A stretch of DNA of 64,000 bases, taken from positions 620,001-684,000 of the forward strand of contig NC_015556.1 in NCBI RefSeq assembly GCF_000213805.1, read 5' to 3'. The stretch's first letter is position 1; each line of letters opens with the position of its first letter. A program made the position numbers and the translations under genes. Origin of the DNA: Pseudomonas fulva 12-X. GTDB taxonomy: Bacteria; Pseudomonadota; Gammaproteobacteria; Pseudomonadales; Pseudomonadaceae. Positions 1 to 64,000 of this stretch are shown piece by piece. The notes under the pieces are model-generated. The model saw nothing but the letters and a program-made list of their open reading frames with translations, was not told where the DNA came from and searched no databases.

Positions 1-1
1 G

Positions 2-2452
2 GAACAACGAGCGTTTCTGATCGGCGGCGGTGAAACCGGTGCCCTGATCCGTGATCACGACTGGACGAGCAGCCCGCTGGGTACGCCCGATACCTGGCCG
101 CAGGCGCTGTGCAGCGCGCTCGAGCTGATGCTCAATTCCCCGGAAAGCATGTACCTGGTCTGGGGGCCGGAACTGACCTTCTTCTATAACGATGCCTACC
201 GGCCGATCTTTGGGCCGCGCCTGCCGGGTGCCCTCGGGCAGCCGCTGCCCGTATTGTGGGATGACGCCTGGGAAGCGGTGCGCGCGCCGCTGATGCAGGC
301 CATGCAGGGCCAGGCCGTGCGCTTTGTCGATGTGCCCATCGAGATGGCGCGCCATGGCGAGCCGGAGCAGACCTGGTGGAGCTATTCCTTCTCGCCGCTG
401 CGTGATGATGCCGGGCAGATCGCCGGCGCGCTGTGCTACACCCGCGAGACCACCGAACACGTCAAGGCCGCCCAGGCGCTGCGCGACAGCGAGCAGCACC
501 TGGACGCTCTGGTGCGCTCGTCCTCCGAGGTGCGCTTTTATATCAGTGCCGACTGGAGCCAGTTGCACGAGCTCAATGGCGGCAACTTCATCCCCGATAC
601 GCAGACCACCAACAGTAACTGGCTGGATGAATACATTCCCGCCGATGCCCGCGACATGGTGCGGGCAGAAATCGACCGGGCCATCGCCACCGGCATCTAC
701 CACATCGAGCACCCGGTCAACCGGGTCGACGGCACCATCGGCTGGGCCCACGTGCGTGCGGTGCCGCTGTTCGCTGCCGATGGCACCGTCACCAGCTGGC
801 TGGGCGCGGCGTCCGACATCAGCGCCCGCAAGGAGGCCGAGGCCGCGCTCAAGGCCAGCGAGGCGCAGCTGCGCGAACTCAACGCCACCCTCGAGCAGCA
901 GGTGGCCGAGCGCACCGCCAAGCTGCGCCTGTTCCATGACGTGATCGAGGCCAACGCGGTGCCGATCTGCATCTTCGATCACGAGTGCCGCCAGATCGCC
1001 TTCAACCAGGCCCACGCCCGTGCCATGCAGGAGCTCTTCGGGGTGACGCTGGCCGGCGGCGATGTGTTGCCCGAGCAGCTTCCCGAGCAGCAAGGCCTTG
1101 GCATACGCGGTTATATGCAGCGCGCGTTGAGCGGCGAGACCTTCCGCATCGCTGCCCAGTACGGCCTGCCCAATGGTGAGCAGCGCCACTACGACCTAGC
1201 TTACACGCCGCTGCGCGATACCGATGGGCAGGTGGTCGGCGCCTTCCATTTCGCCCACGACATCACCGAGCAGCTGCGCGCGCAGCAGGAGCTGGAACGG
1301 ACCCAGTCGGCGCTGCGCCAGGCGCAGAAGCTCGAAGCGGTCGGCCAGCTCACCGGCGGTGTGGCCCACGACTTCAACAACCTGCTCACCGTCATCCGCT
1401 CCTCCAGCAACCTGCTCAAGCGGCCCGACCTGCCGGAAGAGCGGCGGCTGCGTTACCTGGAGGCGATTTCCGATACGGTCGACCGCGCCGCGCGGCTGAC
1501 CGGCCAGCTGCTGTCCTTCGCCCGGCGCCAGACCTTGAACCCTGAGGTGTTTGCGGTGGGGCAAAGCCTGCAGGCCCTGACCGACATGCTGGCGACCCTC
1601 AACGGCACCTGCATCGAACTGCTCCTCGATCTACCCGAGCAGCCGTGCCACGTGTACGCCGATACCAACCAGTTCGATACGGCCGTGGTCAACCTGGCGC
1701 TCAATGCCCGTGACGCGCTCAACGGCGAGGGGCGCATCCGCATTCGTGTCGAGCCCTGTGCGCAGATTCCGGCCAGTCGCCTGGGCGCTGCGGTCGATGG
1801 CGAGTTCGTTGCCGTGTCCATCGCCGACAACGGCACCGGCATCGAGCCGGCGCACCTGGAGGCGATCTTCGACCCGTTCTTCACCACCAAGGAAGTGGGC
1901 AAGGGCACCGGCCTGGGGCTGTCCCAGGTGTTCGGCTTCGCCAAGCAGTCGGGCGGCGAGATCGTGGTCGACAGCGTGCTGGGCGAGGGCACCACTTTCA
2001 TCCTCTACCTGCCGCGGGTCGCACAGGTGCCGGAGCCTCGCGCCACGCTGGCCGAACCGCAGCCGCTGGAGGGCGCCCACGGCACCCGCGTGCTGGTCGT
2101 CGAGGACAACACCGATGTCGGCAACTTCTGCATCGGTGCGCTGCAGGAACTCGGCTACCAGCCCACTCTGGCCAGGAATGCCGAGCAGGCGCTGGCTCTT
2201 TTGGATGACGCCGCCCAGGCCTTCGATGTGGTGTTTTCCGACGTGATGATGCCGGGCATGAACGGCATCGACCTGGGCAAGACCATCCAGCATCGCCACC
2301 CACTGCTGCCCGTGGTGCTGACCTCCGGCTACAGCGAGGTGTTGGCCGAAGAGGGCAGCCACGGCTTCGAGTTGCTGCACAAACCGTATTCCGTGGAGCA
2401 GCTGTCGCGCAGCCTGGCCGGCGCTATCCAGCGCGCCGTGGTTCGCGGCTGA
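2..2452 (+). CDS. PAS hybrid sensor histidine kinase (5' truncated by window edge)
   Basis: The frame is open from base 2, so the gene begins before the window; the first in-window ATG (128) lies inside the N-terminal PAS-like domain and is not taken as the start. After three PAS-type segments ([18 protein letters not shown] near the start, then two more separated by a short coiled coil around residue 275) comes a HisKA H-box [13 protein letters not shown], a HATPase domain with ADNGTGIEP and [10 protein letters not shown], and a C-terminal receiver with VVEDN and the phospho-acceptor motif [11 protein letters not shown]. No membrane segments are seen in the visible part, so it is likely a cytoplasmic sensor. 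The H-box HDFNNLL class is common in Pseudomonas hybrid kinases. The ligand and output partner are not evident. The class is certain; the specific role is unknown. Confidence 0.92.
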
Positions 2453-2528
2453 GAACCTGTTCAGGATCTTTTGGCTGGGCTTCAGTGCTTTGGCTGCAAC
2501 TCGCGGGAGCGGCCGTTCCCCTATTCAC

Positions 2529-2580
2529 TGTGGGAGCGCGCTATGCGCGCGAAAAATCGCGGGCACGGCCCGCTCCCACA
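2529..2580. repeat. REP-type palindromic repeat
   Basis: An inverted repeat begins TGTGGGAGCG and ends CGCTCCCACA, with a CGCGCGAAAAATCGCGGG centre. This is the usual Pseudomonas intergenic REP pattern. Similar copies occur at 23593-23646 and, as a half copy, near 28137. Confidence 0.8.
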
Positions 2581-2737
2581 GATACTGCGCCGATGTCCGT
2601 TTCTGCCTTCCACCCTAGGCAGCGAACTGCTGTTCGTGCCCGGCCTGACTCGGGTGGCACTGCACAAAATTTACCCAGCACTTCGCCAGATGCCGGCCAG
2701 TCATAGCTGCAGGGCTACCAATCAGGAGGGCGCCGCG

Positions 2738-2920
2738 ATGGCCGTGAGATTGAAGAAATTGCAGGGCAGCGAGATACCCGAAGAGCAGCGGCACCTGGGT
2801 GAGGAGGAAATCTTTCAGGTGGTCACCGCCGATGATCAGCAGCACTTTTTCGCCAGCGAAGTCGAGGCGGCGGCCAAGGTGGCGCAACTGATCGACAGCG
2901 AGCGCAACGAGAACGCCTAG
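2738..2920 (+). CDS. Small conserved hypothetical protein, 60 aa
   Basis: This is a short acidic protein (MAVRLKKLQGSEIPEEQ...). The ATG at 2738 is chosen because AGGAGG lies at 2725-2730, seven bases upstream; a longer open frame from 2471 runs through the REP element and is unlikely to be coding. It has no signal peptide or membrane segment. It ends 13 bases before the convergent stop of the next gene. I do not recognise a named family. Hydrophilic 60-residue proteins of this kind occur in Pseudomonas, but the function is unknown. Confidence 0.6.
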   Translation: MAVRLKKLQGSEIPEEQRHLGEEEIFQVVTADDQQHFFASEVEAAAKVAQLIDSERNENA

Positions 2921-2933
2921 CACCCGAGCGTGC

Positions 2934-3419
2934 TTACTGCCGGGTCAGCACCAGCGGTTTGTCAGGCCCGGGGATATGAATCTCGCTGTCGCTGATCACT
3001 TCCAGCGGCTCGCCCGGCTGTGGGAACAGCACGGCGTCGCCTTTCACGTCACTGAACATCATCACCGCGCCGTCGAGGCGATAGCGCGCCGAGGCCGAGA
3101 AATCGTAGGTCTTGATGTGCGCCTTCTTGGTGATCTGCCCGTCGTCACCGAAGGTGAAGCTGATGGTCATTGGGTAGCCGTCCTGCTCGACGCTGCCGCT
3201 GTACACACCATGGGGCAGTTGCGCCGGCGCCGGCTTGGCCTTGTAGGTGTCGATTACCGCCATTTTCGCCGGACTCACCGCAGGTGGGTTGCTGCGAAAT
3301 TCGTCCATGGATTTGCGGTGTTCATAGGGCACGTACACGGTGACGTAAGCGCCCCAGACGATAAGCCCGATCACCATCAGGCTGAACAGGTGGCCCGAGC
3401 CACGCTGCGAATTTTTCAT
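2934..3419 (-). CDS. Hypothetical membrane-anchored protein, 161 aa
   Basis: The N-terminus has a short charged stretch and one hydrophobic segment (about residues 11-30, LFSLMVIGLIVWGAYVTVYV), followed by a soluble, probably periplasmic domain with beta-rich character (HGVYSGSVEQDGYPMTISFT, then DGQITKKAHIKTYDFSASAR). This fits a signal-anchored protein. It is downstream of and co-oriented with the gluconate dehydrogenase operon, but 126 bases away, so a shared transcript is possible without being required. No family is recognised. Confidence 0.65.
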   Translation of the reverse strand: MKNSQRGSGHLFSLMVIGLIVWGAYVTVYVPYEHRKSMDEFRSNPPAVSPAKMAVIDTYKAKPAPAQLPHGVYSGSVEQDGYPMTISFTFGDDGQITKKAHIKTYDFSASARYRLDGAVMMFSDVKGDAVLFPQPGEPLEVISDSEIHIPGPDKPLVLTRQ

Positions 3420-3545
3420 CGTGTTATTTCCTGCGTTGCGGCGCCGGCCCTGAAAGACGCTGATTATCGCACCAGTTCCGCCAGCCTGCAGTGGGCGTCG
3501 CCGAGGGCCTGATGGAGCAGGCCCTCGGCGATTGCCCCGGCAGTC

Positions 3546-4772
3546 TTACTCGCTCTGCAGGCTCTCACGCTGTTTGCGCACTTCGTCGGCGCTTATCGGC
3601 GCGGCGGCGTTGCCCCAGCTGTTGCGAATGTAGGTCAGCACATCGGCGACGTTTTCATCCGACAGGTTCCAGGCAAAGGCAGGCATCGCCGGGCCGGTGG
3701 GCGCTGCGTCGGTGCTCACGGCGCGGTTGCCGGCCAGCACCACGCGGATCATCGAGGCGGCGTCCTGAGCGTTGACCAGCGGCGCGTTGGCCAGCTTGGG
3801 GAACAGTGTGGCGATGCCGTCGCCATTGGGCGTGTGACAGCCCGAGCAGCGGTCGGCGTAGATGGCGCTGCCGGCCTTCATCACCGGATCGTCGGCGGCA
3901 AGCGGTTTGGGCTTGTCGTGCTCATGGTCGAGATCCTTGAGGTAGACGGCCACGGCCATCAGGTCTTCGTCGCGCCAGTGCTGGGTCGAGTGCTCGACCG
4001 CTTCGGCCATCGGCCCGGAGGCGATATCGAAGCGGTTGGCGCCGGTTTTCAGGTACTGAACGATGTCCGCCTCGCTCCAGTCGCCGAGGCCGACATGGGC
4101 GGCGCCGGTGATGTTGGGCGCCATCCAGCCCTGCAGCACGCCGCCCTGCAGGAACTCGGCGTTCTTGTCGCCGCCGAGCAGGTTTTTTGGCGTGTGGCAG
4201 CTGCCGCAGTGGCCCAGGCCCTGCACCAGGTAGGCGCCGCGGTTCCACTCGGCGCTCTTGTCGGCTTCGGGTTTGAACTCGCCTTGTTCGAAGTTCATCC
4301 AGTTCCACACCTTCATGTTCATGCGCAGGCTGAAGGGGAAGGGCAGCTGGTTGGTCTCCACCTTGTTGTGCACCGGCTCGATGGTGCGCAGGTAGGCCCA
4401 CAGCGCCTGGTTGTCGGCGCGGGTGACCTTGGTGTACGCCGAATAGGGCATGGCCGGGTAGAGCTGCTTGCCGTCGCGGCGGTGGCCGCGGGCCATGCTG
4501 GCTTGGAACTCCTCGAAGCTCCAGCGGCCGATGCCGGTTTCCTGATCCGGGGTGATGTTGGCGCCCAGCAGCTTGCCGAACGGCGTGTCGATGGCCACGC
4601 CGCCGGAGAACAGCGGTTTGCCGGGAACGGTGTGGCAGGCGGTGCAGTCGCCGAGGGTGGAGATGTAGCGGCCTTTCTCTACCAGTTCATACGAATCCTG
4701 GCCACCGAGCGCATGGGCGCCGGCGCTGGCCGTGGCCAACAGGGCGAAGCTGACGTTGAGGAGAGTCTTCAT
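3546..4772 (-). CDS. Gluconate 2-dehydrogenase-type cytochrome c subunit (tri-haem)
   Basis: This 408-residue protein has a signal peptide (MKTLLNVSFALLATASAGAHA) and three CxxCH haem sites: CTACH at 43-47, CGSCH at 189-193 and CSGCH at 309-313. That is the layout of the membrane-bound cytochrome subunit of FAD-dependent gluconate, sorbitol and alcohol dehydrogenases, which passes electrons from the flavoprotein to ubiquinone on the periplasmic face. The start at 4772 gives a 4-base overlap with the stop of the upstream flavoprotein gene; a longer open frame extends to 5288 but overlaps that gene. The gene order gamma subunit, flavoprotein, cytochrome matches known gluconate dehydrogenase operons. 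Oxidation of gluconate to 2-ketogluconate is the most likely reaction, though the exact sugar-acid substrate is not provable from sequence. Confidence 0.9.
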   Translation of the reverse strand: MKTLLNVSFALLATASAGAHALGGQDSYELVEKGRYISTLGDCTACHTVPGKPLFSGGVAIDTPFGKLLGANITPDQETGIGRWSFEEFQASMARGHRRDGKQLYPAMPYSAYTKVTRADNQALWAYLRTIEPVHNKVETNQLPFPFSLRMNMKVWNWMNFEQGEFKPEADKSAEWNRGAYLVQGLGHCGSCHTPKNLLGGDKNAEFLQGGVLQGWMAPNITGAAHVGLGDWSEADIVQYLKTGANRFDIASGPMAEAVEHSTQHWRDEDLMAVAVYLKDLDHEHDKPKPLAADDPVMKAGSAIYADRCSGCHTPNGDGIATLFPKLANAPLVNAQDAASMIRVVLAGNRAVSTDAAPTGPAMPAFAWNLSDENVADVLTYIRNSWGNAAAPISADEVRKQRESLQSE

Positions 4773-6541
4773 ACGTTGATCATCTCCCCAGGGCGCTTGA
4801 GGTACTGGGTGCGGATCGCGTGGGCGGCCTTGAAGGCCAGCGCGCCGACGGTGCCGGTGGGGTTGTAGCCGGGGTTCTGCGGGAAGGCCGAGGCGCCGAC
4901 CACGAACAGGTTGGGCACGCCCCACACCTGCAGGTGCTTGTTCACCGAACTGGTCGCCGGGTCGGCGCCCATCACGAAGCCGCCCACCACGTGGGACGAC
5001 TGGTAGGAGGTGTTCGACCACGGCCCCTTGCGTGGGCTGGCGAACATCATCTTGGGGTTCAGCGCCTTGGCGATCTCGGCGGTCTTGTCGGTCACGTACT
5101 GGGCCATGCGCAGGTCGTTCTCGGTGAAGTCGAAGGTGATGCGCAACAGCGGCCGGCCGTGGGGATCCTTGTAGGTCGGGTCGAGGGACAGGTAGTTGGT
5201 GCGCGTGCTGTAGTTGCTCGCCTCGCAGCCGATGGACATGCTCGCGGCGTAGTACTGCGCCGTGGCCTTCTTCCACTCCTTGCCCCACTTGGGCGTGCCG
5301 GGCGGTACCGGGCGCGAGTTGATCGGCGCCGCGCCGATGGGCGTTACCCGGGTGCTGCCGCCGCCGACGAAGCCCAGGCCGGAATGGTCGAAGTTGTCGT
5401 TGTTGAACTCATCGATGCCCATGCCGATGGCGCCGCCACCGATGAAGGGGTTGAAGTTCTTGTCATCGAAGAACAGCTGCACGTTGTTGGCCGTCTGGTA
5501 GGCGTAGTTGCGGCCGGTGGTGCCGGTGTTGCTGATCGGGTCGTACGGCTCGCCGATGCCGGAGAGCAGCATCAGGCGCACGTTCTCGAAGGTGAAGGCG
5601 GCGACCACCACGATGTCGGCCGGCTGCTCCCATTTCTCGCCGTTGGCATCCACATAGATGATGCCGGTGGCGCGCTTGCCGGTGCTGTCCTTGGTCACTT
5701 CCAGCACTTCGCAATGGGTGTTGGCGGTGAAGTTGGGCATGCGCACCAGTGCCGGCAGCACGTTGACGATGGCGCTGGCCTTGGAATAGTTGGCGCAGCC
5801 GTAGTTGGTGCAGAAGCCGCAGAAGGTGCAGGGCCCCATGGTCACGCCGTACTGGTTGGTGTAGCCCTGGGAGGCCAGCGCCGAGGGCACCGGGAACGGC
5901 TTGTAGCCCATGTTGCGTGCCGCTTCGGCGAACAGTGTGGGCGCGTAGGTCTGCTTGGTCGGCGGGTTGGGGTATTCGTTGGCGCGCGGGCCTTCGAAGG
6001 GGTTGCCGCCTTCGATGATTTTCCCGCCCAGGTTGCCGGCCTTGCCGGAGATGCCCGCCACGCGGTCGAAGGCGTCGTAGTGCGGCTCCATCTCTTCCCA
6101 GGTGGTGCCCCAGTCCTGCAGCGTCAGGCCATCGATGGCTTTGCTGCCGTAGCGCTCGGTGAGATGGCTCTTGAGGCGGAATTCTTCGGGCTGGAAGCGG
6201 AAGGTGATGCCGGCCCAGTGGTTGCCGGCGCCGCCGGTGCCGTTGCCGGGGTGGAACGAGCCCCAGGTGCGCATCGGCAGTGCGGTTTCGCTGGGCTTGT
6301 TGCGCATCGTGCAGGTGTTCTGGCGGGTACGCAGCATCAGCTCCTGGCGCTGCACGTAGCGCAGCTCATCCGCCACCGAGGCGATGTTGAAGTCGCTCGC
6401 CGTGTCACGCCAGGCGCCACGCTCGAAGCCCATCACGCGCAGGCCTTCGTCGGCCAGTTCCTTGGCGATGATCGAGCCGGCCCAGCCGAGCCCCACCACT
6501 ACCACGTCGGTTGCAGGCAGTTTCTTGGCCATGCCGCTCAT
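4769..6541 (-). CDS. GMC-family flavoprotein dehydrogenase, large subunit of gluconate 2-dehydrogenase type
   Basis: The protein has an N-terminal Rossmann dinucleotide-binding motif (VVVVGLGWAGSIIAKELA) and the C-terminal GMC pattern (NPTGTVGALAFKAA near the end, SSHVVGGFVMG before it). A cysteine cluster around residue 240 (CTFCGFCTNYGCAN) resembles an iron-sulphur-type cluster found in this branch of FAD dehydrogenases. It is the catalytic subunit, exported together with the Tat-targeted gamma subunit encoded just upstream. The ATG at 6541 overlaps the preceding stop by 4 bases; a second ATG at 6532 (MAKKLP) has a better-spaced AAAGGA and may be the true start, making the protein three residues shorter (590 versus 587). 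Part of a tightly coupled three-gene operon. Confidence 0.9.
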   Translation of the reverse strand: MSGMAKKLPATDVVVVGLGWAGSIIAKELADEGLRVMGFERGAWRDTASDFNIASVADELRYVQRQELMLRTRQNTCTMRNKPSETALPMRTWGSFHPGNGTGGAGNHWAGITFRFQPEEFRLKSHLTERYGSKAIDGLTLQDWGTTWEEMEPHYDAFDRVAGISGKAGNLGGKIIEGGNPFEGPRANEYPNPPTKQTYAPTLFAEAARNMGYKPFPVPSALASQGYTNQYGVTMGPCTFCGFCTNYGCANYSKASAIVNVLPALVRMPNFTANTHCEVLEVTKDSTGKRATGIIYVDANGEKWEQPADIVVVAAFTFENVRLMLLSGIGEPYDPISNTGTTGRNYAYQTANNVQLFFDDKNFNPFIGGGAIGMGIDEFNNDNFDHSGLGFVGGGSTRVTPIGAAPINSRPVPPGTPKWGKEWKKATAQYYAASMSIGCEASNYSTRTNYLSLDPTYKDPHGRPLLRITFDFTENDLRMAQYVTDKTAEIAKALNPKMMFASPRKGPWSNTSYQSSHVVGGFVMGADPATSSVNKHLQVWGVPNLFVVGASAFPQNPGYNPTGTVGALAFKAAHAIRTQYLKRPGEMINV

Positions 6542-7275
6542 CCTTTACGATTCCATGCCGAGCTGCCGATGATCGACAGCGGTATCAGGTCCAGCTTTTC
6601 GTTGTGCCGGTCGATGTAGGGGCGGTAGTCGTAGCGCGCGCCGGGGAAGCCGAGCATCTTCCAGCTCACCATGTCGCGGTTGCCGCCGTAGATCGGGTCG
6701 GCGAAGAAGCCTTCCATGGTGTTCTGCAGCACCTGGGTGAAGAACACCTTGGCTTCGATGTGCTCGAAGGCGATCTCGCCTGACTCCAGGCCCTTGAGCA
6801 CCTCGTCGCGCTGCTCACCGTCCAGCTCGCTGAAGCGTTTGCCGAACGCCTGCTGGCAATGCTTGCCGAGCTGCTCCAGGCCCAGTCGATAGCGCTCGCG
6901 GGGCCGCTGCTCGGAGCCAGGTTCGATATCGGGCACGAAGGGGCCCTGCTGATACAGACGCTCGTAGGTGCCGTATTGGCCGGCCAGCTGGCGGTCGATG
7001 AACACCGCACAGCCCGCTTCCTTGCCGCTGGGGGACAAGTCGTCCGCCGGAATCAGCTGCTCGGCGATGGCTTCCAGCTCACGGGCCTCGTCGGCAGTCA
7101 GGAACTGCCAGCCCTTGGCGTCGTAATGCAGCGGGCCGTTGTGGTCGAACGGCAGCCACTGCGGCACGCCGCTGATGGTGGCGGCCTGGGCAGTGGCGGC
7201 AACGCCGGCTGCCACGCTGGCCGAGGCCTTGAGCAGCGAGCGGCGGCTCAAACCCCGCGGGGCTTCTTTGGACAT
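6538..7275 (-). CDS. Gluconate 2-dehydrogenase gamma subunit (Tat-exported small subunit)
   Basis: This 245-residue protein carries a twin-arginine signal (LSRRSLLKASASVAAG), followed by the small-subunit domain with the helix pattern ELEAIAEQLIPADD typical of gluconate 2-dehydrogenase subunit 3. The start at 7275 is preferred over 7299 because GAGGAG sits just upstream. In this enzyme class the small subunit binds the flavoprotein and carries it folded through the Tat pathway to the periplasm. It is the first gene of the operon, followed with 4-base overlaps by the flavoprotein and the cytochrome gene. Confidence 0.88.
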   Translation of the reverse strand: MSKEAPRGLSRRSLLKASASVAAGVAATAQAATISGVPQWLPFDHNGPLHYDAKGWQFLTADEARELEAIAEQLIPADDLSPSGKEAGCAVFIDRQLAGQYGTYERLYQQGPFVPDIEPGSEQRPRERYRLGLEQLGKHCQQAFGKRFSELDGEQRDEVLKGLESGEIAFEHIEAKVFFTQVLQNTMEGFFADPIYGGNRDMVSWKMLGFPGARYDYRPYIDRHNEKLDLIPLSIIGSSAWNRKG

Positions 7276-7747
7276 GTGATCTCCTCGAACGCCGGGCATC
7301 CACTGCCCGGCTCAGGCTGTTCTGGTACGGAGCCACCCAGAGGCGGCAGGCGGATGCACGGACATCCATGACGCGCGTCGACTGCTCGGGCCGGTTACGA
7401 ATAGTGGTTTTTCGGCACCACGACGCTGCGTCGGAAAGCTGCTCCAGCGGGCTGAATCCGGGCTCTTGCAATGCATTGCAACAAACTTCCGGCGTCGCCA
7501 TGGAACTTCTTCCAAAAGGTCCGACAGCGAAGCGGCCTGGGGTGTTCAGGCTTTTTGTTCGAATGGTCAGGAAGTTAGCTGAAGGCATCACCGATGCATC
7601 CCGGCGCGTCAGCCTGTTTGCGGATGTTTCGCCTGCCAATTAGCCAGGCGCAGAGCACCGCTTCAGGCTATCGTCAGCGTCACGCTGCGCCCTTCAAGTT
7701 TCCCTCGCCCGAGCCGATGCAGCTGTACCCATCCTGGAGTTCTCACC
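7276..7747. promoter_or_regulatory. Divergent intergenic region with a 16-bp perfect palindrome
   Basis: This 472-base stretch separates the gluconate dehydrogenase operon from the chemoreceptor gene. The only strong structure is the perfect palindrome TTGCAATGCATTGCAA at 7466-7481, about 190 bases before the dehydrogenase start, which could be an operator. A GCCGGGCA/TGCCCGGC hairpin lies at about 7292-7312. Short open frames here look non-coding. Confidence 0.4.
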
Positions 7748-9064
7748 GTGTTCAACGCCCGCCTCAAAGAAATCAACAAGGAGCTGGAAGCTCGCTTGGC
7801 CATGCAGGAGGAGGTAAGGGAGAACCTCGACAAGGAAATGATCATCATCCAGCTCGGCGCTGACGGGCGCATCGAGCGGGTCAACGAGCTGTTTCAGAGC
7901 GAGCTGGGCTATCGCCCCGGCGATGTCGAAGGCCAGGCGCTGACCCAGTTGTCACCGCCGGAGCTGGCTCGCGATCCGCACCAGTCGCGGGCGCTGTCAG
8001 CGATCAGAGAGCGCCGGCATTTCAGCGGCGCGCTGCGCCTGCTCGGCAAGGACGGCCGCCACGTATGGCTGCGCTCGGTGGTGGTGCCCATGAGCGATGT
8101 GCAGACTGGCAAGCAGCAACTGGTGATCCACTCCAGCAACCTGACGCGCACCATCGAGGCTTCGCTGGAAAACGAAAGCCTGGTCAAGGCGCTGCTACGT
8201 TCCACGGCAGTGATCGAGTTCAATCTCGACGGCACGGTGATCACCGCCAACGACCTGTTCCTGCGCGGCATGGGTTACAACCTGGCCCAGGTGGTCGGCA
8301 AACATCACCGCATGTTCTGCACCAGCGAGGAAAGCGCCTCGGATGCCTACCGGCAATTCTGGGAGCGCTTGCGCCGCGGCGAATTCGTGGTCGACCGCTT
8401 CCGGCGTATCGACAGCGCCGGTCGCGATGTCTGGCTGGAAGCCTCCTACAACCCGATCGTCGATCTGCACGGCAAACTCTATAAAGTGGTCAAGTTCGCC
8501 ACCGTGATCACCGAGCAGGTCAATCTGGAGCAGGCGGTGGCCAAGGCCGCCAACCTGGCCTACAGCACCTCGCTGCAAACCGACGCCAGCGCCAGCAAGG
8601 GCCGCGAGGTGATCCGCGAGACCGTCGAGGTGCTGCATCGCCTGGCCAACGCCATGGAAAACGCCACCCAGAGCATCCAGGCGCTGGACGAGCAGGGCAA
8701 GGCGGTCGAGACCATCGTCGCGGCGATCAGCGGCATCGCCGACCAGACCAACCTGCTGGCGCTCAATGCCGCCATCGAAGCCGCCCGCGCCGGTGAGCAG
8801 GGTCGCGGTTTTGCCGTGGTGGCCGATGAAGTTCGCCAGCTCGCCTCGCGCACCTCCAAGGCTACTCAGGAGATCGTCGCCGTGGTGCAGCAGAACCAGA
8901 CACTGGCCTCCGGCGCGGTCGACGTGATCACCCGCAGCCGCGAGCTGGCCGATCAGGCGCTCGCCCTGGCCAACGACTCCGACGCGGTGATCCACGACAT
9001 CCAGAACGACGCCGAATGCGTGGTCGCCGCGGTCAGCCAGTTCTCCAGCCAGGTGGCCACCTGA
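7748..9064 (+). CDS. Soluble PAS-PAS chemoreceptor (BdlA-like methyl-accepting protein)
   Basis: It starts with GTG at 7748 behind CTGGAG. The 438-residue product has two PAS domains (about 25-140 and 145-265, the second with [15 protein letters not shown] typical of Aer/BdlA-type PAS) and a C-terminal MCP signalling hairpin with the conserved tip [20 protein letters not shown] and then [12 protein letters not shown]. There are no membrane segments, so it acts in the cytoplasm, probably sensing redox or small molecules through haem or flavin. The size and domain order match P. aeruginosa BdlA, a biofilm-dispersal receptor, but orthology is not established here. It stands alone with no che genes adjacent. 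Confidence 0.88.
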
Positions 9065-9100
9065 CCTGACGAGCAGCCCTGAGCGCTCGTCAGGCTGCAC

Positions 9101-9337
9101 TCAATCCTCGGCCGGCACCGTCCAGAACAGCTGCACACCATCGTCGCGCCAGGCGATGGTGACGTTGTCGTTCTCGGCGATTTCATCGAGCAAACGCGCC
9201 CAGTCTTCGGGGCTGTCGCCTTCGGCGCGCAGCAGCACCGCCGAGCGCGAGCGCTGCGCGGCCGGCGCGTTGATGGCGCGGGAAACCCGTGCGCCAAGCT
9301 GTTCGTAAGAGGAGAGGGAGGCGGCTGGTTGAGTCAT
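9101..9337 (-). CDS. DUF1654 protein, probably SOS-regulated, 78 aa
   Basis: A short protein with the DUF1654 pattern YEQLGARVSRAINAPAAQRS followed by EDWARLLDEIAENDNVTIAW. This family is largely confined to Pseudomonas and has no assigned function. The ATG at 9337 is chosen because a LexA-type box lies 19 bases upstream; the longer open frame to 9457 would run through that box. A decayed second copy lies at 13197-13395. The gene follows the histidine kinase gene on the same strand with 56 bases between them. Confidence 0.78.
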   Translation of the reverse strand: MTQPAASLSSYEQLGARVSRAINAPAAQRSRSAVLLRAEGDSPEDWARLLDEIAENDNVTIAWRDDGVQLFWTVPAED

Positions 9338-9355
9338 GGCTGAAATCTCGGAGTA

Positions 9356-9371
9356 CTGTGTGTGCATACAG
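9356..9371 (-). promoter_or_regulatory. Candidate LexA (SOS) box
   Basis: The sequence CTGTGTGTGCATACAG matches CTGT-N8-ACAG and is extended symmetrically to TACTGT...ACAGTA. It lies 19 bases upstream of the DUF1654 start, where LexA would block transcription. Assignment is by pattern only. Confidence 0.72.
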
Positions 9372-9393
9372 TAATCTGGCGAGTGGCCAGCTG

Positions 9394-10638
9394 TCACTCC
9401 CCGCTCGAGGTTCTGTCGCTGCCGGTAATCGCCAGGGAATGCTCGGTGCCATAACACGGGAAATACAGGCTCACACTGGTGCCTTCGCCCAGCCGACTGG
9501 CCACCGTCAGTTGGCCGTTCATATCGGTGACGAAGCTCTTTACCATGGTCAGGCCCAGGCCGGTGCTCCTGTCGACCGAGCGGGTTGTATAGAAGGGCGC
9601 GAAGATATGCTCCAGCGCTTCCGGCGCGATGCCGATTCCGCTATCCGCTACGCGGATCGCCACGTATCGTCCGGCCTTGAAGTTGGCGTTGTGCTCGGGG
9701 AAGTTGCTGCGGTCGAGATGGGTGTTGAAGGTGCTCAGAGTCAGCTGGCCGCCAGCGGGCATGGCGTCGCGGGCATTGGTCACCAGGTTGATGATGGCGC
9801 TTTCCAGGTGCTGGCGGTTGGCGCGCAGAAAGCTGCTGTCGGTGGCCAGGTCGAGCTGGCAGCTGATCGCCTGGCCCACCTCATTGCCGATCAGTGTGTT
9901 CATGCCCAGCAGCAACTGATTCGGGTCGATGCGCTCCAGGGTTCTGGGCCGCGTGCGGGCGAACAGCAGCAAACCCTCGGCCAGCTCCGTGACCTTGTCG
10001 GTCGCCTCCCGACACAGCGCGTAACGCGCCTGCAACTGCTCGGAGCCGGCCTCACGGATTTCCTTCTCCATCAGCGCCAGGCTCATCGACAGGCTGGTCA
10101 GCTGGTTGGTGAACTCGTGGACCACACCGCCGCCGACCTTGCCGATCTGCTCCATCTTCTGCGCCTGCAGCAGGGCGTTGTGCAAGTTGTTGTGTATCTG
10201 CGCCTGCGCCGCCTGCTGGCGCAGATCCTGGATGCTGTTCATGAAGCCGACCATGTTCCCGTCCTTGTCGAGCAGGGGAACGATGTTGGCGAGAATCGGC
10301 ACCTGGCTGCCGTCACGCCGCTCGACGATCATGCGCAGGTTGGTGATCGGCTTCTTGCTCAGCAGCACCGCCGCCAGCGGCGACTGCTCGAACGGCATAT
10401 GCGCGCCGTCCTCGCTACGCAGGCGATAGGCGCCGGTGTACCTGACCTGCCCCTGGCTGATATCCGGCGCCTCACCCCAGATATCCGCCGCCTTGGCGTT
10501 ATAGGTCGTCAGCTGCCCCGCCGCATTGCACAGGTAAACCCCAACCGGCAGAAACTCGATCAGCTCATGGCCCAGCTTGCGCACGAGCGGCATATCATCA
10601 GGCAACCGCAAACCGGCGCCGAGCGGGTTATCTGCCAT
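9394..10638 (-). CDS. PAS sensor histidine kinase
   Basis: The 414-residue product has a PAS domain (about 25-135, ELIEFLPVGVYLCNAAGQLT), an H-box GGGVVHEFTNQLTSL with the phospho-acceptor histidine, and a HATPase domain with ITNLVTNARDAM-like N-box (IINLVTNARDAMP), ADSGIGIAP and STGLGLTMV. It has no membrane segments and no receiver, so it is a soluble kinase whose response regulator is not adjacent. The H-box variant HEFTNQL departs from the usual HDFNNLL. Its start lies 139 bases before the island-flanking repeat. Confidence 0.88.
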   Translation of the reverse strand: MADNPLGAGLRLPDDMPLVRKLGHELIEFLPVGVYLCNAAGQLTTYNAKAADIWGEAPDISQGQVRYTGAYRLRSEDGAHMPFEQSPLAAVLLSKKPITNLRMIVERRDGSQVPILANIVPLLDKDGNMVGFMNSIQDLRQQAAQAQIHNNLHNALLQAQKMEQIGKVGGGVVHEFTNQLTSLSMSLALMEKEIREAGSEQLQARYALCREATDKVTELAEGLLLFARTRPRTLERIDPNQLLLGMNTLIGNEVGQAISCQLDLATDSSFLRANRQHLESAIINLVTNARDAMPAGGQLTLSTFNTHLDRSNFPEHNANFKAGRYVAIRVADSGIGIAPEALEHIFAPFYTTRSVDRSTGLGLTMVKSFVTDMNGQLTVASRLGEGTSVSLYFPCYGTEHSLAITGSDRTSSGE

Positions 10639-10775
10639 GGTGGCTCCGTTTGGTTGTAGGGCAGTAGGTTAGTCGCTCCGGGTCACAAACGCGACTGAGC
10701 TGCGTTGAGTACTAGGGAGCCTGCAGCGAGAGTTGCAAGAGCGGAGTTTGGACAGAGTTTTTCCATTGCCCGGAG

Positions 10776-10850
10776 ACGACAAGGTCCCGCATTTCTGCGG
10801 CACCTTGTGTTGGATGGTGCCGATATCAAGAGTCGACCCCGGGTCCTACT
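10776..10850. repeat. Degenerate direct repeat of the tRNA-Thr 3' end and terminator (candidate att remnant)
   Basis: This 75-bp stretch matches 13541-13615 at 64 of 75 positions by hand alignment (about 85%). The matched stretch at 13541 covers the terminator and the 3' part of tRNA-Thr. The pair frames a low-GC block, as expected for the two ends of an element integrated at a tRNA gene. No integrase gene is visible between them. Confidence 0.65.
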
Positions 10851-10872
10851 TGCCATGTTGCGTTGGATTGAG

Positions 10873-12024
10873 TTAGTCCCAAGGAAAAGCCTGAACCTCT
10901 CCAACATCAACGTCGTAATCACCTGGTGCTATCTCTACCTCAACGTCCCAATCTTTTGGTTCTGAACCAGCCTGAACATTCGAGCATGTAAGGAACGCTG
11001 AGACTTCTATCTCAACCTCATGTGTGACGGCATCGGAGCCAAGTTGGACTTCGTCTCTATCGATTGAGTCCCATAGATAGGTTGTCACCGAAACCGCAAC
11101 ATCCACCTTAACTAAGGCAGTGACCTCGACTAGCCATGTCGTTGCACTGTCTTCGTCGTTCCAAATCGAGGTTTCCTCTACCAAAAGTTCATGATCGGTA
11201 AGGCTGATGTCACCAACTTCGCCTTCTACGCGTCCGTTGATGTCCGAATAAATTTCTCCGACGCTCCATGACGCGAACCTGACATGGTCCTCAATTGCGT
11301 CACTCAATTGTGAGCGTACGGGTGAGCGACTGTCCTCTATAGCAGCGTGGATCGCTGTCTGGATCTGAGCCGCAACTTCACCAGTTGCGGTGAACAGTGC
11401 AGTCAGTTCATCTAGGGACTTAACACAATAAAGGCGTGGTGATTGAGCTGCGAAAGCTTCCCACCCACCATCCTTAGAAATCACAATTCCGTCAGTGTCA
11501 TTTTCCGCAGCAAAATTTTCGAGTACCAGCAATGCTGCAGCGTCAGGGAACTCAGTTTTTTTGGCTGCATTCAATTCGAAAGGTGGGCTAGATGTGAAAT
11601 ATCTACGAAATAGCTCTTCTAATATACCGTTTCCATCGGTTTGTAAGATTCCACCCCGACACTTAGCTGCATAATCCTCTATTCGCTTCCGAAAGTAGGT
11701 GCTAGATGATGATGTAGGGGACATCGCTGTGAAAAGCTCGCTAATCTGATCCATAGGTAGGGTTGCTTTACGCTTCAGATTATTCAGCGAGCTTTCGAAT
11801 AATTGGACCGATTTGAGGATCGGTTCCATCAGGTGCTTGACCACTTCGTTGGCCACTACATCCGTCAATTGAAGCTCCATGCTTGACGGCAATTGCCGGT
11901 GAAGCTGGTTCAATGCACCTATTTCGAAGTTATAGCCTGCGCTTTGAATCACATCGGTATCGATCGAAAAGAAGCTGATCTCTCCGTTCCATAATTGTGC
12001 TGGGGTCGGCGTTCCTAAAGGCAT
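10873..12024 (-). CDS. PIN-like domain protein, 383 aa, in tRNA-Thr island
   Basis: The N-terminal half has the order of acidic residues expected of a PIN-type nuclease: FFSIDTDVIQ (about 18-27), VVANEVVKHL (about 56-65), a FPDAAALLVL helix (about 160-170) and IVISKDGGWEAF (about 180-192). This resembles the DUF4935 branch of PIN domains. The C-terminal 180 residues are acidic and beta-rich (VEVTALVKVDVAVSV, VEIEVSAFL) with no recognised fold. It has no signal peptide. Base composition is clearly AT-richer than the surrounding chromosome, which indicates transfer. PIN domains typically cut RNA in toxin or defence settings. The membrane gene upstream on the same strand may be a partner. The nuclease assignment is inferred from motif spacing only. 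Confidence 0.6.
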   Translation of the reverse strand: MPLGTPTPAQLWNGEISFFSIDTDVIQSAGYNFEIGALNQLHRQLPSSMELQLTDVVANEVVKHLMEPILKSVQLFESSLNNLKRKATLPMDQISELFTAMSPTSSSSTYFRKRIEDYAAKCRGGILQTDGNGILEELFRRYFTSSPPFELNAAKKTEFPDAAALLVLENFAAENDTDGIVISKDGGWEAFAAQSPRLYCVKSLDELTALFTATGEVAAQIQTAIHAAIEDSRSPVRSQLSDAIEDHVRFASWSVGEIYSDINGRVEGEVGDISLTDHELLVEETSIWNDEDSATTWLVEVTALVKVDVAVSVTTYLWDSIDRDEVQLGSDAVTHEVEIEVSAFLTCSNVQAGSEPKDWDVEVEIAPGDYDVDVGEVQAFPWD

Positions 12025-12085
12025 TTGGGCTGTCCATGCGATTCTTTGCGTAAAACATAGTCGCCTTAAGAGGGCTTGTCAGCAC

Positions 12086-12180
12086 GGTAGGGCGTACTCG
12101 CGAAGCAGTACGCCGTTGTCGTTGTATCAGGATCGATAGGGGTTGGCGGACTGTTCGCTTCGCTCCTGAGTCCGTCCTAC
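12086..12180. repeat. 95-bp dispersed repeat, copy A
   Basis: The element begins GTAGGGCGTACTCGCGAAG and ends TCCTGAGTCCGTCCTAC. Its reverse complement is closely matched at 28031-28125. The ends GTAGGGCG and C(G/C)CCTAC are inverted, which resembles a small non-autonomous mobile repeat. It sits between the two island genes. Confidence 0.75.
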
Positions 12181-12228
12181 AAGCTTCTTCCCCTAAGGGA
12201 TCAGCATTACGGCTAGACGCCGAGGTTT

Positions 12229-13140
12229 TTATGGCTGGTCGCAACTCTTTACTTTGTAGGTATAGGCGAGCTTTTCATCAGGACTGGCGGCAGCTACCCG
12301 CTTCGCGTCGATCAACGCAAATCTTGTACCCTTGTGGGCATTTGGGAAGCAACTGTGGTTGTCCAAGTGAAACGATGCCCATACGATTGCTTTGTTTGCT
12401 TGCCTATCTGTGGCGTAATCCTTAGTGGCAATATCAACGGCATTTAGCGGGATCAATGTTGCGAACGCCAAGCTGACGAACAGCACCATGTATATTTCCG
12501 CTTTGTTGGTACGTAACGGTGAGTTCTTGTCGCCTAGCATAAAGAAGCGAAGCCGTTGCTGCTCCTTAGTCTCATCTGTAAATACGTGCCATATCCAAAG
12601 AATACCGGCAACTGCGTAGATGGGAAGTAAAGTCCATGAGAGTGCAAACGCGCATACAAAGGGTAAAAACAATATTGTGAGCGCGCGCTGAGCTGCATTT
12701 ATTTCCGTGCCGACGATGCCGAGCTCATTTGCGATGAATGCATCGGCATAAACGCTTGAGATATAGACCAATAATAACGCTATTAAGCTACCAATCCACT
12801 TGAATGTGGCTGGGCTGAGCTCATAGATTGTGCTGGCGCGCAGCATTATGACCGCGAGGACTAAGGTGGAACTGACCACCGATGTAAACACAGTACCTAC
12901 TATCCAGCCAGCTGCTCTGCCTCCTGCGCCGTTGTAGCCCGCGATAATAATCAGCACTGAAATACTAACCAAGACTGCTCCCGCAGCGTAAGTTTCAGGT
13001 TTAAGTGACTTGGCTTTACCGGTGAGTCTATTTCCATGAGTGGTTGTAATTAGCCCATGTTTGGTAGCCGCCAAAATTAACCCCCCGCTTAAAGCCGGCA
13101 GAACCATGTAAATGATGAATACCACGTACAGTGCTAGCAT
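12229..13140 (-). CDS. Multi-pass membrane protein of unknown function, in tRNA-Thr island
   Basis: The 303-residue product (MLALYVVFIIYMVLPALSGG) has about seven hydrophobic segments and a C-terminal polar domain of about 75 residues. The start at 13140 is preferred because AGAAGGAC lies upstream; an open frame extends to 13176. It is AT-rich compared with neighbours. It lies upstream of and co-oriented with the PIN-like gene, separated by 204 bases containing a dispersed repeat, so co-transcription is uncertain. No family is recognised. Confidence 0.6.
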   Translation of the reverse strand: MLALYVVFIIYMVLPALSGGLILAATKHGLITTTHGNRLTGKAKSLKPETYAAGAVLVSISVLIIIAGYNGAGGRAAGWIVGTVFTSVVSSTLVLAVIMLRASTIYELSPATFKWIGSLIALLLVYISSVYADAFIANELGIVGTEINAAQRALTILFLPFVCAFALSWTLLPIYAVAGILWIWHVFTDETKEQQRLRFFMLGDKNSPLRTNKAEIYMVLFVSLAFATLIPLNAVDIATKDYATDRQANKAIVWASFHLDNHSCFPNAHKGTRFALIDAKRVAAASPDEKLAYTYKVKSCDQP

Positions 13141-13196
13141 GTAGAAGTCCTTCTCTAAATCTAAAAAGCTGCACATTCTAAGCGCTCAGCAATATT

Positions 13197-13395
13197 TCGG
13201 CACTGCCAGAACAGCTGAACGCCCTCGTCACGCCGCGTTGGTCACGTGTGGTTCTCGCTAATCTCATCTAGGAGCCGCAACCACTTCGCGTTGTCGCCTT
13301 CGGCGCGGACTAGTTCCGCTGATCGGTTTTTTGCGCTACGGGGAAGTTGATAACTCGCTGAACTCGGGTCTCGACCAGTTTGCTGGTGCTGGGAG
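13197..13395 (-). pseudogene. Decayed DUF1654 copy
   Basis: The segment GCCAGAACAGCTGAACGCC and the following CGCCTTCGGCGCGG blocks align with the intact DUF1654 gene at 9101-9337, with many substitutions, small indels and in-frame stops (for example ATCTCATCTAGGAGC against ATTTCATCGAGCAAA). No open frame covers it. It lies just inside the island next to the tRNA-side repeat, so it may be an old duplicate of the gene on the other side of the island. Confidence 0.65.
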
Positions 13396-13540
13396 CGGAT
13401 GCCGCCTAGAAATTACCCCTTGCCCGAGTCCAAGGAATCGCCGGCCATGTTTTGGCCTGATGCATGATGTCCGGGGGGAGGAAAGAATTACTCAAGCGCC
13501 ACCCTTGCCCTGTTACGTCGCTTGTTACGTGGAGGCAGAA

Positions 13541-13655
<115 letters not shown>

Positions 13656-13947
13656 TTTTGAGGGCCGCCATTATATCGATTCGTTTGCATGAGTAAAGCG
13701 GCGCGAGGCAGCTTTTTTACGGCTATTTCAGCCGCTCTGGCTGGGGCTTATGCACAAATGGGTAGCGGCTAGAGGCTTTTTAGAGAATTTCTACGCAGCC
13801 TTTCACAGTTTTTGCAAGTGATTGTCCTGTATAGCTTTTTATTGATGGTCAAAAAGTGATCAGCTTTTGCCGCGCGCTATGGGGGCTGACCTGGCGTGGT
13901 TTGCTCAGCTTCTGTGAACAGAGTTATCCACAGATTGTGTGTGCAAC

Positions 13948-15177
13948 TCAGGGGCGCTCGGCGAGCAGCAGCAGGTTGCGTGGGGTCAGGTGCGCGGCGC
14001 AGAACTGGCCGAGGCGCACGTCGTAGCCTTGTTCCTGAAGGTAGAGGGCGCGGTCGAGAACCAGCCAGAGCTCCAGTGGGCGGCGGAACAGGCCGCGCAC
14101 CAACTCCAGATTGCGCACCTCGGCCAGGCGTTGCCAGCCGGCTGCTTCCAGACGCTGCCAGTCGTGCTCGCCAACAGCTGGCAGTTGTTTGAGTTCGGCA
14201 AGGTCGCGGCAGTAGCTAGCGAAGGGCTTCTTTAGCCAGGAGGGCGGCAGCGAGGGCGTGGGCAGGTAAGCGTCGACGCCGCGCAGCTCGCGCTGCAGCA
14301 GGTCGAAGGCCAGGCGCCAGGCCATGGACTGATCACGCTGCTGGCGCACGCGGTTGCCGGCGGTCATGGTTTCGCTCATGGGCAGGGCCAGGTCGTCCAG
14401 CGAAAGGTGCAGCAGCGAGCCCTGTGCGGCTGTGGATAACGGCTGGTAGTCGGCTGCCGCCACGCGGTTGTAGCAGCAGGGCGCGATCGCCAACTGGCGG
14501 CAGCCCGCAGCGCTGGCCAGGCGCATCAGCCGTACGTGCAGGTCGCCGCAGGCGTGCAGGGCGACGGGGGTTTGTTCGGCGTGCAGCTGGGCGGCGGCGC
14601 CTTCGGCGAGTACGTCCTGTTTTATATGTTGGGCGGTTATCCCCAGGCGCTGGCTCAGTTCTGCGCCGCTGGTTACGAGTGCCGGATCGTATTCCAGGCA
14701 GGTCAGCTTCTGGCCGCCGTGGGCGAGTACGCGGCCGAGGTGGCCCTTGCCGGCGCACCAGTCCAGCCAGTGCTGTGGTGGTCGGGCGAAGCTCAGGCTG
14801 TCGCCGAACGCGCGTATCTGCTGCCATTTGCGACCGGGAACGTCCACCGAGAAGCGCGGTGGCAGGTCGGCCGACGCTTGCTGAGGCAGGTTGCTGACTT
14901 GGCTCAGGCGCTCGGCCTGCAGAGCCAGTTCGGGGAAGGGCGCCGGTGCATCGCTCAGTGCCGTCGGCTGGTTGTGGCTAGCCTCGGCCTGCTCCAGGGT
15001 GCGGCTGCGCAGCCAGGCGGCCAGTTCGGCATGCTGGTTTTCCCAGGGCAGAGTCCGGTGGGTGAATGGCCGGGGTTTCCAAAGCGTTTGATGGGCGACG
15101 AGAAAGGCGTCCAGCGTCTGGAAGCGCTGGAGCAGGGCGTCGCCGCTGAGTGGTGGGAGAGAGTCTGCTGAGGTCAT
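13948..15177 (-). CDS. SAM-dependent methyltransferase, 409 aa
   Basis: A SAM-binding motif I (WLDWCAGKGHLGRVLA, about 138-153) is followed by an acidic post-I residue (CLEYDPALV) and the motifs HACGDLH (about 208) and APCCYNRV (about 231). This arrangement is characteristic of a family of proteobacterial methyltransferases related to METTL25/RlmA-like proteins that may act on RNA, but the substrate is not known. The N-terminal 130 residues have no recognised domain. It has no signal peptide. It is followed downstream on the opposite side by the tRNA gene after 292 bases with nothing notable except one isolated DnaA-like TTATCCACA. Confidence 0.75.
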   Translation of the reverse strand: MTSADSLPPLSGDALLQRFQTLDAFLVAHQTLWKPRPFTHRTLPWENQHAELAAWLRSRTLEQAEASHNQPTALSDAPAPFPELALQAERLSQVSNLPQQASADLPPRFSVDVPGRKWQQIRAFGDSLSFARPPQHWLDWCAGKGHLGRVLAHGGQKLTCLEYDPALVTSGAELSQRLGITAQHIKQDVLAEGAAAQLHAEQTPVALHACGDLHVRLMRLASAAGCRQLAIAPCCYNRVAAADYQPLSTAAQGSLLHLSLDDLALPMSETMTAGNRVRQQRDQSMAWRLAFDLLQRELRGVDAYLPTPSLPPSWLKKPFASYCRDLAELKQLPAVGEHDWQRLEAAGWQRLAEVRNLELVRGLFRRPLELWLVLDRALYLQEQGYDVRLGQFCAAHLTPRNLLLLAERP

Positions 15178-15213
15178 GAGAAACAGCGACGGGGCTTGCG
15201 CCCCGTCTTATTC

Positions 15214-15903
15214 CTAGCGGCCCTGGCAGGCGTCGACGCGCAGCCAGCGTTCCAGCAGTTTGAAGGCGTTGATCAGCACGAAGGTGATCAGCAGGTAGAA
15301 CACCCCGGCAGCGAAGAAACCCTCGACCGGCAGGTAGGTGCGCGCATTCATGGTGCGCGCCATGCCGGTCAGCTCGAGCAGGGTCACGGTGCTGGCCAGG
15401 GCGCTGGCCTTGAGCATCAGGATCACTTCGTTGCTGTAGGCCGGCAGGCCGATGCGCGCCGCCCGTGGCAGCACGATGTGCAGCATGGCCTGCGCCCGCG
15501 ACATGCCCAGCGCCCGCGCCGCTTCGATCTCACCCGGCGGTACGGACTGGATGGCGCCACGCAGAATCTCGGCGATGTAGGCGGTGGTGTGCAGGGTCAT
15601 GGTGATCACCGCGCACCAGTACGGGTCGCGCAGGTACGGCCACAATGGGCCCTGGCGCACGGCGTCGAACTGCGCCAGGCCGTAGTAGACCAGGAACAGC
15701 TGCACCAGCAGCGGTGTGCCGCGGAAGAAGAAGATGTAGCCATAGGGCATGGCGCGCACGTACCAGTGGCGCGAGGCGCGGGCGATGCCCATGGGGATGG
15801 CCAGGATCAGGCCGGTGACGACCGCCACGGCGACCAGTTCGATGGTCAGCAGAGCGCCTTGGGCCAGGCGCGGCAGCCAGGTGATGATGACGTCCCAGTT
15901 CAT
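15214..15903 (-). CDS. Basic amino-acid ABC transporter permease (HisM/ArtM type)
   Basis: This 229-residue inner-membrane protein has the polar amino-acid permease signature including the EAA loop region (EIEAARALGMSRAQAMLHIV). It forms the channel with the neighbouring HisQ-type subunit. Its ATG overlaps the stop of that gene by 4 bases. It is the last gene of a four-gene operon (ATPase, binding protein, permease, permease). A lysine/arginine/ornithine/histidine substrate is inferred from the binding protein. Confidence 0.9.
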   Translation of the reverse strand: MNWDVIITWLPRLAQGALLTIELVAVAVVTGLILAIPMGIARASRHWYVRAMPYGYIFFFRGTPLLVQLFLVYYGLAQFDAVRQGPLWPYLRDPYWCAVITMTLHTTAYIAEILRGAIQSVPPGEIEAARALGMSRAQAMLHIVLPRAARIGLPAYSNEVILMLKASALASTVTLLELTGMARTMNARTYLPVEGFFAAGVFYLLITFVLINAFKLLERWLRVDACQGR

Positions 15904-16595
15904 GCCTCACTCCGCTTGAAGCCGCGGCTGGCACGCTTCTCGAGGAAGTGCAGGCCAATCATGGCGATGATGGTCAGGCCCAGGTAGATGAACGCGGCGA
16001 CCATGTAAAAGGTGAAGGGCTCCTTGCTGGCGGTCACGGCGATCTGCGACCGGCGCATCAGCTCGTTGAGGCCGATGACCGATACCAGGGCGGTGTCCTT
16101 CATCAGGATCATGAACAGGTTGCCCAGGCCGGGCAGGGCGATGCGCCACATCTGCGGCATCACCACGCGCCACAGAATGCGGCCCTTGGACAGGCCGAGG
16201 GCCTGGCCGGCTTCACGGTGGCCCTTGGGGATGGCCAGGATCGCGCCGCGAAACACTTCGGTGGCGTAGGCGCCGAAGCACAGGCCCAGGGCAATGACGC
16301 CGGCGGCGAAGGGCGACAGCTCGAGGCTCTCGACGCCGAGCAGTTCGGCGAGGCCGCGCATCAGCCCCACGGTGCCGAAATAGATGAGCAGTACCCAGAG
16401 CAGTTCGGGCACGCCGCGAACCAGAGTCGAATAGGTGCCGCCAAGCCACTGCAGCGGCTTGTAGGGCGAAGTCTTGGCGAAGGCGCCGAGCAGGCCGAGC
16501 ACCAGACCGAGGCACAGGGCGCTGAGCGCCAGTTGCACGGTCATCAGGGTGCCGGCGGCCAGGGCCGGGCCGAATCCGGAAAGATCGAAATTCAT
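15900..16595 (-). CDS. Basic amino-acid ABC transporter permease (HisQ/ArtQ type)
   Basis: The 231-residue membrane protein has about five hydrophobic segments and the EAA-type loop REAGQALGLSKGRILWRVV. It pairs with the HisM-type subunit encoded directly downstream. The start at 16595 follows TTTGAGTTTCC, a weak ribosome site, 46 bases after the binding-protein gene. Confidence 0.9.
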   Translation of the reverse strand: MNFDLSGFGPALAAGTLMTVQLALSALCLGLVLGLLGAFAKTSPYKPLQWLGGTYSTLVRGVPELLWVLLIYFGTVGLMRGLAELLGVESLELSPFAAGVIALGLCFGAYATEVFRGAILAIPKGHREAGQALGLSKGRILWRVVMPQMWRIALPGLGNLFMILMKDTALVSVIGLNELMRRSQIAVTASKEPFTFYMVAAFIYLGLTIIAMIGLHFLEKRASRGFKRSEA

Positions 16596-16641
16596 GGAAA
16601 CTCAAAGGCCCGCGCCGCCAGTGGCGACGCGGGCAGGCTGC

Positions 16642-17394
16642 TTAGTAGATGCTGAAGGGGAAGTACTTGTCGTTGATCTTCTTGTAGGTGCCGTCGGCAA
16701 CGATTTCCTCGAGGGCCTTGTTCAGACGCTCGCGCAGCGGGTCACCCTTGCGCACGGCGATGCCGATCTTGTCGTTGTCGAATACCGGGTCGCCCTTGAA
16801 TTCGAAGTCCTTGCCGGCGTCGCTCTTGAGCCATTCCCAGTTCACGAAGGTGTCGGCCAGCACGCCGTCGACGCGGCCGGAGGCCAGGTCCAGGTAGGCG
16901 TTTTCCTGGGTGTCGTAGAGTTTCACGTCCACCACGCCGCCCATGTTGTCTTCCAGCCAGGTACCGGCGATGGTCGCGCGCTGGGCACCGATGACCTTGC
17001 CTTTGAGGCTGGCCTTGTCGGTCTTGAAGTCAGCGCTTTTCGGGGCGATGAACTGCAGCTTGTTGGTGTAGTACGGGTTGGTGAAGTCCACGGCCTGCTT
17101 GCGCTCGTCGGTGATCGACATGGAGGCGATCAGGAAGTCGAACTTCTTGGCGTTCAGGGCCGGGATGATGCCGTCCCAGTCGGAGGTGACCACTTCGCAC
17201 TCGGCTCTCATCTTGGCGCACAGGGCCTGGCCGATTTCCACGTCGAAGCCGCCGACCTGGCCGCTGGCGTCGATGAGGTTGAAGGGTGGGTAGGCGCCTT
17301 CGGTGCCGATCTTCAGTTTGTCAGCAGCGACGGCACTGGTGCCGAAAGCCAGAGTGGCGGCAGCTGCCAGCAGAATCTTCTTATAGCTATGCAT
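16642..17394 (-). CDS. Periplasmic lysine/arginine/ornithine-type binding protein
   Basis: The 250-residue product has a signal peptide (MHSYKKILLAAAATLAFGTSAVA region, cleavage after AVAAD-like site) and the family 3 solute-binding fold beginning KIGTEGAYPPFNLID, with DGIIPALNAKKFDFLIASMS. These match the HisJ/ArgT/AotJ group, which bind basic amino acids in the periplasm and deliver them to the HisQM-type permease. It lies between the ATPase and permease genes, 17 and 46 bases away. Confidence 0.9.
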   Translation of the reverse strand: MHSYKKILLAAAATLAFGTSAVAADKLKIGTEGAYPPFNLIDASGQVGGFDVEIGQALCAKMRAECEVVTSDWDGIIPALNAKKFDFLIASMSITDERKQAVDFTNPYYTNKLQFIAPKSADFKTDKASLKGKVIGAQRATIAGTWLEDNMGGVVDVKLYDTQENAYLDLASGRVDGVLADTFVNWEWLKSDAGKDFEFKGDPVFDNDKIGIAVRKGDPLRERLNKALEEIVADGTYKKINDKYFPFSIY

Positions 17395-17411
17395 GCGTGA
17401 TTGCTCCGTGT

Positions 17412-18188
17412 TTAACGATTGCTGGACATGAATTGTTTGCAGCGCGCCGACGTCGGGTTGTCGAACACCTGGTCGGGCGTGCCCTGTTCCTCGACCACGC
17501 CCTGGTGCAGGAATACCACCTGGCTGGAAACCTGGCGAGCGAAGCTCATCTCGTGGGTCACCAGCAGCATGGTCCGGCCTTCTTCGGCGAGCGCGCGGAT
17601 CACAGTAAGCACTTCTTGTACCATTTCCGGGTCGAGGGCCGAAGTCGGTTCGTCGAACAGGATCACCTTGGGCTGCATCGCCAGGGTGCGGGCGATGGCC
17701 GCACGCTGCTGCTGGCCACCGGAAAGCTGATTGGGGTAGACGTGGCGCTTGTCGGCGATGCCAACCTTGGCCAGCAGCGCCTCGGCGATCTCGCGGGCTT
17801 CGGCCTTGCTCTTGCCGAGCACGCGGCGTGGCGCTTCGGTGATGTTGTCCAGCACGGTCATGTGCGGCCAGAGGTTGAAGTTCTGGAACACGAAGCCGAT
17901 TTCGCTGCGCAGGCGGTTGATCTGGCGGTTGTCGGCGGCGATCAGCTCGCCGTTCTTCTGCGCCTTGAGCTTGAGCTCTTCGCCGGCCACGAGGATCTGG
18001 CCCTGATGGGGATTTTCCAGCAGGTTGATGCAGCGCAGGAAGGTCGATTTACCCGAGCCGGACGAGCCGAGAATGGAGATCACGTCACCGTCGCGTGCCG
18101 TGAGGGAAATGCCTTTGAGCACTTCGAGGTCGCCATAGCGTTTGTGCAGATTGCGGATTTCCAGCGCGGGCGTGGCCTCAGCCATCAA
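17412..18188 (-). CDS. Amino-acid ABC transporter ATP-binding protein (HisP type)
   Basis: The 258-residue ATPase has Walker A (GSSGSGKST), the ABC signature LSGGQQQR, Walker B (VILFDEPTSALDPE) and the switch histidine (LVTHEM). The near-complete match to HisP-type proteins and the linked binding protein and permeases make this a basic amino-acid uptake system. It is the first gene of the operon, with AAGAGGAC upstream of the ATG at 18188. The 268 bases before it, up to the next gene, hold no recognised site. Confidence 0.93.
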   Translation of the reverse strand: MMAEATPALEIRNLHKRYGDLEVLKGISLTARDGDVISILGSSGSGKSTFLRCINLLENPHQGQILVAGEELKLKAQKNGELIAADNRQINRLRSEIGFVFQNFNLWPHMTVLDNITEAPRRVLGKSKAEAREIAEALLAKVGIADKRHVYPNQLSGGQQQRAAIARTLAMQPKVILFDEPTSALDPEMVQEVLTVIRALAEEGRTMLLVTHEMSFARQVSSQVVFLHQGVVEEQGTPDQVFDNPTSARCKQFMSSNR

Positions 18189-18456
18189 GCAGTCCTCTTA
18201 ATTCTTGTGCGGATGGAATCCGTGTTCGGCGGGGCTGTGGGCAGCAAACCTAGCATAGGCCCCAGGGGGCGCCAAGGTCGTTGCTGGCCCGTTGCCGTCA
18301 CGGTCGCAGGGTTGTCGCATCATCGCAGGCTGTTGTCGCCACGCCGCAAAAACGCGGGCAAGCAGGCTGCAGAGTGAAAAAGACGCGCACCCTACTCATA
18401 TCCGCCTCGCAATTCCAGTGCCAGCCAGCGATTTGGCCGATCCGGGGCCAAGCCTG

Positions 18457-18852
18457 TCAGTTGCCGAGCATGCTCTGCACCTTGTCTCGCAGGGCATCGA
18501 GCGAGAAGGGTTTGCCGATGATCGAGGTGCGGTTGGCCGGCTCGCTCTTGTCGATCTCGACGCTTTCGGCGTAACCGCTGGCGTACAGCACTTTCAGGTC
18601 GGGGCGCAGCTGGCGCGCCGCCACGGCCAGTTCCTGGCCGCTCATGCCGGGCAGGCCGATGTCGGTCATCAGCAGGTCGATGGGCTCGTCGCTACGCAGG
18701 ATCTGCAACGCCTGCTGCGCTTCGCCCGCTTCGGTCACGCGGTAGTCGAGCTCTTCGAGCACTTCCACGGTAAGCATGCGCACCACGTCGGAATCTTCCA
18801 CGAGCAGGATGCGCTGGCCGGCGGTCGATGCGCCTGGAGCTAGGTCTGACAA
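18457..18852 (-). CDS. Single-domain response regulator (receiver only)
   Basis: The 131-residue protein is a lone receiver domain: acidic pair VEDSD, phospho-acceptor MTDIGLPGMSG, switch residues ASGY and the lysine in IIGKPFS. It has no output domain. It is divergent from the large hybrid kinase gene, suggesting it works as a phosphate shuttle or decoy in that signalling cluster. Confidence 0.88.
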   Translation of the reverse strand: MSDLAPGASTAGQRILLVEDSDVVRMLTVEVLEELDYRVTEAGEAQQALQILRSDEPIDLLMTDIGLPGMSGQELAVAARQLRPDLKVLYASGYAESVEIDKSEPANRTSIIGKPFSLDALRDKVQSMLGN

Positions 18853-19221
18853 CGGCGTTACCTCTGATAAAGGATGGTGAAACCGCGGAGCGTCCTGGCG
18901 GGCGGTTGGCCTGCCGACGCTGCATGTTTCGAAACCGCGTTGGCGGCGGGCCGTCTAGCATGGCACGAATCTGGTGCGTGGGTTGCATTTTGAGCATGCC
19001 GCCCGGCTGAAAAACGGGCATTCAATGGTTGCAGCGGATGACCGAGCACGCTTTTGCAATCCGGTGAAAAAATAAGTCGAACCCTTGGCACCTTGCCATG
19101 ATCCAAGCGCGCGGACGACCAGATGCCGGCATTGGATTAACCGATGATGGCGCATTACCATCCGCCGTTCGCCATGTACCTCTACCTATAACAGCCCAAC
19201 ACGGCCAGCTAGGGATCTGCG
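18853..19221. promoter_or_regulatory. Divergent intergenic region, no clear site
   Basis: These 369 bases lie between the divergent receiver and hybrid-kinase genes and must contain promoters for both. I see no strong consensus promoter, operator or small gene. Confidence 0.35.
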
Positions 19222-22689
<3,468 letters not shown>

Positions 22690-22690
22690 C

Positions 22691-23509
22691 ATGTCCGACC
22701 GTACACAGGATATCGAGCTGCGGCTGCTGATTGAGGCGATCTACCTGCAGTACAGCTACGATTTTCGCGATTACTCCGGCTCTTCGCTCAAGCGCCGGAT
22801 CGTGCATGCCATGCGCCAGTTCGAGTGCGCGAGCATTTCCGAGCTGCAGGCGCGGATCATCCACGACTCGGCAGCGTTCATGCAGCTGCTGCAGTTCCTC
22901 ACCATCCCGGTCAGCGAGATGTTCCGCGACCCTAGCTACTTTCTGGCGTTGCGTCAGGAGGTGGTGCCGTTCCTGCGTACCTACCCGTCGCTCAAGCTGT
23001 GGGTGGCCGGCTGCAGCACGGGCGAGGAGGTGTATTCGCTGGCGATTCTGCTGCACGAGGAAGGGCTGCTGGAGCGCTCGATCATCTACGCCACCGACAT
23101 CAACCCGCACTCGCTGGACAAGGCCAAGCGCGGCATTTTCCCTATCGACAACATGCGTTTGTACAGCGAGAACTATCAGCGCGCCGGCGGCAAGGGCTCG
23201 CTGGCCGACTACTACACGGCAGCCTACGACGGCGCGCTGTTCGAGCGCTTCCTGTGCGCCAACGTGACCTTCGCCGATCACAGCCTGGCCACCGACAGCG
23301 TGTTCTCGGAGACCCAGTTCATCTCCTGTCGCAACGTGCTGATCTACTTCAACAAGACCCTGCAGGATCGCGCCTTCGGGCTGTTCCACGAGTCCCTCGG
23401 GCATCGCGGTTTCCTCGGTCTGGGCAGCAAGGAGAGCCTGGATTTCTCGGCCTACGCCGGGCGTTTCGAGGCAGTGAATCGCCAGGAACGGGTGTTCCGC
23501 AAACTATGA
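22691..23509 (+). CDS. CheR-type methyltransferase
   Basis: The 272-residue protein has the CheR N-terminal helical domain and the SAM-binding domain with LWVAGCSTGEEVYSLAI, IYATDINPHSL and the motif ISCRNVLIYFN. CheR methylates glutamates in chemoreceptors. No chemoreceptor is encoded in this cluster; the nearest receptor is at 7.7 kb. Its start is one base after the hybrid kinase stop, so the two are translationally coupled. Possible targets are the nearby receptor or the coiled coil of the adjacent kinase (inference). Confidence 0.92.
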   Translation: MSDRTQDIELRLLIEAIYLQYSYDFRDYSGSSLKRRIVHAMRQFECASISELQARIIHDSAAFMQLLQFLTIPVSEMFRDPSYFLALRQEVVPFLRTYPSLKLWVAGCSTGEEVYSLAILLHEEGLLERSIIYATDINPHSLDKAKRGIFPIDNMRLYSENYQRAGGKGSLADYYTAAYDGALFERFLCANVTFADHSLATDSVFSETQFISCRNVLIYFNKTLQDRAFGLFHESLGHRGFLGLGSKESLDFSAYAGRFEAVNRQERVFRKL

Positions 23510-23516
23510 ACGCGCC

Positions 23517-23711
23517 TCTCTCAGAACCTGTTCGCGCTCTTTATGCGCATGAAGCGGCAGCTAGAGGGCAGAAGCGGTCATCGGCGCAGTGTCTGTGGGA
23601 GCGGGCCATGCCCGCGATTTTTCGCGCGCATGGCGCGCTCCCACAGGGAGTCTGCGAAAGGCCGCAACCGCCACTTGGCTGCCAAACTCGACGAGCCTGG
23701 GCTGAAAGCTT
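23517..23711. repeat. Long dispersed repeat with REP core, copy A
   Basis: The spacer between cheR and cheB starts AGAACCTGTTC-like sequence and ends GAGCCTGGGCTGAAAGC. A REP palindrome occupies 23593-23646 (CTGTGGGAGCGGGCC to GCGCGCTCCCACAG). Flanks on both sides of the REP core match 36891-37030 (for example GCGCATGAAG and TGGCTGCCAAA), so the repeated unit is larger than a REP. It breaks the otherwise tight operon. Confidence 0.7.
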
Positions 23712-24287
23712 ATGAGCGGGTTATCAGCCGTTGTAGTCGGCGCCTCGGCCGGTGGCGTGGAAGCGTTGCTCAGCCTGTTCACCGAGCTACCAGGCGACTA
23801 CGGTTTACCGGTGGTGGTGGTGCTGCACCTGCCCGACGGGCGTGAAAGCCTGCTGCCGGATCTGTTCGCCCGCCGCCTGGCGCTGCGGGTCAAGGAAGCG
23901 CAGGACAAGGAAGCGCTGCAGCCGGGTACGCTGTACTTCGCCGCGCCCGGTTATCACCTGTGCATCGAGGCCGATGGCAGCTTTTCCTATAGTCGTGAGG
24001 AGCCGGTGCATTTTTCCCGGCCCTCGATCGACTACCTGTTCGAATCGGCTGCCGATGTTTACGGCAGCCAGCTACTGGGTATCTTGCTCACGGGCGCCAA
24101 CCAGGATGGCGCCGCCGGGTTGTACACAATAAAACAGCGGGGCGGAGTGACCGTGGTGCAGGATCCGCAGGAGGCGCAGGTTGCGACCATGCCCGAAGCG
24201 GCTCTGGCGCTGCACCAACCCGACTACATTCTTCCTTTGCGGGGCATTCTCGCATTGCTAACCGAACTGGACTCACGCCCATGTTGA
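23712..24287 (+). CDS. CheB-type methylesterase without receiver domain
   Basis: The 191-residue protein is a bare CheB catalytic domain. The triad is visible as the serine in VVGASAGGVEALL, the histidine in VVLHLPDGRES and the aspartate in LLTGANQDGAAGL. The usual N-terminal receiver is missing, so activity cannot be switched by phosphorylation within the protein; the lone receiver or hybrid kinases nearby may control it. The last seven bases overlap the next gene. The ribosome site before the ATG at 23712 is weak. Confidence 0.9.
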   Translation: MSGLSAVVVGASAGGVEALLSLFTELPGDYGLPVVVVLHLPDGRESLLPDLFARRLALRVKEAQDKEALQPGTLYFAAPGYHLCIEADGSFSYSREEPVHFSRPSIDYLFESAADVYGSQLLGILLTGANQDGAAGLYTIKQRGGVTVVQDPQEAQVATMPEAALALHQPDYILPLRGILALLTELDSRPC

Positions 24288-25486
24288 GTAGCACCGGATG
24301 CAAACTGTTGATCGTCGATGACCTGCCGGAGAACCTGCTGGCGCTGGAGGCGTTGATTCGCCGCGATGATCGTGAGGTGTACAAGGCGCAATGCGCCGAC
24401 GATGCCCTGGTGCTGCTGCTCGAGCACGAGTTCGCCCTGGCCATTCTCGACGTGCAGATGCCGGGCATGAACGGCTTCGAGCTGGCCGAGCTGATGCGCG
24501 GCACGGAAAAGACCAAGCACATCCCCATCGTCTTCGTCAGCGCCGCCGGGCGCGAGATGAACTACGCGTTCAAGGGCTACGAAAGTGGCGCCGTGGACTT
24601 TCTCTACAAACCGCTGGATATCCAGGCGGTGCAGAGCAAGGTCGCGGTATTCGTCGACCTGTACCGCCAGCGCAAGGTCATGGCCCAGCAGCTCGAAGCG
24701 CTGGAGCGCGCCCGCCAGGAGCAGGACGCGCTGCTCGCCGAGTTGCGTTCCACCCAGGGCGAGTTGCAGCACGCGGTGCGCATGCGCGACGACTTCATGT
24801 CCATCGTCTCCCACGAGCTGCGCACGCCCCTCAACGGCCTGATCCTCGATACCCAGCTGCGCAAGATGCACCTGGCCAAGGGCAACCTCACCGCGTTCAG
24901 CGAAGACAAGCTCGGCGCCATGTTCGACCGCGACGAGCGGCAGATCCACAGCCTGATCCGCCTGATCGAAGACATGCTCGACGTGTCGCGCATCCGCACC
25001 GGCAAGCTGTCGATCCGCCCGGTGGAGTTCGACCTGGCACAGACCGTGCGCAACGTCGCCGAGAACTTCGCCCAGCAGATGGCCGTGGCCGGCTGCGACC
25101 TGCAACTGGACAGCGACGAGGTGCTGCACGGCAGCTGGGACCAGTTCCGCATCGAACAGGTGATCAGCAACCTGCTCAGTAACGCCCTGCGCTACGGCGC
25201 CGGGCGGCCCATCGAGGTGCGCGCGCGCTCCGACGAGGGCGGCGTACGCGTCGAGGTGCGCGACCACGGCATCGGCATCTCCCTGGAAAACCAGCACCGC
25301 ATCTTCCAGCAGTTCGAACGTGCGGTGGGCAGCGAGTCGGTGGCTGGCCTGGGTTTGGGGCTGTTCATCTCCGATCAGATCGTCAAAGCCCATGGCGGGC
25401 GCATCGAGGTGCAGAGCAGCCTCGGCCAGGGCTCGCTGTTCAGCGTGTGGCTGCCACGCGGCACCCGCGTGCAGATAGGCGGATAG
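24281..25486 (+). CDS. Receiver-histidine kinase hybrid, 401 aa
   Basis: An N-terminal receiver (IVDDLPENLLALEAL, acceptor ILDVQMPGMNGFELAE, lysine in DFLYKPLD) is joined by a coiled coil (about 125-165) to a HisKA domain (FMSIVSHELRTPLNG) and HATPase (DHGIGISLENQ, GLGLGLFISDQ). There are no membrane segments. An N-terminal receiver lets upstream kinases control this kinase's output. It overlaps cheB by 7 bases and precedes a lone receiver, which may be its phosphate acceptor. Confidence 0.92.
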   Translation: MLSSTGCKLLIVDDLPENLLALEALIRRDDREVYKAQCADDALVLLLEHEFALAILDVQMPGMNGFELAELMRGTEKTKHIPIVFVSAAGREMNYAFKGYESGAVDFLYKPLDIQAVQSKVAVFVDLYRQRKVMAQQLEALERARQEQDALLAELRSTQGELQHAVRMRDDFMSIVSHELRTPLNGLILDTQLRKMHLAKGNLTAFSEDKLGAMFDRDERQIHSLIRLIEDMLDVSRIRTGKLSIRPVEFDLAQTVRNVAENFAQQMAVAGCDLQLDSDEVLHGSWDQFRIEQVISNLLSNALRYGAGRPIEVRARSDEGGVRVEVRDHGIGISLENQHRIFQQFERAVGSESVAGLGLGLFISDQIVKAHGGRIEVQSSLGQGSLFSVWLPRGTRVQIGG

Positions 25487-25546
25487 GTTGAACTCACCAC
25501 ACCGCGAGGGTCGAAGCGAAGGTGCAAAACAGGCAGGGGCCAGGCA

Positions 25547-25921
25547 ATGAATGAAGTGAAACCAGTCGTACTGATCGTCGAAGACGATCCGCTGCTGCTC
25601 ATGCTGCTGGCCGAGTATCTGGAAGGCGAGGGCTACCACGTGTTGCAGGCCGACTGCGCCACCGAGGCCTTCGCCATCCTCGCCACCAAGCCGCACCTGG
25701 ATCTGCTGATCAGCGACTTCCGCCTACCCGGTGGCGTCTCCGGCGTACGCATCGCCGAACCGGCCCTGCTACTGCGCCCGGACCTCAAGGTCATCTTCAT
25801 CAGCGGCCACCCCGCCGAAGTGCGCGAAACCGGCAGTGCGCTTCTCGACTCTGCACCGCTGCTGAGCAAGCCCTTTACCCTGGAAACCCTGAGCACGCAG
25901 ATCGATCATTTGCTTGATTGA
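25547..25921 (+). CDS. Single-domain response regulator
   Basis: The 124-residue receiver has VEDDP, acceptor ISDFRLPGG, switch ISGH and the lysine in LLSKPFT. It has no output domain. It is the last gene of the hybrid kinase-cheR-cheB-kinase run, with 60 bases upstream of it. The 422 bases after it, up to the trpE leader, contain only fragments of GC-rich repeat sequence (for example TAGGGTGGGTGAAGG at about 26058). Confidence 0.85.
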   Translation: MNEVKPVVLIVEDDPLLLMLLAEYLEGEGYHVLQADCATEAFAILATKPHLDLLISDFRLPGGVSGVRIAEPALLLRPDLKVIFISGHPAEVRETGSALLDSAPLLSKPFTLETLSTQIDHLLD

Positions 25922-26343
25922 GGCTAGGGAGACAGCCGGTCTCGCTTACCTGATGAGGGCGGGCTGGGACACCTAGTTAATACCCAAGAGTTTCGCGGGC
26001 ATTGACTAGGCGTCCCCGCCCGTTCCCACAGTGGTAACAGGCTGGACGGATAGGTTGTAGGGTGGGTGAAGGCGCTACCCACTGTGGCGTCCGGCGCAGA
26101 TCTTGCCGCGTCGTAATCCACCAAGCACCCAACGAATACCCACATCTTTGCCCGTGGAATGCGACCTTCAGCTATTCCTGCGCTCACTCCAGGCGACACG
26201 ACCATAAGCGGAAACAGCTATCACCACCTACAAGTCATCGCTTTGCCCCGCTTGCAGCGCTTGGCGTGTAGCTGCTACTTTGGCCGCTCTCCTTAATTCC
26301 CGCCTATCGAGATCACACCGTGGTGGTTAGCTGCAAACTCTGG

Positions 26344-26388
26344 ATGAAAGTCATCAAGGCCCTGGCCCGTTGGCGCTGGCGCGCCTGA
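26344..26388 (+). CDS. trpE leader peptide (MKVIKALARWRWRA)
   Basis: A 14-codon open frame with two Trp codons separated by one Arg codon ends 64 bases before trpE. An almost identical peptide precedes trpG (41420-41464). Ribosome stalling at the Trp codons during tryptophan starvation is the standard way such leaders control attenuation. The ribosome site is weak; an in-frame GTG at 26323 is an alternative start. Confidence 0.8.
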   Translation: MKVIKALARWRWRA

Positions 26389-26452
26389 CATTCCCTGCCG
26401 CTGCGCGCGGCCCGTTTGCACCTGACCGATTTCTCATGCCACGAGGCTGATC
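26389..26452 (+). promoter_or_regulatory. trpE attenuator region
   Basis: A small hairpin GCCGC-TGCGC-GCGGC at 26397-26411 followed by CCGTTTG may be the attenuator, and the GGCGC/GCGCC pair over the Trp codons may form a competing structure. The terminator is weak by sequence, so this is a partial case. Confidence 0.45.
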
Positions 26453-27931
26453 ATGATCCACGAAGAATTCCTGCGTTTGGCCGCCGAAGGCTACAACCGC
26501 ATTCCGCTCGCCTGCGAAACCATCGCCGACTTCGACACGCCGCTGTCGATCTATCTGAAGCTCGCCGACGCGCCCAACTCCTACCTGCTCGAGTCGGTGC
26601 AGGGCGGTGAGAAATGGGGGCGTTACTCGATCATCGGCCTGCCGGCGCGCACCGTGCTGCGCGTGCACGGCCACGAGGTAGTGATCACCACCGACGGCGT
26701 GGAAGTCGAGCGTCACCAATGTGCCGATCCGCTGGCCTTCGTTGAGGAGTTCAAGGCTCGATATCGGGTGCCGAGCATCGCCGGCTTGCCGCGTTTCAAT
26801 GGCGGCCTGGTCGGTTACTTCGCCTACGATAGCGTGCGTTACGTCGAGCCCAAGCTGGCCGCCGGGGTGAACCCCGACGCGCTGGGCACGCCGGATATAC
26901 TGCTCAACGTCTCCGATGCCGTGGTGGTGTTCGATAACCTGGCCGGCAAGATGCACGCCATCGTCCTGGCCGACCCCGCCGAAGCCGATGCGTTCGCCCG
27001 TGGCCAGCAGCAGTTGCAGGACATCCTGCACAAGCTGCGTCAGCCGTTCACGCCGCGCCTGGGCGTGGATCTGAACAAGCCGGCGGGCGCCGAGCCGGCG
27101 TTCCGCTCCAGCTTCAGCCGCGAGGATTACGAGCGCTCGGTGGATGCCATCAAGGATTACATCCTGGCCGGCGACTGCATGCAGGTGGTGATTTCCCAGC
27201 GCATGTCGATCCCTTTCAAGGCCGCGCCCATCGATCTGTACCGCGCGCTGCGCTGCATCAACCCGACGCCGTACATGTACTTCTTCAACTTCGGCGATTT
27301 CCACGTGGTCGGCTCGTCGCCCGAAGTGCTGGTGCGTGTCGAGGACAACCTGGTCACCGTGCGCCCCATCGCCGGCACCCGCCCGCGCGGCGCCACCGAG
27401 GAGCAGGACCAGGCGCTGGAGCAGGACCTGCTGGCCGATGCCAAGGAAGTCGCCGAGCACCTGATGCTCATCGACCTGGGCCGCAACGATACCGGCCGGG
27501 TCTCGGAAATCGGCTCGGTGAAGCTGACCGAGAAGATGGTCATCGAGCGTTATTCCAACGTCATGCACATCGTCTCCAACGTCACCGGCGAGCTGAAGCA
27601 GGGCCTGACCTCGATGGACGCCCTGCGCGCCATCCTGCCGGCCGGCACGTTGTCCGGTGCGCCAAAGATCCGCGCGATGGAAATCATCGACGAGCTGGAG
27701 CCGGTCAAGCGCGGCGTCTACGGCGGTGCGGTCGGCTACTACGCCTGGAACGGCAATATGGACACCGCCATCGCCATCCGCACCGCGGTGATCAAGGACG
27801 GCGAGCTGCACGTACAGGCCGGCGCTGGCATCGTCGCCGACTCGGTGCCCGCGCTGGAATGGGAAGAAACCCTCAACAAACGCCGCGCCATGTTCAAGGC
27901 CGTGGCCCTGGCGGAGCAGGGCTCGCTCTGA
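26453..27931 (+). CDS. trpE: Anthranilate synthase component I
   Basis: The 492-residue enzyme uses chorismate and ammonia (from TrpG glutaminase) to make anthranilate, the first step of tryptophan synthesis. Visible hallmarks are the chorismate-binding core ([34 protein letters not shown] and [19 protein letters not shown]) and the N-terminal LLES feedback-inhibition motif ([19 protein letters not shown]). Its partner trpG lies 13.7 kb downstream, separated by the carboxylase operon and the lysis locus. In many Pseudomonas this spacing hosts pyocin genes. Confidence 0.98.
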
Positions 27932-27948
27932 TCCGAGCGGAGAGCGAA

Positions 27949-27979
27949 AAGGGCAGCCCAGGCTGCCCTTCTTGTTTTC
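27949..27979 (+). terminator. trpE rho-independent terminator
   Basis: AAGGGCAGCC pairs perfectly with GGCTGCCCTT, followed by CTTGTTTT, 18 bases after the trpE stop. Confidence 0.85.
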
Positions 27980-28030
27980 GGCTTCCTGGTAATCGCTGCG
28001 CTCAACGCTAGGCTACTTCGGACGCAGTTC

Positions 28031-28125
28031 GTAGGGCGGACTCAGGAGCGAAGCGAACAGTCCGCCAAACCATGCCGATCCTGGCAAAAGGGCAACGGCG
28101 TACTGCTTCGCGAATACGCCCTACC
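28031..28125. repeat. 95-bp dispersed repeat, copy B, with half REP after it
   Basis: This is the reverse complement of 12086-12180, with shared blocks such as GGAGCGAAGCGAACAGTCCG. A half REP (TGTGGGAGCGCGCCATGCG) follows at about 28137-28156. The segment lies between trpE and the convergent carboxylase operon and may mark an insertion boundary. Confidence 0.75.
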
Positions 28126-28209
28126 GCGCTACATCCTGTGGGAGCGCGCCATGCGCGCGAAATCACGGGCTGTAGCCTGGGTGGAGCGTAGCGATACCCG
28201 GGGCCGATC

Positions 28210-29952
28210 TCAGCCTTCTAGCTTGGCCAACGCTGCCCCGGCGTCCAGATAAGCCCCGGCCTGTTCACGGATACGCAGGGTGCCGTCCGCCGGGGCGGTG
28301 ACCTGGGTTTCCATCTTCATGGCTTCCATCACCGCGATCACCTCACCGGCTTTGACCTGGGCGCCGTCCTCGACCAGCCAGGCGTGCAGGTTGCCGGAGA
28401 TCGGCGCGCTGACCAGGCCTTCTTCGGCGGCCGGTGCAGCGGCGCCAGTGGCTACCGGAGCCGCCCGGGCATTGCCGCCCAGAGGCGCCAGACCTTGTAG
28501 CAGCGCGCTCGGCAGGCCCAGTTCGTGGCGCTTGCCGTCGATCTCGATAAAGGTGCGCAGCACCGCATCGCCGCCCACCGACAAGGTGCGCGGTGCCAGG
28601 GTGATCTGCTCGGCGAAGTCGGTTTCGATCCAGCGGGTGTGCACGGCAAAATGCTCAGGGCCGGTAAAGTCGGCGTGGTCCATCACCGCGCGATGGAAGG
28701 GCAGCACCGAGGCGATGCCATCGATCTGGAACTCGGCCAGGGCGCGGCGCGCGCGGGCGATGGCCTGCTCGCGGGTGGCGCCGGTGACGATCAGCTTGGC
28801 CATCATCGAGTCGAAGGTGCCGGGGACCGTCGAGCCACTTTCCACGCCGCTGTCCAGGCGCACGCCCGGACCGCTCGGGGCGCGGAAATCACTGATTTTT
28901 CCGGGGGTGGGCAAAAAGCCTTTGCCGGCGTCCTCGGCGTTGATGCGGAACTCGAAGCTGTGGCCACGTGGCGCCGGTGTTTCACTGAAGGACAGCGGCA
29001 GGCCGTCGGCAATGCGCAATTGCTCGATGACCAGGTCGACGCCAGCGGTTTCCTCGGTGACCGGGTGCTCGACCTGTAGGCGGGTGTTCACCTCCAGGAA
29101 CGACAGGGTGCCATCGGCGCTGAGCAGGTATTCCACGGTGCCGGCGCCGACATAGCCGGCCTTGGCGCAGATGGCGTGGGCGGACTGGTGAATACGCTGG
29201 CGCTGCTCATCGGTGATGAAAGGCGCTGGCGCTTCTTCCACCAGCTTCTGGTTGCGGCGTTGCAGTGAGCAGTCGCGGGTGCCGACCACCACCACGTTGC
29301 CATGGGTGTCGGCGATCACCTGGGCTTCGATATGACGCGGGCGGTCGAGGAACTGCTCGACGAAGCACTCGCCGCGGCCGAAGGCGGCCTCGGCTTCACG
29401 CACCGCCGAGGCATACAGCTCGGCCACTTCGTCCATGCGCCAGGCGACCTTCATGCCGCGCCCGCCGCCGCCGAACGCGGCCTTGATGGCGATCGGCAGG
29501 CCGTGCTGCTCGGCGAAGGCCAGCACTTCGGCGGCGCTCTGCACCGGGCCGGGGGTGCCGGCCACCAGGGGCGCGCCGACCTGCTGGGCGAGCTTGCGGG
29601 CCTCGACCTTGTCGCCGAGCACGTCGATGGTTTCCGGGTTCGGGCCGATCCAGATCAGCCCGGCGCCTTGCACGGCGCGGGCGAAGTCGGCGCGCTCGGA
29701 GAGAAAACCGTAGCCGGGGTGCACGGCATCGGCGCCGGCGCGCTTGGCGATGGCCAGCAGCTTGTCGATGTTCAGGTAGGTGTCGGCCGGGCGCTCGCCG
29801 TCCAGCCCATAGGCTTCGTCGGCGTGGCGCACGTGCAGGGCATCGATATCGGCATTGGCGTACACGGCCACGGAGGCCACACCGTGGTCGCGGCAGGCGC
29901 GGGCGATGCGCACGGCGATTTCACCACGGTTGGCGATCAGGACTTTTTTCAT
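28210..29952 (-). CDS. Biotin carboxylase fused to biotin carboxyl carrier domain
   Basis: The 580-residue protein has the biotin carboxylase ATP-grasp fold ([46 protein letters not shown]) over about residues 1-445 and a C-terminal biotinyl domain with the biotin-accepting lysine in EAMKMET (about 545). It would carboxylate biotin with ATP and bicarbonate. It closes a five-gene operon and overlaps the upstream PxpB/C-type gene by 4 bases. The neighbouring AHS1/AHS2 domains are the kind that transfer the carboxyl group in urea carboxylases, so the pair may form a carboxylase for a lactam or amide substrate (inference). Confidence 0.9.
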
Positions 29953-31562
29953 GGCTGGTTCTTCGCATCGGCAGTAGGAAGGGAGGCGTCGGGCTCGAGC
30001 TCGACGAACGCCGCGATCGGGTTGAAGCGGATCTGCGCGTTGATGGGGATTTGCCCGGCCAGATCCAGATGGTGGCTGGCCACGGCGGCGATCACCGGAT
30101 AGCCGCCGGTCAGCGGATGGTCGGCGAGGAACAGCACCGGCTGGCCGCTGGCGGGCACCTGGATGGCGCCCAGTGAGGTGCCTTCGCTGGGCAATTCGGC
30201 AGGGTTGCAGCGCTCCAGCGGCACCTCGCCCTCGAGGCGAATGCCGACCCGGTTGGATTGCGGCGTGACGCGCCACAGCTGGCTGCTCAGGCGTTCGATG
30301 GCCGCCGGGGTGAACCAGTCGCTGCGCGGCCCCATCACCACATCCAGGGTGATTACGTCCTTTGCGGTAGGCAGCGGGAAAGCCGGGCCTTCACTCGTCG
30401 ATACGCTGCAACCGGCGCTGATCGTATCAAAACCCAGCCGGTCGCCGGCCTTGAGCGGCGGCGGGCCGACCTGGGCCAGGCTGTCGTAGGACAGGCTGCC
30501 CAGCACCGGCGCCACCTGAAAGCCGCCGCGAATCGCCAGGTAGCTGCGCAGCCCTGCCTGGGGCGCGCCGAAGCTGACGCGGTCGCCGTCATCCAGTTCG
30601 ATGGGCTGGTAATTGCCGGGCTGCCACTGCAGGCCGCTGGCGGTGGTGACGGTGACGGGCGTCTGCGCACCGCTGACGGCGATGAGCGTGCGGCCGTGGC
30701 AGACGAAGCTCAGGCCGCCGAGCACCACTTCCAGGCAAGCACAGGCCGAGTCGTTGCCCACTGCGCGGTTGGCGGCGCGCAGGGCACCACGATCCAGCGC
30801 GCCGGACATCGACACGCCCTGGTCGGTATGGCCGGCGCGACCGAGGTCCTGCAGCACCGTTTGCAGGCCGGGGCTGAGGATTTCCAGATAAGCGCCGGTT
30901 GGCGTTTCACCGGCAGTTGGCTGCTCGTGCGTTGGCAAACCACCAGCCGGCAGTGGGCCGGCATCCTGGAAGCGCACCTTGTAGCCGGGGCGCAGCAGGG
31001 CCGGCTCGTCGCGGCCTAAATCCCACATCTGTAGCGGCGTGACGCCGATGATCTGCCAGCCTCCGGGGCTGGCCTTGGGATAGATACCGCTGAAATTGCC
31101 GGCCAGGGCCACGGCGCCGGCTGGAATGCGGGTGCGCGGAGTCTGCCGGCGCGGCACCTGGAAGTCGGCGCCGCCGGCCAGGTAGCCGAAGCCGGGGGCG
31201 AAGCCGCAGAAGGCCACTTCGTAATCGGCGCTGGTGTGGCGGCGCACCACTTCTTCACGGCTGATGCCGAGCAGCCCGGCGACCTCATCGAGGTCCTCGC
31301 CGTTGTAGTGCACGGGGATTTCCACGCGGCGGCTGTCGCGGGCGCTACGTCGGCTCAGGTCGCGGCGGGCGAGATCGTCGATCAACGCCTGGCGGTCGAT
31401 GGCGCTGGGCCGATACTGAATCAGCAGGGTACGGGCCGCCGGGACGATTTCCTCGACCCCGGCGATAGGCTCGGCCTGCAGTGCGTCGAACAGCGCCAGG
31501 GTTTCGTCGAGATCCTGCAGTTCGACGAGCAGCGTATCGAGATTGGCTGGGAGAAAACGCAC
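29949..31562 (-). CDS. Fused PxpB-PxpC (KipI-KipA; AHS1-AHS2) protein
   Basis: Residues about 1-215 match the PxpB/KipI (AHS1) domain ([34 protein letters not shown]) and about 230-520 the PxpC/KipA (AHS2) domain ([32 protein letters not shown]). In separate form these are subunits of 5-oxoprolinase, which hydrolyses 5-oxoproline with ATP to glutamate; in fused form they also occur with biotin carboxylases. A GTG start at 31562 is supported by AGGACA upstream. Which of the two activities is used here is uncertain. Confidence 0.88.
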
Positions 31563-31571
31563 GGGCTTGTC

Positions 31572-32378
31572 CTATACGTGGTACGTGCTGTCAGGCACGT
31601 CGGTGATGAACATATGACCCGGCGAATGGGTGATCGCGAACGGCACGCCGGAGGCCATGACCGCCGCCTGGGGCGTCACCCCGCAGGCCCAGAACACCGG
31701 CACTTCGCCGGGCTCGATGCGCACTGCGTCGCCGAAATCCGGCTTCTGCAGGTCTTCTATGCCCAGCCGCTCCGGCTCGCCGATATGCACCGGAGCGCCG
31801 TGCACCGAGGGATAGCGCCCGGAAATACCGGCCGCCTCGGCGACGCGATCCGCCGGGATCGGCCGCATCGACACCACCATCTCGCCATGCAGGCGGCCCG
31901 CCGGGCGGCAGGCGCGGTTGGTGCGGTACATCGGTACGTTGCAGCCGTCGGCAATGTGCCGCACCTCGATGCCGGCCTCCTGCAGGCCGGTCTCGAAGGT
32001 GAAGCTGCAGCCGATCAGGAAGGTCACCATGTCGGCGTGTTCCGCCCAGGCGGCGGTGGCGTCGCTGACTTCCTCGGCCAGTTTGCCATCACGCCAGATG
32101 CGGTAAAGCGGCAGGTCGGTGCGCAGGTCGGCGCCTTCGGCCAGTACCGTGTACGGGCTGCCGGCGTCACTCACGTCGAGCACCGGGCAGGCTCTGGGGT
32201 TGCGCTGGGCGTAGAGCAGAAAGTCATAGGCCCAGTCGCGGGGCAGGGCGATCAGGTTGGCCTGGGTCATGCCCGGCGCGATACCGGCAGTAGGCGCGAC
32301 GCGGCCGTTGCGGTACTCGGCGCGGGCCTGGCGGGCGGCGGCAATGGCGGCCTGTTGGGCGCGTTGGATGGCGTTCAT
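31572..32378 (-). CDS. DUF1445 putative hydro-lyase (YcsI family)
   Basis: The 268-residue protein matches the DUF1445/YcsI family by the motifs [28 protein letters not shown] and [13 protein letters not shown]. Members co-occur with PxpABC and NRAMP-type transporters and have been linked to D-glutamate or 5-oxoproline metabolism, though the reaction is not established for this protein. Its start overlaps the stop of pxpA by 4 bases. Confidence 0.88.
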
Positions 32379-33145
32379 CGGGCGGCTCCGGCGAAGGATT
32401 GCAGGGATACGCCGGACTGCTCCAGCAACTGGCGCACCTCGCGGGCCATCTGGATGGCGCCGGGGCTGTCGCCGTGCACGCAGATGGAATCGGCTTCGAT
32501 GCGGGTGACGCTGCCGTCGATGGCTTCGACCTCGCCGGTCCGTACCAGGCGCAGCATGCGTTGGGCCACCTGTTCGGCGTCGTGCAGTACGGCACCTGCC
32601 TCGCGGCGCGACACCAGGGTGCCTTGCGGTGTGTAGGCGCGGTCGGCGAAGGCTTCGGCGATGCAGGTCAGGCCTTCGCGGCGGGCCAGCTCGATCAGCG
32701 GCGAGCCGGCCAGGGCGACCAGCACCAGGCGTGCATCGACCGCGCGGATCGCCTCGATCACCGCCATGGCCTGGCGTGTGTCGTGGGCGATGGTGTTGTA
32801 CAGCGCGCCGTGGGGCTTCACGTAGCGCACCGCGGTGCCGGCGGCAGTGGCCAGGGCCTGCAGTGCGCCGATCTGGTAGATCATATCGGCGGACAGCTCG
32901 TCGCTGGCGATATCCATATTACGGCGGCCGAAGCCGACCAGATCCGGGTAGGCGACGTGGGCGCCGATGGTTACGCCTTTGGCCGCAGCGGCCTTGAGGG
33001 TACGCAGGATGCCGGCCGGGTCACCGGCGTGAAAGCCACAGGCGACGTTGGCGCTGGTGACGATGTCGAGCATCGCGGCATCGTCACCCATGGACCACTG
33101 GCCGAAGCTCTCGCCCAGGTCGCTGTTGAGGTCGATGGTTGGCAT
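32375..33145 (-). CDS. pxpA: 5-oxoprolinase subunit A (LamB/YcsF family)
   Basis: The 256-residue protein shows the family N-terminus ([13 protein letters not shown]), the [13 protein letters not shown] loop, [16 protein letters not shown] and VKPHGALYN. PxpA is the subunit that, with PxpBC, hydrolyses 5-oxoproline. AAGGAGAG precedes the ATG at 33145, 12 bases after the transporter gene. Its presence favours 5-oxoproline as the operon substrate. Confidence 0.92.
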
Positions 33146-33157
33146 GTCGTTCTCTCC

Positions 33158-34390
33158 TTAAAGGTTCACGAAGGCGAGGATCGGGCCGACCGATTTGGCC
33201 GCCATGTACCAGGTCAGCAGGCAGGTCAGGGCGCCGAGGACCAGCAGCCAGCGTGGGTAGTGGTAGCCGCCCATCAGGTCGCTGCGGCGCCAGCCCACGT
33301 AGACGAAGATGCTCAGGCCGATGGGTAGGATCAGGCCGTTGAAGCCGCCGGCGAACAGCAGCAACGCCGCCGGCGCGGTGCCCAGGGCAACATAGATGGC
33401 CAGGGACACGGCGATGAACGCCACGGTGGCGATGTTGCGGCCGCGCTCGCTGATGCCGGGCATGAAGGCGGTGATGAACGACATCGAGGTGTAGGCGGCG
33501 CCGATCACGCTGGTGATGGCAGCGGCCCAGAGCACCAGGCCGAAGGTGCGCAGACCCAGCTCGCCAGCGGCGGCCTGGAACGCCTGGGCGGCCGGGTTGG
33601 CGCCTTTGCCGGAGATGTCGATGACCACACCGCTGGCCGCCACACCGAGAATGGCCAGGAACAGCACGTAGCGCATCAGGCCGGTTACCGCGATGCCACT
33701 GAGCGCCGCCTTGGTGACCTCCCTGATGTGCTCCTCGCCGACCAGGCCGCGATCCAGCAGGCGATGGGCGCCGGCGTAGGTGATGTAGCCGCCGACGGTG
33801 CCGCCGACGATGGTGGTGATGATCGCGAAGTTGATCTCGTCCGGCCACACGGTCTGGCGCAGTGCATCGCCCAGAGGCGGGTTGGAGGCGATGGCGACGA
33901 ACAGGGTGAGCAGGATCATCAGCACGCCCAGCACCACGATCAGCCGGTCGACGGCGATGCCGGCGCGTTTGGACAGGAAGATGCCGATGGCCACCAGGGC
34001 GCTGAGTGCGCCGCCCCATTTCGGATCCAGGCCCATCAGCGCATTCAGGCCCAGGCCAGCACCGGCGATGTTGCCGACGTTGAATACCAGGCCGCCAAAG
34101 ATCACCAGTACCGCCAGCAGGTAGCCGCTGCCGGGAATCGCCGCGTTGGCGATGTCCGAGGCGCGCATGCGGGTCAGGGTGACGATGCGCCAGACGTTCA
34201 GCTGCACCACGAAGTCGATGAGGATCGACGCCAGGATGCCGAACGCGAAGGCCGCGCCCATGGTCGCCGTGAAGGTGGCGGTCTGGGTGATGAAGCCGGG
34301 GCCGATGGCCGAGGTGGCCATCAGGAAGATGGCTGCGATCAATGATGAGCGGCGTGAACGGGCGAAATCGGCGGTGGTCTGGGCCTGCAT
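33158..34390 (-). CDS. NRAMP-family transporter
   Basis: This 410-residue membrane protein has about eleven hydrophobic segments and belongs to the NRAMP-like branch (GPGFITQTATFTATMG replacing the usual metal-site DPGN motif). Because the classic DPGN and MPH metal motifs are not evident, the substrate may not be a divalent metal; relatives sit with PxpA/DUF1445 genes. The start at 34390 is preferred to 34447 because CAGGAGTG lies just upstream. It is first in the five-gene operon and divergent from a GntR regulator. Confidence 0.85.
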   Translation of the reverse strand: MQAQTTADFARSRRSSLIAAIFLMATSAIGPGFITQTATFTATMGAAFAFGILASILIDFVVQLNVWRIVTLTRMRASDIANAAIPGSGYLLAVLVIFGGLVFNVGNIAGAGLGLNALMGLDPKWGGALSALVAIGIFLSKRAGIAVDRLIVVLGVLMILLTLFVAIASNPPLGDALRQTVWPDEINFAIITTIVGGTVGGYITYAGAHRLLDRGLVGEEHIREVTKAALSGIAVTGLMRYVLFLAILGVAASGVVIDISGKGANPAAQAFQAAAGELGLRTFGLVLWAAAITSVIGAAYTSMSFITAFMPGISERGRNIATVAFIAVSLAIYVALGTAPAALLLFAGGFNGLILPIGLSIFVYVGWRRSDLMGGYHYPRWLLVLGALTCLLTWYMAAKSVGPILAFVNL

Positions 34391-34487
34391 GGAACACTCC
34401 TGGGCGAAGTAACGGGTGCAGGGTGTAAGGCAATGGGCATGCCACATTGTGAGGAAGCAGCGTGATCTGTTGATTCTAGATGGATTT

Positions 34488-34500
34488 ATTGTTCAACAAT
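34488..34500. promoter_or_regulatory. Candidate GntR operator
   Basis: ATTGTTCAACAAT is a near-perfect inverted repeat (ATTGTT/AACAAT about a central C) in the AT-rich divergent region between the transporter operon and the GntR gene. FadR/FCD-type regulators bind such sites. Confidence 0.5.
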
Positions 34501-34680
34501 CAAATTTGTTTTGAGGGTCTATTTGCACTGTTTTGTTACTTCGATACCCAGCGCTGACTCACCATGGTGCGCAGGGTGACAACACGACCTACTTGCCTGC
34601 AGCGCTGCGCTCGGAGACCATCGAGCCTCTTTGGCTCCGTCTCGACGATATAGAGCCTGGCCAGGTCTGGTGGATCGCTA

Positions 34681-35343
34681 ATGAACAACGACGTATCTGA
34701 AAACCCGCGCACCCTCGGTGAGACCGTGACCGCGGAAATCCGCCGCAAGCTGGTCGAAGGCGAACTGGTGCCGGGGCAGCGACTGTCCGAGGCGGCGCTC
34801 AGCGAAAGCCTGGATATCTCACGCAATACCCTGCGCGAAGCCTTCCGCGTGCTGACCCAGGAGGGTCTGCTCAAGCACGAACCCAACCGCGGCGTCTTCG
34901 TATCGGTGCCGGACATGGCCTCGATCATCGAGATCTACCGGGCGCGGCGTTTCGTCGAATGCCAGGCGCTGGCCCAGGCCTATCCCAAGCATCCGGCGGT
35001 CAAGCGCATGCGCGAGGCAGTGAACGCGGCGCAGCGCAGCGCCAAAGAGCTCGACTGGGGCGCTGTGGGCACCGCCAACATGGCCTTTCACGCGGCCATC
35101 GTCGAACTGGCCGACAGCCAGCGGCTGAATACCTTCTACCGGCACCTGTCCGCTGAGCTGCGCCTGGTATTCGGGCTGCTCAATGACGCCGAATTCCTGC
35201 ACGCGCCCTATATCGACATGAACGCGGCGATTCTCGAGCACCTCGAAGCCGGCCGCCCGCAGGACGCCTCCAAGGCGCTGGACGCCTACCTGGTGCAGTC
35301 CGAACGCACCATCCTGGCCGCTTACGCGCGGCGCGGTTCCTGA
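34681..35343 (+). CDS. GntR-family (FCD) transcriptional regulator
   Basis: The 220-residue protein has an N-terminal winged helix (VTAEIRRKLVEGELVPGQRLSEAALSESLD region, then SRNTLREAFRVLTQEGLL) and an FCD ligand-binding domain (FHAAIVELADSQRLNTFYRH). It is divergent from the 5-oxoproline-type operon and is its probable regulator. Its last 22 bases overlap tail-to-tail with prtN, so the lysis locus begins with no spacer. Confidence 0.9.
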   Translation: MNNDVSENPRTLGETVTAEIRRKLVEGELVPGQRLSEAALSESLDISRNTLREAFRVLTQEGLLKHEPNRGVFVSVPDMASIIEIYRARRFVECQALAQAYPKHPAVKRMREAVNAAQRSAKELDWGAVGTANMAFHAAIVELADSQRLNTFYRHLSAELRLVFGLLNDAEFLHAPYIDMNAAILEHLEAGRPQDASKALDAYLVQSERTILAAYARRGS

Positions 35344-35663
35344 GCCCGCTCCACTTGGTAGCTGCCTGGAGTTTCGGCGCACAGGCTGCCTTCGCCATTG
35401 GCATCGGCGGCTTTGGCGCAGCTGTCGATATAGGCGGCCAGGTGGTGCAGTTCGATGAACTTGGGCGCCTTGGCGCTGCTGTCCAGGGTGGTGATGGGCA
35501 GATTCAGGCGGCCGGTGGCGATGGCGCGGATGAAGTTGTCGGCACTCAGGTGACGGAAGTACACCGTGCGCACGCGGTCGATGGGCACCAGAACGTCGCC
35601 GTGGGTGCGGAATAGAAGCTCCAGCGTCTGGAGCGGCAGGTGCGGCTCAGGCTGAGTGTTCAT
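35322..35663 (-). CDS. prtN: Pyocin activator protein PrtN
   Basis: The 113-residue protein matches PrtN by VLVPIDRVRTVYFRHLSADN, RAIATGRLNLPI and KFIELHHLAAYIDSC. PrtN activates transcription of pyocin/tailocin genes and is itself repressed by PrtR. It lies 49 bases downstream of prtR on the same strand. The C-terminus is about 20 residues longer than the P. aeruginosa protein as I recall it. It overlaps the 3' end of the GntR gene. Confidence 0.85.
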   Translation of the reverse strand: MNTQPEPHLPLQTLELLFRTHGDVLVPIDRVRTVYFRHLSADNFIRAIATGRLNLPITTLDSSAKAPKFIELHHLAAYIDSCAKAADANGEGSLCAETPGSYQVERAQEPRRA

Positions 35664-35712
35664 GGTCGGGCTCGGTATGGGTCAGGTCTCGCTCTGGTTC
35701 ATGGGCGCGCCG

Positions 35713-36372
35713 CTACTCTTCAGCGAAACGCGAGGATTTGAGGATGCCGCCCACCAGGTGAATCTTGGTGACGTTGTCCTGGTGGATGTGAATGGGCGGG
35801 TGGTTCTGGTTGACGCTGTCGAAGCGGTACATGCCGTCGCGCAGGTAGATGTATTCCTTGATCATCGCCTGGCCGTCCAGGGTGCGGACCATCACCTCAT
35901 CGCCGGCATGAAACGGCTTGTTCGGCTCGATCAGCACGTATTCACCGTTCTTGATCCGCGGGTGCATGCTGTCGCCATTGACCCGCAGACCGTAGGCATT
36001 GGGGTCGTCGCTGTGAATGCGCAGGTATCCGTCGCCATGGCCGACGGGAAAGTCGATCTCCTCGAAATATCCCTGAGTACCCAGCTGCGCATGCCCCACC
36101 ACCGGCACCGCACCGCCGCGGGCGTGGCCGACGGCCAGGGTGTTGGCGGGCGGTACTTCTGGCAGTTCGTCGGTGCCTGCCAGCTCGGCAAGGCTCACGC
36201 CGAGCGCCGGTGCCAGCAGCAGCAAGTCCGATAGGGCAGGCTCGCGCAGGTCGCTTTCGTAGTTGCCGATGCGCGACTGGGATGACCAGCCGCAGGCCTC
36301 GGCCAGTTGCTGCTGGCTGAGGCCCTTGCTCTTGCGCAGGCGTTTGATGCGTTGCCCCAGGGTTTCCATCAT
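35713..36372 (-). CDS. prtR: LexA-like pyocin repressor PrtR
   Basis: The 219-residue repressor has an N-terminal HTH (LSQQQLAEACGWSSQSRIG) and a C-terminal S24 peptidase domain with the catalytic serine (S135 in NGDSMHP) and lysine (K172 in AMIKEY). PrtR blocks prtN until RecA-stimulated self-cleavage after DNA damage. The expected cleavage dipeptide Ala-Gly reads Leu-Gly (AQLG, 95-98), so cleavage efficiency or site is open. It is divergent from the lysis genes, with two operator-like palindromes in between. GGAGAG precedes the start; the second Met is equally possible. Confidence 0.85.
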   Translation of the reverse strand: MMETLGQRIKRLRKSKGLSQQQLAEACGWSSQSRIGNYESDLREPALSDLLLLAPALGVSLAELAGTDELPEVPPANTLAVGHARGGAVPVVGHAQLGTQGYFEEIDFPVGHGDGYLRIHSDDPNAYGLRVNGDSMHPRIKNGEYVLIEPNKPFHAGDEVMVRTLDGQAMIKEYIYLRDGMYRFDSVNQNHPPIHIHQDNVTKIHLVGGILKSSRFAEE

Positions 36373-36384
36373 GCTCTCCGATAA

Positions 36385-36440
36385 TCACGTAGTGAAATAT
36401 TTATAGCGCAGTTCTCCGCTTGAATAAAACACGTATCGTG
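36385..36440. promoter_or_regulatory. Two operator-like palindromes between prtR and the lysis operon
   Basis: TCAC-GTA-GTGA (36385-36395) and CACG-TAT-CGTG (36430-36440) are short palindromes with 3-base centres spaced 45 bases apart in an AT-rich promoter region. The related half-sites (TCAC, CACG) suggest a cI-like repressor, most likely PrtR. Binding is inferred. Confidence 0.55.
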
Positions 36441-36533
36441 ATTATTTTTGAAATGGCGATAACCGGCAAGACGCGTGGAGCGACTTGCCGAGAGGTCATA
36501 TCAAACGCCATCGGGGATGGCAGGAGGCAGGCA

Positions 36534-36893
36534 ATGATTTCCTACATAGACGAGGCGCTTCAGCGTTGGGGTGAAGCACAGCAGACGGGCGAAACGGAGC
36601 GAGGCTCGAACATGGGCACCAGCTTGATCGCTTCGCTGATGACATCACAAGGTGTGCTGAATCGCACCGTCCGCGGCAGCCGTGTGCTGGTGGATAGGGC
36701 GACGGAGATCGACTGGATCGTCAGCAAGCATCTTTCCCCCGAGCAGCGCCGGGTGGTCGTCGAGCAGTACTGCACTGCTGAGCCCAGGCGCGAAAAGTGG
36801 ACGGCCTGCGGATGCAGCCGGGCGCAGTTCTATCGACGACTGGGGCAGGCCCACCGGGCCATCGAATCGCAGCTCCTGAAGCGGGCCGCCTGA
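36534..36893 (+). CDS. Antiterminator Q-like / tailocin accessory protein, 119 aa
   Basis: The start MISYIDEALQRWG at 36534 has AGGAGG upstream; the longer open frame from 36420 would start with TTG and cross the operator. The C-terminal half (SPEQRRVVVEQYCT, then CGCSRAQFYRRLGQAHRAI) has the helix-turn-helix look of phage late antiterminators of the Q type and of the gene found between prtR and the holin in pyocin clusters. It is the first gene of the rightward set. Antitermination is inferred from position and pattern, not proven. Confidence 0.65.
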   Translation: MISYIDEALQRWGEAQQTGETERGSNMGTSLIASLMTSQGVLNRTVRGSRVLVDRATEIDWIVSKHLSPEQRRVVVEQYCTAEPRREKWTACGCSRAQFYRRLGQAHRAIESQLLKRAA

Positions 36894-37030
36894 GAGCATA
36901 TCCGCGATCTTTGAGCGCATGAAGAAGCAGCAATAAGGCAGAAGCGGCCATTCGCCAATCTACTGTGGGAGCGGCCGCTCTCGCCACGTGGCTGCCAAAA
37001 TCGATGAACCTGGGCTGCAAGGCCATGAAC
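36891..37030. repeat. Long dispersed repeat, copy B
   Basis: It matches both flanks of the element at 23517-23711 (GCGCATGAAG, AGGCAGAAGCGG, TGGCTGCCAAA and GAACCTGGGCTG-type blocks), but the REP core is reduced to one arm (CTGTGGGAGCGGCCGC). It begins right after the antiterminator-like stop. Confidence 0.65.
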
Positions 37031-37224
37031 AGGCTCTTGGTGCGCTTTTCATTCCTGCCAGCGGCGGTTCTCGCCGCTCGGCCTGTTTCCTTCTCTCAAA
37101 GTATCTGGTTTCCGGATCTCCTTCCGGGCGCTTCCATGGGCGTGCGCTTGCGGTACTGTGCAGCCTGAAACCGCTACGTGTCCGTTGTTTTTCCGGTGCG
37201 TTGCCGCTGATTACCGGCGTGCCC

Positions 37225-37253
37225 TTGAGAGGGTGAGAATCGCGGGTTATACA
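37225..37253 (+). promoter_or_regulatory. Candidate sigma-70 promoter for the lysis genes
   Basis: TTGAGA, a 17-base spacer and TATACA lie about 200 bases upstream of the holin and before the hairpin at 37358. The rest of the 556-base gap (36894-37449) holds the dispersed repeat and no gene. I found no clear PrtN P-box array. Confidence 0.45.
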
Positions 37254-37357
37254 TTCATCACCGTCACAGAGGTGGGCGAGCAGTCAGCCAGCCTCGTGAC
37301 TCAATCCTTGGCAACTCATGCGCCGCGCGGCGCGCTGCAACACCCGACCTTCCTTTA

Positions 37358-37385
37358 ACAGAGCCCCGCCACGTGCGGGGCTCTG
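37358..37385 (+). terminator. Strong hairpin upstream of holin (tR'-like)
   Basis: ACAGAGCCCCGC pairs with GCGGGGCTCTGT (11-12 bp, loop CACG/CACGT). The T-run that follows is weak (CGTTTC). It lies between the candidate promoter and the holin, where an early terminator would be relieved by a Q-like antiterminator. Confidence 0.55.
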
Positions 37386-37449
37386 TCGTTTCAGGGGGCG
37401 GCATAACCTCATGTCGTCGGGGCCATCGGCCTCGGGGAGTACGATAACA

Positions 37450-37800
37450 ATGACTGAATTCAGCAGCGCCGTGCTGTTCGGCGAGCACCTCGCCGCGCTG
37501 ATCGCCCCAATCAATGGCGAGGCTGCACTCGGCGCCTTGTGCGGGGCCCTGGTGTACTTCACCACCACGCAAAATCTGCCCATGTGGAACCGGCTGGCGT
37601 TCTTTCTGACGTCGGCGGTGATGGGGTACCTCTGTGCCCCGGCCATCACCGACTTCCAGCTGCACGGCATCCACCCCTTTGCCTATCCGGGGCCCGCCGG
37701 TTTCGCCGGTGCCGGCTTGGTGGTGACGCTGATGCTGGCCGCCATTCGCCGTCGCGGCGGCAGCCTGAACGACAAGCCGCCAGGCGACCGGGATGCCTGA
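37450..37800 (+). CDS. Phage-type holin
   Basis: The 116-residue protein has three hydrophobic segments (about 24-40, 48-66 and 85-104), short loops and a charged C-terminal tail (RRRGGSLNDKPPGDRDA). That is the form of class I holins and of the holin at the start of pyocin lysis cassettes. Holins open the inner membrane at a set time to release endolysin. GGGGAG precedes the ATG at 37450; the open frame from 37318 runs through the hairpin and is not used. Confidence 0.75.
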   Translation: MTEFSSAVLFGEHLAALIAPINGEAALGALCGALVYFTTTQNLPMWNRLAFFLTSAVMGYLCAPAITDFQLHGIHPFAYPGPAGFAGAGLVVTLMLAAIRRRGGSLNDKPPGDRDA

Positions 37801-37838
37801 CCCGACGCGGCGACTGACAACAACCGCTAACTGAACCC

Positions 37839-37867
37839 GTACGGCGGCGCACTCCGCGCCGCCGTAC
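37839..37867. repeat. Perfect 12-bp stem hairpin between holin and GH5 gene
   Basis: GTACGGCGGCGC pairs with GCGCCGCCGTAC around ACTCC. No T-run follows directly. It may protect or process the mRNA. Confidence 0.7.
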
Positions 37868-37875
37868 TCACCCTG

Positions 37876-37898
37876 GCCCGCCGCTGTGCGGGCTTTTT
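37876..37898 (+). terminator. Terminator-like hairpin before GH5 gene
   Basis: GCCCGC pairs with GCGGGC around a 6-base loop, followed by TTTTT. It lies 19 bases before the GH5 start and would reduce GH5 expression without antitermination. Confidence 0.6.
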
Positions 37899-37917
37899 CA
37901 TATCTGGAGGAAACACC

Positions 37918-39054
37918 ATGGCTATCAAAACCTTTGACCAAATGGCCGCTGCCGGCGAATTCCCGCTGATCGGCTTCAACGCTGCGGGTCTCGGCAACAA
38001 CCCCTACGTCGACCCCATCGCCACGGCAAAGCTGGACACCCACTACTTCACCGTCGCCCCACGCGGCCACCAGCCGGATTACATCAAGTCCTATGCGGGC
38101 AGCATCGGCGGCAAACCCTTCGCCGTGCGCCTGCCATTCGCTGGCGAGCGTATCGCCATTCTCGATGGCGCCGGCGGCTTCACCTTGCGGCAGAGCTATG
38201 TGGAAGAGATCCGCAAGGCCATCCGCCATATCCACAGCTGGGGCGGCTTCTCGCTGCTCGATATGCACAACTACTGCCGCTGGTACGTGCGCGCCAATGG
38301 CCCGGTGAGCGGCCGTGTGGTGCAGGCGTGGAACGGCGGCTACGCCCTGTGGACGGCCATCGGCGCGCCTGATTGCCCGGTCAATTACACCCTGCTGGCA
38401 CGTATCTGGGCGGCCATCGCCCGGGAGTTTCGTGACGAGCCGGGGGTGTTCGGCTACGGCCTGATGAACGAGCCGCACAACCTGGGCAGCGTGCCCGATG
38501 GCGGGGTCAACGTCGAAACCCTGTGGACCAACAACGTGCAGCGGCTGATCACCGCGGTGCGCGAGGTCGACCCGCGACACTTCATCACCGTGGCCGGCAA
38601 TTCCTTCGCCTCGGCCCTGTATTGGCCGCGCAGTTCGGACGCGCTCAAGAACCTGCAGGACCCTGGAGGCCGCCTGCTCTACGAGGCGCACCAGTACCCC
38701 GATAAAGAGGGGCAGGGAGGAGGCAAGTGGACTCAGGCCAATGAGTCGATCGTTTACCGCGAGCGGGTGGCCGACTGGTATCCCTTCATCGACTGGCTCA
38801 AGGCCAACGGCAAGCGTGGTATCGCCGGCGAGTTCGGCGGGCCGGATCACGTGCCCGGTATGCGCACCTACTTCACCGAGCTGCACAAGTATTTCGATGC
38901 CAACCACATCCTGCGCTTTCAGTGGCTGGCCGGCCCCGGCGATGCCGACGACGCGCCCAACGGCATGGACCGCAACGACGGCACCCTCAAACCCAACACC
39001 CGCTCGCTGATGGCGCGTATCGGCAACACCACCACGGCCTACGGCCCTCGCTGA
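37918..39054 (+). CDS. GH5-family endoglucanase-type glycanase inside the lysis cassette
   Basis: The 378-residue protein shows a glycoside hydrolase family 5 barrel: RLPFAGERI (about 71-79), LLDMHNYCRW (113-122), the acid/base in YGLMNEPHN (E185), YEAHQYPD (255-262) and the nucleophile in GIAGEFGG (E305), with WLAGPGD near the end. All expected catalytic residues are present. There is no signal peptide, carbohydrate-binding module or lipobox, so release depends on lysis or on another route. GGAGG lies 8 bases before the ATG. Cellulase-type (beta-1,4-glucan) activity is the usual GH5 role, but the substrate could be another beta-glycan. It sits between holin and endolysin, an unusual place for a polysaccharidase. 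Confidence 0.88.
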   Translation: MAIKTFDQMAAAGEFPLIGFNAAGLGNNPYVDPIATAKLDTHYFTVAPRGHQPDYIKSYAGSIGGKPFAVRLPFAGERIAILDGAGGFTLRQSYVEEIRKAIRHIHSWGGFSLLDMHNYCRWYVRANGPVSGRVVQAWNGGYALWTAIGAPDCPVNYTLLARIWAAIAREFRDEPGVFGYGLMNEPHNLGSVPDGGVNVETLWTNNVQRLITAVREVDPRHFITVAGNSFASALYWPRSSDALKNLQDPGGRLLYEAHQYPDKEGQGGGKWTQANESIVYRERVADWYPFIDWLKANGKRGIAGEFGGPDHVPGMRTYFTELHKYFDANHILRFQWLAGPGDADDAPNGMDRNDGTLKPNTRSLMARIGNTTTAYGPR

Positions 39055-39061
39055 TCCACCT

Positions 39062-39087
39062 CGATGACCCGCTTCGGCGGGTCATCG
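39062..39087 (+). terminator. Hairpin with UUCG loop between GH5 and endolysin genes
   Basis: CGATGACCCGC pairs perfectly with GCGGGTCATCG around TTCG, a very stable tetraloop, followed by CCTTTC. It could be a leaky terminator or an mRNA-stability element. Confidence 0.6.
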
Positions 39088-39111
39088 CCTTTCACTATCC
39101 GGAGAATTCCC

Positions 39112-39651
39112 ATGGCCCGACTTACTGCCACCCAGGCGGGTGGCCACAACGTACTCGCCTTTCTCGACATGCTCGCCTGGAGCGAAGGCACCTCGACCGT
39201 TGCCGAAAGCGATGACGGCTACAACGTGCTGGTAGGCGGCGACCTGTTCGACGACTACAGCGCACATCCGCGTCAGCTCATCGAGCTGCCGCGCTACGAC
39301 ATCCAGTCCACGGCGGCCGGCCGCTACCAGTTTCTGGCCCGCACCTGGGACGCCATCGTTCAGCGCTACAGCTTTCGCGGCCGCTTCACGCCCGAGGCTC
39401 AGGACCTGGCTGCGGTGAAGCTGCTCGAAGAGTGCGGCGCCCTGGCGCCCATTCAGACCGGCCAAGTGGCCGAGGCGATCAGCGCGGCGGCACCCATCTG
39501 GGCCAGCCTGCCGGGCGCCGGCTACGGCCAGCGTGAGCACGATCTCGCTGCGCTGCTACGCATCTACCGACAGGAGCTGGTGGCCCAGGCACGTAACGAG
39601 AATGACCTGCTCGCCATGTTCATCGCCTGCGGCGGGCAGGTGGCGGCATGA
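39112..39651 (+). CDS. Lambda R-type endolysin (GH104-like lytic transglycosylase)
   Basis: The 179-residue protein resembles the lambda endolysin: the catalytic glutamate in LAWSEGTS (about 25), DGYNVLVGG, FDDYSAHPR, STAAGRYQFLARTWD and the helix LLEECGAL. Such enzymes cut the peptidoglycan glycan strand. It has no signal peptide, so it needs the holin to reach the wall. GGAGA precedes the ATG at 39112. The stop overlaps the Rz start by 4 bases. Confidence 0.85.
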   Translation: MARLTATQAGGHNVLAFLDMLAWSEGTSTVAESDDGYNVLVGGDLFDDYSAHPRQLIELPRYDIQSTAAGRYQFLARTWDAIVQRYSFRGRFTPEAQDLAAVKLLEECGALAPIQTGQVAEAISAAAPIWASLPGAGYGQREHDLAALLRIYRQELVAQARNENDLLAMFIACGGQVAA

Positions 39652-40199
39652 ATCTGCTCACACTGATCCCCGCCCGTTATCGATGGCTGATCGGCGGTGG
39701 CCTGGTGCTGGCGCTATTACTTGGCGCCGTCAGCCTCGGCTGGGTGGTGCAGGGCTGGCGCCTGGGTCAGGCGCTGGCCGCGCGCGAACAGTCCCACGCA
39801 GAGGTCATGGCGCGCCTGCACGAGGCAGCCGCTCGTGAAACCCTGCGCGCCCAGAACAAGCGCCTTGCACTCGAGCAACAGCTGCAGGCGTCCTCGCAAA
39901 TCCAATACAGGAGACTTGGCGATGCCCAACAAAAGGCTGCGCGTCTTCGTGATCGTCTTGCCACTGCTGAGCTACGGCTGTCAGTCCTTACCGCCGAACC
40001 CGCAGCTGCCGATGCCGGTCACCACGACCAACTGCCCACCACCGCCAGTGCCGGACGCCTGGTGGATGGCGCCCGACGAGCCGACATTGACCGAGCAGTT
40101 GCTCAACGAATTGTCGCCATCACCGGACGCGGTGACCGCGCCATCATCGCCCTAGGTATGTGCCAGGACTATGTACGGACGCTCGGCGATACGCTCTAG
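39648..40199 (+). CDS. Rz-type inner-membrane spanin
   Basis: The 183-residue protein has one N-terminal membrane segment (about 13-35, WLIGGGLVLALLLGAVSLGW) and a long coiled-coil periplasmic domain (QALAAREQSHAEVMARL onward). This is the form of the Rz spanin, which with Rz1 fuses the inner and outer membranes in the last lysis step. A complete Rz1 gene is nested in another frame. Confidence 0.85.
   Translation: MNLLTLIPARYRWLIGGGLVLALLLGAVSLGWVVQGWRLGQALAAREQSHAEVMARLHEAAARETLRAQNKRLALEQQLQASSQIQYRRLGDAQQKAARLRDRLATAELRLSVLTAEPAAADAGHHDQLPTTASAGRLVDGARRADIDRAVAQRIVAITGRGDRAIIALGMCQDYVRTLGDTL
39922..40155 (+). CDS. Rz1-type outer-membrane lipoprotein spanin (nested in Rz)
   Basis: It is a 77-residue protein fully embedded in Rz in the +1 frame. 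The signal peptide ends in a lipobox LLSYGC (Cys20), and the mature part is proline-rich (SLPPNPQLPMPV, CPPPPVPDAWW), as in Rz1. AGGAG lies before the ATG at 39922. The nested arrangement is the classical Rz/Rz1 pattern. Confidence 0.88.
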   Translation: MPNKRLRVFVIVLPLLSYGCQSLPPNPQLPMPVTTTNCPPPPVPDAWWMAPDEPTLTEQLLNELSPSPDAVTAPSSP

Positions 40200-40234
40200 C
40201 TCAAGGCGTGCGGCGTTGACAGTGGCAATCCTGT

Positions 40235-40258
40235 GCCGGAGAGTGCCCGCTCTCCGGC
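40235..40258. terminator. Terminator hairpin at end of lysis cassette
   Basis: GCCGGAGAG pairs with CTCTCCGGC (9 bp) directly before the stop of the convergent GNAT gene. It has little T-run on either strand, so it may act for both. Confidence 0.55.
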
Positions 40259-40687
40259 TCACTCACGCTGCCAGCGCATCACCTGTTCCGGGTGGCCGGT
40301 GTGCGGATCATTCTGCTCGGCCACCACGGCGAAGCCGCAGGTCTGGTAGAAGACGCACGCCCGGGTGTTGGCGCTGTACACGCTGAGTTCCAGCAGGTCG
40401 CGGCGGCACTTGGCCTCGTTGAGCAGGCGTTTGCCGAGCCCGCGCCCCTGGGCGCCCGGCGCGATGAACAGCGCGGCCAGGCGGTGTTCGTGCAGCGACG
40501 CGAAGCCAAGTGTTTGGCCGGCCTCTTCGAGTACCAGGGTTTCGGCCTGGGGCAGATAAATCTCGCCCATGGCGGTCAGCTGGTCGCGCCAGAACGACTC
40601 ATCGATAAAGGCATGGGCCTGGATCGAGGCGCTCAGCCAGATATCGAGCACGGCGTTGGTGTCGTTGGCGTGGTAGGGGCGAATCAT
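40259..40687 (-). CDS. GNAT-family acetyltransferase
   Basis: The 142-residue protein has the GNAT fold with the acetyl-CoA loop LFIAPGAQGRGLGKRLLNEA and the C-terminal FYQTCGFAVVAEQ. The start MIRPYHANDTNAVLDIW at 40687 is supported by AAAGGA; the longer open frame is rejected. The acceptor is unknown. It is convergent with the lysis cassette. Confidence 0.85.
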   Translation of the reverse strand: MIRPYHANDTNAVLDIWLSASIQAHAFIDESFWRDQLTAMGEIYLPQAETLVLEEAGQTLGFASLHEHRLAALFIAPGAQGRGLGKRLLNEAKCRRDLLELSVYSANTRACVFYQTCGFAVVAEQNDPHTGHPEQVMRWQRE

Positions 40688-40718
40688 GATGAATTCCTTT
40701 CGTGGAGGATGTTGATCC

Positions 40719-41273
40719 ATGGCGGTACGGTTACATGTATTCGGCGCCTCCGGTGCCGGCACCACCAGCCTGGCGGCGGCACTGGCCGAGCGCTGTGGCT
40801 GGTTGCACCTGGATACCGACAACTTCTACTGGCTGCCGAGCGAGCCACCTTATCGCTTCAAACGCGAACCGCAACAGCGCGTGGAGCAGATCCGCACGAG
40901 TGCTGCGCAGGCGAACGACTGGATCCTCAGCGGTTCGCTGTGCAGCTGGGGCGAGACGCTGGTGCCACTGTTCACCCATGCCGTGTTCCTGCAGCTGGAT
41001 GACGCCGAACGCATGCAGCGATTAGCGGCTCGCGAACGGCAGCGTTACGGCGAGCGGGTTCTGCCAGGCGGCGACATGCATGCCCAGAGCCTGGCCTTTC
41101 TGCAGTGGGCCGCCGGCTACCAGCAGGGCGGTCTGCAGACCCGCAGCCTGCGCATGCACGAGGCGTGGATCGCGCAGCAACTGCGCTGCCCGCTGCTGCG
41201 CCTGGACAGCACCTGCGAGTCGCCCGAGCAACTGGCTGGGCAGGTGATCGACTGGCTGGGCGCGCCCGCCTGA
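40719..41273 (+). CDS. P-loop kinase-like protein (adenylate kinase/FlaR-like)
   Basis: The 184-residue protein has the P-loop GASGAGTTSLAAAL and the fold of small nucleotide kinases (HLDTDNFYWLPSEPPY). The usual GKS/T of Walker A is GTTS, so the P-loop lysine is missing and catalysis is doubtful or altered. It is divergent from the GNAT gene by 31 bases and precedes the trpG leader. The role is unknown. Confidence 0.7.
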   Translation: MAVRLHVFGASGAGTTSLAAALAERCGWLHLDTDNFYWLPSEPPYRFKREPQQRVEQIRTSAAQANDWILSGSLCSWGETLVPLFTHAVFLQLDDAERMQRLAARERQRYGERVLPGGDMHAQSLAFLQWAAGYQQGGLQTRSLRMHEAWIAQQLRCPLLRLDSTCESPEQLAGQVIDWLGAPA

Positions 41274-41419
41274 CCTCGGCTGATAAAGGCGGGCGGGCTC
41301 GGGTGCGTCTCGCCTGTCTGTCAGGGCGTTGTGCCAGTTGCACGGCATGGCTCAGCTGGGCTACTGTGCCGCAAGATAAACGCGAGACCTTCTTCGTGAA
41401 CGCCAGCAGCACCCTTCTG

Positions 41420-41464
41420 ATGCGCCTCATCAAAGCCCACGCCCGTTGGCGTTGGCGCGCCTGA
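41420..41464 (+). CDS. trpGDC leader peptide (MRLIKAHARWRWRA)
   Basis: A 14-codon open frame with tandem-spaced Trp codons ends 152 bases before trpG. It is nearly identical to the trpE leader at 26344-26388 over its last six residues. It indicates attenuation control of the second trp locus. An in-frame GTG at 41396 is an alternative start. Confidence 0.8.
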   Translation: MRLIKAHARWRWRA

Positions 41465-41616
41465 TTTTATTCTCCGGCCCGGCCGGACGATTCTCTCTGC
41501 TCCACTCGAACCCTCAACAGATATTCTCCAGGCCATAGGTGGCGTGTAAGGGAATAGGGGATCTCGAAACTGGAGTGACTGGCTAAAAAGCAGTTCATCA
41601 AAGGGTTAAAGCCAAT
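41465..41616 (+). promoter_or_regulatory. trpGDC attenuator region
   Basis: The palindrome TCCGGCCCGGCCGGA at 41473-41487 directly after the leader stop may form the attenuator or antiterminator stem. A poly-T run does not follow it closely, so the exact fold is uncertain. Confidence 0.45.
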
Positions 41617-42213
41617 ATGCTGCTGATGATCGACAACTACGATTCCTTTACCTACAACGTGGTGCAGTACCTGGGCGAGCTGGGTGCCGACGTCCACGTC
41701 ATTCGCAATGACGAGCTGACCATCGCCGAGATCGAGGCGCTCAAGCCCGAGCGCATCGTCGTCTCGCCCGGCCCCTGCACGCCGACCGAAGCGGGCGTGT
41801 CCATCGAAGCCATCCTGCATTTTGCCGGCAAGCTGCCGATTCTCGGCGTCTGCCTGGGCCATCAGAGCATCGGCCAGGCCTATGGCGGCGAGGTGGTGCG
41901 CGCGCGCCAGGTGATGCACGGCAAGACCAGCCCGGTGTTCCATGAAAACAAAGGCGTGTTCGCCGGCCTGGCGATGCCGGTGACCGTGACTCGCTACCAC
42001 TCGCTGGTGGTCAAGCGCGAGACCTTGCCGGACTGCCTGGAAATCACCGCCTGGACGCAGCATGAAGACGGCTCCGTCGATGAAATCATGGGCCTGCGCC
42101 ACAAGACCCTGAACGTCGAGGGCGTGCAGTTCCACCCTGAATCGATCCTGACCGAGCAGGGTCACGAACTGTTCGCCAACTTCCTCAAGCAGACCGGAGG
42201 CGTGCGCCCATGA
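41617..42213 (+). CDS. trpG: Anthranilate synthase component II (glutamine amidotransferase)
   Basis: The 198-residue class I glutaminase has the oxyanion region [11 protein letters not shown], the nucleophile in [11 protein letters not shown] (C80 region) and the His/Glu pair in VQFHPESIL. It supplies ammonia to TrpE. It overlaps trpD by 4 bases. Confidence 0.97.
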
Positions 42214-43256
42214 ACATCAAGGAAGCCCTCAACCGCATCGTCGCCCAGCTCGATCTGAGCACCGAGGAAATGCGCGATGTGATGCGCGAAATCATGACCG
42301 GCCAGTGCACCGACGCGCAGATCGGCGCGTTCCTGATGGGCATGCGTATGAAGAGCGAGACCATCGACGAGATCGTCGGCGCCGCCAGCGTGATGCGCGA
42401 ACTGGCCTCGCCGGTGGAGATCGCCGCCGAGCGCCTGGTCGACACCTGCGGCACCGGTGGCGACGGCATGAACATCTTCAACGTCTCCACCGCAGCGGCG
42501 TTCGTCGTCGCTGCGGCGGGCGGCAAGGTGGCCAAGCACGGCAACCGCGCGGTGTCGGGCAAGAGCGGCAGCGCCGATCTGCTCGAAGCCGCCGGCATCT
42601 ATCTGGGCCTGACGCCGGTGCAGGTGGCGCGCTGCGTCGAAACCGTCGGCGTCGGCTTCATGTTCGCACCGTCCCACCATGGAGCCATGAAGCACGCCAT
42701 CGGCCCGCGCCGCGAGCTGGGTCTGCGCACGCTGTTCAACATGCTCGGCCCGATGACCAACCCGGCTGGCGCCAAGCATCAGGTGGTCGGCGTGTTCAGC
42801 CAGGCGCTGTGCCGGCCGATGGCCGAGGTGCTGCAGCGCCTGGGCAGCGAGCACGTGCTGGTGGTGCATGCCCAGGATGGTCTCGACGAGATCAGCCTGG
42901 CCGCGCCGACCTTCGTCGCCGAACTGAAAAATGGTGCGGTCAGTGAGTACCGCATCCAGCCCGAAGACTTCGGCATCAAGAGCCAGAGCCTGATCGGCCT
43001 GACCGTCGAAGGCGCTGAGCAATCCCTGGAGCTGATCCGTGATGCCCTGGGCCGCCGCAAGACCGAAGCTGGTCAGAAGGCTGCCGAGATCATCGTGCTC
43101 AATGCCGGTGCTGCGCTCTACGCGGCCGACCACGCCGACAGTCTGCGTGATGGCATGAGCCTGGCCCATGACGCACTGCACACCGGCCTGGCCCGGGAAA
43201 AGATGGAAGAACTGGTGTCCTTTACGGCCGTATTCAAACAGGAGAATGAAGGGTGA
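42210..43256 (+). CDS. trpD: Anthranilate phosphoribosyltransferase
   Basis: The 348-residue enzyme adds phosphoribose to anthranilate. Visible motifs are [18 protein letters not shown] (PRPP-binding), [19 protein letters not shown] and [17 protein letters not shown]. It overlaps trpG and trpC by 4 bases each, so the three are translated together. Confidence 0.97.
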
Positions 43257-44089
43257 GCGTTCCTACCGTTCTGGAAAAGATCCTCGCCCGCAAGGCCGAG
43301 GAAGTGGCGGCGCGCCGCGCTGTCGTCAGCCTGGCCGAAGTCGAGCGCGAGGCCCGCGCTGCCGACCCTGTACGCGGCTTCGCCAATGCGCTGATCGAAA
43401 AGGCCAAGAGCAAGCAGCCGGCGGTGATCGCCGAGATCAAGAAGGCCTCGCCGAGCAAAGGCGTGATTCGTGAGAACTTCGTGCCGGCGGAAATTGCTCG
43501 GAGCTATGAGGATGGTGGCGCGACCTGCCTGTCGGTCCTCACCGATATCGATTTCTTCCAGGGCGCTGATCGCTACCTGCAGGAAGCACGCAGCGCCTGC
43601 TCGCTGCCGGTGATCCGCAAGGATTTCATGATCGACCCGTACCAGATCGTCGAAGCCCGGGCCCTGGGCGCCGACTGCGTGCTGCTGATCGTCTCGGCAT
43701 TGTCCGACGCGCAGATGGGCGAGTTGGCGGCGACCGCCAAGTCGTTCGACCTCGATGTGCTGGTCGAGGTGCATGATGGTGACGAGCTGGAGCGCGCGCT
43801 GAATGTGCTCGACACCCCGCTGGTCGGCGTCAACAACCGTAACCTGCACACCTTCGAAGTCAGCCTGGAAACCACCCTCGATCTGCTGCCGCGCATCCCT
43901 CGCGATCGCCTGGTGGTCACCGAGAGTGGCATCCTCAATCGCGCGGATGTCGAGTTGATGGAAATCAGCGAGGTGTATGCGTTCCTGGTTGGCGAGGCCT
44001 TCATGCGCGCCAACAACCCGGGCGCCGAGCTGGAGCACCTGTTCTTTCCGGAGCGCAGGCGGCTGGTCAACAGCCCGAACGTGGATTGA
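43253..44089 (+). CDS. trpC: Indole-3-glycerol phosphate synthase
   Basis: The 278-residue barrel enzyme has the N-terminal [13 protein letters not shown], the catalytic lysine in [35 protein letters not shown] and TESGILN. It uses a GTG start overlapping trpD. It is not fused to trpF. It ends the trpGDC operon. Confidence 0.97.
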
Positions 44090-44095
44090 TAAACA

Positions 44096-44117
44096 AACGG
44101 CGCCCAACGGCGCCGTT
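44096..44117. terminator. Terminator between trpC and nadC
   Basis: AACGGCGCC pairs with GGCGCCGTT around CAAC, followed by GTTCT, in the 55-base space between convergent genes. It may serve both directions. Confidence 0.7.
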
Positions 44118-44144
44118 GTTCTATCTGCTGCTTTGAACAGGTTC

Positions 44145-44993
44145 TTATAAAGACAGGCGCATTGATAGATCCACCGCCTTTACATCCTTGGTCAGGGTGC
44201 CGATGGAGATGTAATCCACCCCGGTTTCGGCGATACCGCGCAGGGTGCTGTCGTTGATGCCGCCGGAGGCTTCCAGCTTGGCGCGTCCTGCAGTAATCGC
44301 CACCGCCTGGCGCATGTCATCGAGCGACAGTTCATCGAGCATGATGATATCGGCGCCGGCAGTCAGGGCCTGCTGCAGCTCTTCAAGGCTTTCCACTTCC
44401 ACTTCGACCGGCTTGCCCGGTGCGATGCCGCGCGCTGCGGTCACCGCCGCGGCAATGCCGCCGCAGGCCGCGATATGGTTTTCCTTGATCAGGAAGGCAT
44501 CGAACAGACCGATGCGGTGGTTGTGGCAACCGCCCTGGGTGACCGCGTACTTTTGCGCCAGGCGCAAGCCGGGCAGGGTCTTGCGGGTGTCGAGCAGTTT
44601 CACGCCGGTGCCCTGCACCAGGTTGGCGTAGTGCTGGCAGCGGGTGGCCACGGCCGACAAGGTCTGCAGGAAGTTCAGCGCCGTGCGCTCGCCGCTGAGC
44701 AGCGCACGCGCCGGGCCTTCGAGGTGGAAGAGTGCCTGATTGGGCGTTACCTGCTGGCCGTCCTGTACCTGCCAGTGCACGGCGACCCGGGCATCGAGCT
44801 GGTGAAATACTTCATCGACCCAGGCTGTGCCGCAGATCACCGCGTGGTCACGGGTGATCACGGTAGCATTGGCCAGTCGCGATTCTGGAATCAGCTGGGC
44901 GGTGATGTCGCCGCTGCCGATGTCCTCGCGCAGGCTGCGGCGGACATTGGCCTCGATTTCGGCACGAAGCTCGGTAAGCAGTAGGTTCGGCAT
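44145..44993 (-). CDS. nadC: Quinolinate phosphoribosyltransferase
   Basis: The 282-residue enzyme converts quinolinate and PRPP to nicotinate mononucleotide in NAD synthesis. Typical motifs are [64 protein letters not shown] and EASGGI. It is divergent from the DUF1631 gene, with 287 bases between that contain TTGACG motifs but no confirmed promoter. Confidence 0.97.
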
Positions 44994-45280
44994 GGAGCCT
45001 CCGATTGGCTGAGGCGGCGATTATAAGGGCTGCCGCGGGCGCTGTTACGTTCATCGGGTAAAAATGAACCCTGACTGTAACGATCGGTCACATGCGCAGT
45101 CCGCCGGCCCCCGTCGGATGGGCTGTGACGCATTTCATATCTGCAAGAAATTGCCTTGGCATCTCCTGTAGCAATCCGATATGTTTTAATGCAGGAGTAT
45201 TGACGTCATACCCTTGACGTTTAAGGTGCTCGCATTCCTGTTCCAGTTTGCTTCGCCAGCGCTCTGCGCAGGAGATCCTG

Positions 45281-47569
45281 ATGAAAACTGATGCCAACGT
45301 GGTGCATCTGAACAAGATGGTTCCCGACACGGCCCACCCCGCGGCTGCGCGGTTGCCTGCATCGCTCATTCAGGTTCGCGACCGTGCCGCTACTCAGCTC
45401 AAGCAGGCGCTGCAGGCGTTGTTCGATAACGCCGACGACACCCTCTTCGACATGGCGGACCGCGCCACCAGCAACGCCGAGCAAAATTCCTTTTTCGAAG
45501 CCATGCGTGACCTGCGCCTCAAGCGCAAGGGTATCGAGCGTGGCTTCTTGCAGCGCGTCTTCGAAGCTTTCGCCGGCCTGAACCAGCACGTGGTGGTCGG
45601 TAAGGCGCCGACTCTGGATGCAGTGTCCTTCGACAGCCTGTCCCTGGTGCAGAACGACGAGCTAGAAGAAACCGTCGCCCTGGATTCGATGATCGCCAAG
45701 GTGCTGAGCCGCGATCAGGTAGCGCTCACCCACCTGACCACGCGCCTGAACGCCATCGTCAGCAAGAAGCTCGACGACAAATCCAACCCCCTCGGCCCGG
45801 TGCTGCTCAGTGAGCTGTTCCTGGAGTCGTGCAGCGGGCTGGGCGTCGAGATCAAGGTCAAGCTGATCATTCTCAAACTGTTCGAGAAGTACGTGCTTAG
45901 CGGCCTCGAGCAGCTGTACAGCGATTCCAATGCCGTGCTGGTCGAGGCAGGTGTGCTGCCCGAGCTCAAGGCTGTGCCGGCGCGCCGCTCGCGGCCGGAG
46001 CGTAGTGATCCGCTGGAAGGCTTCCAGCGCTCTGGCGATATGGCCGATGACGAAGTGCGTGAGGTATTCGGCGCGCTGCAGGAGTTGCTGTCACAGACCC
46101 GCGAGGGCATCGCGCCACGCCGTCAGGCGCCGGCCAATGCCATGCCGATTTCCACCAACGACCTGATGCGTCTGCTTTCCCACCTGCAGCAGCGCGCGCC
46201 GATCCAGGCGCCGATGGACGTCGACCTGCGTGCCCAGCTCGAACACCTGCTGACCCGCGCCAGCGCCAAGAGCGGCCGCGTGCGTGTGGTTGGCGAGGTC
46301 GATGAAGACGTCATCAACCTGGTGTCGATGCTGTTCGAGTTCATCCTCGACGACCGCAGCCTGCCGGACTCGCTGAAGGCGCTGATCGCCCGCCTGCAGA
46401 TCCCGATGCTCAAGGTCGCGGTGCTCGACAAGACTTTCTTCAGTCGTGGCAGCCACCCGGCGCGCCGCCTGCTCAACGAGATCGCCACCGCCGCACTTGG
46501 CTGGGGCGACCACGACAGCAACCAGCGCGACAGCCTGTATCAGAAGATCGAGCAGGTCGTTCAGCGGCTGCTCAATGATTTCACCGATGATCCGGCGATC
46601 TTCTCCGAGCTGCTGGCCGATTTCCTGGCCTTCACCGGCGACGAGCGCCGCCGTAGCGAGTTGCTCGAACAGCGCACCCGCGACGCCGAAGAGGGCAGCG
46701 CACGCGCCGAGATGGCCCGCCGTGAAGTGGAGCAGGCGCTGAACGATCGCCTGCTCGGCAAGACCCTGCCCGAAGTGGTGGTGCGCCTGCTGCGTGAAGC
46801 CTGGAGCAAGGTCATGATGTTGACCTGCCTCAAGCACGGTACCGATTCGGAGCAGTGGCAGAGCACGCTTGCCACCATGGATGACCTGATCTGGAGTGTG
46901 GAGCCCCACGAGAATCCGGAAGCCCGCCTGCGCCTGCTCGAACTGGTGCCCGGCCTGCTCAAGGCGTTGCGTGAAGGCATGGCCAGCGCAGCGTTCGATC
47001 CGTTCTCCACAAGCGAATTCTTCAGTCAGCTGGAAGCGCTGCACGTGCAGGCCTTCCAGCGCTTCAAGCGCGCCATCCCCGATGTCGAACGCCCGGCACC
47101 GACCGAGTCCGATGAGGTGCAGCGCTCGGCGCTATCCGCCGTGGGTATCGAGCTGCCATTGCTCGACCTGCAGCCGGAAGAAGAAAGCAGCATTTCGGCG
47201 ATGGTCGAGATCGTCGAGGAAATCGTGCTCGAAGCGCCGGGGCAACCGCGCAGCGAGCCGCAGGACGAGCTCGTGCTGGCCGACGACGATGAGTCGCTGC
47301 GCTATGTCGATGCCCTGCGCGTCGGCAGTTGGGTCGAATTTCAGGAAGACGACGAGCACAAGCTGCGCTGCAAGCTGGCAGCCATCATCAAGCCGACCGG
47401 CAAGTACATCTTCGTCAACCGCACGGGCATGAAAGTGCTCGAGAAGACCCGCATGGGCCTGGCCGTGGAGTTCCGCCGCAACGCGGTCAGGCTGCTCGAC
47501 GATGCGCTGCTTTTCGACCGCGCCCTGGAGTCGGTGATTGGCAATCTGCGCCGCCTCAAGGGCGCCTAA
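45281..47569 (+). CDS. DUF1631 protein, 762 aa
   Basis: This large, acidic, mostly helical cytoplasmic protein matches the DUF1631 family, with the N-terminal helices (RDRAATQLKQALQALFDNAD) and the C-terminal beta domain (VGSWVEFQEDDEHKLRCKLA, KYIFVNRTGMKV) that resembles a PilZ-like barrel. AGGAG precedes the ATG at 45281. It sits between nadC and ampD, as in other Pseudomonas. It has no known catalytic motif; a role in cyclic-di-GMP binding is possible but the RxxxR/DxSxxG pattern is not seen. Confidence 0.85.
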   Translation: MKTDANVVHLNKMVPDTAHPAAARLPASLIQVRDRAATQLKQALQALFDNADDTLFDMADRATSNAEQNSFFEAMRDLRLKRKGIERGFLQRVFEAFAGLNQHVVVGKAPTLDAVSFDSLSLVQNDELEETVALDSMIAKVLSRDQVALTHLTTRLNAIVSKKLDDKSNPLGPVLLSELFLESCSGLGVEIKVKLIILKLFEKYVLSGLEQLYSDSNAVLVEAGVLPELKAVPARRSRPERSDPLEGFQRSGDMADDEVREVFGALQELLSQTREGIAPRRQAPANAMPISTNDLMRLLSHLQQRAPIQAPMDVDLRAQLEHLLTRASAKSGRVRVVGEVDEDVINLVSMLFEFILDDRSLPDSLKALIARLQIPMLKVAVLDKTFFSRGSHPARRLLNEIATAALGWGDHDSNQRDSLYQKIEQVVQRLLNDFTDDPAIFSELLADFLAFTGDERRRSELLEQRTRDAEEGSARAEMARREVEQALNDRLLGKTLPEVVVRLLREAWSKVMMLTCLKHGTDSEQWQSTLATMDDLIWSVEPHENPEARLRLLELVPGLLKALREGMASAAFDPFSTSEFFSQLEALHVQAFQRFKRAIPDVERPAPTESDEVQRSALSAVGIELPLLDLQPEEESSISAMVEIVEEIVLEAPGQPRSEPQDELVLADDDESLRYVDALRVGSWVEFQEDDEHKLRCKLAAIIKPTGKYIFVNRTGMKVLEKTRMGLAVEFRRNAVRLLDDALLFDRALESVIGNLRRLKGA

Positions 47570-47709
47570 CAGGCCGTTGAAAAACTACCTACGTTGCCAC
47601 TGCTGCGTTAAAAACAGCCTCAAAATGCTCATGTACAGCTCGTACACTCCGCTTTTTCGGTTGTTTTTGCCTTGCACTGGCTGCCTCGCCTACGTTTTTC
47701 AACGGCCTG
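47570..47709. repeat. 140-bp MITE-like palindromic repeat, copy A
   Basis: It starts CAGGCCGTTGAAAAAC and ends GTTTTTCAACGGCCTG, perfect 16-bp inverted ends. The interior (for example GAGCTGTACATGAGCATTTT read on the minus strand) matches the element at 50060-50200. It carries no gene. Confidence 0.85.
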
Positions 47710-47857
47710 CTAATACTCGCGATTCTTCTGCTCGATGCATTTCTCACGGCCCGTCAGGGCCGTGAGTCGTTTTGAGCGCCGCTGAATCCTGCGCCGCGCC
47801 GCGCTTGCACCGGAAGCCGATCAGCCCCTAGAGTGTGCGCAAACTCGGGGAGCACCT

Positions 47858-48421
47858 ATGCGCAAGCGACTCGAAGACGGCTGGTATCAGGGGATTCAGC
47901 ACTGTCCTTCGCCCAATTTCAACGAGCGTCCGCAGGGCGAGATTTCCCTGCTGGTCATCCACAACATCAGCCTGCCGCCGGGCCAGTTCGGCACCGGTCA
48001 GGTGCAGGCATTCTTCACCAACTGTCTGCAGGCCGATGCGCACCCGTACTTCGGTGGCATCGCCAGCATGACGGTATCGGCGCATTTTCTGATCGAGCGT
48101 GACGGCAGCATGGTGCAGTTCGTGTCCTGCCTGGACCGTGCTTGGCACGCCGGGGTTTCGTCCTTCGAAGGGCGCGAGAACTGCAACGATTTTTCCCTGG
48201 GCATCGAACTCGAAGGCACCGATCATTTACCGTTCACGGATGCGCAGTACGCTGCGCTGACGCAACTGACGCGCGCGCTGCAGGAGGCCTACCCGGCCAT
48301 TACACTAGGCCGCATCTGCGGGCATAGCGATATCGCCCCGGGCCGCAAGACTGACCCGGGCCCGGCATTCGACTGGGCGCGGCTGCACGCGTCACTGATG
48401 ACTGATAAGGAGGCATCATGA
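47858..48421 (+). CDS. ampD: 1,6-anhydro-N-acetylmuramyl-L-alanine amidase
   Basis: The 187-residue cytoplasmic zinc amidase removes the peptide from 1,6-anhydroMurNAc during wall recycling and so limits AmpR-driven beta-lactamase induction. Zinc ligands are visible in LLVIHNISLPP (His), ICGHSDIAPGRKTDPG (His and Asp) and the catalytic region VSAHFLIERDG. It overlaps ampE by 4 bases. Confidence 0.95.
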   Translation: MRKRLEDGWYQGIQHCPSPNFNERPQGEISLLVIHNISLPPGQFGTGQVQAFFTNCLQADAHPYFGGIASMTVSAHFLIERDGSMVQFVSCLDRAWHAGVSSFEGRENCNDFSLGIELEGTDHLPFTDAQYAALTQLTRALQEAYPAITLGRICGHSDIAPGRKTDPGPAFDWARLHASLMTDKEAS

Positions 48422-49254
48422 GTTTCCTGGTGTTGCTGCTGGTGCTGTGGGTGGAGAAATTTTCTTCCTGGCGTCAGCGTATCCAGCAGGACGAACCCTG
48501 GCTTCGCGCCCTGGCCCGTATGGAGCGTGGCGGCACCACCAGCGATTCGCCGTGGTTGGCCATCGTCCTGCTGGTCGGTGTGCCGCTGCTGATTCTGGCC
48601 GCAGTGCTGAAGTTGCTGGCGCCGTTGGCCTACGGTTGGCTGCTGCTGCCGATCCATCTTCTGGTGGTGATCTACAGCCTTGGCCGTGGCGATCTGCTGG
48701 CCGCGCTCGGGCCGTTTCGCGATAGCTGGCGGCGCGGTGACGGCGAGGCGGCGTATCTGGTCGCTCAGCGTGACCTGGGTGTGCAGGCCGAAGGCGAGTC
48801 GACGCTGCTTTCGAACGTGCAAACCTATCTGGTCTGGCAGGCCTATCAGAGTTTCTTCGCAGTGATCTTCTGGTACGTGCTGCTCGGCCCGCTCGCCGCT
48901 CTGGCGTATCGCCTGCTGGCGCTGATCGTCGAGAACGGTCAGTCCGAGGCGCTGCGTGAGCGCGCGGGGCAGCTGCGTCACGCCTTCGACTGGTTGCCGG
49001 TGCGGGTGTTGGCGGCGAGTTTCGCGCTGGTCGGCAATTTCATCGCGGTCAGCCGCGCCTTGCTGCACGAAGTACTGAGCTGGGACATTTCGGCTGCGCA
49101 ATTGGCGGCTGGTGCGGCGCGTTCCGCTGCTGAAACACCGGAGCCGACCCTCGGCGAAGCAGGTGTGACCACGCTGGACAGTCTGTGGCAGTTGCTGGTG
49201 CGTGCGGCCATCCTTTGGTATGCCGCTATCGCGCTGTGGACGCTGCTCTTCTAA
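48418..49254 (+). CDS. ampE: AmpE membrane protein
   Basis: The 278-residue inner-membrane protein has about four hydrophobic segments and the AmpE pattern RMERGGTTSDSPWLAIVLL and the C-terminal FLVRAAILWYA-like helix (LLVRAAILWYAAIALW). It is always found after ampD and may sense the membrane or signal for it; function is poorly known. Its stop overlaps the convergent TatD-type gene stop by 4 bases. Confidence 0.92.
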   Translation: MSFLVLLLVLWVEKFSSWRQRIQQDEPWLRALARMERGGTTSDSPWLAIVLLVGVPLLILAAVLKLLAPLAYGWLLLPIHLLVVIYSLGRGDLLAALGPFRDSWRRGDGEAAYLVAQRDLGVQAEGESTLLSNVQTYLVWQAYQSFFAVIFWYVLLGPLAALAYRLLALIVENGQSEALRERAGQLRHAFDWLPVRVLAASFALVGNFIAVSRALLHEVLSWDISAAQLAAGAARSAAETPEPTLGEAGVTTLDSLWQLLVRAAILWYAAIALWTLLF

Positions 49255-50033
49255 CTCCGCCAGCCGAACAGCTCGGCAGCGTTGCGGCTGCTGGCGGCGG
49301 CCAGCTCCTCAGGCTCCACCGCCAGCAGCGTGGCGAGCTCGCGGCAGATCGCCGGCAGATGGACCGGGCTGTTGCGGATATGCGGGTACATGGCCGGCGC
49401 CATGTCCGGAGAGTCGGTCTCCAGCACCACGGCGTCGAGCGGCAGGCGCGGGATGACCTGACGCAGGCGGTTGGCTTGGGGCCAGGTCGCTGCACCGCCC
49501 AATCCCAGCCTGAAACCCAGCTTCATATATTCCCGCGCTTCTTCGTAGCTGCCGGCAAAGGCATGGATGATGCCGGCACGCTTGAGCCTGAAGCGCTTCA
49601 GGGTGGCGATCACCTGGGCATGGGCGCGTCGTACATGCAGCAGAACTGGTAACTCCAGGCGCTGGGCGAGTTCCAGTTGTGCCTCGAACAGTGTCTGCTG
49701 ACGCTCGCGGTCCAGCTCCGGCAAGTAGTAATCCAGGCCAAATTCGCCCACCGCGCAGAGCTTCTCATGACCTTGCCGCTCCTGCAGCCACTGCTCCAGC
49801 CGTTGCACATCCTCTGGCTGATGGCTCTCCAGATAAACCGGGTGCAGGCCGAAGGCCGCGTATAGCCCATCGTGGACCAGCACCTGATCCCACAGGCGCT
49901 GCCAGTTGCCGTGCTCGACGCCCAATATCACCAGTTTCTCGACGCCTAGGGCGCGGGCTTCGGCAAGCACCTGCTGGCGATCTTCATCAAAGTTCGGGAA
50001 GTCGAGGTGGGTATGGGTGTCGATCAGCTGCAT
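49251..50033 (-). CDS. TatD-family metal-dependent nuclease
   Basis: The 260-residue barrel protein has metal-binding motifs IDTHTHLDFPNF, AVGEFGLDYY, LLHVRRAH (the usual HxR site), IIHAFAGS and LETDSPDMAP. These match the TatD/YcfH/YjjV DNase family. The start MQLIDTH at 50033 is chosen over 50096, which runs into the repeat. Confidence 0.92.
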   Translation of the reverse strand: MQLIDTHTHLDFPNFDEDRQQVLAEARALGVEKLVILGVEHGNWQRLWDQVLVHDGLYAAFGLHPVYLESHQPEDVQRLEQWLQERQGHEKLCAVGEFGLDYYLPELDRERQQTLFEAQLELAQRLELPVLLHVRRAHAQVIATLKRFRLKRAGIIHAFAGSYEEAREYMKLGFRLGLGGAATWPQANRLRQVIPRLPLDAVVLETDSPDMAPAMYPHIRNSPVHLPAICRELATLLAVEPEELAAASSRNAAELFGWRS

Positions 50034-50059
50034 GGGGCTCGCCAGGGTCGAGGTTGTAA

Positions 50060-50200
50060 GAGCCTGTTCAAAGTCTCGCGAGCTAGAGCAATGCAAGGCG
50101 AAAACAGGCGAGGACGCGGAGTTTACGAGCTGTAAATGAGCAGTCCGAGCCTGTTTTCAACGCCGCAGTGCCGACGCGCAGCAGACTTTGAACAGGTTCT
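50060..50200. repeat. 140-bp MITE-like palindromic repeat, copy B
   Basis: Inverted ends AGCCTGTTCAAAGTCT and AGACTTTGAACAGGTTCT enclose an interior (GCAAGGCGAAAACAGGC, GAGCTGTAAATGAGC) homologous to 47570-47709. It lies upstream of both the TatD-type and AsmA genes. Confidence 0.85.
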
Positions 50201-50317
50201 AAGGTCGGCAGGTTTGTATGCCTGCATGACAACATTCTGTGAGTCATTGGCGGCATTGGCCAGTCGAACGGTCAGGGACGGCGATTGTGGGGATCGCCGA
50301 TAAAAAGGGGCTGCCGC

Positions 50318-52366
50318 ATGACGCGCCTTCGCAAGATACTCGGCTGGTGCCTTGCCAGTCTTCTGCTGCTGATCGCAGCCCTGATGCTGTTTCTGGTGCT
50401 CTTCGACTGGAACTTGCTCAAACCCACCATCAATGCGCGGGTTTCCGAAGCGCTCAATCGTCCCTTCGCCATCGAGGGCAACCTGGCCGTGCGCTGGCAG
50501 CGCGAGCCTGACGAACCCGGGCTGCGTGCCTGGGTGCCGTGGCCCCATGTATCCGCCGAGCAGCTGACGCTGGGCAATCCCGAGTGGGCCAAGGGCGATC
50601 ACTTCGTTTACCTGGAGCGGGTCGAGGCCAGCCTGTCGCCCGTGCCGCTGTTGTGGAAGACCGTTTCCATCCCGCGTATTCAGCTGACCGGTGCCGATGC
50701 CGATTTGCAGCGCCTGGCTGACGGGCGGGCCAACTGGACCTTCGACCTGGGCGAACAGGAGGAACCGGAAGAAACAGCTTCGCCCTGGGTGATGGACATC
50801 GGCACCATCGGTTTCGACAAGGCGCGGGTCAGCGTCGAGGATCAGGTCTCCCAGGCCAGCGTGAAGCTGGAGGTGGAGCCACTCGGCGAGCCAATCGCTT
50901 TTGCCGAAATCGTCGGCAAGGCGGCCAATCAGGCGGACGAGACCGCCGCGAAGCCACAGGATTACGCCTTCGCCTGGCAGGCCAAGGGCCGTTACAAGGG
51001 CCAGACGCTCAGCGGTAATGGGCGCATCGGCGGTTTGTTGGCCCTGCAGGATGCCCAGCTGCCATTCCCCGTGCAGGCCGATGTGCGTGCCGGCACCACA
51101 CGGGTGCAGGTGGCCGGCACCCTGACCGATCCGAAGAACCTGGGCGCCCTGGATCTGCGCCTGCGCCTGTCGGGCGCCAGCCTCGGCAATCTGTACCCGC
51201 TGACTGGTGTCACCCTGCCCGATACGCCGGCCTATTCCACCGACGGGCGACTGATCGCCCAGCTGCAGGACCCGGACGGCCCGCTGTTTCGCTACGAAAA
51301 ATTCAATGGCCGTATCGGCGACAGCGACATTCACGGTGATCTCACCTTCGTGGCGCGCAAGCCGCGACCGAAGCTGTCCGGAACCCTGTTATCCAATCAG
51401 CTGCGTTTCGCCGACCTGGCTCCGCTGATTGGCGCCGACTCCAATGCCGAGAAGAAGCAGCGCGGCGCGGCCAGCGTGCAGCCAGGCAACAAGGTGCTGC
51501 CGGTCGAAGAGTTTCGCACCGAGCGCTGGCGCGACATGGATGCAGACGTCAGCTTCACCGGCAAACGCATCGTGCACAGCGAGCAACTGCCCTTCACCGA
51601 CCTGTTCACTCACGTGGTGCTCAACGACGGCAAGCTCAGCCTGGAGCCGCTGCGCTTCGGCGTGGCTGGCGGCCGGCTGGATTCCACCTTTCACCTGGAT
51701 GGCAGTGCCACGCCGCTCCGGGCGCAGGCCCAGCTGCGGGCCCGTAACTTCCGCCTGCGTCAGCTGTTCCCCAATGTCGAGGTGATGCAGAGCAGTCTCG
51801 GGGCGCTGAACGGCGATGCAGCAATCACAGGCACCGGCAACTCTGTCGCCACCCTGCTGGGCGGCGCCAACGGGCATGTAAAACTGCTCATCAACGACGG
51901 GCGGGTCAGCCGCAACTTGATGGAGATCGCCGGCCTTAACGTCGGCAACTACATAGTTGGCCGGCTATTCGGCGACAACGAGGTGGAGATCAATTGCGCT
52001 GCTGCCAACCTGGAGATCAAGCAGGGCGTGATGCGCCCGCAGTTGATGGTGATCGATACCGAGAATGCGCTGATTGGTGTGGACGGCACTGTGAATTTCA
52101 GCAACGAGCAGCTCGATCTGACCATCACCCCTGAATCCAAGGGGCTGCGGATCTTCTCGCTGCGCTCGCCACTCTACGTGCGCGGCACCTTTAAGAATCC
52201 CAACCCCGGCGTGAAGGCCGGCCCGCTGGTTCTTCGCGGTGCCGGCATGCTGGCCCTGGGCGCCTTGGTCGCGCCGGCCGCCGGGCTGGTGGCACTGGTC
52301 GCACCCAGCGGCGACCAGCCCAACGAATGCGAACCGCTACTGCAGCAGATTCGTCAGGGACGCTAA
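50318..52366 (+). CDS. AsmA-family protein, 682 aa
   Basis: The protein has one N-terminal membrane anchor (about 10-28, CLASLLLLIAALMLFLVLFD) and a large periplasmic beta-rich region with the AsmA C-terminal pattern (INDGRVSRNLMEIAGLNVGNY, NCAAANLEIKQGVM, ITPESKGLRIFSLRSPLYVR). AsmA-like proteins are thought to move lipids between inner and outer membrane. AAAAAGGGG precedes the ATG at 50318. It converges on fruR with a 4-base stop overlap. Confidence 0.9.
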   Translation: MTRLRKILGWCLASLLLLIAALMLFLVLFDWNLLKPTINARVSEALNRPFAIEGNLAVRWQREPDEPGLRAWVPWPHVSAEQLTLGNPEWAKGDHFVYLERVEASLSPVPLLWKTVSIPRIQLTGADADLQRLADGRANWTFDLGEQEEPEETASPWVMDIGTIGFDKARVSVEDQVSQASVKLEVEPLGEPIAFAEIVGKAANQADETAAKPQDYAFAWQAKGRYKGQTLSGNGRIGGLLALQDAQLPFPVQADVRAGTTRVQVAGTLTDPKNLGALDLRLRLSGASLGNLYPLTGVTLPDTPAYSTDGRLIAQLQDPDGPLFRYEKFNGRIGDSDIHGDLTFVARKPRPKLSGTLLSNQLRFADLAPLIGADSNAEKKQRGAASVQPGNKVLPVEEFRTERWRDMDADVSFTGKRIVHSEQLPFTDLFTHVVLNDGKLSLEPLRFGVAGGRLDSTFHLDGSATPLRAQAQLRARNFRLRQLFPNVEVMQSSLGALNGDAAITGTGNSVATLLGGANGHVKLLINDGRVSRNLMEIAGLNVGNYIVGRLFGDNEVEINCAAANLEIKQGVMRPQLMVIDTENALIGVDGTVNFSNEQLDLTITPESKGLRIFSLRSPLYVRGTFKNPNPGVKAGPLVLRGAGMLALGALVAPAAGLVALVAPSGDQPNECEPLLQQIRQGR

Positions 52367-53349
52367 GCGAAACGGATCTTCAGGCCCCGCTCGATGGCAT
52401 CCAGGCCCGGATGGTAGCTGCCGTCCAGGGCGTCGAGCAGGCGGTCGAACACCCGCTCGGCAATGCGCTCGTGCTGCTGGGAGATGGCATTCACGCGCAG
52501 GGGCAGGAAGTCGAGCAACTGGGCGTCGCCGAAGGTGCCAAGGCGCAACGTACGGGTGTCCAGCTCCGGCTGTTCGTGCAGCGCGTCCAGCACGCCCTCG
52601 AGCAGCACGTAGGCGGTGGTTACCAGTACATCCGGCAGGCCGCCCTTGGCCAGCAGCTCCTTCATTTGCCGGTAGCCCCACTGACGGCTGAATTGCTCGC
52701 CATGGCTGACACTGATCAGCCCGTCGAAGCCGGTCAGTGCTTCGCGGAAACCCAGCTCGCGGGCCTGGCTGATCGGCAGCTCCAGTCGCGCGCCGATCAG
52801 TGCGGCATGGCGCTGCAGCGGTTGTATCAGGCTGCGGGTCAGTTGCTCGCCGGCTTTGCGGTCATCGCTGACCACCGAGTACAGATGCTCGGGATCCAGA
52901 GCGCGGTCGACGGCGATCACCGGCGTGCCGGCAGCGACCAGCTGGCGGTAGTCGGGCGCGTCCTGGGGCAGGCAGCTGGCGACGATCAGCGCGTCGCAGC
53001 GGCGCGAGCGGAACAGTTCGAGGAGTTGGCGCTCGCTGTCTGGCTGGTCATCGGAGCTGGCGATCAGCAATTGATAACCGGCTGCCCGGGCGCGCTGTTC
53101 GAGCAGTTTGGCCAGGCGCGCGTAGCTGGGGTTTTCCAGATCCGGGAGGATGAAGCCTAGGCAGCGACTTTCTCCACGACGCAGGCCGGCGGCTTGGGTG
53201 TTGGGGCGGTAGTCGTGCGCCTCCACGACTTCGAGCACGCGCTGTACGGTCGCCGCGCTGATACGACGCTTGGCGGCCTGCCCGTTGATCACGTAGCTGG
53301 CCGTGGTCACGGAAACGCCGGCCAGGCGGGCGATGTCGGTCAACTTCAA
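52363..53349 (-). CDS. fruR: Fructose repressor (LacI family, Cra/FruR)
   Basis: The 328-residue regulator starts with the LacI-type HTH (MKLTDIARLAGVSVTTASYV) and the FruR hinge with NGQAAKRRIS, followed by a periplasmic-binding fold. In Pseudomonas Cra/FruR represses fruBKA and responds to fructose 1-phosphate. It is divergent from fruB, with a matching operator in between. Confidence 0.95.
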   Translation of the reverse strand: MKLTDIARLAGVSVTTASYVINGQAAKRRISAATVQRVLEVVEAHDYRPNTQAAGLRRGESRCLGFILPDLENPSYARLAKLLEQRARAAGYQLLIASSDDQPDSERQLLELFRSRRCDALIVASCLPQDAPDYRQLVAAGTPVIAVDRALDPEHLYSVVSDDRKAGEQLTRSLIQPLQRHAALIGARLELPISQARELGFREALTGFDGLISVSHGEQFSRQWGYRQMKELLAKGGLPDVLVTTAYVLLEGVLDALHEQPELDTRTLRLGTFGDAQLLDFLPLRVNAISQQHERIAERVFDRLLDALDGSYHPGLDAIERGLKIRFA

Positions 53350-53413
53350 ATGGTCATCTCCTCTGCCAGGCCTTCAAGGATTACTCATTATCAGGTAACG
53401 TGCCAGTGCTAGA

Positions 53414-53425
53414 TGAAACGATTCA
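53414..53425. promoter_or_regulatory. Candidate FruR/Cra operator
   Basis: TGAAACGATTCA is a near-palindrome close to the Pseudomonas Cra site TTAAACGTTTCA. It lies 65 bases before fruR and 77 before fruB and could control both. Confidence 0.7.
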
Positions 53426-53501
53426 GCAAACGAGTCGACTAAGCTAACAAGAATGTCAGCCAAGCCCGCCTGCAGCCGGTCTTGCTTGAGGAGAAAACGT
53501 C

Positions 53502-56375
53502 ATGCTCGAACTACACCCTTCGCAAATCCAGATGGGCCGACGGGCCGTCGACAAGCAGGAAGCGTTGGCGCTGCTCGCCGACAGCCTGGTCACTGATGGC
53601 CTGGTGGCGGCCGGTTATCTGGATGGTATGCAGGCGCGTGAACGCCAGGGGTCTACCTATCTGGGGCAAGGCATCGCCATTCCCCATGGCACCCCGGAAA
53701 CCCGCGATCAGGTGTTCGAGACCGGCATGCGCTTGATCCAGTTTCCCGAGGGCGTGGACTGGGGAGACGGCCAGCGGGTTTACCTGGCTATCGCCATTGC
53801 CGCCCGTTCCGACGAGCACCTGCACCTGCTGCAGCTGCTGACCCGTGCGCTCGGCGAGGGCGACCTGAGCCAGGCGCTGCGCGAGGCGGCGGATGCCGAG
53901 GCGATTCTCGCCCTGCTGCAGGGCGCTGCGCCCGAACTGGCGCTGGATGCACAGCTGGTGAATCTGGGCGTGCAAGCTGACGACCTCGACGAGCTGACCT
54001 GGCAGGGCGCGCGCCTGCTGAAAAAGGCTGGCTGCGCAGGGGCGGGTTACGCTGCCAATCTGGTACAGGCCGAGCCGCTGCCGCTGGGCAACGGGCTGTG
54101 GTGGCTGAGCAGCGAGCAGGGCGTCGAACGCCCGGGCCTGGCGTTCGTGACTCCAGCGCAGCCGCTGCAGCGTGGTGACCAGCTGGTGGCTGGTCTGTTC
54201 TGCCTGGCTTGTCTTGGCGAAGGGCATCGTCAGGTGCTCGAGCGCCTGTGTGACCTGCTGATTGCCGGGCAGGGCGACATGCTCACTCAGGCCACCACTA
54301 GCCGCGGCGTACTCGAAGCGCTGGGTGCCGAGCTGCCGGCCGACTGGCCAAGCCTGTGCATCACCCTGGCCAACGCCCACGGTCTGCATGCGCGCCCGGC
54401 CAAGACCCTGAGCGAAATCGCTCAGGGCTTCGACGGCGAAGTTCGCGTGCGATTGGCCGATGGCGTCGAGACCACCGTATCGGCTAAGAGCCTGAGCAAG
54501 TTGCTGGCTCTTGGTGCGCGCCGCGGCCAGGTTCTGGAGTTCAGCGCCGACCCGGCTATCGCAGAAGAGGCCTTGCCGGCCATCGAGGCCGCAGTGCGCG
54601 CCGGCCTGGGCGAGGATGTCGAACCGCTTCCCGAGCACATCGAAAACAGCGCCGAGCCAGTGGCCGAGGCGCCGCTCGAGCAGACCGTCGTCGCCCCGAT
54701 CGCCGGCTCGCGCGTGCATGCCGTGGCGGCCTCGCCCGGTATCGCCAGTGGCCCGGCGTTCGTGCGGCGCATGCCGAAGCTCGACTACCCCGAACATGGT
54801 GAGGGTGTGCCGGCCGAGCGTCAGCGCCTTGATGAAGCGCTGCAGCACATCGACGGCGAAATCCAGCGCCTGGTCGAGCGCAGCGAAGAAGCCAGCATCC
54901 GTGAGATTTTTGTCACCCACCAGGCGATGCTCCGCGACCCGGCGCTGCGTGAAGATGTGGACGCGCGCCTGGCCAGCGGTGCCAGCGCCCAGGCGGCCTG
55001 GATCGGTGAAATCGAGGCCGCAGCGGCGCAGCAGGAATCCCTGCACGACGCCCTGCTGGCGGAACGTGCGGCGGATCTGCGTGACGTTGGCCGCCGTGTG
55101 CTGGCGCATCTGTGCGGCGTCGAAGCGCCGCAGGAGCCGGTCGAGCCCTACATTCTAGTGATGGGCGAAGTCGGCCCGTCGGATGTCGCCAGCCTGGATC
55201 GCCAGCGTGTGGCCGGCATCGTCACCGCCCGCGGCGGGGCGACCGCCCACAGCGCGATCATCGCCCGTGCGCTGGGCATTCCCTGTGTGGTCGGCGCCGG
55301 CGAAAGCCTGTTGTTGCTGGAGCAGGGCACGGCGCTGCTGCTCGACGGCGACCGCGGTCAGCTGTGGGTGCAGCCGGACGAGGCGACCCTGGCCCAGGCC
55401 GAGCGTGAGCGACAGGCCAGCGAGCAGCGCCGCGAGCGCGCCCATGGCGAACGCCTGCAGCCGGCGCGCACCCGCGACGGCCATGGCGTGGAGGTGGCTG
55501 TGAATATCGGCGCCAGTGGCGAGGCGGCCGGCGCCGTCGAACTGGGCGCCGAAGCGGTAGGCCTGCTGCGTACCGAACTGGTGTTCATGGATCACGGCCA
55601 GGCGCCGGATGTGGCGACCCAGGAAGCTGAATACCGCCGCGTCTTCGATGCCCTGCAGGGCCGTCCGCTGGTGGTGCGTACCCTGGATGTCGGCGGTGAC
55701 AAGCCGCTGCCGTACTGGCCAATGCCCGAAGAGGAAAACCCGTTCCTCGGTGTGCGCGGCATCCGCCTGACCCTGCAGCGCCCGGACATCATGGAAACCC
55801 AGTTGCGTGCCCTGTTGCAGGCTGCCGAAGGTCGCCCGCTGCGCATCATGTTCCCGATGGTCGGCCAGGTCGAAGAGTGGCGTACCGCGCGGGAGATGGT
55901 CGACAAGCTGCGCCAGGAGATTCCGCTGAGCGATCTGCAGCTGGGCATCATGATCGAGGTGCCGTCCGCTGCCTTGCTGGCGCCCGTGCTGGCCCGCGAG
56001 GTGGACTTCTTCAGCATCGGCACCAACGACCTGACGCAGTACACCCTGGCCATCGACCGTGGCCATCCGACGCTTTCCGCCCAGGCCGACGGCCTGCATC
56101 CATCGGTGCTGCGCCTGATCGGCATGACCGTCGAAGCCGCCCATGCCGAAGGCAAGTGGGTGGGCGTCTGTGGCGAGTTGGCCGCCGACATGCTCGCCGT
56201 GCCGCTGCTGGTTGGCCTGGGGGTCGACGAGCTGAGCGTGGCGGCGCGCAGCATTCCGCTGGTCAAGGCGCGGGTGCGCGAGCTGGATCTGCAGCATTGC
56301 CAGGCCCAGGCCCGCCAGGCGCTGCTGCTGCCAAGCGCTACCGCGGTGCGCGCGCTGGTCGAGGAGGCGAAGTAA
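53502..56375 (+). CDS. fruB: Fructose PTS multiphosphoryl transfer protein (EIIA-HPr-EI)
   Basis: The 957-residue cytoplasmic protein carries phosphate from PEP to the fructose permease. EIIA (about 1-145) has the active histidine in IAIPHGTPETRD; HPr (about 285-370) has the histidine in AHGLHARPAKTL; enzyme I (about 405-950) has the histidine in GGATAHSAIIARALGIP and the PEP-binding core (RTELVFMDH, GTNDLTQYTLAIDRG, CGELAADM). The TGA-free junction to fruK leaves no space. Confidence 0.97.
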   Translation: MLELHPSQIQMGRRAVDKQEALALLADSLVTDGLVAAGYLDGMQARERQGSTYLGQGIAIPHGTPETRDQVFETGMRLIQFPEGVDWGDGQRVYLAIAIAARSDEHLHLLQLLTRALGEGDLSQALREAADAEAILALLQGAAPELALDAQLVNLGVQADDLDELTWQGARLLKKAGCAGAGYAANLVQAEPLPLGNGLWWLSSEQGVERPGLAFVTPAQPLQRGDQLVAGLFCLACLGEGHRQVLERLCDLLIAGQGDMLTQATTSRGVLEALGAELPADWPSLCITLANAHGLHARPAKTLSEIAQGFDGEVRVRLADGVETTVSAKSLSKLLALGARRGQVLEFSADPAIAEEALPAIEAAVRAGLGEDVEPLPEHIENSAEPVAEAPLEQTVVAPIAGSRVHAVAASPGIASGPAFVRRMPKLDYPEHGEGVPAERQRLDEALQHIDGEIQRLVERSEEASIREIFVTHQAMLRDPALREDVDARLASGASAQAAWIGEIEAAAAQQESLHDALLAERAADLRDVGRRVLAHLCGVEAPQEPVEPYILVMGEVGPSDVASLDRQRVAGIVTARGGATAHSAIIARALGIPCVVGAGESLLLLEQGTALLLDGDRGQLWVQPDEATLAQAERERQASEQRRERAHGERLQPARTRDGHGVEVAVNIGASGEAAGAVELGAEAVGLLRTELVFMDHGQAPDVATQEAEYRRVFDALQGRPLVVRTLDVGGDKPLPYWPMPEEENPFLGVRGIRLTLQRPDIMETQLRALLQAAEGRPLRIMFPMVGQVEEWRTAREMVDKLRQEIPLSDLQLGIMIEVPSAALLAPVLAREVDFFSIGTNDLTQYTLAIDRGHPTLSAQADGLHPSVLRLIGMTVEAAHAEGKWVGVCGELAADMLAVPLLVGLGVDELSVAARSIPLVKARVRELDLQHCQAQARQALLLPSATAVRALVEEAK

Positions 56376-57311
56376 ATGGCGCGAATCCTCACCCTGACCC
56401 TCAACCCGGCGCTGGATCTGACCGTCAGCCTCGACACCCTGCAGGCCGGCAACGTCAACCGCAGCCTGGGCATGACCACCCACGCGGCGGGCAAGGGGCT
56501 CAACGTAGCCCAGGTGCTGGCTGACCTTGGCCACAAGGTCACGGTCAGCGGCTTTCTCGGTCAGGCCAATGCTGCGCCGTTCGAGCAACTGATGCACCGT
56601 CGCGGCTTCACCGATGCCTTCGTGCGGGTGCCTGGCGAGACCCGCAGCAACATCAAGCTCGCCGAGCACGACGGGCGCATCACCGACCTCAACGGGCCTG
56701 GCCCCGAGGTGGACGAGGCGCACCAGGCGCAGCTGCTCGCCCAGCTGGATGACATCGCAGCCGGCCACGACGCCGTGGTGGTCGCCGGCAGCTTGCCGCG
56801 CGGCGTGACCGTCGAATGGTTCGCCGCACTGTTGCGTCGTCTGACGGCCGCCGGCCTGCCGGTGGCGCTGGACACCAGCGGCGCAGCGCTGCGTGCTGGC
56901 CTGGCGACCAGCCCGTGGCTGATCAAGCCCAATGAGGAAGAGCTGGCCGAGGCTTGTGAGTTGCAGCCGGCATCGCCCGAGCAGCTGGATAACGCTATCG
57001 ACAAGCTGCGCGCCGCCGGGGTCGAGCACGTGCTGCTCTCGCGCGGCTCCCAAGGTGCCGACTGGTTCGGTCCCCATGGCGTGCTCAATGCACAGCCGCC
57101 GCGTGTCGAGGTGGCCAGCACCGTGGGTGCCGGCGATTCGCTGCTTGCCGCCACGCTGCATGGCCTGCTCAGTGACTGGCCTGCCGAGCGCACCTTGCGC
57201 CTGGCCACTGCCGTCGCCGCCCAGGCGGTCACGCAAATCGGTTTCGGAATTCACGATCGGCAACAGCTCGCCCGCCTGGAAGCGGCCGTGACTGTTTCGT
57301 CGAAACAATAA
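56376..57311 (+). CDS. fruK: 1-phosphofructokinase
   Basis: The 311-residue PfkB-type kinase converts fructose 1-phosphate to fructose 1,6-bisphosphate. It shows LTLNPALDLTV, GGKGLNVAQVL-like AAGKGLNVAQVLADLG, and the signature VGAGDSLLAATLHG. It starts at the base after the fruB stop and is 15 bases before fruA. Confidence 0.96.
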   Translation: MARILTLTLNPALDLTVSLDTLQAGNVNRSLGMTTHAAGKGLNVAQVLADLGHKVTVSGFLGQANAAPFEQLMHRRGFTDAFVRVPGETRSNIKLAEHDGRITDLNGPGPEVDEAHQAQLLAQLDDIAAGHDAVVVAGSLPRGVTVEWFAALLRRLTAAGLPVALDTSGAALRAGLATSPWLIKPNEEELAEACELQPASPEQLDNAIDKLRAAGVEHVLLSRGSQGADWFGPHGVLNAQPPRVEVASTVGAGDSLLAATLHGLLSDWPAERTLRLATAVAAQAVTQIGFGIHDRQQLARLEAAVTVSSKQ

Positions 57312-57326
57312 TTAGAGGTCGCTGCA

Positions 57327-59063
57327 ATGAATGTGCTGATCGTTACTGCCTGCCCCAATGGTCAGGTCACCAGCGTGTTGTGTTCCCGCCTGCTGCAGGC
57401 GGCGGCCGAGCGCCTGGGTTGGTCCACCCAGGTCGAAGTACATGATGCCAAGGCCATCGGCTCGCCGCTGAGCGCGGCAGCCATCGAGGCCGCGGAGCTG
57501 GTGCTGGTGGTCAAGACCGGCGAGCTGGATCTGCAGCGCTTCGTCGGCAAGCGCGTGGTGCAGTCCACGCCGTCCGAGGCGTTGGCTGACCCGCAGCAGT
57601 TCCTGCTGGTCGCCGCCGAACAGGCGCAGGTGCTCGAACAGGTCGCGCCGGTCGCTACGCCGTCCATCGGAAAACCGAAGCTGGTGGCTATCACCGCATG
57701 TCCCACCGGTGTGGCGCATACCTTCATGGCCGCCGAGGCGTTGCAACAGGCGGCCGAGCAACTGGGCTACGACCTGAAGGTCGAGACCCGTGGCTCGGTC
57801 GGTGCACGCAATCTGCTCGACGAAGCGAGCATCAAAGCGGCCGACGTGGTGCTGCTGGCCACTGACATCGAAGTGGAAACCGACCGCTTCGCCGGCAAGA
57901 AGGTCTATCGCTGCGGCACGGGTGTCGCCCTCAAGCAGCCTAAGCAGACGCTGCAGAAAGCGCTGGCCGAAGGCGTGCTGCAACAGGGTGCCGGGCAGGC
58001 GCAGAGCACCGAGAGCGGCAAGCCCGCGACCAAGAGCGGCCCCTACAAACACCTGCTTACCGGGGTTTCCTTCATGCTGCCGATGGTGGTGGCGGGCGGT
58101 TTGCTGATCGCCCTGTCGTTTGTCTTCGGCATCGAGGCGTTCAAGGAGCCGGGCACCTTGCCGGCCGCGCTGATGAAGATCGGTGGTGACGCCGCCTTCG
58201 CACTGATGATTCCCGTGCTGGCCGGTTACATCGCCTATTCGATTGCCGACCGTCCCGGCCTGGCGCCGGGCATGATCGGCGGCATGCTGGCCAGCGCCCT
58301 GGGCACCGGTTTTCTGGGCGGCATCATCGCCGGTTTCCTGGCCGGCTATCTGGCAATGGGGCTGAATCGCTGGCTGCGTCTGCCGCAGAGCATCGAGGCG
58401 TTGAAGCCGATTTTGCTGATTCCGCTGCTCGCCAGCCTGGCGACCGGTCTGGCGATGATCTATGTGGTCGGCACACCGGTTGCCGCCGTCATGGCATCGC
58501 TCGAAACCTTTCTGCAGAACATGGGCACCGCGAATGCCATCCTGCTCGGGCTGCTGCTCGGCGGCATGATGTGCGTTGACCTGGGCGGGCCGATCAACAA
58601 GGCGGCGTATGCGTTCTCGGTTGGTCTGCTCGCGTCGCAGAGCTACGCGCCGATGGCCGCGACCATGGCTGCCGGTATGGTGCCGCCGATCGGCATGGCC
58701 ATCGCCACCGTGCTGGCGCGTCGCAAGTTCAGCCAGACCGAGCGCGAGGCTGGCAAGGCTGCCGGCGTGCTGGGGCTGTGCTTCATTTCCGAGGGGGCGA
58801 TCCCGTTCGCAGCCAAGGATCCACTGCGCGTGATTCCGGCCAGCATTGCTGGGGGCGCGCTGACCGGTGCACTGTCGATGTACTTCGGCTGCAAGCTGAT
58901 GGCGCCGCACGGCGGCCTGTTCGTACTGCTGATCCCCAACGCCATCAACCATGCATTGCTGTATCTGCTGGCGATCGTGGCGGGCAGCCTGGTGACCGGC
59001 GTGGTCTACGCGCTGATCAAACGGCCTGAAGTCGAAGCCCTGGCGGTCGCCGCCAAGGCCTGA
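57327..59063 (+). CDS. fruA: Fructose PTS permease EIIBC
   Basis: The 578-residue membrane protein has two IIB domains, a first with TACPNGQVTS (about 7-16) and a second with the canonical active cysteine in TACPTGVAHTFMAAEAL (about 118-134), followed by a IIC channel with about nine hydrophobic segments. It phosphorylates fructose during uptake to fructose 1-phosphate. Confidence 0.96.
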   Translation: MNVLIVTACPNGQVTSVLCSRLLQAAAERLGWSTQVEVHDAKAIGSPLSAAAIEAAELVLVVKTGELDLQRFVGKRVVQSTPSEALADPQQFLLVAAEQAQVLEQVAPVATPSIGKPKLVAITACPTGVAHTFMAAEALQQAAEQLGYDLKVETRGSVGARNLLDEASIKAADVVLLATDIEVETDRFAGKKVYRCGTGVALKQPKQTLQKALAEGVLQQGAGQAQSTESGKPATKSGPYKHLLTGVSFMLPMVVAGGLLIALSFVFGIEAFKEPGTLPAALMKIGGDAAFALMIPVLAGYIAYSIADRPGLAPGMIGGMLASALGTGFLGGIIAGFLAGYLAMGLNRWLRLPQSIEALKPILLIPLLASLATGLAMIYVVGTPVAAVMASLETFLQNMGTANAILLGLLLGGMMCVDLGGPINKAAYAFSVGLLASQSYAPMAATMAAGMVPPIGMAIATVLARRKFSQTEREAGKAAGVLGLCFISEGAIPFAAKDPLRVIPASIAGGALTGALSMYFGCKLMAPHGGLFVLLIPNAINHALLYLLAIVAGSLVTGVVYALIKRPEVEALAVAAKA

Positions 59064-59069
59064 AAGAGA

Positions 59070-59100
59070 AACGGGGCATCGATCGATGCCCCGTTTTTTT
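59070..59100 (+). terminator. fruBKA terminator
   Basis: ACGGGGCATCGAT pairs with ATCGATGCCCCGT and is followed by TTTTTTT. The T-run runs into the stop codon of convergent vfr. Confidence 0.93.
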
Positions 59101-59743
59101 AGCGCGTACCGAAGACCACCATGGTCTTGCCCTTCACGAACACCAAGCCCTGTTCTTCCAGGGACTTGAGTACGCGGCCGACCATCTCCCGCGAGCAACC
59201 GACGATGCGGCCGATTTCCTGACGGGTGATCTTGATCTGCATGCCATCCGGGTGGGTCATGGCGTCCGGTTGCTTGCACAGGTCGAGCAGGGTGCGCGCG
59301 ACGCGACCGGTCACATCCAGGAACGCCAGGTCGCCGACCTTGCGGGTGGTGTTGCGCAGGCGCTCGGCCATCTGCGAGCCCAGGGCGAACATGATGTCCG
59401 GATCCTGCTGGGTCAGTTCGCGGAACTTGGCATAGCTCAGCTCGGCCACTTCGCATTCGGTCTTGGCGCGAACCCAGGCGCTGCGCTCTTTCTCGGCGCC
59501 TTCCTTGCAGAACAGCCCCATCTCGCCGAAGAAGTCGCCCGGGTTGAGGTAGGCGATGATCATCTCGCGGCCGTCATCGTCCTCGATGAGGATAGTGACT
59601 GAGCCCTTGACGATGAAGTACAGCGTTTCGCTGCGGTCACCGGCATAGATGATGGTGCTCTTGGCCGTGTAGCGACGGCGGTGGCAGTGGGACAGCAGCT
59701 TGTCGAAGTTTTTGACCTTGGGCGTAAGCGTGATAGCGACCAT
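59099..59743 (-). CDS. vfr: Vfr, cAMP-binding CRP-family regulator
   Basis: The 214-residue regulator has the cyclic-nucleotide fold ([46 protein letters not shown]) and the C-terminal HTH ([20 protein letters not shown]). Vfr activates virulence and quorum genes in P. aeruginosa and matches the remembered protein almost throughout. The start MVAITLTPK at 59743 is the family start; the ORF extends to 59812. Confidence 0.97.
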
Positions 59744-60052
59744 GCCTGAATTCCAATAAATGAAGAAACTGTGAAAGGCGAAATTCGGTGACGCTGTCCA
59801 GCTCCGGGGCAAGGTGGTGCGGTGAGTGCGGCCCGGATGACTACCTTGTTGTTATCGATCAGAAGCGTCGTCATACCTCATTAATCGGATTGTGCCATTA
59901 AAAAGGCATCATAATGGCCGGCGGCGTCGACCAGTGGTCCGATTTGTGAGTTATTGCACGTTACGGTGGGAACTCTAACAGCATCTGTGCCTCGCGGTGC
60001 AAATGCCGCGCTGTGATAAGCTGCCGGCCTTTTGCATAGAGGAGCTGCAACG
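59744..60052. promoter_or_regulatory. vfr/OsmC divergent region with candidate CRP-type site
   Basis: The 309-base region has one CRP/Vfr-like half-match TGTGAGTTATTGCACG at 59945-59960 (TGTGA-N6-GCACG). It could be an autoregulatory site. No other feature is seen. Confidence 0.35.
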
Positions 60053-60478
60053 ATGAAAGCTCGCGTTCAATGGGCCGGTGAGGCGCTGTTTCTTGGCGAG
60101 TCGGGCAGCGGCCATGCCGTCGTGATGGACGGGCCGCCGGAGAGCGGCGGTCGTAACCTGGGCGTGCGCCCCATGGAAATGTTGCTGATCGGCCTGGGTG
60201 GCTGCAGCAATTTCGATGTGGTGAGCATCCTCAAGAAATCCCGTCAGCCGGTGGAGAGCTGCGAAGCCTTTCTGGAAGCCGAGCGCGCCTCGGAAGACCC
60301 CAAGGTCTTCACCAAGATCCACCTGCATTTCGTGGTCAAGGGTCGTGGCCTGAAGGAGGCGCAGGTCAAGCGCGCGGTGGAGCTGTCGGCGGACAAGTAT
60401 TGCTCGGCGTCGATCATGCTCGGCCGTGCCGGCGTGGAAATCACCCACGATTACGAAATCGTCGAACTGGGCGCCTGA
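60053..60478 (+). CDS. OsmC-like protein
   Basis: The 141-residue protein matches OsmC/Ohr folds with the two cysteines in IGLGGCSNFDVVSILKK and SADKYCSASIML. These proteins reduce organic peroxides; this branch is next to vfr in P. aeruginosa. GAGGAG precedes the ATG at 60053. Confidence 0.88.
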   Translation: MKARVQWAGEALFLGESGSGHAVVMDGPPESGGRNLGVRPMEMLLIGLGGCSNFDVVSILKKSRQPVESCEAFLEAERASEDPKVFTKIHLHFVVKGRGLKEAQVKRAVELSADKYCSASIMLGRAGVEITHDYEIVELGA

Positions 60479-60483
60479 AAGAG

Positions 60484-60506
60484 CAGGGCGACTTGACGTC
60501 GCCCTG
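60484..60506. terminator. Hairpin between OsmC-like gene and coq7
   Basis: CAGGGCGAC pairs with GTCGCCCTG around TTGAC in the space between convergent genes. A weak T-run follows. Confidence 0.6.
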
Positions 60507-60518
60507 TGCTTTGCCAAG

Positions 60519-61166
60519 TTAGATACGGTAGGTGGTTTTGGTCATGACCTTGGACAGCAGCGTCATGCCCAACTTGATCGGCGCGGGGAAGCGCACGCCG
60601 CCGGCATCCAGCGCGCTGTTGGCGTGCTCCAGCTCATCACTGCGCATCTGTTCGAGAATGGCCCGGGACTTGTTGTCCTGCTCGGGGATCTGTTCCAGAT
60701 GCTCGTCCAGGTGCTTGACCACCTGATCCTCGGTCGCGGCCACGAAGCCCAGGCTGACCCGGTCGCTGACCAGACCGGCCACCGCACCCACCCCGAACGA
60801 CAGACCGTAGAACAGCGGATTCAGCACGCTGGGGTGGCTGCCCAGCTGGCGGATGCGTTGCTCGCACCAGGCCAGGTGATCGATTTCCTCATCCGCCGCA
60901 TGCTCCATGGCTTCACGCACGCGCGGCAGCCTGGCGGTCAGCGCTTGGCCCTGATACAGCGCCTGAGCGCACACCTCGCCGGTGTGGTTGATACGCATCA
61001 GCCCGGCGATATGACGGGTCTGCTGGGTATCGAGCTCGGCTTCCTGTTCGACGATGGCAGGCGACGGGCGCGAGGGTTGGCCGCTGAAAGGCAGCAGCGT
61101 GCGCAGTGCCATATCGGCCTGCAGCAGCAGGCGGTCGACGGGCGAATACTGGCGGTCGTTGGCCAT
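60519..61166 (-). CDS. coq7: 3-demethoxyubiquinol hydroxylase
   Basis: The 215-residue di-iron enzyme performs the last hydroxylation in ubiquinone synthesis. Iron ligands are visible in [32 protein letters not shown] and the C-terminal ELEHANSAL. It lies between the OsmC-like gene and the AAA+ gene; I recall speD lying in this interval in P. aeruginosa, and it is absent here. Confidence 0.95.
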
Positions 61167-61339
61167 GAGGTTTCTCCGGCGATGACATGAGGGGGCAGTT
61201 TACCGCAAACCGCCCGTACACAGCTTGGAGCGTCGTTTAGCCGCAACTGTGCGGCCCATCTATCGGCCCGCATTCGCCTATTGCTTGCGCCGGGTGGTTG
61301 GCAGGACTATTGGCTGCCGCTTGGGCATAAGGAGTTGCT

Positions 61340-62821
61340 GTGAAGAACGATATTCACGATCTGGGGCTGGTGCTCGATTCCAAGGTCAAGTTGGTACTGA
61401 TCGAGTCCTGGGACGAGCGGCGGGTGCTGGAAACCCTCACCGGCCTGGCGGTGCGCCGCGGGTTAAGCCTGTTCACCTGGTCGATCACCGAGGGTTTGCG
61501 GCGCGGCGACATCGCTGGCGAGGCCTTCGCCAATGGCAACAGCCATGAGCCCGAGGCGGCGTTGCGGCTGATCAAGGCCGATCCGCAGGCGAGCCTCTAC
61601 GTGATGTGCGACCTGCATCCGTTTCTCGACGACAACCCCAAGCTGGTGCGCCTGCTCAAGGAAGTGGCCATGGCCGACGGTACCCATGCGCCGACCCTGG
61701 TGCTGGTGTCCCATGCCTGCAGGTTGCCGCCGGAAGTGCAGCGTTACGCGGCGCGCTTCAACCTGGCGCTGCCGGGTGAGGACGAACTGCTAGCCATCGT
61801 GCGCGAGGAAGCGGCGCGCTGGAGCGAGCGCAACCGCAACCGTCGGGTACGCACCGATAACCGCACCCTGCAGCAGGTGGTAAAGAACCTGCGCGGCATG
61901 AGCCACGCCGAAGCGCGGCTGCTGGCGCGCAACCTGATCTGCGACGACGGCGCCATCACCCAGGAAGACTTGCCGGAGCTGAACAAGGCCAAGTTCGAGC
62001 TGCTCGATCTGGACGGCGTGCTCAGCTACGAACATGATACGGCGCGGTTTGCCGATGTCGGTGGGCTGGCCAATCTCAAGCGCTGGCTGGGCGAGCGCCA
62101 GCGCATCTTCTTCGCCGGCGAAGGTGTGGACATTCCCAAAGGTGTTTTGTTGGTCGGCGTGCAGGGCTCGGGCAAGAGCCTGGCCGCCAAGGCGGTTGCC
62201 GGCTTGTGGGGGCTGCCGCTACTGCGCCTGGATTTCGGCTGCCTGTACAACAAATTCTTCGGTGAGACCGAGCGTAATTTGCGTGAGGCGCTGGCGCTGG
62301 CCGAGCAGATGTCGCCGTGCGTGCTGTGGGTCGACGAGATTGAAAAGGGGCTGGCCAGTGGTGACCAGGACGGTGGCGTCAGCCAGCGCGTGCTGGGCAC
62401 CCTGTTGACCTGGATGGCCGAGCGCAAGTCCTCGGTGTTCATGGTCGCCACCGCCAACGTGATCGATCGCCTGCCACCGGAGCTGGTGCGCAAGGGGCGT
62501 TTCGACGAGCTGTTCTTCGTCGATCTACCGGAGGTCGAAATCCGCGCCGAGATCTTCCGTATTCATCTGCAGCGCCGCGAGCTGGATTGCTCTGCCTTCG
62601 ACCTGGCTCAGCTGGCGGCGGCGTCCGAGGGGTTTTCCGGTGCCGAGATCGAGCAGGTGGTGGTCAGTGCCCTGTATGCAGCTCAGGCGCAGCAGCAGGC
62701 GGTCGATACCGGCACGCTGCTGCACGGCATTCAGGCCACGGCGCCGCTGTCGGTGATCATGTCCGAGCGCCTCGCCGAACTGCGGGCCTGGGCGCGCGGG
62801 CGGACGGTCAGCGCCAACTGA
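61340..62821 (+). CDS. AAA+ ATPase, 493 aa
   Basis: A GTG start at 61340 follows AAGGAG. The N-terminal half (about 1-235) is a family-specific domain (LVLIESWDERRVLETL). The C-terminal AAA+ module has Walker A (VGVQGSGKSLAAKAVAG), Walker B (CVLWVDEIEKGL), sensor 1 (VFMVATANVIDRLP) and the arginine finger (LVRKGRFDELFFVDLP). It resembles FtsH-like AAA modules without the protease. The role is unknown. Confidence 0.9.
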   Translation: MKNDIHDLGLVLDSKVKLVLIESWDERRVLETLTGLAVRRGLSLFTWSITEGLRRGDIAGEAFANGNSHEPEAALRLIKADPQASLYVMCDLHPFLDDNPKLVRLLKEVAMADGTHAPTLVLVSHACRLPPEVQRYAARFNLALPGEDELLAIVREEAARWSERNRNRRVRTDNRTLQQVVKNLRGMSHAEARLLARNLICDDGAITQEDLPELNKAKFELLDLDGVLSYEHDTARFADVGGLANLKRWLGERQRIFFAGEGVDIPKGVLLVGVQGSGKSLAAKAVAGLWGLPLLRLDFGCLYNKFFGETERNLREALALAEQMSPCVLWVDEIEKGLASGDQDGGVSQRVLGTLLTWMAERKSSVFMVATANVIDRLPPELVRKGRFDELFFVDLPEVEIRAEIFRIHLQRRELDCSAFDLAQLAAASEGFSGAEIEQVVVSALYAAQAQQQAVDTGTLLHGIQATAPLSVIMSERLAELRAWARGRTVSAN

Positions 62822-62824
62822 GGG

Positions 62825-63613
62825 TCAGGTGCGGATGAAGCGGCGGTTGAGACGCGCCGCGACGCGGCGCACCAACCAGCGCGGGAACAGCCTGGGCGCC
62901 ATCGTCAGCAGACGATTGCGCCAACCCGGCACGATGATCGCGCGGTTACGCTCCAGGCCGCGCACGGCGATCAGCGCCACCTCTTCGGCGCTGAGCATCA
63001 GCTTGCCGCGCTCGAGTGACGATCCGTCGAGCTGCGCATTGCGGAAGAAGGCGCTGTGGGTCGGGCCTGGGCACAGTACCGACACCTTGACGCCGTGTGG
63101 GCGAAGCTCCTCACGCAAGCCTTCGGAGAAATGCAGCACGTAGGCCTTGCTGGCGTAATAGCTGCTCATCCACGGGCCGGGCTGAAAGGCAGCGACCGAG
63201 GCGATATTGAGAATCTGCCCGTGGCCGCGCGCCGCCATCACCGTACCGATGGCATGGCAAAGCCGCGCCAGGGCCAGCACGTTGAGTTCCAGCAACTGCT
63301 GTTCGCGGCGCCAGTCCTGGGCGACGAAGGCGCCACCGCTGCCGATACCTGCGTTGTTCACCAGCAGCTCGATGACCTGGCCGTTCTGCTCCAGTTCGTG
63401 GAGCAGCCCGGAGAGTTGCAGGGGTTCGCTGAGATCGCAGACGCGAAATAGCACATCCACGGAAAAGCGCTGGGTCAGCTCGTAGGCGATGCTTTCCAGC
63501 GCATCACGCTTGCGCGCGACGAGAATCAGATTACGCCCGCGGCGGGCCAGCGCTTCGGCCAGCGCCAGGCCGATGCCGCTCGAGGCACCGGTAACCAGGG
63601 CATAACGTGACAT
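62825..63613 (-). CDS. Short-chain dehydrogenase/reductase
   Basis: The 262-residue protein has the NAD(P)-binding motif TGASSGIGLALAEAL, NNAGIGSGG, and the catalytic serine-tyrosine-lysine (NIASVAAF, YYASKAYVL). GGAGAG precedes the start at 63613. The substrate is unknown. It ends 3 bases after the convergent AAA+ gene stop. Confidence 0.92.
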   Translation of the reverse strand: MSRYALVTGASSGIGLALAEALARRGRNLILVARKRDALESIAYELTQRFSVDVLFRVCDLSEPLQLSGLLHELEQNGQVIELLVNNAGIGSGGAFVAQDWRREQQLLELNVLALARLCHAIGTVMAARGHGQILNIASVAAFQPGPWMSSYYASKAYVLHFSEGLREELRPHGVKVSVLCPGPTHSAFFRNAQLDGSSLERGKLMLSAEEVALIAVRGLERNRAIIVPGWRNRLLTMAPRLFPRWLVRRVAARLNRRFIRT

Positions 63614-63720
63614 GAGGCTCTCCAAACACCGTGCAGTTCAGGTGCATAGCCTATCCGCAACCGACCTGTCGGCGCTGCAATCGCAGCCGCTTCGAAGAAA
63701 ATAAACTGCTCGGCAGCCGA

Positions 63721-64000
63721 TCAACTGCCCTTGAGCAGTTCCCCGAACAGGCCACCGAAGAGGGCAAGCATGGCGAAACCGCTGAGGAAGATCATCAGCA
63801 GACCGCCGATGAACAGAATCAGGAAGATACCGGCGACCAGATTCACGCCCAGGCTGTTGGGCGGTGGCGGCGGACCGTAGCGGTTGCTACCGGCAGGGCC
63901 TGGCACCACCATCATGATGATCCAGAACACGCTGCTGATGAGCGGCACCACATTGAGCAGCCACAACCAGCCGGACCAGCCCATGTCGTGCAGGCGCTGC
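63721..64000 (-). CDS. DUF805 membrane protein (5' end beyond window)
   Basis: The frame stays open through the window edge, reading ...RLHDMGWSGWLWLL, so an ATG at 63984 is internal to a longer gene. The RLHD-GxSGW start of the conserved core and GSNRYGPPPPPN match DUF805. The C-terminal part has two more hydrophobic segments. It is a multi-pass membrane protein of unknown function. Confidence 0.8.
   Translation of the reverse strand, partial: QRLHDMGWSGWLWLLNVVPLISSVFWIIMMVVPGPAGSNRYGPPPPPNSLGVNLVAGIFLILFIGGLLMIFLSGFAMLALFGGLFGELLKGS

Follow-up and report, generated by a model that had tools for sequence, protein, structure and literature searches.

What a pyocin-type control and lysis locus is there to release, if it encodes no particle, is the question raised by the trpE-trpG region of Pseudomonas fulva 12-X; in other species, this site may house a bacteria-killing phage-tail particle. 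The window (the whole stretch analysed, 64,000 nucleotides, positions 620,001 to 684,000 of NC_015556.1) carries a module of the order prtN-prtR-orfQ-holin-GH5-endolysin-Rz/Rz1 at 35322-40258. The genes, called with Pfam and PHROGs profiles, and the associated DNA elements are as follows (window coordinates):

35322..35663, minus strand: prtN, pyocin activator family (PF11112, E 3.7e-30; the PHROGs name for the family, phrog_1300, is excisionase)
35713..36372, minus strand: prtR, repressor with XRE and Peptidase_S24 domains (PF01381, 7.2e-15; PF00717, 7.7e-19; phrog_4)
36382..36444, no strand: inverted repeat TAATCACG (36382-36389) / CGTGATTA (36437-36444) in the gap separating prtR from orfQ, which diverge from it; candidate operators for PrtR
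36534..36893, plus strand: orfQ, PA0613/phrog_4300 family (3.9e-27), conserved ATG, candidate Q-type antiterminator
37225..37253, plus strand: sigma-70-like promoter candidate TTGAGA-17-TATACA, spacer conserved in the 12-sequence alignment
37358..37386, plus strand: 12-bp terminator-like hairpin with a weak U-tract before the holin gene, conserved across loci
37450..37800, plus strand: holin with hydrophobic stretches (PF16931, 3.8e-10; phrog_198)
37875..37899, plus strand: intrinsic terminator GGCCCGC-N6-GCGGGCT-TTTT before GH5, from a terminator scan
37918..39054, plus strand: GH5 endo-beta-1,4-glucanase-like enzyme, 378 aa, proposed cargo (PF00150, E 4.4e-27)
39062..39087, plus strand: terminator-like hairpin between GH5 and the endolysin gene, conserved across loci
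39112..39651, plus strand: endolysin without a transmembrane stretch (phrog_90, E 3.9e-48; no Pfam match over the cut-off)
39648..40199, plus strand: Rz inner-membrane spanin (phrog_2466, E 5.6e-39)
39922..40155, plus strand: Rz1, the spanin lipoprotein of the outer membrane, encoded within Rz in a different frame (phrog_3198; lipobox-like LSYGC)

The preliminary description of this DNA had named prtN, prtR, an antiterminator-like gene, holin, endolysin and nested Rz/Rz1, and the profile matches bear out all of them. Its placement of the locus between trpE (26453-27931) and trpG (41617-42213) is correct in that both genes flank the module, but the 7.4 kb between the end of trpE and the prtN stop contain genes for a transporter and a GntR regulator as well as a 5-oxoprolinase-like cluster. 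The reported lack of tail genes was likewise confirmed, as 19 tail reference proteins gave no tblastn match in the window at E<=1e-3; the same proteins had no match in 10 of 11 named GH5 loci. The description of the lysis cassette as bare, in contrast, does not stand, since the GH5 cellulase gene was overlooked within the very interval reported. The view that the locus is not a product of decay is upheld: no module gene has an internal stop in 11 comparisons, save for prtN of P. flavescens with its shortened C-terminus, and dN/dS values are low (prtR 0.06, GH5 0.080, holin 0.084, endolysin 0.15 and Rz 0.38). In sum, the locus is genuine and unbroken and has no particle genes, yet it is more than a lysis cassette.

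The same gene order was found in all 11 named GH5-bearing loci, which cover all seven named Phytopseudomonas species, and this identical recurrence indicates that the arrangement is not due to chance. The carriers are a group of plant-associated Pseudomonas. Among near relatives, the trpE-trpG junction was empty in nine of the 12 cases fetched and held metabolic genes only in the other three, with tail genes in none. A reading of 12 regions from 11 genomes against the reference set, covering other particle-less PrtN loci, yielded no further GH5-like case; genome G108 was dropped from this class upon recognition of a tape-measure-like and a gpD-like gene. No earlier report of such a module was present among the top-ranked literature matches listed, which is a weak negative.

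The GH5 gene is situated between those of the holin and the endolysin, and its product scores 95.7 bits against PF00150 (cut-off 23.5). Its fold matches endoglucanases, residues E185 and E305, which we take to be the two catalytic glutamates of the GH5 fold, are invariant in 39 sequences, and all eight residues of the presumed GH5 signature are kept. The protein has no signal peptide. The endoglucanases Pseudomonas stutzeri Cel5A and RBcel1 (GH5) share its fold and active-site residues, whereas their identity to it is only about 28% and the module's enzyme is encoded inside a lysis operon and lacks a signal peptide.

With respect to regulation, PrtR retains its Ser/Lys dyad (Ser in 120 and Lys in 118 of 121 aligned sequences). 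LexA is cleaved at Ala-Gly (or Cys-Gly), and neither pair is present at the presumed cleavage site of PrtR, which is Leu-Gly; as 119 of the 121 aligned members of the subfamily have Leu-Gly, it represents the norm of the PrtR subfamily, and a clade-specific loss of the SOS response through a broken cleavage site was consequently rejected. The PrtR of P. aeruginosa is inactivated through RecA-stimulated self-cleavage and, judging from the repressor family, DNA damage is a plausible trigger of the module. The first arm of the inverted repeat (TAATCACG) is identical at all eight positions in 12 of 12 aligned sequences, while the second (CGTGATTA) is identical at seven, its first position being kept in 10 or 11 of the 12. 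The presumed P-box motif was not found.

The start of a longer orfQ reading frame from 36420 is not conserved. The OrfQ sequence matches the Q-like phrog_79 weakly (0.077) and has no credible match among PDB sequences, and a model of modest confidence is closest to the phage-21 antiterminator Q. Relatives of the PA0613 family occur in 67 of 398 sampled Pseudomonas genomes, and, if the working proposed below is correct, the family would be a likely antiterminator in pyocin loci in general. Downstream of orfQ, the promoter candidate was absent from the output of a stricter consensus scan. The stem GCCCGC-N6-GCGGGC with its T-run precedes GH5 in 12 of 12 loci; the hairpin count before the holin leaves out locus L061, which has no such stem, and that before the endolysin leaves out L060, where the length differs. 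The candidate operators and the hairpins are conserved across loci down to 81% DNA identity.

From these features we consider it probable that the locus is a PrtR-gated, pyocin-type regulatory and lysis frame that releases a sole cargo, the soluble, cytoplasmic GH5 cellulase; its regulation, lysis, release and substrate we infer as follows. Through the inverted repeat common to both, PrtR would silence the prtR-prtN operon that encodes it and, in the opposite direction, orfQ; its inactivation in some cells, by RecA-stimulated self-cleavage, would allow PrtN and OrfQ to be made. OrfQ may then enable transcription starting at the putative late promoter (around 37225-37253) to pass the hairpins that precede the holin, GH5 and endolysin genes. 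The GH5 enzyme would build up in the cytoplasm until the lysis proteins (holin, endolysin, spanins) broke the cell open and released the enzyme to neighbouring cells.

The module resembles the R- and F-type pyocins or tailocins in its trpE-trpG site, its prtN- and prtR-type regulators, its PA0613-family (phrog_4300) gene and its lysis cassette in the order holin, endolysin, Rz, but differs in that it lacks tail genes and has GH5 in their place. In an R-tailocin at trpE-trpG (G077), tail genes fill the slot taken by GH5; however, its holin and endolysin belong to other families, which disfavours a simple swap of tail genes for GH5. The working of the device is best read as akin to that of a type 10 secretion system and of the Alp self-lysis pathway. 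As in the type 10 systems (Serratia ChiWXYZ, Yersinia YenLC and the Salmonella ChiA operon), a holin and a peptidoglycan hydrolase occur with an enzyme gene nearby, and the module combines these and spanins, outside a phage, with a candidate substrate gene within the set. Accounts of type 10 systems (PMC10847048, PMC10109510) describe spanins in Serratia and Yersinia, a large extracellular enzyme often encoded nearby, export by lysis, in both genera, of cargo that folds in the cytoplasm, and a Yersinia system that is SOS-insensitive. The regulators of those systems are of the LysR, PhoB/OmpR or ChiR type, whereas the module pairs a repressor of the PrtR type with an antiterminator-like protein; the type 10 cargo is a chitinase or Tc toxin, whereas GH5 is the proposed cargo here.

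The Alp pathway of P. aeruginosa has (PMC7969949, PMC9371919) a repressor-gated positive regulator that is an antiterminator, a terminator 5' of the first lysis gene, and no particle. The module likewise has no particle, and its S24 repressor, candidate antiterminator OrfQ and hairpin before the first lysis gene may form a parallel arrangement, but the AlpA element GGGACG was not seen in its spacer, and it possesses an endolysin, spanins and an enzyme gene; for AlpB, no endolysin had been assigned (PMC8131026). A programmed self-lysis of the Alp kind, with lysis itself (for public goods, eDNA or as an abortive response to phage) as the function and GH5 as a passenger that loosens polysaccharide around the lysing cell, is the first alternative, albeit an unlikely one. 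It draws on the precedent of alpBCDE, a particle-less lysis set under a LexA-like repressor (PMC7969949), and on the conservation of every lysis gene of the module, but GH5 is as constrained as the holin (0.080 versus 0.084) and missing from none of the 11 loci, and close orfQ relatives (66% or more) were never found without GH5 among the 398 sampled genomes. The altruistic lysis module proposed in the preliminary description thus stands as to the intact lysis set without a particle, while plain lysis is incomplete as an explanation and GH5 release is more economical, because the module carries one enzyme gene.

That the module provides lysis for a tail particle or prophage encoded elsewhere or next to it appears quite unlikely. 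The dual R-F clusters of P. aeruginosa do have one lysis cassette in common (PMC9810705). Furthermore, the module of P. flavescens is directly followed by an F-type tail cluster that encodes a separate PrtN, repressor, phrog_4300 protein and holin, and since no endolysin was recognised within the 16.5 kb read, this cluster may share the module's cassette and may count against the exclusivity of the module's lysis for GH5. The prophage near 1.55-1.585 Mb in the window's genome, with a PHROGs-recognised holin and candidate endolysin and spanins in unassigned PHROGs, is also compatible with sharing. Sharing with a contractile particle, in contrast, was rejected for the window's genome, which has no sheath and no Baseplate_J gene, with the sheath missing from five of the eight module-bearing genomes; additionally, the sheath cluster of genome G001 has its own holin and endolysin, tail matches are lacking at 10 of the 11 named loci, and GH5 would be left unexplained. 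An F-tube search of the window's genome, run without a positive control, was empty. Two PrtN matches were rejected as tailocins: the neighbours of the one at 2.259 Mb resemble integrase and conjugation genes, and the one at 1.552 Mb belongs to a prophage that encodes terminase, portal and tape-measure proteins.

It is improbable that the module is a tailocin or prophage remnant whose tail genes were lost, with GH5 a former tail-borne depolymerase now drifting. Two Stutzerimonas phages, ZQG1 and ZRG1, encode GH5 proteins that align with 96% of the query at 44% and 41% identity and are longer (583 and 585 aa), as are more distant matches (P0005-P0033, 406-635 aa), and the module's enzyme may therefore have lost an N-terminal part. 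These two phage genes, unlike that of the module, adjoin portal or unassigned phage genes, and no link to lysis genes was found in the phage contexts. The low dN/dS, the absence of broken genes and the conserved candidate operators and hairpins argue against a remnant. Finally, GH5 as a part of lysis, a spanin helper cutting the capsule or matrix polysaccharide that holds the lysing cell together, is highly improbable despite its co-conserved position between holin and endolysin genes, as its fold is that of endoglucanases and, lacking a signal peptide, it would meet such polymer only after the cell opens.

Release of GH5 by the pyocin-type frame is thus the reading preferred here. More tentatively, the trpE-trpG pyocin frame may have been rebuilt throughout the genus Phytopseudomonas as a stress-gated, SOS-coupled type 10 secretion of cellulase, with a Q-type antiterminator as the arming step and a few cells dying to feed a plant- or matrix-degrading enzyme to their kin; by extension, the holin-endolysin slot may be a general cargo bay for particles or enzymes. 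If so, a pyocin-type circuit would drive the release of an enzyme in place of a killing particle, bacteriocin release and lytic protein secretion would become linked fields, and the genus would offer a natural case for when self-lysis pays.

In the interval between trpE and trpG, the minus strand of the window encodes prtN and prtR; orfQ (a PA0613/phrog_4300 family gene and candidate Q-type antiterminator), holin, GH5, endolysin and Rz, with Rz1 nested inside it, follow on the plus strand.

26453-27931: trpE, one flank of the interval
37918-39054, plus strand: GH5 gene, between holin and endolysin (PF00150, 95.7 bits versus a cut-off of 23.5)
41617-42213: trpG, the other flank

The preliminary description of a bare, particle-less lysis cassette had listed prtN, prtR, orfQ, holin, endolysin and Rz/Rz1 correctly and had omitted the GH5 gene; the cassette is indeed particle-less, as none of 19 tail reference proteins has a match across the window, but it is not bare, since a GH5 gene occupies the cargo position. 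The same proteins gave no match in 10 of 11 named loci, the exception being P. flavescens (L061, four matches). A 5-oxoprolinase-like pxp cluster, a transporter and a GntR/FCD regulator also lie inside the interval (28210-35343). Between Rz and trpG, two species carry a histidine-kinase-like gene, assigned by reading (fetched loci L052, 12285-13535, and L057, 12309-13625), the window counterpart being an acetyltransferase and a kinase-like gene.

Scanning of named genomes for GH5 returned 20 pattern matches, 11 of which encode a relative, all in Pseudomonas and at 82-97% identity. The hosts are all seven named species of Phytopseudomonas in the NCBI placement (flavescens, straminea, argentinensis, seleniipraecipitans, punonensis, daroniae and dryadis) and four unnamed strains, P. 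straminea being nearest to the window (92.7% identity across 21.6 kb). The order prtN-prtR-orfQ-holin-GH5-endolysin-Rz/Rz1 is retained in all 11 loci, with trpG visible in 10 and part of trpE in eight, the remainder being truncated where the fetched stretch stops. In a sample of 398 genomes from the genus as GTDB defines it, GH5 was detected at E<=1e-60 in eight, each with orfQ (66-100% identity) at most 1.5 kb upstream; any orfQ match was found in 67, the remaining matches showing 32-48% identity. Median dN/dS against the window sequence (11 comparisons; 10 for trpD and trpG) was 0.060 for prtR, 0.080 for GH5, 0.084 for holin, 0.146 for endolysin, 0.171 for prtN, 0.180 for orfQ and 0.380 for Rz, with 0.040 for trpD and 0.044 for trpG, and the sole internal stop in the 11 comparisons ends prtN slightly early in P. 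flavescens.

Alignment of the control region of 12 sequences revealed the following elements.

prtR-orfQ spacer: inverted repeat TAATCACG/CGTGATTA
upstream of holin: promoter-like TTGAGA-17-TATACA, TTG.G and TATA.A being kept in 12/12

The 30 bases after the promoter-like element are 93% conserved; a strict promoter scan did not list this element, and the four terminators listed by the same scan barely exceed shuffled sequences (2.9). A block upstream of this putative late promoter (37043-37073) is 81% conserved over the 12 sequences. A 12-bp hairpin precedes holin in 11/12, with two pairs altered on both sides in nine distinct rows; its covariation score (0.199 versus a shuffled mean of 0.100) was reached in 0/500 shuffles, while its count of both-sides-changed pairs was matched by 122/500. 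For the hairpin preceding endolysin in 12/12, the corresponding values are four pairs in 10 distinct rows, 0.291 versus 0.124 (0/500) and 32/500. GCCCGC-N6-GCGGGC with a T-run precedes GH5 in 12/12.

The GH5 protein (378 aa) was modelled with a mean pLDDT of 94.0, the best PDB matches being P. stutzeri Cel5A (6r2j, 4lx4; TM 0.75 by query and 0.86 by target, 28% identity) and RBcel1. Across 39 aligned relatives, R71, H117, N184, E185, H258, Y260, E305 and W336 do not vary; these residues make up the signature of family GH5, in which E185 and E305 are the catalytic pair. No signal-like hydrophobic stretch was found in residues 1-40 of any of the 12 orthologues (best 12-residue mean 1.25-1.47); a second GH5 of the window's genome, at 4.164 Mb, has a signal-like hydrophobic start (1.96). 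The nearest proteins outside the clade have 406-635 aa and 34-58% identity, among them GH5 proteins of two Stutzerimonas phages at 44% and 41%. These phages, ZQG1 and ZRG1, are lytic, and their proteins have an extra N-terminal part. The strain's own cellulose is an unlikely substrate, because BcsB is absent from the window's genome (search control positive in 2/14 genomes).

In 12 relatives picked by trpD identity, trpE directly adjoins trpG in nine, and in three only the metabolic genes (pxp cluster, transporter and regulator), without the lysis module, separate them. In three genomes selected for a sheath and PrtN near trpD (G018, G077, G115), an R-type cluster lies near trpD in each. Gene-by-gene reading of G077 gave the order phrog_4300 gene, hol-like gene (phrog_2658), sheath, tube, tape measure, baseplate, fibres, endolysin (phrog_181), Rz (phrog_2466) and trpG, so that tail genes occupy the slot held by GH5 in the window. 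The two share orfQ and Rz families. By reading, G077 too has a G+C hairpin with a T-run, directly before its holin. The module is an arrangement equivalent to the R-tailocin rather than proof of a one-step swap, since holin and endolysin come from other families (phrog_198/phrog_90 in the module) and the repressors are strongly divergent. The module holin shares 54% identity over 83 residues with that of the P. flavescens F-type cluster, which makes descent from an F-type ancestor possible. Without tail genes, the module itself is not a tailocin.

The rest of the genome (one contig, 4.92 Mb) contains no sheath and no Baseplate_J (controls of each search positive in 3/14 genomes), supporting the absence of a contractile particle; an F-tube query, run without a positive control, was empty. 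Its prophage encodes terminase, portal, tape measure and a holin (phrog_198), and three genes interpreted as endolysin and spanins fall in PHROGs without assigned function. PrtN-family proteins also occur next to an integrase-like gene that has conjugation-like neighbours (near 2.259 Mb) and inside this prophage (near 1.552 Mb). PHROGs annotates this family as excisionase, so a PF11112 match is not by itself a marker of a pyocin locus. A sheath is present in 3/8 module-bearing genomes, and the one such cluster examined (G001) encodes both a holin and an endolysin of its own, as assigned by PHROGs. The alternative that the module is a lysis unit shared with a tail cluster has its best case in P. 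flavescens.

L061 12402-21134 and L098 4177-20232: second PrtN locus and F-type tail cluster, next to the GH5 module on its downstream side

These tail genes encode a tail terminator, major tail protein, tape measure, minor tail proteins, a J-like protein and a fibre. Downstream of the module there are also a further PrtN and a further S24 repressor, along with a second phrog_4300 gene and a phrog_198 holin. The cluster thus has its own holin, and no endolysin was recognised in the stretch read, which covers all but about 240 bases of the viral contig and part of the bacterial one.

PrtR retains its Ser/Lys dyad, the presumed cleavage site being Leu-Gly in 119/121 members. According to PMC8609362, P. 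aeruginosa PrtR S162A is uncleavable and abolishes pyocin activity; with the dyad kept, DNA damage would, by family, be the likely trigger of the module. Type 10 secretion systems, as described in PMC10847048, consist of holin, endolysin and spanin genes that are clustered outside phages and serve to release large proteins; lytic release has been shown for Yersinia and Serratia, the Yersinia system being called SOS-insensitive by its authors. PMC10109510 describes export of Salmonella ChiA by holin and hydrolase of its own operon as non-lytic. The module would operate like these systems, but under a pyocin-type repressor. On sequence grounds it is a lysis module present throughout the genus and under selection, which encodes no particle and has a GH5 gene in cargo position, and we consider it rather probable that it serves as a device for lytic release of the GH5 enzyme.
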